A stretch of DNA of 29,528 bases, taken from positions 1 through 29,528 of IMG/VR virus record IMGVR_UViG_3300024273_000544; one strand, written 5' to 3'. The notes below the pieces were generated by a model that saw only the letters and a list, made by a program, of their open reading frames with translations, was not told the origin of the DNA and searched no databases. Position numbers and translations under genes: made by a program. Shown here piece after piece: positions 1 through 29,528 of this stretch (the stretch's first letter is position 1; every line of letters starts with the position of its first letter). This DNA comes from a virus.

Positions 1-1126
1 CGCTTGTGTTTGCAAGTCTTGTTGAACTTGTGCTATCAAATGAAATCTTACCGTTATTAGTTACAATGTTTGATGCTTGAGTAGGTGTTATTCCAACCTT
101 CGCATTGTTTGTTGTAATGTCAGAAGATTGTTGTGCAGTAATTCCAACTTTGGCAGTATTAGCAGCAACCGCAGAAGTGAAATCTGTATTTGGAACGTTA
201 GATAATCCAACTTGTGCTTTAGTTACAGAATGTGGATTGTTTAAATTAGATACGTGAGAACCTTCCGCAACAGTTCCAGCAATAGTTCCGAAGTTTTTGT
301 TGAATGCAGTATTTTTAGTAAAAGAATTTTCTTTTAAATTTAAAGCAGTTTGTGTTGCATTAGAAATTGGTTTATTTAAATCGCTTGTGTTATCTACATT
401 AGAAAGTCCAACTTGAGTTTTTGTAACTGAATGTGGATTATTAAGGTTTGAAACGTGTGAAGTTATTTGACCTTGTAATTTTCCAAATGCAGTTAAAACA
501 GAATCACTTGCAGTTATTACCGCAGTTGAAACAGTTGATAGTCCACTTAAAATAGTAGATAAAACTCTTGAAGCAAGAAAATAAAGATTTGTATTACCTT
601 CTGGAACATCATTTGTTGAGGCAATTAAACCATTTGTTATTTGCAAATATGCTGAACCAGTCCATCTGTATTGCAAACTTTCTGGACTAATCGCAATGTA
701 AATTTTACCTATTTCACCACTAGTAGGAAAAGAAGCAAAATCGGCAAACTCTAAAACATCGTCAACAAAAGAAGGTAATTGATAAGTAGGTACTAAACCA
801 TCAACTAAATCTGCTTTTTCATTTAATGCAACTTGCACATCAGTAGAAATAGGTTTTTGATAATCACCAGTATTATCTACATTTCCTAATCCAATATCGT
901 TTTTATCTAATACAACATCACCTATTTGTGTGTTTACAGATGTTACTAAATTTGAATTTAAACCACCTTTATTTATATTTATTTCTACAACTGAAGGTGT
1001 AACATTTATTACAACATCATCCGCATTATCCGTTACTCCAATATCTATAATCTGGTCATTAGGTTGTGAACTAATTTCAATTAAATTTTCAATCTTAGTT
1101 ACACCAATTTCTATTTCGTTTGCCAT
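1..1126 (-). CDS. Tail fibre protein, C-terminus cut by the window edge
   Basis: 375 residues are readable from the ATG at 1126, and the frame is still open at base 1. The protein carries motifs typical of phage tail fibres: two units of HVSNLNNPHSVTK followed by QVGLSNV (about residues 224-250 and 291-313), IGLGNVDNTGDYQKPIS (78-94), an EGNTNLYF-ASRV segment (176-188), and near the cut end two AKVGIT repeats (325-348). GEIGKIYIA...YRWTGSAYLQI (137-163) is another motif I associate with fibres. Such repeats usually form trimeric shafts linking the baseplate to a receptor-binding tip, which would lie beyond the left edge. The start overlaps the stop of the BppU-like gene by one base (TAATG), suggesting translational coupling. 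The fibre call is firm; the receptor cannot be inferred. Confidence 0.85.
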   Translation of the reverse strand, partial: MANEIEIGVTKIENLIEISSQPNDQIIDIGVTDNADDVVINVTPSVVEININKGGLNSNLVTSVNTQIGDVVLDKNDIGLGNVDNTGDYQKPISTDVQVALNEKADLVDGLVPTYQLPSFVDDVLEFADFASFPTSGEIGKIYIAISPESLQYRWTGSAYLQITNGLIASTNDVPEGNTNLYFLASRVLSTILSGLSTVSTAVITASDSVLTAFGKLQGQITSHVSNLNNPHSVTKTQVGLSNVDNTSDLNKPISNATQTALNLKENSFTKNTAFNKNFGTIAGTVAEGSHVSNLNNPHSVTKAQVGLSNVPNTDFTSAVAANTAKVGITAQQSSDITTNNAKVGITPTQASNIVTNNGKISFDSTSSTRLANTS

Positions 1127-1458
1127 TATGTAGTAATTTCTTTAGTAATGTTAAAAGTTCCAGAAACGTATGTTTTGACTACTCCATTTGATAATGTTAA
1201 TTGAATGTCATAAGCATAGTTAAACACTTCAATGTCTATAATTTGTTCGTTTATTTTAAACAAGCCAGAAGTAGGTGAAGTTATTGTGATTCCAGCAGAA
1301 CCAACAGATGTTAATGAAAGTGAAGCAGTACTTAAATCACTACTTTTTTTCAATTGCATTTTAATTGTTGCACCAGTTAAATCTAAAGCTACATTGTTTA
1401 TCTTAATAGAGAATGCAACCTCATCAAATGTATCTCCTTTTATGTGTGAAAAATTCAT
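1126..1458 (-). CDS. Baseplate/fibre adaptor, BppU N-terminal-domain-like
   Basis: A 110-residue protein resembling the small beta-sandwich N-terminal domain of phage baseplate upper proteins. Features I recognise are the N-terminal KGDTF, the central ALDLTGATIKMQLKKS, the SAGITIT strand with a following small turn, and the C-terminal YDIQLTLSNG with YVSGTFNI. In this family the domain anchors receptor-binding proteins to the tail. Its position directly before the tail fibre, with the TAATG overlap, fits a role in fibre attachment. Length matches a single domain with no extension. Function is inferred from fold-like motifs and context. Confidence 0.6.
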   Translation of the reverse strand: MNFSHIKGDTFDEVAFSIKINNVALDLTGATIKMQLKKSSDLSTASLSLTSVGSAGITITSPTSGLFKINEQIIDIEVFNYAYDIQLTLSNGVVKTYVSGTFNITKEITT

Positions 1459-1461
1459 AAT

Positions 1462-1572
1462 TTACTTTTTTTGTTTTTTTACTTTAAAATCATTTTTTTC
1501 TAATTTCTTCAAGAACATTTGAAGTTTTTTTATGTTCTTTTCTTTTGGCTTGTAAGTTTCTATAATATCCAT
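1462..1572 (-). CDS. Small Lys-rich protein of unknown function
   Basis: A 36-codon reading frame (begins MDIIETYKPK, ends in a KVKKQKK tail) fills the gap between the connector-like gene and the BppU-like gene. Its ATG overlaps the upstream gene by 13 bases and its TAA lies 3 bases before the next ATG, the close packing typical of this phage. It is strongly basic and predicted helical. I do not recognise it. It could be a chance frame in A-rich sequence; packing is the main argument for it. Confidence 0.4.
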   Translation of the reverse strand: MDIIETYKPKEKNIKKLQMFLKKLEKNDFKVKKQKK

Positions 1573-2060
1573 CCGCTAAAATTTGCATCTTTATCTGGGT
1601 AAACATCCGAATTTGAATTAGTGTTATACTCTGGGAATAATACTTGATTAAAACTCATAAAATCAATAAATCTATTTGTGTAAGATTGTGCAGTATCTCT
1701 TGCATTAGCAACTAAAGAATCTATTTCAATTTTATCTACTGTTGTACTGTTTTCAGAGTTGTGTTTAAAAACTCCTTTTTCACTTATTTTAATAGATGCA
1801 TAAGGTAAAAACTCAACCATAGCATACCAAATTACCATAAACTTGATATAGTCTTTTAAAAGGTCTAAATATGGTTGTGTAAGTGTTCCAGCAACTATAC
1901 CATCATTAATTTTATTGTATAATTTCGTGCCTAAATAATTCTGAATGTGAATCTGTTGTGCTTGAAATATAAATTGAGTATAAGTGTCTGGGTCAACATT
2001 TCCATTTAACATAGTATATTTGACTATGTCGTTTGTGCTTATAAATAGTGCCTTTGCCAT
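1560..2060 (-). CDS. Head-tail connector-like protein (DUF6712-like)
   Basis: A 166-residue protein lying directly after the portal gene, with a 3-base gap. It is largely helical: HIQNYLGTKLYNKI near residues 38-51, then GTLTQPYLDLLKDYIKF, FLPYASIKISEKGVFKHNSE near 84-103 and a C-terminal helical part. The LGTKLY...FLPY...KGV...SENS order is one I associate with an uncharacterised Bacteroidota phage family (DUF6712). Position after the portal and before fibre genes suggests a neck or connector role, but that is inference from context only. Confidence 0.5.
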   Translation of the reverse strand: MAKALFISTNDIVKYTMLNGNVDPDTYTQFIFQAQQIHIQNYLGTKLYNKINDGIVAGTLTQPYLDLLKDYIKFMVIWYAMVEFLPYASIKISEKGVFKHNSENSTTVDKIEIDSLVANARDTAQSYTNRFIDFMSFNQVLFPEYNTNSNSDVYPDKDANFSGWIL

Positions 2061-2063
2061 TTG

Positions 2064-3839
2064 TTAAGATTTAGGTTTGTTTTTGTTGTCTGGATGAAAT
2101 CCTTTATTCGGCATATCATTAGGAATCATTGCAACCTCTTTTTTATTTCTTATTCTATAACCGTATTTTTCCGCTTTAGCAGTTGAAATAGTTTTTGCAT
2201 TTGGATTATTTACATCAACTTTAACACCCTCCATATTTACAAATGTTTTTCTAACAAATTTATGGTGGCATCTTGGTCCGCCTTTATAAAAGAAGACATT
2301 ATATTTTTGACCATTATGTCCAAAACCATCATTTACAATTTTAGAATTTACATTTTCTAAATCTTCTTTTCTGTACACTCTATTAGCTTTACTTGACCTC
2401 ATCATCTTAACGCAAAATTCTCTCTCTGGCGATTCATTACCAGTATAAGAATATCTAGTAATGAATTTAAAACCATCAATTTCTTTATCTTGTGTAGATT
2501 TAGCATTTGGCCTTGAACTAACTGATTTTGCAAATTCATAAACCTTTGAAAGTGTTGATTTTTTATTCAGAGTATTTATTTCGTTGTCTAATTCTTGTTC
2601 AGTATCATAATCAACTTCAGTTTCATCTACGCATACCCAATTATCAGAAAGAATTTCACCGTTTAAATCTATAAATTCATCTAGTTCAAGTGAACTTTCA
2701 GCACTCATTTTAACACCAGTTTCTTCTTCTTTTGTTTCAGCATTCATTCCTTCAGTATCTACAAATTCTAAAGGTTGTATAGTCCTAAAATATAGTTTTA
2801 ATGATATACCATTAACCGCTAATATCTCATCAATAGCATCAACCAATTCAAGTTGATATGGTTTGATTGTGATGTTGTCCATTAATAGCGTAGCAGTCTT
2901 TATTTCGTCTGCATTGTTTCCTAAACCGCCCCCTTCATTTCTTATTCCTAATAACATTGGTGAAGTTACTCTATGTCCTACAATCAATTTATCAAAACAT
3001 TCTTTACTTAAATACTCATAATGTGCTGGTGCATCATTTAAAGGTAAATCTTCAACAGTAGTTTTACTTTCGGCATTTGAATTAAAAGCAATAATAACTT
3101 TTTCACCTCTTGAACCAGTTAATTTTCCTAACACATCACGTTTCATCTTATCCCTCATTTCTTCTGAAGGAATACCATTATTGAAATTTATTACTTTCGT
3201 ACCACTAAAACCATTTTGACAATCATTGATTTGATAATCTGCAATTGTTTCTTCAAGTAATGCGTAAGGAAGTGAACCACTATAATCAATCGGACTATAA
3301 TAATCAAAACCCGAAATATAAGGTTTAATAACATAAATTTCTACTTCATTTCCGTTTCCAAATCCAAATGCTGGAATCTTTTTTATTACTTCAGAAGGTT
3401 TCTTTTCTGCCCAATTTGGGTAATAATACCAATTTTCAATTTGTCCTTTATCATTACATTTTTCTGCTCTTAAAGTATGCATAGGAAAATGAAGAATCTG
3501 TTTTACAACTCCCTTTTCTTTTACAACTTGCATAGATGCCATCCCCAATAGTTTCCTTTCAAGAACTACTTTCTTTATATCAGAATCTTTAATGATAGAT
3601 TTAAACTGTGCATATTCGTTTGGCTTTTTATTAGAATCTAAAGCATCTAAACCTTTACCGTAAATCATATTTGATATACCAGTAATTATAGCACCATTAG
3701 TTGACGAATATAGAAATCTATCTATTAGATATTGAAAGTAATTATTCTCTTCACCGTATTCAATGTAATTATTTTTCTTATTTTCTTGTATTTGAGGACT
3801 CGTGTAAGCACTTAAATTTACAATTGATATATTACTCAT
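2064..3839 (-). CDS. Portal protein with MuF-like C-terminal region
   Basis: A 591-residue protein. The first 400 or so residues follow the portal pattern: an N-terminal helical region with YFQYLIDRFLYSS and GISNMIYGKG, a middle clip/stem region with GFSGTKVINFNNG, and the helix segment FDKLIVGHRVTSPMLLGI followed by GGGLGNNADEI (about 283-315). The last 150 residues look like a separate domain, with EREFCVKMM, VYRKEDLENVN and KGGPRCHHKFVRKTF. That resembles the C-terminal domain of Mu gpF-like minor head proteins. So one chain may combine the DNA-entry dodecamer with a minor-head module. It overlaps the previous gene by 8 bases. The portal call is good; the C-terminal assignment is weaker. 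Confidence 0.8.
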   Translation of the reverse strand: MSNISIVNLSAYTSPQIQENKKNNYIEYGEENNYFQYLIDRFLYSSTNGAIITGISNMIYGKGLDALDSNKKPNEYAQFKSIIKDSDIKKVVLERKLLGMASMQVVKEKGVVKQILHFPMHTLRAEKCNDKGQIENWYYYPNWAEKKPSEVIKKIPAFGFGNGNEVEIYVIKPYISGFDYYSPIDYSGSLPYALLEETIADYQINDCQNGFSGTKVINFNNGIPSEEMRDKMKRDVLGKLTGSRGEKVIIAFNSNAESKTTVEDLPLNDAPAHYEYLSKECFDKLIVGHRVTSPMLLGIRNEGGGLGNNADEIKTATLLMDNITIKPYQLELVDAIDEILAVNGISLKLYFRTIQPLEFVDTEGMNAETKEEETGVKMSAESSLELDEFIDLNGEILSDNWVCVDETEVDYDTEQELDNEINTLNKKSTLSKVYEFAKSVSSRPNAKSTQDKEIDGFKFITRYSYTGNESPEREFCVKMMRSSKANRVYRKEDLENVNSKIVNDGFGHNGQKYNVFFYKGGPRCHHKFVRKTFVNMEGVKVDVNNPNAKTISTAKAEKYGYRIRNKKEVAMIPNDMPNKGFHPDNKNKPKS

Positions 3840-4161
3840 AAATTTTATATTCGTTGTTAGTGTCGTTTGAAACGTATTGATTTTGGTTTACAGTATAATC
3901 TTCTATTACTTGATTTGTGCAAAATATTTTATCCTTATAAACTACATCAACACCATTTAAAATAGTTAAATTGTAGAATGTGAACTCTTTTAAAGCAAAA
4001 ATAGTTGTAGTTGTTAGATAGTATGAATCTAATGAAAATATAGCTTCTATTGTCCTTATTTCAGCAGTAGTTTCGTTTCTTAAAACAATAGTTGTAGCGT
4101 TCATTTCTCTAGGAATAAACGTTAGTGATTGTTCTGTTAACTGTTCTTTTAAAATTATCAT
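3832..4161 (-). CDS. Small virion-associated protein, family unknown
   Basis: 109 residues, predicted mostly beta. I recognise the arrangement VYKDKIFCTNQ (about 74-84) followed by a C-terminal YVSNDTNNEYKIYE as recurring in Bacteroidota phage structural clusters, but no function is known to me. It is the first gene after the second late promoter and terminator module, and it overlaps the portal start by 8 bases. A beta-rich small protein between tail tube and portal could be a neck, stopper or decoration component; this is inference from position. Confidence 0.5.
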   Translation of the reverse strand: MIILKEQLTEQSLTFIPREMNATTIVLRNETTAEIRTIEAIFSLDSYYLTTTTIFALKEFTFYNLTILNGVDVVYKDKIFCTNQVIEDYTVNQNQYVSNDTNNEYKIYE

Positions 4162-4166
4162 ATTAC

Positions 4167-4212
4167 TTTTTTATAATAATAACTAAAATAGCAAATTGTT
4201 TTAAACAAAAAA
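4167..4212 (-). promoter_or_regulatory. Late promoter-like element, copy 2
   Basis: On the minus strand the element reads TTTTTTGTTTAAAACAATTTG, then 16 bases, then TATAAAAAA. TTTG occupies 4195-4192 and TATAAAAAA occupies 4175-4167. The same sequence and exact spacing occur at 15489-15450. Both copies begin inside the T-run of an intrinsic terminator and both precede an operon of virion genes. The -7 part does not match the usual Bacteroidota TAnnTTTG, so it may be read by the phage sigma factor. Promoter activity is inferred. Confidence 0.6.
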
Positions 4213-4230
4213 GGATGACCGAAGCCATCC
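4207..4230 (-). terminator. Intrinsic terminator with UUCG loop after the tail tube gene
   Basis: On the minus strand GGATGGC, TTCG, GTCATCC forms a 7-bp stem with one G-T wobble and a UUCG tetraloop, followed by six T residues. It lies 24 bases beyond the tail tube stop and just before late promoter copy 2, so it separates the two late transcription units. Confidence 0.85.
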
Positions 4231-4254
4231 CTTTAAAAAAACAAATAAAACGTA

Positions 4255-4773
4255 TTAAAGACCGTTTACAATCACAAAACCAATTGTAGTTAAATCACCT
4301 ATAATAAAATTAGCAGCATCTACTTCCATTCCTTGCATCTCAATTTGATAACCAGAAGCATCACCCATAGCAGCACCAGTTGAAATAGTAGCAGAATTTA
4401 AATCAACTCCTTTGGTTAATCCAGCTAGAAATCTATTTCCGTTGTTATCTTCAACTATAACTTGTGGTCTGCCATAAGACAATAATTTTAGTTGTTTATT
4501 ATCAGCAGAAGATAATTTCTTTAAATTAAGACTAATTACTTGGTCCACAAAAGTTGTTCCGTTTTCTCTTGAACTTGTAACAGTTTGTGAGAAAGTAGAT
4601 GTACCTTTTAATTCATATTTGTAAGCATTTGGTGTACCTAACACCGCAGTAATTTCGTCTTCCACAATCGTATAACTAGAAGCATCGCCCCAATTAACAA
4701 AATAAACAGCAGCTAAACCCCCAACGGAATCTTTACATTGCTCTGTTCTTCCCAAACTTATATCACAAGCCAT
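4255..4773 (-). CDS. Major tail tube protein
   Basis: 172 residues, close to the usual size of siphovirus tail tube subunits. It begins MACDISLGRTEQCKDSVGGL and contains KYELKGTSTFSQTVTSSREN (about 52-71), LNLKKLS, GRPQVIVEDNNGNRFLAGL (about 101-119) and an SGYQIEMQGME segment near 140-150. This order is one I recognise in Bacteroidota siphophage tail tube proteins. It would polymerise as stacked hexamers around the tape measure. It lies between two terminators, downstream of the capsid gene, so its transcription depends on read-through of the first or on an unseen promoter. Confidence 0.8.
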   Translation of the reverse strand: MACDISLGRTEQCKDSVGGLAAVYFVNWGDASSYTIVEDEITAVLGTPNAYKYELKGTSTFSQTVTSSRENGTTFVDQVISLNLKKLSSADNKQLKLLSYGRPQVIVEDNNGNRFLAGLTKGVDLNSATISTGAAMGDASGYQIEMQGMEVDAANFIIGDLTTIGFVIVNGL

Positions 4774-4795
4774 AATTTTTTATTTAAAAGTTAAT

Positions 4796-4823
4796 AAAAA
4801 AGGGAAGGTGTTTTTACCTCCCC
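4796..4823 (-). terminator. Intrinsic terminator after the major capsid gene
   Basis: The minus strand carries GGGGAGGT, a 6-base loop (AAAAAC), ACCTTCCC, then six T residues: an 8-bp stem with one G-T wobble. It starts 24 bases after the capsid stop codon. Read-through would be needed to express the tail tube gene from the upstream promoter, so it may set the capsid to tube ratio. Confidence 0.85.
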
Positions 4824-4846
4824 TTTAGAATATAATTAGTTTATTA

Positions 4847-5779
4847 TTATACTGGTGAATAAAGTACAATGTCAGATGCAATTCCAAATTGAACCGCAGC
4901 AGTAAATCTCATTACTACTCTTACATTTTCTGAACCATCAATTTCAGCTAAATCAATTACTTTTACTTCGTTAGAATCAGAAACTAATCCAGTTCCAAAA
5001 TATAAGTTAGATTTTTCAGCTGCCATCATAAAGTTTGCAGCCATTCCGTTTGCAACAAAGATTTTAACACCATCAAAAGATAGACTTCCGTTATTCCACC
5101 ATTGTGTCCCCATATCATTTGTACCAGCAGCACCAAGTCCACTTGCACCAAATCCACCTAATGCTCTTACGTATGCTCTAGCTACGTTTTGTGAAACATA
5201 AAGATACAAATCTTCTTTTCCGTATAATTGTGCTGGAATAGCATCTACAACTTTTCCTAGTTCAGCAATAACATTTGAAGCAGTTATAGCAGTTCCAACT
5301 ACATCAATAACCGCAGCATCAGCACCAGCCAAAGTAACAAATCCATCAAATTCTCCAGCGTTAGCAGTTACACCTTTCCATATTGTGTTTTCTGTTTTTT
5401 CAGCAACTTTAGCAACAACGTGTGCTAGTAAGAAATCAGCAAAAGATTTTGGTAAAGAATCAAAAGCAGAATAACCCATTGAAACTGCATCCCAGTCAGA
5501 ACGGAAATCTTTTTTACAAAGTTGTAAATTTACTTGAAATTCTTCTGGTTGTAAAATTCTTTCTGTTAGTGTAACAGTAGAAGTTGCATCAAAATCACAA
5601 GTTGCATTAGCAACGATTGCATCAGTAGAAATCTTTTTGATTACTTCTTTAAATTTGATGTTTGGTTTAACTTCAATACCGCCATTTGCGATAGTAGAAC
5701 CAGATAATAATGCAGCAGAAATATATTTTCCAGCAAATTCTCCAGCATAAGTTGTTGTAATACTTGTAGTAGTAGCCAT
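4847..5779 (-). CDS. Major capsid protein, HK97-fold type
   Basis: 310 residues, typical for an HK97-fold subunit. The N-terminal part is Thr/Ala-rich; LQPEEFQVNLQLCKKDFRSDW (residues about 77-97, given here as the key block ending in FRSDW) resembles the E-loop/P-domain approach seen in Bacteroidota phage capsids. The following SLPKSFADFLLAHVVAKVAE (about 108-127) is the long spine-helix candidate, and the C-terminal part GVKIFVANGM...RVVMRFTAAVQFGIASD is A-domain-like. It is preceded by scaffold-like genes and followed by its own strong terminator, both expected for the most abundant virion protein. No delta domain is evident, so scaffolding is probably supplied by the neighbouring genes. 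Confidence 0.8.
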   Translation of the reverse strand: MATTTSITTTYAGEFAGKYISAALLSGSTIANGGIEVKPNIKFKEVIKKISTDAIVANATCDFDATSTVTLTERILQPEEFQVNLQLCKKDFRSDWDAVSMGYSAFDSLPKSFADFLLAHVVAKVAEKTENTIWKGVTANAGEFDGFVTLAGADAAVIDVVGTAITASNVIAELGKVVDAIPAQLYGKEDLYLYVSQNVARAYVRALGGFGASGLGAAGTNDMGTQWWNNGSLSFDGVKIFVANGMAANFMMAAEKSNLYFGTGLVSDSNEVKVIDLAEIDGSENVRVVMRFTAAVQFGIASDIVLYSPV

Positions 5780-5785
5780 ATTTAT

Positions 5786-6325
5786 TTAGTTAAAAAGTTT
5801 TGCCATAACAATATCTTTAGTTGTCATTTGGCGATTAGGTGAAATTTTGTTTAGTTTTACTTCTGATTTAGTTTCTGGCGAATGTGTTAATGGTTCAACA
5901 GATGTTAATTCTTCTTTAACAACTTCTTTTGCTAGTTTTAATTCTGCAATTTCAGTTCTTAATTTCTCGATTTCAGCAAAGAAACTTTCTTTAGAAACTG
6001 ATTCAATAATCTTTTTAGGTGTAGCTGCAACTTCCGCTTGTGCTTCAACTTCTACTTCTACTTCCGCTTCTGGAGTTTCAACTTCTTCTGCTGGCATTTC
6101 AACAGATGCAATAACACCTTCAACTTCAACTTTAAGAATATTACCATCTTCCATTTCATATTCTCCAACTGGAACGGCAATTCTATCTTCACCATTAACG
6201 ATGAATACACCATTTTCTGGTTCAAACATTTCTGCTTCAATCACGGTTACACCATCAACTAATTTCATTTGGGTAAGTTTTACCTCCATTCCCAAAAGAG
6301 TTTTAATCTCGTTTATTACATTCAT
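5786..6325 (-). CDS. Scaffold-like capsid assembly protein
   Basis: 179 residues immediately before the capsid gene, with a 6-base gap. The N-terminal half has a small beta domain with VNGEDRIAVPVGEYEMEDG (about 43-61) followed by VEGVIASVEM. The middle is extremely Glu/Val/Ala-rich (EVEVEVEAQAEV), and residues 108-140 read as a coiled coil (FFAEIEKLRTEIAELKLAK). The C-terminus is basic (KLNKISPNRQ). An acidic, coiled-coil protein next to the capsid gene is the usual picture of a phage scaffold. The protein may be cleaved by the nearby prohead protease. Family membership is not certain. Confidence 0.55.
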   Translation of the reverse strand: MNVINEIKTLLGMEVKLTQMKLVDGVTVIEAEMFEPENGVFIVNGEDRIAVPVGEYEMEDGNILKVEVEGVIASVEMPAEEVETPEAEVEVEVEAQAEVAATPKKIIESVSKESFFAEIEKLRTEIAELKLAKEVVKEELTSVEPLTHSPETKSEVKLNKISPNRQMTTKDIVMAKLFN

Positions 6326-6327
6326 AT

Positions 6328-6738
6328 TTATTTAAATTTAGGTATTGAATTATTTAAAAATTGCACTTGCTTTTCTAGTATTTTATAATTTGTGTCTATG
6401 CTTTTAGGGTAATCAATTCCTAAATCAGATGCTTGGTTTACAAATGCAGTATAATCTTTACTTGCTCTAGCTAAATATGCTTTTGTATCTTCCGCAAAAA
6501 ACTGCAATGATTGTATTTCTTTTTCAAGGTCAGAAGTTGCCTTCTCTAATTTATTAATTAAATCAGATTTTACTTTTGATTGAGCATCTGCAACTTCAAA
6601 TTGTTTTCTTGCTTTATCTCCAGTAGCTACTCCTTGATTAATGTTAGAAGTTAAATCTTGCAGAATTCCTAGTTCAACTTTTTCAATAGATAATTCCTCC
6701 TTAAATAGTTTATTAAAAACTAATTTTTGTACATTCAT
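6328..6738 (-). CDS. Coiled-coil protein of the capsid assembly cluster
   Basis: 136 residues, almost entirely predicted helix. Residues 40-80 (KARKQFEVADAQSKVKSDLI onward to EKEIQSLQF) have heptad-like hydrophobic spacing. No catalytic motif is visible. It lies 2 bases before the scaffold-like gene and may be an accessory scaffold, a head-interior protein or a chaperone. I do not recognise a named family; the call rests on coiled-coil character and position. Confidence 0.5.
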   Translation of the reverse strand: MNVQKLVFNKLFKEELSIEKVELGILQDLTSNINQGVATGDKARKQFEVADAQSKVKSDLINKLEKATSDLEKEIQSLQFFAEDTKAYLARASKDYTAFVNQASDLGIDYPKSIDTNYKILEKQVQFLNNSIPKFK

Positions 6739-6764
6739 TTGTATTTTTTTTATATTAATTATTA

Positions 6765-6783
6765 TTATAACTTTTTGTTATAA
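6765..6783. repeat. Perfect 7-bp inverted repeat upstream of the coiled-coil gene
   Basis: TTATAAC, five T residues, then GTTATAA on the plus strand. On the minus strand it is followed by an AT-rich leader with TAATATAAAAAAA, which loosely resembles the -7 part of the late promoter element. It could be an operator, an RNA hairpin or chance in AT-rich DNA. Confidence 0.4.
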
Positions 6784-6784
6784 A

Positions 6785-6970
6785 TTAGCTGCTTATTCTA
6801 ACAGTTGTTCTTGCAGTTCCAAGTACTATTGTTACAGATTCAGTCTGTTGTTTAAGTGAGCCAATACCTTGTTCTGAAACTTTACCTTCGCAACATCTTG
6901 AACTATATTTTCCATTCTTACATAAACAACCTCTTTTTCCACCTTTTGGTGAACTTGTTTTATTTCCCAT
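6785..6970 (-). CDS. Small Cys-rich protein, Bacteroidota phage type
   Basis: 61 residues with a compact Gly/Lys/Cys cluster: GKRGCLCKNGKYSSRCCEG (about 11-29). Four cysteines in this spacing could bind zinc or form disulfides. I have an impression of similar RGCLC...KCC proteins in structural clusters of related phages, but know of no function. The C-terminal VTIVLGTARTTVRISS is beta-like. Its ATG shares one base with the stop of the previous gene (TAATG), so it is probably translated with it. Confidence 0.55.
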   Translation of the reverse strand: MGNKTSSPKGGKRGCLCKNGKYSSRCCEGKVSEQGIGSLKQQTESVTIVLGTARTTVRISS

Positions 6971-7602
6971 TATATTGCATTGTTATTTGTTCTCTGTATT
7001 AAATATATTATGTCATAAATTTGAATAGATTTGTTTGATGTCAATTTCCATTGTGAACCATTATTGACAAAATCTAAATCTGAATAGTATTGAAATATTT
7101 TATGAAATTTAACCTCTATATTATTACCTTTTTGAATATAAAAAGTTTCTCCTAAACGTTCATATTGACTTGCCCCAGCATTTTGAAAATACATATCAAC
7201 CCAACAATCAGCAGAATTTACCGCTATTGCTTTAAAAACAATAGTCATTAAATAAACATCACCAACATTTTCTGCTCTGACACGCTGCGTAATTCCGTTA
7301 TAATAAGAAATGCTGGAGTTTAAATTTGCTTCAATTTTATTACCAGCGTTATTTGGTAAAACAACTTCTTCAAAAGCGTTTAGTGTATAGCGATTTAAAG
7401 TAGTATATTCTGTATCGTCATATCTTGCCCAGCCTAATCCCATTTTATTTGATTTAGGTGGAAATACCTTTACTTGTTCATCATTAAAACCCATAAACAA
7501 AGCAGCATCAGTAACCAACATTGCACCTTGTTCGATGTTGACAGAATCAACTTCTGATTGAACTGTTTTCTGAACGTGAACTTTATAACTTGTGTTTTTC
7601 AT
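6970..7602 (-). CDS. Beta-rich virion protein, probable capsid decoration or accessory structural protein
   Basis: 210 residues from the ATG at 7602; an upstream ATG at 7629 would add nine residues (MKRLKKFFQ) that lie deeper in the protease gene. The chain is predicted beta throughout: ITQRVRAENVGDVYL near 104-118, WVDMYFQNAG near 134-143, ERLGETFYIQKGNN, then KIFQYYSDLDFVNNGSQWKL and IYDIIYLIQRT at the end. This alternation resembles a jelly-roll or similar sandwich. Neighbours are the prohead protease and scaffold-like genes, so a virion surface role is likely. It overlaps the protease gene by 20 bases. No named family is recognised. Confidence 0.5.
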   Translation of the reverse strand: MKNTSYKVHVQKTVQSEVDSVNIEQGAMLVTDAALFMGFNDEQVKVFPPKSNKMGLGWARYDDTEYTTLNRYTLNAFEEVVLPNNAGNKIEANLNSSISYYNGITQRVRAENVGDVYLMTIVFKAIAVNSADCWVDMYFQNAGASQYERLGETFYIQKGNNIEVKFHKIFQYYSDLDFVNNGSQWKLTSNKSIQIYDIIYLIQRTNNNAI

Positions 7603-8173
7603 TTGAAAGAATTTTTTTAATCTTTTCAATCAATTCTTGTTCTTTAGCATCTTCTAAACTCATTTCTAATTTGTCAGCAAAATAACCTTCTATGCTGAAT
7701 CCTTTTACCTTTCCAGTCTTTACAAAATCATTCCAGATTTGTTCATTGTTCACTTTCATTGATACCATCCAAGTTCCTATTGGAGCATTTAAGCCATACT
7801 TTTTTGACTTATCCATTTCAGCATCTTCAACAATCCAACTTTCAACAACAGATAAATCTTTCAATTTTTTATCGTGTTCTAACGTAGCGTTATTTTGGTT
7901 GCTATTCATCAAGAACAATTCACTTGCTTTTCTTACAGTATCATCAGAAAAGAAAATATAATATTCGTCTTCTCCATTTCTTCTGTAAATGTTTTTATTT
8001 GGAATTAATGCCGCACCCATTAAAATCCTCTTTTCAGTATCAACTTTTGCTAATACTAATTGTTCGTTTAATGAAATGAAATTTGATTCTATTGCTGGAA
8101 ATTCAACAATTGAAACTGCATCTACTCCAGATAGTTTTTCTGTTTCGTCAATAATTAGTTCTATTATTCTCAT
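7583..8173 (-). CDS. Prohead maturation protease, Peptidase_S78_2 (XkdF) type
   Basis: 196 residues. The pattern fits the XkdF/Peptidase_S78_2 family of herpesvirus-protease-fold prohead proteases: VDAVSIVEFPAIESNF (17-32), EKRILMGAALIPNKNIYR (47-64), NATLEHD with His100, VVESWIVED near 109-117, and GKVKGFSIEGYF with Ser160. His100 and Ser160 are the likely catalytic pair. The enzyme would cleave scaffold and possibly capsid N-termini during head maturation. It sits between the tape measure and the scaffold-like genes, with a 30-base gap after the tape measure. The C-terminus is Lys/Glu-rich and helical. Confidence 0.75.
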   Translation of the reverse strand: MRIIELIIDETEKLSGVDAVSIVEFPAIESNFISLNEQLVLAKVDTEKRILMGAALIPNKNIYRRNGEDEYYIFFSDDTVRKASELFLMNSNQNNATLEHDKKLKDLSVVESWIVEDAEMDKSKKYGLNAPIGTWMVSMKVNNEQIWNDFVKTGKVKGFSIEGYFADKLEMSLEDAKEQELIEKIKKILSNEKHKL

Positions 8174-8203
8174 ATTATTTAAATAAGTTAATTTACTTTT
8201 TGT

Positions 8204-10006
8204 TTATCCTATTGAAGCACTCTTGATTATATTTCTATCTAAAGATTGTGCAGTTGACACTTCACCAGATACTACATAAGCCTTTATTGGTGTGTTTTGT
8301 TTATCTCCTAAAGATTGTGCTAATTGGTTTGTTGGACTTGCACCTACCACATTAAAAGAAGGTGCTGCACCCATACTTGCACCACTTGGAACAGATGCAT
8401 TACCACCGCCTTTTGGGGTTTTAACAGACATAATAGCTTTTACATTTTTAAGACCACCAGCGATTGCTAAACCAGCCGAAATATAAGGATATGCTGGACC
8501 TAAAATAGATATAGGATTTGCTTGAGCATTTTTAAAAGCAGATTGTGCAGCAGCGTATGTATCAATGGTTGTAGCAGCCACCGCAGCAACTTTTCCAGCA
8601 GCAGTATTTTGTCCAATTAAATCTGAAATATTAGACAACATTGCAGAACCTCTTGCTAAGTTTTCAATTTTAGCATCTGCTTCTAGTTTAGAAATTTCTA
8701 TTCTAGCTTTTGTTTGTTCTGATTCATTTGTTGTTATTTCATTATCTATTTCTTGTAATCTAGTTTTCAATTCTAATTCTGCATCAACTCTCGCTTGTGT
8801 GCCTAATGCATAACCATTTATTTGATTTTGTAATCTTTCAGTTTCAGATAATTTTTCTGCTTCTAAATTAGTTTTTTGCAGTTCCAACTTTTTTAATTCG
8901 TCTGCTTCTAATGTTTCATTGAACTTTTTTTGCTCTATTGACAATGAACTAATGCCATCAATTTGTGATTTTGTAAGGTCAACAGATTCTTTTTGCAAAG
9001 ATATTCTATTTGCTTCTTGTTCAGATGTCAGTCCTTCAACTTGGGCTAAAACTCCTAATGCGTTTGCTTGTGCGTTTATTAATGCAACTTGATTTTCAGT
9101 AGTTTTATTTAAATTAAATGTTGCTTCTGCCGCTCTTACTTGCAAATCTGCTTGTGCCTTCATTGCAATTTGTTGATTTTTTAAAACATCTTTAAGTTTA
9201 TTATTTGCAATAATTCTATCTTCAATAGACAGTAAATCATTATCTCTAATTTTTCTTAATTGTTCCGCTTGTAAATCATATTGTTCAACTAATTTAGCTT
9301 GTTGAGCAGCTGCTATTAATGCTGATTTTTGCAAATCTATATTTGCTGCTGAAGCCTTAAAAGTATTTACTGCATAATCAGAAATTGCTTTTGATGCATC
9401 TTCTACAAACTTTTTCCCTTTATCAAATGAATCATTAACGCCAGTTAAAACATCCAAAGATTCTTTCCCAGCCTTTTTCACAGATTCCATTGCACCAGCA
9501 AAATCACCTTCAAACACTTTCTTTAATGCTTCGCCTAAATATCCGACAGTATCTAATAAAGAATCAAATCTTTCAAGTAAATTTTCTTTAATTAAATCAC
9601 CAAACTTCTTTAAATATTCAGTTGGATTTTCAAATACATCTTTAAATATTTTTATTATAGTAGGAAAATTATCTGTAACAAATCCAAATAAATCATTAAA
9701 AGCTATTGATAAAGCACCAATAGCAGTTGACATAAAATCAACTACTTTTTGATTCTTACCTAACACTTCTTTAAACAAATTGAACGCTTCCATCACTAAG
9801 CCAATACCGATTGCTTTAATAGCTAACCCCATTCCTTTAAATCCAGAAGAAAGTGATTTAACACCATCTTCTGCACTCTTAGTTGATTTTTGGATTCCCT
9901 TTATTTCTTGTGATGTATCTTCAAAACTGTTAGATAATTTCTTAACATCTTTTGTAACTTCAGCAAGATTATTTTTAATTTCTAAATTAACTACCTTGTT
10001 TTCCAT
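8204..10006 (-). CDS. Tail tape measure protein
   Basis: 600 residues, with the layout of a short tape measure: long helical stretches, a hydrophobic block at about 57-76 (GMGLAIKAIGIGLVMEAF), a second near 90-110, and a coiled-coil centre (about 220-440) rich in Ala, Gln and Lys. A Gly/Ala-rich segment follows (ISAGLAIAGG near 515-525), and the tail end reads TPIKAYVVSGEVSTAQSLDR, which I associate with tape measures of Flavobacteriia phages. At about 0.15 nm per residue it would specify a tail near 90 nm. It lies downstream of the tail chaperone and baseplate-type genes rather than between them, an unusual place. Confidence 0.8.
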   Translation of the reverse strand: MENKVVNLEIKNNLAEVTKDVKKLSNSFEDTSQEIKGIQKSTKSAEDGVKSLSSGFKGMGLAIKAIGIGLVMEAFNLFKEVLGKNQKVVDFMSTAIGALSIAFNDLFGFVTDNFPTIIKIFKDVFENPTEYLKKFGDLIKENLLERFDSLLDTVGYLGEALKKVFEGDFAGAMESVKKAGKESLDVLTGVNDSFDKGKKFVEDASKAISDYAVNTFKASAANIDLQKSALIAAAQQAKLVEQYDLQAEQLRKIRDNDLLSIEDRIIANNKLKDVLKNQQIAMKAQADLQVRAAEATFNLNKTTENQVALINAQANALGVLAQVEGLTSEQEANRISLQKESVDLTKSQIDGISSLSIEQKKFNETLEADELKKLELQKTNLEAEKLSETERLQNQINGYALGTQARVDAELELKTRLQEIDNEITTNESEQTKARIEISKLEADAKIENLARGSAMLSNISDLIGQNTAAGKVAAVAATTIDTYAAAQSAFKNAQANPISILGPAYPYISAGLAIAGGLKNVKAIMSVKTPKGGGNASVPSGASMGAAPSFNVVGASPTNQLAQSLGDKQNTPIKAYVVSGEVSTAQSLDRNIIKSASIG

Positions 10007-10137
10007 TGCCTTTTTATTTGTTCAAATGCTTGTTTCCAAGTCTTAGTTAATTGATATTTTCCTTTTGCAATCTCTATGTTTTCAGATTGTGAATAGTGTT
10101 CTTGAATTGCTAATAGTTCTAAAATTTGTTTTAACAT
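9991..10137 (-). CDS. Small helical basic protein preceding the tape measure
   Basis: A 48-codon frame, beginning MLKQILELLAIQEHYSQ and ending RQWKTR, that overlaps the tape measure start by 16 bases and follows the previous gene after 2 bases. Its two-helix, charged composition and exact fit between neighbours support a real gene. I do not recognise it. Confidence 0.5.
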   Translation of the reverse strand: MLKQILELLAIQEHYSQSENIEIAKGKYQLTKTWKQAFEQIKRQWKTR

Positions 10138-10139
10138 AA

Positions 10140-10586
10140 TTAAATAGCTTGAGTTTCAATGTGTAATCTAATGTTTTGAAGTTGTCCATAGTCCTCTACA
10201 TAAATATAAAAACTATTCGTAGTGTTTACTTTAAAAACAATAGGGTGTATGTCATTATCACCTTCCATATTACCTAATGATTGAACGTGTGTTCTAACGA
10301 AATAATTTAAAGAAGGTAGTGCATTTGTCAACACCACATTAAATATTTGTCCTCTTGAAGTTCTTGTTGTGATAGTTGCTGAAACTACATCCCCACCTAC
10401 TATTTTTGTATCACCAACATTGCCAGAATCAACATCGCCAACAGTAATAAATCCTACATTAGAAGTAGTTGCAGTTTGTATAAAATCTAAAATAGCAGTT
10501 TCCACTTCTCGATGTTTAACCGCAGTTATCACAGTTCCAGTTGCTAAATTAGCATCAATTAAATTTTGTATTTCTTGTTTTGTCAT
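10140..10586 (-). CDS. Tail or baseplate structural protein with fibre-type N-terminus
   Basis: 148 residues. The N-terminus EIQNLIDANLATGTVITAVKHREVETAILDFI contains the HREVE-AILDF motif (about residues 26-36) seen at the start of many Bacteroidota phage fibre or appendage proteins. A glycine-rich turn follows (VGDVDSGNVGDTKIVGGDV), then a beta-rich remainder. It may be a short tail-tip appendage or an attachment protein. It follows the hub-like gene by 4 bases. The family is recognised only by its N-terminal motif. Confidence 0.5.
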   Translation of the reverse strand: MTKQEIQNLIDANLATGTVITAVKHREVETAILDFIQTATTSNVGFITVGDVDSGNVGDTKIVGGDVVSATITTRTSRGQIFNVVLTNALPSLNYFVRTHVQSLGNMEGDNDIHPIVFKVNTTNSFYIYVEDYGQLQNIRLHIETQAI

Positions 10587-10590
10587 AATT

Positions 10591-12627
10591 TTAAATATAA
10601 TAATCAGATGAATAATCAGTTGAAGAATAATCTTTGTCTTGAATTGGCGGTGGTATGTATGTAGTCAATTCTCTAAAATCTGTAATCAATTCTAACGCAA
10701 CTTCCATTGTTGTTAAATCTGTATTTAGACTATTAATAGTGTATCTCTTATCTCTAATAACTATCCTATCATTTAGTTTTAAAGACGCTAAAATTGATAC
10801 TGGAAAAATGCAGTTTATTTTAAATATTCTTGCCTTGACATTAAATATATTATTTAAATATTCTTGGTAGTATTCAGAATATAATGTGTTAGTTAATAGT
10901 TGATTTGTCATCGGTGATTGTTCTTCGCCAAAATTCAAAGAATAAGTTTCGCCACCAATTAAAGTTTCAGAACCAAAAGCATTATAAGTTGTTGTTGAAT
11001 TACCATTAAAATAAAATGCTGGTGCAGTTTGTAAAGCAGCGTAATCGTAAAGAATAATTGGTTTTGGAATGTATGCCTTTAAGTCTGTTTTAAATAAAAA
11101 TCCAGCAGATAAATTATCAGCTATTCCAGAAAATAATACATCTTCAAAAGGTAGTTCAACTGAAAATTCTGAACCATCAACATCAAATTCTGCTCTTAAA
11201 TTTCCATATTCAATTCTATTATTTGAAAGATAAGCAGTAGACAAAAGGTTTTCGCTTTTCTGAAACTTAAAATCTATTTTGTTATAAGGTTTGGTTCTGT
11301 CAATATCTACACTATCTGTTCTAATGTATTTTGAAATGTCAACTGTTTTTCCTTTTTGATAAAATATTTCTATTTGTTCAACTTTATAAATGTTTGTTTC
11401 TTCAGAATAACAAGTTAAATTAAACATCTTTAATATACCAGAAAAGAAATCTTCAATCTTTAAATCTGGGAAATAAGAAGCAATATCTAAAATCGAAGTA
11501 GTAGTTTGTGCAGTAGTTTGATTTACTAAAGAAGTTGCGTTGTTAGGTGTCCCCTCTACTCTCCAAGTTGTGTTAAAATTCGCATAAGAAGTAAACGTTA
11601 ATGGAGCATCTGCGACAATAAAAAATTCATAAGAATCTGCACTTCCAGCAGAACCAGAATATGTAAATACATTTGTGCTTTTTGTGCCATTTACAGAAAT
11701 TTCATTTAGTGTGTTTAATAGCACACCATTTCTATAAACTAATAAACTATAAGGAATCCCAGCAACAGAATTTGAAACGCTTAAAACAACATTCCTATTA
11801 ACTGCATCTTCATTGAAATCAGTAAGTGTTAAAATATCAGTTGTCAAATCAAAACTAAATCCGTAATTCCCTACATTCCCAGTTTGATAATTTATCTTTA
11901 ACGGTTGCCCATTTACTTTAAATACTTCGCTATTTTTTAAAAGCAAATATGCATTCTTAAAACGTTCATCAACATTTAAGAAATCACCAATAAAAGATAT
12001 TCCAAATTTCGTAGATATTAAATCAAAGATTGCCTTTAGTCTTATTGCTGGGAATAATTCATTAAATGCAATTGAATTTGCTTGAACAGATATGTCATCA
12101 ACTCCACCTTTTCCTATATTCCAACTTCTTAAAGAACTAATCAAAGGAAATTTTATATCAGAATCTGTTTGTGTTGTTAATTTTTGTTCAACATTCGATG
12201 CACTGTATGCAAAATCATAAGTTCCAGCATTTAAATCTTTCATCAACAAACCATTAAAGGTGTCTTTTAAGCTAACTAAATTACCAAAGAATGTTAGTTT
12301 ATATCCGTTGGGTTTATTGTCTTTTAAATCAATTGATTCTAATTGAAGTTTACCAATTCTAAAATTGATAGTATCTAATTCGATGTAAGATTCTTTTCTT
12401 TTTCTTGCATCAAATCCATTATCTATACTGTTTTCATACCAGTTTTTGAATATTCTATTGTTTTTTACTGATGCTGGTACTGTAAAAGTTTGCGAAAAGT
12501 CTGTATAAACTTTAGAAATATCTGAAATGTTTTGGATGCTGCTGGTTATGCTGATTTTTTCGTCAGCAAATAATTCTATCCTTTCAAATTCTGTATCTGT
12601 TTTTATAAATAGTCCTACTGTTACCAT
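10591..12627 (-). CDS. Large tail-tip/baseplate hub-like protein
   Basis: 678 residues. The N-terminal region holds a block I recognise from Bacteroidota siphophages: KVYTDFSQTFTVPASVKNN (about 40-58), RIFKNWYE, NGFDARKRKESYIELD and FRIGKLQLESIDLKDN, then KLTFFGNLVSLKDTF. The remainder is beta-rich, with KIEDFFSGILKMFNLTCYSE in the middle, which resembles the point where hub proteins contact the tail. The last residues are Asp/Ser/Tyr-rich (YSSTDYSSDYY). Position after the 357-residue tail protein supports a baseplate hub or Tal-like role. No lytic domain motif is visible. Confidence 0.6.
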   Translation of the reverse strand: MVTVGLFIKTDTEFERIELFADEKISITSSIQNISDISKVYTDFSQTFTVPASVKNNRIFKNWYENSIDNGFDARKRKESYIELDTINFRIGKLQLESIDLKDNKPNGYKLTFFGNLVSLKDTFNGLLMKDLNAGTYDFAYSASNVEQKLTTQTDSDIKFPLISSLRSWNIGKGGVDDISVQANSIAFNELFPAIRLKAIFDLISTKFGISFIGDFLNVDERFKNAYLLLKNSEVFKVNGQPLKINYQTGNVGNYGFSFDLTTDILTLTDFNEDAVNRNVVLSVSNSVAGIPYSLLVYRNGVLLNTLNEISVNGTKSTNVFTYSGSAGSADSYEFFIVADAPLTFTSYANFNTTWRVEGTPNNATSLVNQTTAQTTTSILDIASYFPDLKIEDFFSGILKMFNLTCYSEETNIYKVEQIEIFYQKGKTVDISKYIRTDSVDIDRTKPYNKIDFKFQKSENLLSTAYLSNNRIEYGNLRAEFDVDGSEFSVELPFEDVLFSGIADNLSAGFLFKTDLKAYIPKPIILYDYAALQTAPAFYFNGNSTTTYNAFGSETLIGGETYSLNFGEEQSPMTNQLLTNTLYSEYYQEYLNNIFNVKARIFKINCIFPVSILASLKLNDRIVIRDKRYTINSLNTDLTTMEVALELITDFRELTTYIPPPIQDKDYSSTDYSSDYYI

Positions 12628-13701
12628 CTAAATTACGTTGTTTATTAGGTCAAAATTATAGCTAAAATCTAATGTGTAATTAATATTTTTATCATTTAAA
12701 TCTGTCTTTAAAACTGTCTGTTTAGTTGCTAAACTTGCTGGTTTATTATCTAATAAAATAGTTTCACTTAGCATTAAATCTTGTATTGTTTCATTGTGAA
12801 TTTCATCTATCCAACCAGTATTTAATTTAACAGTTTGACTCCCATTAGTATTAAAGTTTTTAGTCTTGCCCTTAAAAACATCATAGTTAATGCTAGAAGG
12901 GTTTAAATCAAATGAAGTACTACTTACATCTATTGTATTAGTTTGAGCCTTAAAGAATGTTAGAAACTCCCACCCACCAAACCTATTGATAAAAGAACAA
13001 ACAACTGGTGTATATTTATTTTCACAAATAGCCACAACCGTATAATCAAAACTAAAAGTTTCCGCATTTCTTACGTATTTTATTTCAAGTTTATTTTGTT
13101 CATCATATTTAATTGATGTGGTAGATAGAGGTATTTTTAAAAGTTCTTTTCTTGCAGCATCTGTTCCAGAAATCAGTATTGTATTTGTTAAATTTCTACC
13201 TCTTTTATCGGTGTAGTTTAATTCTAATGTATCCCCAGAAACAGAATCGACAAACACATTTACAAAAGGAATAGAATCTAATCTATTATAATTTACAGTC
13301 TTTAAATTGTTATTTAGAATTGTGATTATTTCATTACTGTTTATTTTATTTGGTCCTTCCAAGTAAGTATTAAAGCCATTTACACCAACATAATTTTCCA
13401 CCCTTGTTAGTGAATAGCTGCCAGCAGATACTTCTTTATAAACATCGATAGATACATTGGCATAATTTAAATCAGTAGTAGTTGTACTTACTACGTTATC
13501 AATATATTCTTGAACAAAAGAACTCACATTATAAGTGTTTGCAGTTTGAGTGAATGAAGCTATCTTTTTGCTTAGTGAATAATTAGCTGAAACTGGTTTT
13601 GTATTTGGTTCATTCCAAATGAATATTTCAATATTACTTCCAACTTGGTTTAGTTCATCTACTGTTACAAAGAATGGTGAACGTGCATTTATTATTTTCA
13701 T
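12628..13701 (-). CDS. Tail structural protein, possible distal tail/baseplate component
   Basis: 357 residues, mostly predicted beta. It starts MKIINARSPFFVTVDEL, has SNIEIFIWN early, and has a conserved-looking segment FINRFGGWEFLTFFK (about 237-251) that I associate with a recurring Bacteroidota phage tail protein placed before the hub. The N-terminal half resembles two small sandwich domains. It overlaps the HK97 gp10-like gene by 4 bases and is followed directly by the hub-like gene. A distal tail protein role is likely from order, but not shown by any catalytic motif. Confidence 0.55.
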   Translation of the reverse strand: MKIINARSPFFVTVDELNQVGSNIEIFIWNEPNTKPVSANYSLSKKIASFTQTANTYNVSSFVQEYIDNVVSTTTTDLNYANVSIDVYKEVSAGSYSLTRVENYVGVNGFNTYLEGPNKINSNEIITILNNNLKTVNYNRLDSIPFVNVFVDSVSGDTLELNYTDKRGRNLTNTILISGTDAARKELLKIPLSTTSIKYDEQNKLEIKYVRNAETFSFDYTVVAICENKYTPVVCSFINRFGGWEFLTFFKAQTNTIDVSSTSFDLNPSSINYDVFKGKTKNFNTNGSQTVKLNTGWIDEIHNETIQDLMLSETILLDNKPASLATKQTVLKTDLNDKNINYTLDFSYNFDLINNVI

Positions 13702-14249
13702 TTTATATCTTTTAAACTATAATCAATAATCGTTTCTATATCTTGTCCAAATGCTTTTACTAAATCTGTATCAATGTATTTCTTATAAGCAGATTCAAAA
13801 GGTTTTGTAAAAAACAAACTTGGTTTAATTCCTCTGTAAAATATATTTCTAGCTATTATTATTCCTATGGTTTTATAACTGCCTTTTTTAAATTTTCCTT
13901 TAGAATCTCTTAATCTTATGTTTTTTCTTTTTGCCCATTCAGCTAATGGTTTTGAAGGTGGTGGTAATGTCTTAAAACTGAATCTACTGTTAGGTGCTTG
14001 TTGTCCTCTTATCTTTGCATTTTTTGAAACCTTTGAAGGGTCAACTCCTTTAACACCTTCATCTTGATACATTCCATAATTCAACATTGTGAATCCTACA
14101 ATTGTAAATTTATCTTCAGTTACTATTTCACCTTTTAAACTATTGTATAAATCTTTTGTATCGTTTTTCTTTGATTTTGATAAATTACTTCTCGCTTGTT
14201 GTATAACAACATTTCTAAACTTTTCTATTACCTTTTGAACCTCTAGCAT
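13698..14249 (-). CDS. HK97 gp10-like head-tail joining/tail completion protein
   Basis: 183 residues. An N-terminal helix (about 1-30) is followed by DLYNSLKGEIV, then FTMLNYGMYQDEGVKGVD (about 53-70), the GxYQDEG pattern characteristic of HK97 gp10-like neck proteins. A conserved-looking basic segment (RFSFKTLPPPSKPLAEWAKR) comes next, then the C-terminal IGIIIARNIFYRGIKPSLFF. This class completes the tail end that joins the head. Its place between the tail-terminator-like gene and the large tail genes agrees. It overlaps the preceding gene by 7 bases. Confidence 0.65.
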   Translation of the reverse strand: MLEVQKVIEKFRNVVIQQARSNLSKSKKNDTKDLYNSLKGEIVTEDKFTIVGFTMLNYGMYQDEGVKGVDPSKVSKNAKIRGQQAPNSRFSFKTLPPPSKPLAEWAKRKNIRLRDSKGKFKKGSYKTIGIIIARNIFYRGIKPSLFFTKPFESAYKKYIDTDLVKAFGQDIETIIDYSLKDIK

Positions 14250-14695
14250 ATTGTCATTGTGTTTGCAATTGCCATATCAAAAGTAGTAGTTACACCAGCT
14301 AATTTATTTTCAAATCTTTCTGTAAAAAATTCAATGTTTGGGTTTCCTATTAATTCAAAATCATTTCTTAAAGTACCTCTTCTAAGCACTTCAATAAATC
14401 TATTTGCAACCATCATTTGAGTATTCAAAACATCTTGTTCATTATCATTACCAACAAATATATCTGTTACTTTATCTTTAGATTCATCAACAATATCCAT
14501 TGATAAAATTGATACGTTATAGACTAGAACAGCACCTTGATAAGACACGTTGTTAATTATGATATGCGACAAAGGAAATATAGTTTGCTTGTTTAAATCA
14601 ACTTTAAATATATCTCCCATTGTTACAGTATTGACAAACTTATCAAGTTGCAATTGGTCTTTTATTTTAGTTGTTATTTCGTAGAATGTACTCAT
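14243..14695 (-). CDS. Tail terminator-like protein
   Basis: 150 residues, alpha/beta. It contains GNDNEQDVLNTQMMVANRF (about 92-110), FIEVLRRGTLRNDFEL, GNPNIEFFTERFENKLAGVT (116-135 region) and ends in MTIC. I recognise the order of RFENKLAGVT and the final NTMTIC as a Bacteroidota phage tail family occupying the tail-terminator position. It would cap the growing tube. The start lies 2 bases after the stop of the -1 frame of the tail chaperone gene, which supports that frame being translated. Confidence 0.6.
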   Translation of the reverse strand: MSTFYEITTKIKDQLQLDKFVNTVTMGDIFKVDLNKQTIFPLSHIIINNVSYQGAVLVYNVSILSMDIVDESKDKVTDIFVGNDNEQDVLNTQMMVANRFIEVLRRGTLRNDFELIGNPNIEFFTERFENKLAGVTTTFDMAIANTMTIC

Positions 14696-14697
14696 TG

Positions 14698-15443
14698 TTA
14701 TTTTCTTTTTATTAAATCAGATTCAATTTGATTTTTCTGTTTCTCAAATGTTAGATAAGTTAAACATTGTGTAAGTGGTAGTTCGGTAACTTCATCAAAT
14801 CTTGCAAGGTTTCCTTGAGCAATAGCATAGATTGAACTATACCATCCCCATCTTTTACCGAATTGTGCTGATGCAGAATAGTCATCACTTCTTTGTCCTT
14901 CTCCAAATAATCCATCGTACTGGCTAATAATTCGTTCCCTAAATTGTAAAAAAAAACATTAGCACCTAAGACAACATTAAGTGGTGCGTGTTTCATTACT
15001 TCAGAATAAGTTATTGAACCATTATACTTATCAATCTCATACGTGCCATTTAAGCCATTCTTTTTTATTGGTCTATACAATACTGCCATTGCTTTGTGCA
15101 TCTGCTGCCAGTCGCTTAAATATGTATCTAAATCAGTATATTCTCCAAAAGATATATCTTCAAGATTAGGAATAAATCCAAATTCTATACCGCCCATTTT
15201 AAACTTCTGGATGAACTTGTGATTTTTAACATCAAACATTCTACCTAATGAATCTGTAATATCAACTACATCCTTAAATTTTATTTCAGCAACTTCTTTT
15301 AAATCTATTCCGCAGAATATTTGAACCATCTTCTGATGTAGCAATTCAGAATCTTCATTGTCTTTTGCAATCTTTAAGAACTTTTGATACTGTGATAATT
15401 TCACTTCGCCTAGTTCCGTTGGTATATTTAATTCGTATTTCAT
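14698..15443 (-). CDS. Tail assembly chaperone-like protein spread over two frames (apparent -1 frameshift)
   Basis: The zero frame runs from the ATG at 15443 to a TAA at 14760 (227 residues). From a T9 run at 14956-14948 the -1 frame is open to a TAA at 14698. Joining zero frame (residues 1-165) to the -1 frame after T TTT TTT gives 248 residues. The -1 part contains DDYSASAQFGKRWGWYSSIY and AQGNLARFDEVTELPL, then CLTYLTFEKQKNQIESDL, which I recognise as a tail assembly chaperone C-terminus in Bacteroidota phages. Its codons end mostly in A or T, as elsewhere here, whereas zero-frame codons after the run are rich in third-position G or C. Programmed slippage, a natural mutation or an undercalled homopolymer are all possible. 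Confidence 0.7.
14948..14956 (-). promoter_or_regulatory. Candidate -1 slippery run (T9) in the tail chaperone gene
   Basis: The zero-frame codons read GTT TTT TTT TAC on the minus strand, so T TTT TTT satisfies the X XXY YYZ rule for -1 slippage. The last -1-frame stop upstream is a TAA just before the run, so the run sits at the earliest point where a shift is possible. No downstream pseudoknot was modelled. Confidence 0.55.
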
Positions 15444-15449
15444 TTATTG

Positions 15450-15489
15450 TTTTTTATAATAATAAAATAAAAGTCAAATTGTATTAAAC
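15450..15489 (-). promoter_or_regulatory. Late promoter-like element, copy 1
   Basis: The minus strand reads GTTTAATACAATTTG, 16 bases, then TATAAAAAA. TTTG occupies 15478-15475 and TATAAAAAA occupies 15458-15450. It matches copy 2 (4212-4167) closely, with identical spacing. It lies 7 bases before the tail chaperone start and just after a terminator, so it most likely starts the late operon. Confidence 0.6.
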
Positions 15490-15517
15490 AAAAAAAAGAC
15501 CTACATTTCTGTAAGTC
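15490..15517 (-). terminator. Intrinsic terminator with GAAA loop ahead of the late operon
   Basis: The minus strand forms GACTTACA, GAAA, TGTAGGTC (8 bp, one G-T wobble) followed by eight T residues. It closes the group of small genes at 17114-15542 and separates it from late promoter copy 1. Confidence 0.88.
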
Positions 15518-15541
15518 TTAATTAACCAAATTAAACAACCA

Positions 15542-15703
15542 TCAAACTATTTCTTTTATATCTATCTTGTAAAAACTAAATTCTTGATACATATCCTCAA
15601 AAAATTCTATTGCACTTGTTGGACTGTCTATTGTTATTATTGCCCATTCAAAATCTTTCTCGTCGTTGTATCTGTACCAACCTTCTACTTTAAATCTTTT
15701 CAT
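15542..15703 (-). CDS. Small acidic protein of unknown function
   Basis: A 53-codon frame starting MKRFKVEGWYRYNDEKDFEW. The remainder, AIITIDSPTSAIEFFEDMYQ and a short tail, suggests a small alpha/beta domain with alternating beta strands and one amphipathic helix. It starts 3 bases after the stop of the 26-codon gene and ends 24 bases before the GAAA-loop terminator, so it is the last gene of its unit. No family is recognised. Confidence 0.6.
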   Translation of the reverse strand: MKRFKVEGWYRYNDEKDFEWAIITIDSPTSAIEFFEDMYQEFSFYKIDIKEIV

Positions 15704-15706
15704 ATC

Positions 15707-15787
15707 TTAAAATTCTCTAGGAGTTAATTTTTTTCCACCGTATAAAACAAAACTAATCTTGTCGTAAATCTTTTCTAATGTTTTCAT
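15707..15787 (-). CDS. Very small coupled ORF (26 residues)
   Basis: The frame MKTLEKIYDKISFVLYGGKK plus six more residues starts in a 4-base ATGA overlap with the preceding gene and stops 3 bases before the next. The overlap and spacing favour real translation, though a chance frame of this length cannot be excluded. Confidence 0.4.
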   Translation of the reverse strand: MKTLEKIYDKISFVLYGGKKLTPREF

Positions 15788-16131
15788 AATCTTTTATAGT
15801 GTATACCTTCGTTAATTAAATTGTACATTTTTACTTTGTAACTGTTATTATCTGCGATGCAATCTGTGATAGAATTATAAATCTTTCCATCTGCAACTCT
15901 AATTACCCTATTAAATTGGGCAACCTTTTTTCTGGGTGTGATAGCTTGAATAGTTCCGTTCTCTAATGCACATAATCTTGCTATATCTTCATCATTCCAT
16001 TTATTTAAATCCTTGTCCCATAATTTAGAATAAGGATTTTTTAACATTTGTTTTCTTAGTCTTTCTGGTGTCATATTGAAAATTGTTTCTTTGTGTTTAA
16101 TTCTCTCGTATAATTCATCTTTCCAATCCAT
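15784..16131 (-). CDS. DNA-binding protein with NUMOD-like C-terminal repeat
   Basis: 115 residues. The C-terminal part (about 76-115) reads VIRVADGKIYNSITDCIADN followed by a helix and ends INEGIHYKRL. This resembles the NUMOD/nuclease-associated modular domain that binds DNA in homing endonucleases and many phage proteins. The N-terminal half (TPERLRKQMLKNPYSKLWDK and a following acidic helix) is helical and unidentified. No nuclease motif (HNH or GIY-YIG) is present, so it is probably a regulator or a remnant DNA-binding module. It shares one base with the upstream stop (TAATG). Confidence 0.55.
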   Translation of the reverse strand: MDWKDELYERIKHKETIFNMTPERLRKQMLKNPYSKLWDKDLNKWNDEDIARLCALENGTIQAITPRKKVAQFNRVIRVADGKIYNSITDCIADNNSYKVKMYNLINEGIHYKRL

Positions 16132-16319
16132 TATGTTAATCCGTTTAAATACTCAACCGCTTCTTTCTTTGTGTAAAAACCGATTGCAAATTCATCACAT
16201 AAATCTTCATCATTAAATATATTCCAAACTGTTGAAGAACAACCTACAAAAGCTGATACATATTTCTTAGTAGTTAAGTGTAAATAAACTCCGTTTGATA
16301 TTTTTTTAGTAAGTGTCAT
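16131..16319 (-). CDS. Small hypothetical protein, first gene of its unit
   Basis: 62 residues: MTLTKKISNGVYLHLTTKKY, then VSAFVGCSSTVWNIFNDEDL, then a C-terminal helix FYTKKEAVEYLNGL. It looks like a small alpha/beta fold. It is the first gene after an 87-base gap containing a promoter-like sequence and is coupled by TAATG to the NUMOD-like gene. No function can be assigned. Confidence 0.6.
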   Translation of the reverse strand: MTLTKKISNGVYLHLTTKKYVSAFVGCSSTVWNIFNDEDLCDEFAIGFYTKKEAVEYLNGLT

Positions 16320-16353
16320 AATGTTTGATTTTGGATTTCGCTTTATTGCTGGT

Positions 16354-16361
16354 GTAAATAT
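16354..16361 (-). promoter_or_regulatory. Promoter-like -7 element before the small gene at 16319
   Basis: The minus strand reads GTTGTATATTTACACC. TATATTTA differs from the Bacteroidota -7 consensus TAnnTTTG only in the last base. The leader to the ATG is about 35 bases, as for the stronger early cassettes, but the CCCAACAAA segment is absent. The gap 16320-16406 holds nothing else I recognise. Confidence 0.45.
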
Positions 16362-16406
16362 ACAACCTTTATCAACAAGTTTTACAACTTATGAAAACTT
16401 TAACAT

Positions 16407-16559
16407 TTAATTTTTATTAAAGTACTCATTTGCAACATTATACATTTTCTGCATCTTTTTTATTTCACCTCTATTTCTAGGTAGATTAATTTCTATCTCT
16501 ACATTCTTAACGTGATGAATGTATAATTGTATCTTAGCTATTATCTCTCCGTATGTCAT
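16407..16559 (-). CDS. Small hypothetical protein (50 residues)
   Basis: The frame begins MTYGEIIAKIQLYIHHVKNV and ends VANEYFNKN. It overlaps the previous gene by four bases (ATGA). It is helical with a short central beta segment (EIEINLP), compatible with a small DNA- or protein-binding domain. I do not recognise it. Confidence 0.55.
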   Translation of the reverse strand: MTYGEIIAKIQLYIHHVKNVEIEINLPRNRGEIKKMQKMYNVANEYFNKN

Positions 16560-16831
16560 TGCTTATTTAAAAATATCTCAAATTTTTCAATTATAAATTC
16601 TGAATAAGTTTGTTTTCTTGTTTTAATGGTTTTACCTCCAAGCCAGCCTATTTCTTGATATTCTATATTCTTAAATATAAAATCTTTTCCTTCTTCAAGT
16701 TCATTATAAGCAAATAAAACACCTTCTAAAAAACCAGATGCCCTAAACCTTGCACTTGTTCCTTTGTGAAAATGTCTCTTACTATTTTTAAAAGTTATTT
16801 CTAAACGTTTTTTATTTATATTTTTAAGCAT
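16556..16831 (-). CDS. Hypothetical protein of the post-terminase region
   Basis: 91 residues from the ATG at 16831 (MLKNINKKRLEITFKN). A TTG at 16870 would add a hydrophobic dozen residues but has no better start context. The basic N-terminal part contains KRHFHKGTSARFRASGFLEG (about 19-38), and the C-terminal part has KTIKTRKQTYSEFIIEKFEI. Basic character suggests nucleic-acid contact, but no family is recognised. About 112 bases without a gene precede it. Confidence 0.5.
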   Translation of the reverse strand: MLKNINKKRLEITFKNSKRHFHKGTSARFRASGFLEGVLFAYNELEEGKDFIFKNIEYQEIGWLGGKTIKTRKQTYSEFIIEKFEIFLNKQ

Positions 16832-16935
16832 AAAATTTATATTTAAGAATCCCACAAGAAAAAAAAGCAATCAAAAACACCTTTTTAAGTCTTGTGTTCA
16901 TTGGTTAAATTGATTTATTTATTAATCGATTAGAA

Positions 16936-16966
16936 AATCCTTATTAGTTATGAATTAATAAGGATT
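16936..16966. repeat. 11-bp perfect inverted repeat at the end of the coiled-coil gene
   Basis: AATCCTTATTA and TAATAAGGATT are separated by 9 bases and span the stop codon of the gene ending at 16944. On the minus strand the stem is followed by only a short T stretch (TTC), so it may be a weak terminator, an RNA-stabilising hairpin or an operator for the gene downstream. Confidence 0.55.
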
Positions 16967-17114
16967 GTATTTTTGCAAAGTGATATAAAAGTTCTCTTGT
17001 ATTTGATAACTCTATTTCTACTTTAGTACATTGTGTTTTGTTTAATTTTCTTGATAATTCAGAAATCTTAACCTCTAATTTTTCTACTTGTTTTGTGATG
17101 CTTGAAAGTGTCAT
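16944..17114 (-). CDS. Small coiled-coil protein
   Basis: 56 residues from the ATG at 17114; a longer frame to 17162 would run through the promoter and is rejected. The chain MTLSSITKQVEKLEVKISEL and on to about residue 48 shows clear heptad spacing of Leu/Ile/Val, so it probably dimerises. It is the sole gene behind an early-type promoter cassette and ends in an inverted repeat. It may be a small regulator. No DNA-binding motif is visible. Confidence 0.6.
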   Translation of the reverse strand: MTLSSITKQVEKLEVKISELSRKLNKTQCTKVEIELSNTRELLYHFAKIQSLLIHN

Positions 17115-17150
17115 AGTGTTTGTTTTTATTTGTTGGGTCAAATATACACA
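17115..17150 (-). promoter_or_regulatory. Early-type promoter cassette, copy C
   Basis: The minus strand reads GTATATTTGACCCAACAAAT, with the -7 consensus TATATTTG at 17146-17139 and the shared CCCAACAAA downstream, then a short leader to the ATG at 17114. It matches the cassettes at 21494 and 27222. The -33 region is AT-rich without a clean TTG. Confidence 0.7.
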
Positions 17151-17200
17151 ACTTATAAACATCTAAAACTATAAATAATTATTTTAACATAACTTTAACA

Positions 17201-18367
17201 TCAGTAAATATAATAACTCCCTTTGTTTGGGTTTTCTAATTGGCTCATTATCGAATATCTCATCGCATCAATTGCGTGATTGTAAGCATCTATTGGTTTA
17301 TTCATTTTCACTCCAGACTTATCAGTTAACCAAATATAGTTCCTTAGTTCATTGATTAAGTTCTTACTTCTTGATGTTACGTATATTTTATTTTGATTGA
17401 TTAAATTGATACCATAAACGATTGAATCTCTGCCCTTAGATACTGGCAAGATATTATGACCGTAACTATTTAGTTCAGCTATTGATTTTGGTTCAGCTGA
17501 ATCAGCATAAATTATATCTTCAATGCCATTTGCCTTTAATAAATTAGATATTTCACTATTCAATAAACCTTTCTTATAAATAACTTCATCAAAAATATAA
17601 GCATCATTATATTTATACATTACAACTAAACTTGTTGGGTCATTAGTATAACCAAAATCCATTCCAGCACACAAGATTCTTGCATCTAAAGGCAAATCTA
17701 TTTCGTTCCAATCCGTAATACACACACCTTCTAAACTTCCAGTTTGACCTAAACCATAAACTTGCCACCAATTACTCCAGTATGTGGATGTCTTTGCTTT
17801 TTCCCTTGCTGATTCAATCTCTTTAACTATCGTATCAGATAATGCTTCATTGTCTAAATAAGTTAATGTTATAAAATCTGTATTAGGTTGTGTTAAAATT
17901 TCTTTATCTACCCAAAATGTAGATGCTGGATTATAATCTAACCAGATGTCCCCAGATGTCCGTATAGCCATTTGATAATATGCATCGAAATCAATATTAT
18001 TACATTCGTTAACATAAAGAATAGTTCTTCTTGCACCTCTCAATTTATCTGGTTGGTCCGCACTAAAAAATTCAATGTATGAACCATTAGCAAAAGTATA
18101 TTTCAATGTGCTTTTATTGAACTGGTCATCTTTGTACCTATTCAATGACATCATTATTTTCAGAAAGTCTTTTAATGCACCTCTTCTCAAATGTGGTATA
18201 GATTCAGATACTACACTTATTTCAAGTAATGGTTCTTTGATAGCTTTATCAATTAACAATGGTAATATTCCAAATGTTTTGCCAGCAGAAGTTCCACCTC
18301 TTACGACCTTGATACGGTTCTTTAAACGTGCTAACTTTTTAATTGCAGTAGTTAGTATAAATTCCAT
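17201..18367 (-). CDS. terL: Terminase large subunit
   Basis: 388 residues. The ATPase domain carries Walker A as GGTSAGKT (24-31) and Walker B as ILYVNE (116-121), with RTSGDIWLDYNPAS after it. The C-terminal nuclease domain has the acidic motif GMDFGYTNDP (about 236-245), a second acidic site in YADSAEPKSI and a third in DAYNHAIDAMRYS near the end, the usual order for a phage terminase RNase H-like nuclease. It packages DNA into the prohead through the portal. The start lies 11 bases after the small subunit stop. It is shorter than many TerL proteins but all motifs are present. Confidence 0.92.
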   Translation of the reverse strand: MEFILTTAIKKLARLKNRIKVVRGGTSAGKTFGILPLLIDKAIKEPLLEISVVSESIPHLRRGALKDFLKIMMSLNRYKDDQFNKSTLKYTFANGSYIEFFSADQPDKLRGARRTILYVNECNNIDFDAYYQMAIRTSGDIWLDYNPASTFWVDKEILTQPNTDFITLTYLDNEALSDTIVKEIESAREKAKTSTYWSNWWQVYGLGQTGSLEGVCITDWNEIDLPLDARILCAGMDFGYTNDPTSLVVMYKYNDAYIFDEVIYKKGLLNSEISNLLKANGIEDIIYADSAEPKSIAELNSYGHNILPVSKGRDSIVYGINLINQNKIYVTSRSKNLINELRNYIWLTDKSGVKMNKPIDAYNHAIDAMRYSIMSQLENPNKGSYYIY

Positions 18368-18378
18368 ATTATCGTTCT

Positions 18379-18630
18379 TTAAATGTCATCTAAATCACCT
18401 ATGTTAAATATAGGTTGTTCATTAGTAACTGTAATTTCTTTAGTTTCTCTAGGTTTACCAGCGTAGTAATTGTAGAATAATTGCGTAAATTTAAAATCAC
18501 CTTTCTCTAATCCTTTTTCTAATGCTAAAAAAGCTAAGGGTTCTAATGCCCCTAACTTCTCTAACAATTGTACTTCTTCTGACTTAGATTTTCTTCCAGC
18601 ATTATCTCTTTTGCCACCTCTATTTTCCAT
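18379..18630 (-). CDS. Terminase small subunit-like protein
   Basis: 83 residues. It begins with the MENRGGKRDNAGRKSKSEE pattern (the GGxRxNAGRK motif of many small terminase proteins), then helices with LGALEPLAFLALEKGLEKGD (about 27-46) and FTQLFYNYYAGKPRETKEI, then a short acidic tail (NIGDLDDI). It is shorter than many TerS proteins and lacks an obvious large HTH domain, but the sequence and its place right before TerL make the call likely. It would recognise the packaging start and activate TerL. Confidence 0.75.
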   Translation of the reverse strand: MENRGGKRDNAGRKSKSEEVQLLEKLGALEPLAFLALEKGLEKGDFKFTQLFYNYYAGKPRETKEITVTNEQPIFNIGDLDDI

Positions 18631-18675
18631 TTGATATAATTTGATTATTCATAACTATACTAAATAAATAACTTT

Positions 18676-18882
18676 TTATCTTTTTTGTTCAATAAAAGAA
18701 TTATATTTTATTATCCGCTTTAGCTTCCATTCATTAAATTCATCTCTAGGAAATTTATTAAGTTCGTAATAATTATCAATAAAAACATTTCTAAAATCAT
18801 ACCACATATCTATATTCCAAAAAGAAGTTCTTTTAATAATTTCATTAACAACTTGCATTGCTTTTAATTCTTTATTTGTCAT
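18676..18882 (-). CDS. Small basic hypothetical protein
   Basis: 68 residues: an N-terminal helix MTNKELKAMQVVNEIIKRTS, an aromatic middle (FWNIDMWYDFRNVFIDNYYE) and a basic end (KLKRIIKYNSFIEQKR). It starts in an ATGA overlap with the preceding gene and lies 45 bases before the terminase small subunit. I recognise no family. The aromatic, basic composition could suit binding to another phage protein or to nucleic acid. Confidence 0.55.
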   Translation of the reverse strand: MTNKELKAMQVVNEIIKRTSFWNIDMWYDFRNVFIDNYYELNKFPRDEFNEWKLKRIIKYNSFIEQKR

Positions 18883-19022
18883 AGCTTTTCAATTTCTTGT
18901 CTTACTTCTTCCCAGTATTTTTTACCTTCTTCTGTTCCTACATTTTCAATTAAATAGTTTACGTAAAACCACCATTCTTGATACTCGCTAAAGATTGCAA
19001 TTGCTTTTTCTTTTGGTGTCAT
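18879..19022 (-). CDS. Small hypothetical protein coupled to the DnaA-like gene
   Basis: 47 codons, MTPKEKAIAIFSEYQEWWFY and a C-terminal helix (KKYWEEVRQEIEKL). It begins 4 bases after the DnaA-like gene and overlaps the next gene by 4 bases. The pattern of a helix with FWxxVxxEI near the end also appears in the 65-residue protein at 20840-21037 (RFWLSVKKEIKKL), so the two may be distantly related. Function unknown. Confidence 0.6.
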   Translation of the reverse strand: MTPKEKAIAIFSEYQEWWFYVNYLIENVGTEEGKKYWEEVRQEIEKL

Positions 19023-19026
19023 AATT

Positions 19027-19554
19027 TTACTTATAATGTTGTCCATCGTTTCCATTTTGACCTATTATATTCATTCTTTTCTCTTTTGATTCATCATACC
19101 AACCTTCAGTTTTTATTTTATTCATATCATAAAATGCTTCCAGTCTAACTTGCAACAGATAGTTCTTTTCAGTTCCTTCTGTATCTATTAACAATTGATT
19201 TAATTGTTCTATTATTTCAAATGTCTTTTTTGTTTCTTTCACCTCTTCATAAACTACCTCTAACTGTTCTAAAGACTCAACTCTGAATGCTCCAATAACC
19301 TTTTTTCTTATTGCTTTTAGATTAGGACTAAATTTTTCATACATATTATATTTGTTTAAAGAATGTATTACTGTTGAATGGTCTACATTTACGCTTTCAC
19401 CTATTGAAGAATAAGTTTTATTTGGTTCTAAATCTTTTAGAATATCAAAATACAATGAACGCATTTCAATTATTTCTCTTTTTCTTGATTTCGCTACTAC
19501 ATCAACTCCAGTATAATCATTTATTACTTCTTGTAATCTTGTTGTTATTTCCAT
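19027..19554 (-). CDS. DnaA domain IV-like DNA-binding protein
   Basis: 175 residues. Residues 5-70 match the C-terminal DNA-binding domain of bacterial DnaA: LQEVINDYTGVDVVAKSRKR, the helix EIIEMRSLYFDIL, then the HTH signature YSSIGESVNVDHSTVIHSL (48-66) including DHSTV. The AAA+ ATPase domain of DnaA is missing, so it cannot act as a full initiator alone. The C-terminal half (EVKETKKTFEIIEQLNQLLI onward) is helical and unrelated to DnaA as far as I can see. It may bind origin-like sites, recruit replication proteins or act as a regulator. The surrounding genes are nucleases. Confidence 0.75.
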   Translation of the reverse strand: MEITTRLQEVINDYTGVDVVAKSRKREIIEMRSLYFDILKDLEPNKTYSSIGESVNVDHSTVIHSLNKYNMYEKFSPNLKAIRKKVIGAFRVESLEQLEVVYEEVKETKKTFEIIEQLNQLLIDTEGTEKNYLLQVRLEAFYDMNKIKTEGWYDESKEKRMNIIGQNGNDGQHYK

Positions 19555-19555
19555 T

Positions 19556-19924
19556 TTAGTTTGTTTTTAAAAATTCTTTAATTGGTATTAATATTGATTT
19601 TGATGTGTTATTATCCCCCATAGATTTTATGTTTCCTTTTTTATAAAATTCTCTACATATTTTTTTCAATCTGTTTTCTTTTATTATTATTATTATTTCA
19701 TCTTCATAACCACCAGAAAATATAATAGCCCAATACCCTGCTTCTGATTTTGCTATTCCAGAAGGTTTGCCTCTACTTTCGTATTCTATTGCTATGTTAC
19801 CGCTTTTGTATATCCAACTATCTCTTTTTACTTCTATTTTTTTATTTAATAGTATATCACTTAATAGTTTTTCTCCAATCTGCCCAACTTTTAAATCATA
19901 TCTAAAATCATTGCAATATTTCAT
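19556..19924 (-). CDS. PD-(D/E)XK-type endonuclease-like protein
   Basis: 122 residues from the ATG at 19924; an upstream start at 19960 would add 12 residues inside the exonuclease gene. Motifs in order are VGQIGEKLLSDIL (Glu18), KKIEVKRDSW (31-37, with Asp35), IEYESRGKPSGIAKSEAGYW (46-65). The EVKRD and IEYES pair looks like the active site of the PD-(D/E)XK fold, with the SGI...W region as in a phage nuclease family I have seen near replication genes. It could process recombination intermediates or degrade host DNA. It follows the FEN-type exonuclease by 2 bases, suggesting joint use. Confidence 0.6.
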   Translation of the reverse strand: MKYCNDFRYDLKVGQIGEKLLSDILLNKKIEVKRDSWIYKSGNIAIEYESRGKPSGIAKSEAGYWAIIFSGGYEDEIIIIIKENRLKKICREFYKKGNIKSMGDNNTSKSILIPIKEFLKTN

Positions 19925-19926
19925 AA

Positions 19927-20640
19927 CTATTCTGTTTTTAATTTTAAAAGATTCCAGCATTCAACATACTTTTGTCTTGCTTTTCCTTTATAGATTATTT
20001 TAAATAGTTCGTAAATCTTTTTGGTATATTGAAATTTAGTTACGCAATCTGCTAAATACTTTTCTGCATATTTTTTACCATATCCTTTACAGTAATTAAC
20101 ATTGTCAGCAGTATCTCCTATTATCATCTGTTCGTAGAAATTATACAATGCTTCTTCTTCTGTGATATCATAGATAACTTTATGTTTAAAGTGATAATTA
20201 TACATCAAACAAGGAAACTGTTTATAATCTTTATCTATGGAAACTATAATAACATTATCTCTTCCAATTTCATTTGAAATATTAAACCAATATTTTGCAA
20301 CTACGTCATCTGTTTCACATCCATAACCCCATATTGAATTATAAGATTCTTTAACAAAATCGTGCATCTCATTTAACAATGGTGGTAATGCATTGTAGTT
20401 TCTGTTTGCTTTGTATTTTGGTGAAATGTACTTTCTAAAGTTTCCTTTACTTCCAGAGAATGTTTTTACTTCTGTAACTTCATAGATGTCTTCTAAGTGA
20501 TTAATAATTGACATAAATACTTCATCAAATTTAGCAATAGAATCTTCTAAAACGTGATGAAAACCATCATCATCTACCTTTTCTCTTTTCTTATAACAAC
20601 TTGAGAATATCAAGCTATCTGCATCAAATAGTACTATCAT
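19927..20640 (-). CDS. FEN-type 5'-3' exonuclease / T4 RNase H-like
   Basis: 237 residues with the acidic clusters of the flap endonuclease family in order: LFDADSLIF (Asp6, Asp8), GSKGNFRKYISPKYKANRN (63-81, the arch/basic region), GYGCETDDVVAKY (Glu109, Asp111, Asp112), VSIDKDYKQF (Asp136, Asp138) and MIIGDTADNV (Asp176, Asp179), followed by GYGKKYAEKYL, the H3TH DNA-binding helix. This enzyme removes RNA primers or 5' flaps during phage replication and can act in recombination. It lacks a polymerase domain, and no phage DNA polymerase was found in the window, so it presumably works with the host enzyme. Confidence 0.88.
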   Translation of the reverse strand: MIVLFDADSLIFSSCYKKREKVDDDGFHHVLEDSIAKFDEVFMSIINHLEDIYEVTEVKTFSGSKGNFRKYISPKYKANRNYNALPPLLNEMHDFVKESYNSIWGYGCETDDVVAKYWFNISNEIGRDNVIIVSIDKDYKQFPCLMYNYHFKHKVIYDITEEEALYNFYEQMIIGDTADNVNYCKGYGKKYAEKYLADCVTKFQYTKKIYELFKIIYKGKARQKYVECWNLLKLKTE

Positions 20641-20843
20641 TAGTTTTTATTAGAGTTTGCAATAATTAAACTTAAAATGTATTCGTATATTTTTAATTCT
20701 CGTTCTGTACTTTCAATCAGTATAGTTAAATGCTCGTCAGATAATAGGCTTCTACCATCAAGTAAATCTGAAATGCAGTATAATAATTCTCGGTCTATTA
20801 CTTGTACTTTAGATTGTATCTTTATTAGTGCTGCTTCATTCAT
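20640..20843 (-). CDS. Small hypothetical protein of the middle operon
   Basis: 67 residues, helical: MNEAALIKIQSKVQVIDREL, then YCISDLLDGRSLLSDEHLTI and a C-terminal helix. It overlaps the exonuclease start by one base and the previous gene by four. The composition suggests a helical hairpin with a small acidic turn. I recognise no family. Confidence 0.6.
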   Translation of the reverse strand: MNEAALIKIQSKVQVIDRELLYCISDLLDGRSLLSDEHLTILIESTERELKIYEYILSLIIANSNKN

Positions 20844-21037
20844 AACTTTTTTATTTCTTTTTTAACACTTAGCCAAAATCTAACGTTTAAACTTTCTCTA
20901 TCTTCAAAAAGTAAACTTATAGCTATTAACGCACATTGTTTAGCAGTATCAAAACACATAGGATACTTGTGTAATTCGTCTATTGGCTGCATAAATTTAA
21001 ATACTAATTTTCTTGCTTCTATTTCTATATCATTCAT
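20840..21037 (-). CDS. Small hypothetical protein, recurring Bacteroidota phage type
   Basis: 65 residues. DTAKQCALIAISLLF (about 30-44) and the terminal RFWLSVKKEIKKL match a pattern (AKQCALI...FWxxVxxEI) I have seen in small early proteins of Flavobacteriia phages, without a known role. It overlaps both neighbours by 4-8 bases, in keeping with a tightly coupled operon. Confidence 0.6.
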   Translation of the reverse strand: MNDIEIEARKLVFKFMQPIDELHKYPMCFDTAKQCALIAISLLFEDRESLNVRFWLSVKKEIKKL

Positions 21038-21200
21038 TTATTGCTTGTTTTATTTCTTCATAATATACATCTGATTCACTCCATTGTTTTACCAATTCTT
21101 CAGCCACTTCTTCAAGTGTTCTTCTAACAAAAGTGTTTTCTGTTTCTTTAATTATTGAGATACACACCTCCAGTTTATTTAACATTTCTATTTTTGTCAT
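21030..21200 (-). CDS. Small acidic hypothetical protein
   Basis: 56 codons starting MTKIEMLNKLEVCISIIKET, with a Glu-rich C-terminal helix (LEEVAEELVKQWSESD and beyond). It overlaps the upstream 44-codon gene by 26 bases and the next gene by 8. Strong acidity and helix content might suit protein binding, even DNA mimicry. No family is recognised. Confidence 0.6.
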   Translation of the reverse strand: MTKIEMLNKLEVCISIIKETENTFVRRTLEEVAEELVKQWSESDVYYEEIKQAINE

Positions 21201-21309
21201 TTTCTTTTTCTTTTATTATTCTTAATAATTCAATAGCTTTTACCCTACTGTTCTTTTCTTGTTCAAAGATTGTAAACCTTTTTTCTAATACTCTTTTTGA
21301 ATTTGCCAT
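21175..21309 (-). CDS. Small basic helical protein (44 residues)
   Basis: The frame MANSKRVLEKRFTIFEQEKN plus a Lys/Asn-rich end starts 2 bases after the previous stop. It is basic and fully helical. The 26-base overlap with the next gene and close spacing support translation. Function unknown. Confidence 0.5.
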   Translation of the reverse strand: MANSKRVLEKRFTIFEQEKNSRVKAIELLRIIKEKENDKNRNVK

Positions 21310-21311
21310 AT

Positions 21312-21464
21312 TTATTTAATTTCTATTAAAAGCTCTTCAGTTCTTCCACATAATTTATAATGCTTTACTATTTTTTTAAAAACTGATAAACATTTGATGT
21401 GTTCGTAATACCCAAGTTCAATTGCTTTAATGTACTGTGCTGAATTTAATTTTACTGTTGTCAT
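21312..21464 (-). CDS. Small hypothetical protein, first gene of an early unit
   Basis: 50 residues from the ATG at 21464 (MTTVKLNSAQYIKAIELGYY). A longer frame to 21527 runs through a promoter and is rejected. The middle holds HIKCLSVFKKIVKHYKLCGR. It stands first behind early cassette A and leads the run of small genes to the exonuclease. No family is recognised. Confidence 0.6.
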   Translation of the reverse strand: MTTVKLNSAQYIKAIELGYYEHIKCLSVFKKIVKHYKLCGRTEELLIEIK

Positions 21465-21500
21465 AATTTCTATTTGTTTGTTGGGACAAATATACATAAA
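21465..21500 (-). promoter_or_regulatory. Early-type promoter cassette, copy A
   Basis: The minus strand has the exact Bacteroidota -7 consensus TATATTTG at 21494-21487, then TCCCAACAAACAAATAGAAATT and the ATG at 21464 (segment quoted in part). It is nearly identical to copy B at 27222-27189, differing by a TTTG insertion, and related to copy C. It probably starts the operon of small genes, exonuclease and DnaA-like gene. Confidence 0.75.
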
Positions 21501-21538
21501 CATTTGAGTTAAAAAACATATTAACAAAAAATTAACAC

Positions 21539-21565
21539 AAAAAAAAACTACCTCTTTAGAGATAG
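21539..21565 (-). terminator. Intrinsic terminator overlapping the end of a small gene
   Basis: CTATCTC, TAAA, GAGGTAG (7 bp with one T-G pair) followed by nine T residues on the minus strand. The stem includes the final codons and the TAG of the gene at 21682-21548. It insulates the unit starting at cassette A. Confidence 0.88.
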
Positions 21566-21682
21566 CCTTTCTTTTAATACTTTTCGATACACTTCATTAA
21601 CAGATTCTTTATTATCTCCCCTCTTCCAGAGAAAGTCCATTACTCTATTTATCCTTTGCCAATTTGATTGTCTATTTTTCAT
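21548..21682 (-). CDS. Small basic protein ending in a terminator
   Basis: 44 codons: MKNRQSNWQRINRVMDFLWK and a basic C-terminal part. It overlaps the DUF3310-like gene by 11 bases, and its last codons form the stem of a terminator. Tryptophans and arginines suggest a small nucleic-acid-binding helix, but nothing specific is recognised. Confidence 0.5.
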   Translation of the reverse strand: MKNRQSNWQRINRVMDFLWKRGDNKESVNEVYRKVLKERLSLKR

Positions 21683-22058
21683 CTTCTTTCATTTCTTTAA
21701 TGTATAAATCAATTAAAAACTTTGTCTTTTCTAAATCTTCTATAAATAAACCTTTCTTTCTACATCTCATTACTCGCTTAATTATATCAAATTCGTATGT
21801 ATTAACATCGTGTTCTTCGCAAAACTTGTATAGTGAACCTTTGCTATTGTCGTAGTGTTTAGGCTCTTCTTTTACTTTAAAAGTAATAGCTTCTTTGTTA
21901 TGCCAATGATTCCAGTAATTTTCTCCTTCCTTTGTTACGCACCAATTAAAAGCATTGTCTAAAAAATCTGTTATACTATCAAAATCATTATCTTGGCATT
22001 CTGTTTGCCTTCTTAAAGCTAATACTCTTGCTTCTACTGGTAGTTCTGATATTTTCAT
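21672..22058 (-). CDS. DUF3310-like protein
   Basis: 128 residues. The N-terminal part has MKISELPVEARVLALRRQTE and an aromatic block CVTKEGENYWNHWHN (about 40-54). The C-terminal part HYDNSKGSLYKFCEEHDVNT followed by IIKRVMRCRKKG, IEDLEKTKFLIDLYI resembles DUF3310 (Y..L.FC...IKYV.R...K...EDL.KA..YL), a family common in phage replication clusters and of unknown biochemical role. It starts in a 4-base overlap with the preceding gene. Confidence 0.55.
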   Translation of the reverse strand: MKISELPVEARVLALRRQTECQDNDFDSITDFLDNAFNWCVTKEGENYWNHWHNKEAITFKVKEEPKHYDNSKGSLYKFCEEHDVNTYEFDIIKRVMRCRKKGLFIEDLEKTKFLIDLYIKEMKEDEK

Positions 22059-22318
22059 ATTTTAAATCTTTTTGAATGTAGTAAATAAAGTTCCATTGTT
22101 TTTTTCATTCCTTCCATTTCTGTAAATTCTAAAGGAATATCTTTTTCTTTTAAAATATGAACCGCTAAATAGTTTGAAATCTGAAACTTGATTACGTTGT
22201 ATTTTGTTTTATTTTTTATTGGTTGAATCAGATAAGCTAAATCATTTTTATTACAAATGTGCATAGCTTCTATTTCTGCTTCTTTTGGTTGGTATCTTGC
22301 TATTTTCTTTGGTCGCAT
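22055..22318 (-). CDS. Hypothetical protein of the middle operon
   Basis: 87 residues, basic at the start (MRPKKIARYQPKEAEIEAMH) with a central basic/beta part (IKNKTKYNVIKFQISNYLAV) and a C-terminal helix. It may bind nucleic acid. Its ATG shares one base with the previous stop (TAATG). No family is recognised. Confidence 0.55.
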   Translation of the reverse strand: MRPKKIARYQPKEAEIEAMHICNKNDLAYLIQPIKNKTKYNVIKFQISNYLAVHILKEKDIPLEFTEMEGMKKTMELYLLHSKRFKI

Positions 22319-22674
22319 TATTCTAGCCTTAAAAATTCTGCTTCTCCAAATTTAACAAACCATTCTTTGTTTTCTCGGTATTTTTCTATAACCGCATTTA
22401 TAAAAAGTAATTCGTCTAAAGATTGTGTTTGTAATTTCTCTACTATTTCTTCAATGTTTCTTAAAATGTTTGTTGTTGTTTCGGGGTCTGTATTGTAGAT
22501 AATTTTAAATTCATTCCTTACAATTTCTTCAAGGTCTTTATTTAAACTATTAATCTTCTGCTTTACTTGTCTTTTATATTGCTTTGTGAATGCTAAATTT
22601 TCATTTGATTCTAATAATAATTGACTCAATAAAACCGATTTTAAATATTCTTGTTGTACTGTATTTACTTCCAT
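22318..22674 (-). CDS. Helical hypothetical protein
   Basis: 118 residues from the ATG at 22674 (MEVNTVQQEYLKSVLLSQLL). An upstream start at 22800 would add 42 Asn/Lys-rich residues read through the preceding nuclease-like gene in another frame, so the shorter start is preferred. The chain is a series of amphipathic helices with NENLAFTKQYKRQVKQKINS and ILRNIEEIVEKLQTQSLDEL, suggesting a coiled-coil or helical bundle. Function unknown. Confidence 0.55.
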   Translation of the reverse strand: MEVNTVQQEYLKSVLLSQLLLESNENLAFTKQYKRQVKQKINSLNKDLEEIVRNEFKIIYNTDPETTTNILRNIEEIVEKLQTQSLDELLFINAVIEKYRENKEWFVKFGEAEFLRLE

Positions 22675-23060
22675 TTTTTTGCTTTTATTATTTCTAAATA
22701 TGCTACTTCTTTTTCTATTCTTTGTGTATTTCCAAATTGTGTTGTTGCTGGATTCTTTGTATTGATTTCCCATATTGGTTCTATTATGTTTAAATTCCAA
22801 CTAAAGATTCCTTCTGGTGTGCTATTGTAGTATAACGGTGTATCTAAATGCCTTTCACATTCATAACGCATTGCATTATATTTTTTCTTTTCTAATAGCA
22901 TTGTTGGATAGTGTTTTTTTCTACACTTCAATTCTATTCGATGACCAGAACAAGGTGAGTAACAATCCCACCTTGACATCTTATTATTAGCTTCAACTAA
23001 ATCTGGATAAACATTTTCTTTTAGCCAGTTGAATAAATCGATTTCTGTCCAGTTATTCAT
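22665..23060 (-). CDS. PD-(D/E)XK nuclease-like protein
   Basis: 131 residues. WDCYSPCSGHRIELKCRKKH (31-50) places Asp32 and Glu43-x-Lys45 in the spacing of a PD-(D/E)XK active site, followed by helix LLEKKKYNAMRYECERH, which would carry the conserved basic residue. A phage resolvase, RecB-like or cytosine-independent nuclease role is possible. It lies among replication genes and overlaps the previous gene by 8 bases and the next by 10. The fold call depends on a short motif. Confidence 0.5.
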   Translation of the reverse strand: MNNWTEIDLFNWLKENVYPDLVEANNKMSRWDCYSPCSGHRIELKCRKKHYPTMLLEKKKYNAMRYECERHLDTPLYYNSTPEGIFSWNLNIIEPIWEINTKNPATTQFGNTQRIEKEVAYLEIIKAKKWK

Positions 23061-23445
23061 TCACTTCATATTCGTTATACACTTTTCGCAGTTCTTCAAT
23101 CTTACCTTTCCAGCAACTGGTGCAAGATGAAATCTGTAATCTAACTTCAAAGACTTTAAAATAAATATCTGAAATAATCTTTTGTTCTTGCGGATTTAAC
23201 GTTGTTTGATTTGGCGCTAAAAATACAGTTAAAAAGTTATAATCTGATTCTTCTAAACAATTAATCTTTCTTGTGTAAGGAAACAATTTATTCAACTTAT
23301 CTTTTCTTTCATCACATCCGCAATCAATTCCAGTTGCAGCAGAAAATAATTCTACTACTTTTTTAATTCCAGTTGCTTTAGTTACTTTTTCAATTGAATC
23401 ACCTAAACCTTTAGCTGGTGTTTTCTTAGTTGTTTTCTTCGCCAT
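23053..23445 (-). CDS. Cys-cluster hypothetical protein, Bacteroidota phage type
   Basis: 130 residues. After a Lys/Thr-rich head (MAKKTTKKTPAKGLGD) comes VTKATGIKKVVELFS, ATGIDCGCDERKDKLNKLFP (37-56) and, near the C-terminus, SSCTSCWKGKIEELRKVYNE. The CGC and CTSC pairs could coordinate one zinc ion. I recognise the CGCDERK...CTSC...KI.EL combination as recurring in related phages, with no known role. It overlaps the previous small gene by 20 bases. Confidence 0.55.
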   Translation of the reverse strand: MAKKTTKKTPAKGLGDSIEKVTKATGIKKVVELFSAATGIDCGCDERKDKLNKLFPYTRKINCLEESDYNFLTVFLAPNQTTLNPQEQKIISDIYFKVFEVRLQISSCTSCWKGKIEELRKVYNEYEVNE

Positions 23446-23578
23446 CTTCTAATTCTTTTGGGGTTAATAAAGTTACACATTGCAAAACTATGTTTGTATC
23501 TTCTAAACTTAAAAGTCCTTTTGATTGTGCTAGTTTCGCAACTTTAATTAAAACGTTAATTGCTTCTTGATTTTCCAT
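23426..23578 (-). CDS. Small hypothetical protein (50 residues)
   Basis: The frame MENQEAINVLIKVAKLAQSK leads into a second helix and an acidic end. It lies 3 bases after the sigma-like gene and overlaps the Cys-cluster gene by 20 bases. It resembles a two-helix protein. Packing supports it as a gene; the function is unknown. Confidence 0.6.
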   Translation of the reverse strand: MENQEAINVLIKVAKLAQSKGLLSLEDTNIVLQCVTLLTPKELEDGEENN

Positions 23579-23581
23579 AAT

Positions 23582-24124
23582 TTAATAGATATTGTTATAA
23601 TCATTATTAATATAATCTTGATAATCTTTTTGTAATTTATCTTTTAAAATAGCTTTGTAATTTTTTATAGAATGAAATATTGATATTAAACTAATGTTAG
23701 TTTCTCCAGCTATATCTCTCATTGAAAAATCAGTATCTCTATACAATTTGAAAAGTTTTTTATCGTACCAATGCCAGTTTTCTATTTCATCATCTATCAA
23801 GGTACAAATGTTATGATATGCTTCTTGCTCTTCAAGGTTTGAATCATCAAATAACCCCCAACAACCATCGAAAGAAACTTTGTTAATCTTTTTCTTTTTA
23901 TTGTAAAATTGATAATACAAAGACCGAAGCGTAAATAGAACATAACCTTTTCTAACCTTACCATCTGCATCAATTAATTTTGATTCATCAGCATACTTCA
24001 TTAGAGCGATATAAGATTCTTGTACTATGTCTTCAGCATAATCATATTCACCCATCTTTTGAATAGTTTTAACCCATTCTTTATGATGTGCTGCAACTTT
24101 CTCCAGCCATTTGTATTTATTCAT
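23582..24124 (-). CDS. Sigma-70-like RNA polymerase sigma factor
   Basis: 180 residues, the size of a small ECF-like or phage sigma. Region 2 is visible as YDYAEDIVQESYIALMKYA (28-46), the helix pair that contacts core polymerase and the -10 region, followed by KGYVLFTLRSLYYQFYNKKK. Region 4 is visible as LFKLYRDTDFSMRDIAGETN (124-143) with the HTH continuing through ISIFHSIKNY. It would redirect host polymerase to phage promoters, most likely the late element found at 4167 and 15450. It abuts the previous stop (TAAATG). Confidence 0.8.
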   Translation of the reverse strand: MNKYKWLEKVAAHHKEWVKTIQKMGEYDYAEDIVQESYIALMKYADESKLIDADGKVRKGYVLFTLRSLYYQFYNKKKKINKVSFDGCWGLFDDSNLEEQEAYHNICTLIDDEIENWHWYDKKLFKLYRDTDFSMRDIAGETNISLISIFHSIKNYKAILKDKLQKDYQDYINNDYNNIY

Positions 24125-24421
24125 TTAAAAAGATTTAACTGTTAATCTTGCTTCTTTTTTTTCAGATGCAATTTCTTGAATCTCAAAGTTTATATTAATA
24201 TTTGTAAGTTCAGAATCTTGTTCAATTAAACCTTCCATAAACGTTTCTATCTGCATCCAGTCGTATTTTGAATCTAATTCTGTCAACTGTTCCAAATATA
24301 CTAACTTTTCTACCATATCTTTAAAGTAAGTTATTAACACTCTATTATCTGAATGTAACAATAACATTTTAGCAGTACTTAACTGTATGTCGTTTAAATG
24401 GTTTTTTATTACTGTTTTCAT
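24125..24421 (-). CDS. Hypothetical protein, first of the sigma operon
   Basis: 98 residues: MKTVIKNHLNDIQLSTAKML, then a long helix (TYFKDMVEKLVYLEQLTELD) and an acidic C-terminal segment (INFEIQEIASEKKEARL). It is the first gene after the terminator at 24492-24462 and directly precedes the sigma gene. It might be a sigma partner or anti-sigma, but no motif indicates this. No family is recognised. Confidence 0.5.
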   Translation of the reverse strand: MKTVIKNHLNDIQLSTAKMLLLHSDNRVLITYFKDMVEKLVYLEQLTELDSKYDWMQIETFMEGLIEQDSELTNININFEIQEIASEKKEARLTVKSF

Positions 24422-24461
24422 ATTTATTTATTTTAAATTATAACTTGCACTAATAGCAATT

Positions 24462-24492
24462 AAAAAAACTGCTATTAGTTAACAGTTAGCAG
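24462..24492 (-). terminator. Intrinsic terminator after the 76-residue gene
   Basis: On the minus strand CTGCTA, a 12-base loop containing the palindrome GTTAAC, then TAGCAG and seven T residues. It begins 3 bases after the stop at 24496. The stem half TACTGCTAAC also occurs inverted at 24745-24754. Confidence 0.75.
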
Positions 24493-24495
24493 TAA

Positions 24496-24726
24496 TTATT
24501 CAAAACGTATCAGCTTATAAGCTTGCTCAATTAGATATGTTTTACTTATGTGTATTTCTTCGCATTCTTCGTATTCTACTCTTAAAACATCATACCAGCA
24601 TCCGTACATCATTTGAGCATATTCTTCAACATTATCTTTATCAGATAGTATTATTTTGCATTGCTTGATTTCTACTTTACTAATTCCGTGTTCTTTTACT
24701 TCTACTGTTAAATCATATTGTTTCAT
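24496..24726 (-). CDS. Small acidic hypothetical protein in its own unit
   Basis: 76 residues, net acidic (16 Asp/Glu against 10 Lys/Arg). It reads as a beta-hairpin with KVEIKQCKIILSD near 17-29, then a middle CWYDVLRVEYEECEEIHI (43-60) and a C-terminal helix (YLIEQAYKLIRF). It has its own terminator downstream and 147 bases without a gene upstream, where a TATAAT-like site lies at 24742-24737. This single-gene layout resembles a moron or an accessory inhibitor gene. No family is recognised. Confidence 0.6.
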   Translation of the reverse strand: MKQYDLTVEVKEHGISKVEIKQCKIILSDKDNVEEYAQMMYGCWYDVLRVEYEECEEIHISKTYLIEQAYKLIRFE

Positions 24727-24873
24727 AATTGCGAGTATTATAACTACTGCTAACAGCTATTACAACTCAGCAAGGTAGTCTTGATTAATTTAATTATTTT
24801 TTTGTATTTGTGATATTAGTAACAACCGAATGATAAGGCTTTCTTGTCCTTGCCGTGTTGTACTAGCGAACCG
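24727..24873. other. 147-base region without a gene
   Basis: No credible reading frame. It holds a TATAAT-like site (24742-24737, minus strand) and an inverted copy (24745-24754) of the TACTGCTAAC stem segment. CAAG-ACTAC-CTTG and GGCAAGGACAAGAAAGCC segments on the minus strand could fold weakly. Its place after the replication ATPase makes a replication origin or a small RNA possible, but nothing proves either. Confidence 0.4.
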
Positions 24874-25716
24874 TTAAAATATATCTTTTAATGGGTCATA
24901 AAATGCACCTTGCACTTGGGGTAATCCAAAACTATTTACTTTAAAACTGAAGTTTTCAAATCCAGCATTTCTTGAGCGTTTACACGATACGGTAACTAAA
25001 CCTTTATTTACTGTATTTAGTTCTAATTGTATTTGCGTTTCCGTTTTCTTTTCTAAGAATGAACCTAAATGTCCAGTTGGCTTATCACTTCCGAAGTTAG
25101 AATGTATCACAGTTATAATATGACAATTCAATTCTTTAGTCCATTTCATTAACTTCTGGACCACATTATTTGATTCTTCTATATTATTCACATCAGAACA
25201 TAAATCTGCAATACCATCTATAATCACTAAGCCTATGTTTTTAGCTTCTAATTTATCATACAAGTAATATTCTATAAAATCAATTCTTTCTTTGAATGAT
25301 AGCTGCCTAAGTGCTAATGTATGATACTTATCTGTTTTAATTCCAGTCATATCAATCGGTCTTCTAAATACACTTGCAGCGTGAAAGTTTCCTTGTTCAG
25401 TATCGAAATGTATTAAATGTTTTTCTTTTCTATTGGCTTTTAAATCACCACAAAAAGACTCTAAATTACCAGCTAAATATGCTGCTGATAATAATGATAC
25501 GAAAAATGTTTTTTTACTCTTTGGTGGTGCTTGGATAAAGCTAAAATTACCATAAGTACCTATTGGTGTTGGATAGCTAATACTACCATCTTTAGTTTCA
25601 TATTCTTTAGTACCAAATGAAATTGCTGGTTCTGGATGTTCTATTTTTTCTAAAGGATTAATAAAACAATCTTCTTCGTACATCTGCATCAATAATCTTT
25701 TACCTTCTATATCCAT
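24874..25716 (-). CDS. RepA/AAA_25-type replication ATPase
   Basis: 280 residues, RecA-like. The P-loop is the altered form APPKSKKT (63-70), with lysine-threonine kept but the glycines replaced. DTEQG (105-109) follows, then Walker B IGLVIIDGIADLC (161-173) and HIITVIHSNFGSDKPTGHLG (199-218) with the sensor-like His205. This pattern matches RepA-like/AAA_25 ATPases of Bacteroidota mobile elements and phages, which act as helicase-type or replication-initiation proteins. It follows SSB after a terminator, so part of its mRNA depends on read-through. A leader of AAC/AAA repeats replaces a strong Shine-Dalgarno, as is usual in Bacteroidota. Confidence 0.8.
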   Translation of the reverse strand: MDIEGKRLLMQMYEEDCFINPLEKIEHPEPAISFGTKEYETKDGSISYPTPIGTYGNFSFIQAPPKSKKTFFVSLLSAAYLAGNLESFCGDLKANRKEKHLIHFDTEQGNFHAASVFRRPIDMTGIKTDKYHTLALRQLSFKERIDFIEYYLYDKLEAKNIGLVIIDGIADLCSDVNNIEESNNVVQKLMKWTKELNCHIITVIHSNFGSDKPTGHLGSFLEKKTETQIQLELNTVNKGLVTVSCKRSRNAGFENFSFKVNSFGLPQVQGAFYDPLKDIF

Positions 25717-25736
25717 TTTTGTTTGTTTTGTTTGTT

Positions 25737-25760
25737 AAAAAAAAGGGGTTTTTACACCCC
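25737..25760 (-). terminator. Intrinsic terminator between SSB and the ATPase
   Basis: The minus strand reads GGGGT, GTAAAA, ACCCC and then eight T residues, directly after the SSB stop. It is a 24-base direct repeat with the hairpin at 26998-26979. As the ATPase follows after 20 bases with no clear promoter, this is probably a partial terminator or attenuator. Confidence 0.75.
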
Positions 25761-25767
25761 ATTTAAT

Positions 25768-26064
25768 TTAGAAAGGTAAATCTGAATCTATTTCTGCTTT
25801 AGTTGCTTCTGCTTTCTTTTCAGCAGTTTTAATGCTTCCATCAGTCCATACTACATTTCCATTCCCGATATACAATTTGGTCTTCTTCGCTTCACGTTCT
25901 TCTTTTGTTTGTGAATCAATAGCACCGACATTTTGACCGTATTGATTTGAATCATCATTTACAGAAACTGTAAAGTTGTAATAAACTGCTCCATCCTTAC
26001 CTTGTACAAATTTTTCCTTTGGTAATTTGTCAACTCTGATGCTTAAATTAATTAACGAACTCAT
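25768..26064 (-). CDS. ssb: Single-stranded DNA-binding protein
   Basis: 98 residues. The core is a short OB-type beta region (INLSIRVDKLPKEKFVQGKD, then YYNFTVSVND, then KTKLYIGNGNVVWTDG). The C-terminus is DSDLPF, close to the DDDIPF acidic tail by which SSB binds partner proteins. It is shorter than bacterial SSB (about 170 residues) and lacks much of the usual OB loop detail, so it may be a compact phage version. It lies between the ERF annealing protein and the ATPase, the usual company for SSB. Confidence 0.75.
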   Translation of the reverse strand: MSSLINLSIRVDKLPKEKFVQGKDGAVYYNFTVSVNDDSNQYGQNVGAIDSQTKEEREAKKTKLYIGNGNVVWTDGSIKTAEKKAEATKAEIDSDLPF

Positions 26065-26123
26065 AATATTTATTTATTTACTTTGCCTACCTTTTTTTAC
26101 TGTTGTCAGCTATTCAGTTTTTA

Positions 26124-26687
26124 TTATTTAGTTAATGCTGCTTTTGTAACAGATGAAATTTTATATTTATTTTCAATATTTTTGATATCACCACCTCCTT
26201 TTAAATAGTCTACTGCTTTTTTAAATTCTGGTGTGTTTTCGTTTAGCCATTTCTTGTTGTCTTCCATTGTGGTTTTCGCTTCTTTATCGTGCTTATTTGT
26301 AGCATCAGCATCTTGCGAATCGTCAATTAAAAGTAAATTACCTAATGCGTATTTTTTACCGTATGATGAAGCAGAACCATATTTCTGTGGCATTTGCATA
26401 CCTTTTTGGTCTAAGTCTACACCTACAACCGCAGATGCTGAAATTTCATTTATTCCATTGTTGTCAAATATTATAGCTTCACTAAAAATAATTGGTGGGT
26501 CAAAGCTAATCATTTTTTCTCTTATAATAAAGCTGACTTCGTATTTCTCATTGTAAGGTTTTAATGCTTCAAGTATATCTTCAGCACTTCTAAAGTTGTA
26601 TTTACCGAATGAATTGAATTTTGACTTGTTAGCTTTAAATTCTTTTTGAATCTTTGATAGTTTTTCTTGTAGTGTGATGTTTTCCAT
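26124..26687 (-). CDS. ERF-family single-strand annealing recombinase
   Basis: 187 residues. The core motifs of the ERF superfamily are present: FGKYNFRSAEDILEALKPYN (27-46), a beta region with VSFIIREK and AIIFDNNG, and QKYGSASSYGKKYALGNLLL (101-120) followed by DDSQDAD. The C-terminal 55 residues are Lys/Glu-rich and helical. ERF proteins anneal complementary single strands during phage recombination and circularisation. The gene follows a 59-residue coiled-coil ORF by one base and precedes SSB, so the two are expressed together. Confidence 0.88.
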   Translation of the reverse strand: MENITLQEKLSKIQKEFKANKSKFNSFGKYNFRSAEDILEALKPYNEKYEVSFIIREKMISFDPPIIFSEAIIFDNNGINEISASAVVGVDLDQKGMQMPQKYGSASSYGKKYALGNLLLIDDSQDADATNKHDKEAKTTMEDNKKWLNENTPEFKKAVDYLKGGGDIKNIENKYKISSVTKAALTK

Positions 26688-26688
26688 T

Positions 26689-26868
26689 TTAAAGTTGTTT
26701 TAAGGTGTAAATTTCTTTTTTTAGTATAATCTTATATTCTGCTGGACAATCTTCGTCTAATGCTTCAAAAACATATCCAGTCAAAGTGTTGTTCTGATTT
26801 TCAAGTTCACATATTCTGTCTTGTAAACTTTGGATTTGAAACCTTTGGAAATCTAATAAATCTTTCAT
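26689..26868 (-). CDS. Small coiled-coil protein before ERF
   Basis: 59 codons: MKDLLDFQRFQIQSLQDRIC starts a heptad-like helix to about residue 30, followed by an acidic and then basic end. The stop is one base before the ERF ATG and the start is 2 bases after the membrane peptide gene. It might be an ERF partner. No family is recognised. Confidence 0.6.
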   Translation of the reverse strand: MKDLLDFQRFQIQSLQDRICELENQNNTLTGYVFEALDEDCPAEYKIILKKEIYTLKQL

Positions 26869-26870
26869 AA

Positions 26871-26966
26871 CTATTTTGATATTGCTTCTATTAACATTAA
26901 GTACATTATTGCCATTACGCTGATTAAAATGAATGCGAAAAATACATCGCTTAATAATTTTTTCAT
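26871..26966 (-). CDS. 31-residue single-pass membrane peptide
   Basis: MKKLLSDVFFAFILISVMAI continues to about residue 27 with MYLMLI, giving one hydrophobic span of roughly 18-20 residues with a basic N-terminus and a short polar C-terminus (EAISK). It is placed between the repeat hairpin and the ERF unit, coupled to the next gene by a 2-base gap. It could be a toxin-like, superinfection-exclusion or regulatory peptide. Its small size leaves a chance frame possible, but the packing argues for a gene. Confidence 0.55.
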   Translation of the reverse strand: MKKLLSDVFFAFILISVMAIMYLMLIEAISK

Positions 26967-26978
26967 AATCTTTTTTTT

Positions 26979-26998
26979 AAAAGGGGTTTTTACACCCC
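26979..26998 (-). terminator. Repeat hairpin, possible attenuator
   Basis: GGGGT, GTAAAA, ACCCC with four T residues on the minus strand, then a run of A. It shares 24 identical bases (26979-27002) with the terminator at 25741-25764. The shorter T-run suggests weaker termination between the 59-residue gene and the membrane peptide gene. Confidence 0.55.
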
Positions 26999-27008
26999 AT
27001 TTTTTTAT

Positions 27009-27188
27009 CTAAAATTCTCCGTTTTGTTTGTTTATTATCAAGTTTGCACTTTTTGCATATTGCTCGTAAATAAAACCACCTTCTAAAGTTCTATAATCAG
27101 TATTACACATTAAATCTTCTAATTCATCTAATTTAATTTGTCTTTCTAATTTTGACATTTCTTTAACCATTTTTTCTGTAAGTATCAT
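27009..27188 (-). CDS. Small helical hypothetical protein, first of the recombination unit
   Basis: 59 codons from the ATG at 27188: MILTEKMVKEMSKLERQIKL, then DELEDLMCNTDYRTLEGGFI and a polar end. It is the first gene behind early cassette B and ends 11 bases before the repeat hairpin. The first helix is amphipathic and charged. It may be an early regulator. No family is recognised. Confidence 0.6.
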   Translation of the reverse strand: MILTEKMVKEMSKLERQIKLDELEDLMCNTDYRTLEGGFIYEQYAKSANLIINKQNGEF

Positions 27189-27226
27189 AATTTCTATTTG
27201 TTTGTTTGTTGGGACAAATCTACAAC
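27189..27226 (-). promoter_or_regulatory. Early-type promoter cassette, copy B
   Basis: The minus strand contains TAGATTTG (27222-27215, a TAnnTTTG match), then TCCCAACAAACAAACAAAT and AGAAATT before the ATG at 27188. It is almost identical to cassette A apart from one extra TTTG unit on the plus strand. It likely starts the recombination operon. Confidence 0.75.
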
Positions 27227-27285
27227 GTAAATAGATATATTGATTTTTTAAAAGTGTTAAAACTTTGTTAAAACTTTTTAAGCAT

Positions 27286-27308
27286 AAAAAAACCCCTAAT
27301 TAAAGGGG
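27286..27308 (-). terminator. Intrinsic terminator after the NinG-like gene
   Basis: CCCCT, a 6-base loop, AGGGG and then seven T residues on the minus strand. It lies about 35 bases after the NinG stop and isolates the recombination unit from upstream transcription. Confidence 0.85.
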
Positions 27309-27343
27309 CCTTAACAAACAAAAAAAAGAAGAGTAAAAAAGGA

Positions 27344-27718
27344 TTATAGACTATTGATTTTGGCAGTATAATATTCAATCATATCAATCAAATCTACATC
27401 AGCAAATTTAACTATTTGTTTAGATTTAATCATTAAAGATTCTGCTAAGTTATCACCAAGATATAAACTAAATTTATATTGTTCTCCAGCACGTGAGATA
27501 TTACAACCGTAGCATTGTACACCAACATTATTTTCATCCCATCTTGTAGAGTAATGTCTTCTGGACATAAAATGACCGCATTGTAGCTTCTTGTAATGGT
27601 CTTTCTTATTACAAGTAATACATTCAGCTATTTCATCAATTGCATCCTTTCTTCTTATGTATTGACTAAAGACTGTATCTAGTTTTACTACTAGAGATTT
27701 CCTAGTTGGTTTTTTCAT
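27344..27718 (-). CDS. ninG: NinG-like (Rap) recombination nuclease
   Basis: 124 residues. It has the zinc-binding, HNH-like pattern of lambda NinG: ECITCNKKD (Cys33, Cys36), LQCGHFMSRRHYSTRWDENN (46-64, Cys47, His49) and VGVQCYGCNISRAGEQ (Cys69, Cys72). In this family the domain binds and resolves Holliday-type junctions and promotes recombination between phage and plasmid or host DNA. It is shorter than the roughly 200 residues of lambda NinG, keeping the core domain. It overlaps the GIY-YIG gene by 17 bases and is followed by a terminator. Confidence 0.8.
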   Translation of the reverse strand: MKKPTRKSLVVKLDTVFSQYIRRKDAIDEIAECITCNKKDHYKKLQCGHFMSRRHYSTRWDENNVGVQCYGCNISRAGEQYKFSLYLGDNLAESLMIKSKQIVKFADVDLIDMIEYYTAKINSL

Positions 27719-28196
27719 TATGCATTATATTGTATTTTGGTTTTAATAATTTAATGTATTTTTCTTCTATTTTTAAAAGTTCTAAATCTGAAATTTCATT
27801 AGGTAATTTAGCAATTATTGAAAAACTATCAAATTCTTTTAATCCTTCTTTTTTATGATTAAATATTCTGCTTTGTATGTTTATTGTTTTACCTACATAA
27901 ACTATTTCATCTTCGCTTATTAAAGAATAAATAAACTTAAAAAATGATACTTCTTTTTTATTAGTTATTAAGTACCTTTTTAAATATTCTTTTTTTGTTA
28001 AATTATTTTTTTTTATTTCTAAACTAACAGAATCAGTATTTTGCATTTTCTTTTTAAAGAACTTTACATTAGTATAACCTCTTTTACTTTCTATCCAATT
28101 TTTAAAGCTAGTATATTCTTTATCTGAATAAAAAACTTTATTATAACTTTTACCAGTACCATAAAAGTCGCATTTAACTATGTATTCTAATTTCAT
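27702..28196 (-). CDS. GIY-YIG superfamily nuclease
   Basis: 164 residues. The catalytic domain is C-terminal: FIYSL (88-92) and VYVGKT (99-104) are the GIY and YIG equivalents, with Arg110 and His114 (IQSRIFNH) next and the catalytic Glu in KIEEKYIKLLKPKYN (143-156). The N-terminal 80 residues (with YGTGKSYNKVFY and KNWIESKRGY) form another small domain that may bind DNA. It resembles homing or mobile phage nucleases more than UvrC. It stands alone behind its own promoter-like site and is very AT-rich, suggesting a mobile, late-acquired gene. Confidence 0.75.
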   Translation of the reverse strand: MKLEYIVKCDFYGTGKSYNKVFYSDKEYTSFKNWIESKRGYTNVKFFKKKMQNTDSVSLEIKKNNLTKKEYLKRYLITNKKEVSFFKFIYSLISEDEIVYVGKTINIQSRIFNHKKEGLKEFDSFSIIAKLPNEISDLELLKIEEKYIKLLKPKYNIMHNEKTN

Positions 28197-28234
28197 ATCT
28201 TTAGATGTATATTATTTTGGTTTTAAATATTACA

Positions 28235-28242
28235 CAAATTTA
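28235..28242 (-). promoter_or_regulatory. Promoter-like -7 element before the GIY-YIG gene
   Basis: The minus strand has TATAAATTTGTG, containing TAAATTTG, an exact TAnnTTTG match, about 40 bases before the ATG. The shared CCCAACAAA segment of the early cassettes is absent. The 28197-28266 gap contains no gene. Confidence 0.55.
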
Positions 28243-28266
28243 TAGAAAAAAAAGTAGAAATTTAAA

Positions 28267-28743
28267 TTAATTTAGTTTTTTTATCAACAACTTATAAATC
28301 ACATAAAATACTGGAATTAACAACAACCATAAATAAACAAAGTAATTAGCTTTTTTATCTATGGTTTTTTCTTTCACATCTTCTTTAGTTATTAAATGTG
28401 TCTTATCCTTTTCAGTAGTTGATTTAGATACATTTTTAGCAATAGTCTCTTCTTTTGAATATAAGTTACTTACTTTGCTATTTTTAATGCTTAAAACAAC
28501 GTTTTTGTATTTAATACCATTTATCTCAATAGCTTTAGAAGTGTCTATTGGTTTAATATTTATTTCATTTATATCTGAAAATATTTTATAGTTTATTTTA
28601 GTTTCTTTTTTTTCTGAAATAGTATCTTTTACAATTACAATTTTTTCAACTAAACTATCTTTTTTAGTTTCTTTTATGTTTACATCAACTTTTCTTGATG
28701 CACAAGAAGTTATTAAAATGGCTAAAAATATTATCTTTTTCAT
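28267..28743 (-). CDS. Probable unimolecular spanin (lipoprotein with C-terminal membrane anchor)
   Basis: 158 residues. The N-terminus MKKIIFLAILITSCASRK has a signal sequence with lipobox ITSC and Cys14 as the acylation site. A polar, Lys/Asp/Glu-rich periplasmic region of about 115 residues follows, and a hydrophobic segment from about 134 to 154 (YFVYLWLLLIPVFYVIYKLL) ends the chain. An outer-membrane lipid anchor plus a C-terminal inner-membrane anchor in one chain is the layout of the u-spanin of phage T1, which fuses or disrupts the outer membrane in the last step of lysis. The gene overlaps the lysozyme stop by ATGA. Function is inferred from topology and context. Confidence 0.7.
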   Translation of the reverse strand: MKKIIFLAILITSCASRKVDVNIKETKKDSLVEKIVIVKDTISEKKETKINYKIFSDINEINIKPIDTSKAIEINGIKYKNVVLSIKNSKVSNLYSKEETIAKNVSKSTTEKDKTHLITKEDVKEKTIDKKANYFVYLWLLLIPVFYVIYKLLIKKLN

Positions 28744-29186
28744 TTAGTAAAATATAATGCAGATTCTTTAATTCTGCGATTAGTCAAACCTCTTGATTCT
28801 TTACCAGCTATCTTGTTCCATCTTAAAAACTGTTTTGCAATAAGTCCATTATTTGGATTATCATTTAAGATTCTTAATAAAGTACTATTCTTAAATCCAG
28901 TTATTCCAATATTATAAACAAAACAAAATAAAGCATTAAATTGATTTTGGCTAATTTCAACTTTTACATTTTCATTTATAGCTTTTTCAAATTGTTTGCT
29001 AATTAAATTAAATAATAAATATGCTCTTTCTTTGCTTATAGATTGACCTTCTTTTACCTTAGAACCATCTTCGTAAAAAGTATTGCCTAATCCAATGGTC
29101 CAAACATCAGCAGAACATTTATAAGCCTTTAATTCTAAGCCTTCTAATTCTTCAAGAAGTTTTAAACCTTTTTTGTCTAATTTCAT
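28740..29186 (-). CDS. GH24 phage lysozyme with Glu-Cys-Thr active site
   Basis: 148 residues from the ATG at 29186 (MKLDKKGLKLLEELEGLELK). The pattern Glu15, 8 residues, Cys24, 5 residues, Thr30 (in EGLELKAYKCSADVWTIGLG) matches the GH24 Glu-8-Asp/Cys-5-Thr site, with cysteine rather than aspartate at the second place. FNALFCFVYNIGITGFKNST (about 82-101) and a C-terminal RWNKIAGKESRGLTNRRIKE fit the fold. It cleaves peptidoglycan. No signal sequence is present, so release needs the holin. An upstream ATG at 29249 is rejected as it runs inside the holin gene. Confidence 0.88.
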   Translation of the reverse strand: MKLDKKGLKLLEELEGLELKAYKCSADVWTIGLGNTFYEDGSKVKEGQSISKERAYLLFNLISKQFEKAINENVKVEISQNQFNALFCFVYNIGITGFKNSTLLRILNDNPNNGLIAKQFLRWNKIAGKESRGLTNRRIKESALYFTK

Positions 29187-29479
29187 TATTTTGTAATTAA
29201 GTAAGTTAAATATGCAAATAGTATTCCGATTAAACCTCTTTGAAACCACTTAATATTACTAGCTAATTCGTCCGCTAATATTTGTTTTTCTTCAAGGTCT
29301 TTTACTCTTTCTTTAATGTCATCTAACAAATGAACCATTCCTTTATTGCCATTTAGACTTGAGCCAATTAAAGCATTTTCTATATTATTAACACTATTTC
29401 TGACATCAATCATATCTGTTTTGTAAACTTTAAAATGGTTTTCTAATCTATCTATTTTTTCATTCTCGATTTTGGTCAT
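29186..29479 (-). CDS. Holin-like protein, XhlA type
   Basis: 97 residues: an N-terminal charged coiled coil (about 1-70, with KIENEKIDRLENHFKVYKTD and VHLLDDIKERVKDLEEKQ) followed by a C-terminal membrane segment, WFQRGLIGILFAYLTYLITK (78-97). The layout is that of XhlA/hemolysin-type phage membrane proteins that act as holins or with them. The TAATG overlap with the lysozyme supports it being the partner that lets the lysozyme reach the wall. A single membrane segment leaves the exact holin class open. Confidence 0.65.
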   Translation of the reverse strand: MTKIENEKIDRLENHFKVYKTDMIDVRNSVNNIENALIGSSLNGNKGMVHLLDDIKERVKDLEEKQILADELASNIKWFQRGLIGILFAYLTYLITK

Positions 29480-29528
29480 TATAAATCTTTACTTTTATTT
29501 TTTAATAATTCAATTACTGTATCTGGTG
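29479..29528 (-). CDS. C-terminal end of an unidentified gene (cut by the window edge)
   Basis: The last 15-16 codons before a TAA at 29481-29479 are readable as PDTVIELLKNKSKDL. The stop overlaps the holin ATG (TAATG), so this gene is coupled to the lysis block and would be the one transcribed just before it. Too little remains to identify it. Confidence 0.55.
   Translation of the reverse strand, partial: PDTVIELLKNKSKDL

Follow-up and report, generated by a model that had tools for sequence, protein, structure and literature searches.

A conserved run of nine to ten T joins two overlapping frames of a putative tail assembly chaperone gene in a family of Bacteroidota phages

Tail chaperones provide a textbook example of ribosomal frameshifting. 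In chaperones of the lambda G/GT type, two proteins share their N-terminal part, the longer one continues into the -1 frame, from which it takes a second domain, and the genes belong to the tail module (PMC5009743). In the Caulobacter phage Seuss (KT001914), ribosomal slippage is annotated at position 16854, on the site T TTT TTC with six T, leaving a zero-frame tail of 49 codons. A different route to two products is known from bacteria, where a stretch of nine A or nine T can induce slippage and so give rise to mRNAs carrying additional bases (PMC5009743); in mxiE of Shigella, an added U joins two overlapping open reading frames, and runs of nine A or nine T are selected against elsewhere (PMC1088944). 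Transcriptional frameshifting on an A11 run in tssM1 of Citrobacter rodentium is described as giving a shorter and a longer product, at a fixed ratio that a tail-like machine requires (PMC4256274).

The gene analyzed here lies on the minus strand of a 29,528-base virus record from IMG/VR; this whole stretch is referred to as the window. Its parts, and the two other genes of the module that matter for the argument, are as follows.

14760..15443, minus strand: zero-frame open reading frame of 227 aa, with its ATG at 15443 and its stop at 14762-14760; the short form, composed of the shared N-terminal domain and the zero-frame tail
14948..14956, minus strand: T9 run, the shift site, with the zero-frame codons GTT TTT TTT TAC
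14949..14955, minus strand: in-phase heptamer T TTT TTT within the T9 run
14698..14958, minus strand: -1 frame, open from just 5' of the run to the TAA at 14700-14698; C-terminal domain of the 248-aa long form
14760..14947, minus strand: dual-frame overlap, identical with the zero-frame tail of 62 codons
14959..14961, minus strand: -1 frame stop TAA immediately 5' of the run, absent from some relatives
14939..14941, minus strand: +1 frame TAG, two codons past the run, within a conserved TTTAGG
14243..14695, minus strand: next gene, 150 aa, with its ATG at 14695, 2 bases past the -1 stop
8204..10006, minus strand: candidate tape measure protein, 600 aa, matching PHROG 21537 (virion structural protein)

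Joining the zero frame to the -1 frame at the run gives the fused product of 248 aa. An earlier note, made from the letters of the window alone, had described two overlapping readings after the T9 run, with G/C third bases in the zero frame and A/T third bases in the -1 frame, and this description was borne out: past the run, third-position GC amounts to 0.50 when read in the zero frame but 0.16 when read in the -1 frame, compared to 0.13-0.23 in 13 other genes. The -1 frame has a codon log-odds of 0.30 per codon, within the range of true frames in the window genome (minimum 0.19, mean 0.51), whereas the zero frame past the run scores 0.00, within the range of false frames; the -1 frame thus resembles a real gene in its codon score, and the zero frame after the run does not. 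The C-terminal domain in the -1 frame follows the pattern FFLxFRxR...KWGWY...LTFEKxK, represented in the window by WGWYSSIYA and LTFEKQK; both motifs, and the stop 2 bases before the next ATG, are present just as the note had them. Its statement that the run is the earliest possible shift point is correct for the window, where the -1 stop at 14961-14959 precedes the run, but does not extend to the many relatives that lack this stop; it is therefore the run, rather than the stop, that sets the shift position. The +1 stop within TTTAGG would quickly end products that slipped in the wrong direction; as a slippage feature it was rejected and counted as no evidence, because the F-R and L-G coding of the other two frames forces it.

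The window gene resembles lambda G/GT in its two predicted forms with a shared N-terminus, in its second domain in the -1 frame, and in its place within a tail gene module. It differs in the uninterrupted signal of 9-10 T, in a zero-frame tail of 50-90 codons, and in the lack of any Pfam or PDB family match; moreover, the tape-measure-like gene follows about 4.7 kb further on, several genes downstream, whereas in lambda it is adjacent to G/GT. The Seuss chaperone shares a Phe-Phe shift site for the -1 frame, a long zero-frame tail and a weak fold match (E 0.088); it differs in having six T only and in sitting just upstream of the tape measure gene, and it was discarded as a sequence relative since hhalign finds no sequence relation. 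Shigella mxiE would be similar in that overlapping open reading frames are joined by one U added at a U run, and is different in that it is no phage tail gene. In tssM1 (PMC4256274) the parallel would lie in the two lengths of a protein of a tail-like machine, and the contrast is that the run is poly-A and the gene an unrelated one of bacterial secretion.

The gene product is very probably a tail assembly chaperone, an assignment based on gene position and a weak fold match. The earlier note had called the gene tail-chaperone-like, and its position as the first gene of the tail module agrees with this; homology to known chaperone families is weak. The N-domain corresponds to PHROG 32199, of unknown function (E 6e-16), and the chaperone-like protein has no match in Pfam or PDB. 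A fold search of the PDB gave nothing with E under 0.8 and VIA-align Z scores of at most 2.5, although a missing PDB match does not imply a new fold. In Foldseek searches against BFVD, the best chaperone-named matches were weak (the Seuss tape-measure chaperone at E 0.088 and a tail assembly chaperone at E 0.18); a protein of Flavobacterium phage 6H matched at 2.8e-5. Several BFVD proteins match the N-domain and the C-domain models in one chain, an argument for the fusion being a genuine protein. In AF2 models the N-domain reaches a pLDDT of about 90 and the zero-frame tail is mostly under 60; the C-domain folded alone gave a poor model (pLDDT 64). The open reading frame at 8204..10006 is probably the tape measure protein, as read by inspection from its coiled-coil and hydrophobic stretches. 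The tail module (15443 to 8204) sits between terminase and head genes (18367-1560 in the window, minus strand); the head genes comprise a protease (8173-7583), a capsid-like protein (5779-4847) and a portal (3839-2064), so that the tail module precedes the head genes, the reverse of the usual head-then-tail order.

A first search of viral contigs, which took the fused protein as query and relied on peptide patterns outside the junction, recovered 492 relatives; the best 80 of these 492 and the window (73 distinct sequences) all carry T9 in the same phase, with varying flanks. Further scans with more distant members as queries, and one scan of bacterial genomes that added four Bacteroidota MAG contigs, including Winogradskyella and Flavobacteriaceae, led to a final set of 539 loci carrying both domains; the phage would have hosts among the Bacteroidota, of Flavobacteriaceae type. 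Two scans used junction patterns; since the remaining ones used N- or C-domain patterns, and every match was confirmed by tblastn, the search did not exclude single-frame relatives. At 538 of the 539 loci, it is the -1 frame that holds the C-terminal domain. The earlier note had named an uninterrupted single frame in homologues as evidence against a programmed shift; such a frame occurs once in 539, at locus L317 (959-968), where one extra T (T10 at the same place) joins the frames and the other frame is still open. The T10 of L317 represents either a real slip at the DNA level, with the long form as the default product, or a mistake in assembly.

The two-frame layout is shared by the cultured Nonlabens phages P12024S and, very probably, P12024L, members of the same family; at about 30% identity to the window, P12024S has the same T9, the same phase and the same -1 domain, and differs in a zero-frame tail of only 25 codons. 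Its annotation lists two hypothetical genes, gp38 and gp39 (PHROG 32199 and 38404), with the -1 part set apart as gp39 and the frameshift unmarked. The annotated gp39 (L082:6525-6692), which corresponds to PHROG 38404, is 55 residues long and covers no more than the C-terminal part read after the shift; the family is consequently split in the database. Two contigs carry the chaperone gene at both ends, 3300020042_002931 (L010 and L042; flanks 79-93% identical in DNA) and 3300034167_000034 (L050 and L076; flanks 74-93% identical), and each probably consists of two related genomes joined in assembly.

The recurrence of layout and run at 538 of 539 loci is, on the sequences compared, far above chance, and we regard it as nearly certain that recoding at the T run is conserved. 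In a census of 416 distinct sequences, which group into 134 clusters when N-domains are compared at 80% identity, T9 occurs in 328, T10 in 87 and T12 in 1, always without interruption; runs of 7 or 8 T are absent from all 416, although T TTT TTT would stay intact in them. The longest run, the T12 at the junction of L384, is in the same phase as the others. The runs occur in the registers NTT TTT TTT T.., NNV TTT TTT TTT T.., NNV TTT TTT TTT CTG and NTT TTT TTT TTG/TTC, with a single occurrence of AAT TTT TTT TTT CGT. Given the amino acids, the chance under codon usage of finding TTT at both Phe codons across 129 clusters has a log10 P of about -32, and the run is kept even at a genomic GC of 0.55, in phages that use TTT for only 0.19-0.37 of their Phe codons. 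In clusters whose Phe pair is followed by a codon beginning with C, the pair is also preceded by TTT (6 of 6 clusters), compared to 14 of 132 otherwise (Fisher p 4.5e-6 with 80% clusters, 0.0022 at 65% clustering), which indicates that the run is held at 9-10 T; as a caveat, the C-start lineages belong mostly to one subfamily, plus the separate lineage L539, and the six clusters are not fully independent. When TTG or TTC stands at the second Phe codon, NTT is found two codons further upstream in 55 of 55 cases, a 5' extension of the run that gives T10 rather than T8. The codon before the run is hydrophobic also in the register where neither mechanism constrains it, and the amino-acid constraint is thus real. 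A strictly in-phase T TTT TTT with hydrophobic neighbors can explain most features of the run, but not the absence of 7 or 8 T; across the census it is the run length, and not the heptamer alone, that is conserved.

The zero-frame tail of 62 residues, which had seemed unusually long, is a genuine family trait: most members have 50-90 codons, and the P12024 group 15-24. With the -1 protein fixed and codons drawn from the usage of the window, the probability that synonymous choice keeps the zero frame open over the observed length is 0.0037 in the window, and 0.0000-0.11 across 18 representatives, with values below 0.02 in 13 of the 18; the openness of the zero frame is probably selected, to judge from this codon resampling. 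Amino-acid conservation in the zero frame was not detected in the window clade, where dNN/dNS restricted to a single codon position is 0.94 (0.11-3.1), with controls at 0.37-0.83; since this restricted ratio is like that of the controls, only openness of the frame is claimed. Two other measures were set aside: a first dNN/dNS count (0.55, 0.09, 0.31), taken as tail conservation, was confounded by codon position, and a tree-based count of stop-creating changes was biased, its clades having been picked for equal tail length.

How the two frames are joined is a matter of weighing two slippage mechanisms, and we lean toward transcriptional slippage, as in mxiE, over ribosomal -1 slippage. The short form (227 aa) would be translated from the unaltered mRNA; the host RNA polymerase would slip on T9 and add one U in a fraction of the transcripts, and normal translation of these U10 transcripts would produce the 248-aa long form with its different C-terminal helical domain. 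Two protein forms would result, as with lambda G and GT. This mechanism is favored because the run stays at 9 T or more where a ribosomal heptamer with seven T would suffice, because no downstream RNA structure was found, and because T runs are avoided independently of phase. With regard to structure, the fold check suggested in the earlier note gave a negative answer: in pseudoknot-free folding of 70 lineages, the region 3' of the run has a mean z of 0.00 (55 bases) and 0.02 (85 bases), compared to -0.08 for the upstream control, and RNAalifold found 0 consensus pairs downstream of the run in 23 aligned sequences. Nine or more T in unbroken succession, with no stimulatory structure, fit polymerase slippage at least as well as ribosomal slippage.

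The avoidance of T runs was measured in 864 other genes flanking the loci. Observed/expected ratios of T7 by codon phase are 0.42, 0.53 and 0.50; T8 was seen 8 times against 36.7 expected, T9 once against 8.1, T10 not at all against 2.2, and A9 16 times against 38.6. The depletion of T runs starts at T7 and is stronger than that of A runs of equal length. The avoidance scales with length and not with codon phase, as should be expected of transcription or replication slippage, whereas slippage of the ribosome should be sensitive to phase. Judged by the criterion that Baranov and colleagues set out (PMC1088944), 9T would be slippage-prone in these genomes. Three features of the 9A/9T slippage class are found together in the family: the run has at least 9 T in 416 of 416 sequences, the run and the shifted extension are conserved, and such runs are avoided elsewhere. 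Other nine-base runs in the window are a T9 at 28006-28014 (A9 on the coding strand of the open reading frame 28196-27702) and an A9 at 21539-21547.

The one alternative with an appreciable, if lesser, probability is that ribosomes shift by -1 in a programmed way at T TTT TTT, as they do in lambda G/GT and as is annotated for Seuss at T TTT TTC. The earlier note had proposed it; the -1 shift at the run and the in-phase heptamer stood up, and the ribosomal mode is judged the less likely of the two. Low-level -1 ribosomal shifts can work without a stimulator, as in lambda. On the ribosomal account, the two extra T would be due to the coding of a hydrophobic residue ahead of the Phe pair and to the Leu/Phe codon after it in the -1 frame; T TTT TTT is indeed in phase in every member, the hydrophobic codon before the run reflects a real amino-acid constraint, the C-start compensation partly follows ancestry, and the T-run avoidance may stem from replication slippage. 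The mechanism is also known in tail chaperones (PMC5009743), with 6-7% measured (PMC3711429). Against these points, no downstream structure was found in 70 lineages, every T TTT TTC or T TTT TTG is accompanied by at least 9 T, and runs of 7 or 8 T were never found, while at the annotated ribosomal site of Seuss six T followed by C are sufficient.

Translation of the -1 frame as a separate protein from an internal start, with no fusion, is very unlikely; it would agree with the annotation of the P12024S -1 piece as a gene of its own, gp39, but the -1 homology reaches the run itself (FFLSFRER), upstream of any shared start, single chains of distant BFVD relatives match both domain models, and in L317 one continuous frame codes for the fusion. 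Least probable of all, and close to negligible, is the indel or T10-to-T9 undercall that the earlier note had raised, in which a single-frame gene was misread in sequencing or assembly or recently inactivated: homopolymers are error-prone and L317 does have T10 with fused frames, but the layout is common to 538 of 539 loci, with 416 distinct sequences from many metagenomes and the two cultured phages P12024S/L refuting it, and an indel leaves the zero frame, open for 50-90 codons, unexplained.

Polymerase slippage on the T run remains the favored reading, and we put it at slightly better than even that this Bacteroidota phage family sets its tail-chaperone ratio by polymerase slippage on T9-T10, with an overlap kept open for 50-90 codons. 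Among open-licence papers, none was found that describes this family or its shift; the switch is real and was unannotated. The annotation is hereby corrected for hundreds of phage genomes, two of them cultured, that carry the gene split or without its true C-terminus. The family also provides a clean set of natural variants for testing the ribosomal against the transcriptional mechanism. If polymerase slippage is the true mechanism, the chaperone ratio would be settable at the step of RNA synthesis, by a slippage-grade T run maintained in genomes of up to 55% GC.
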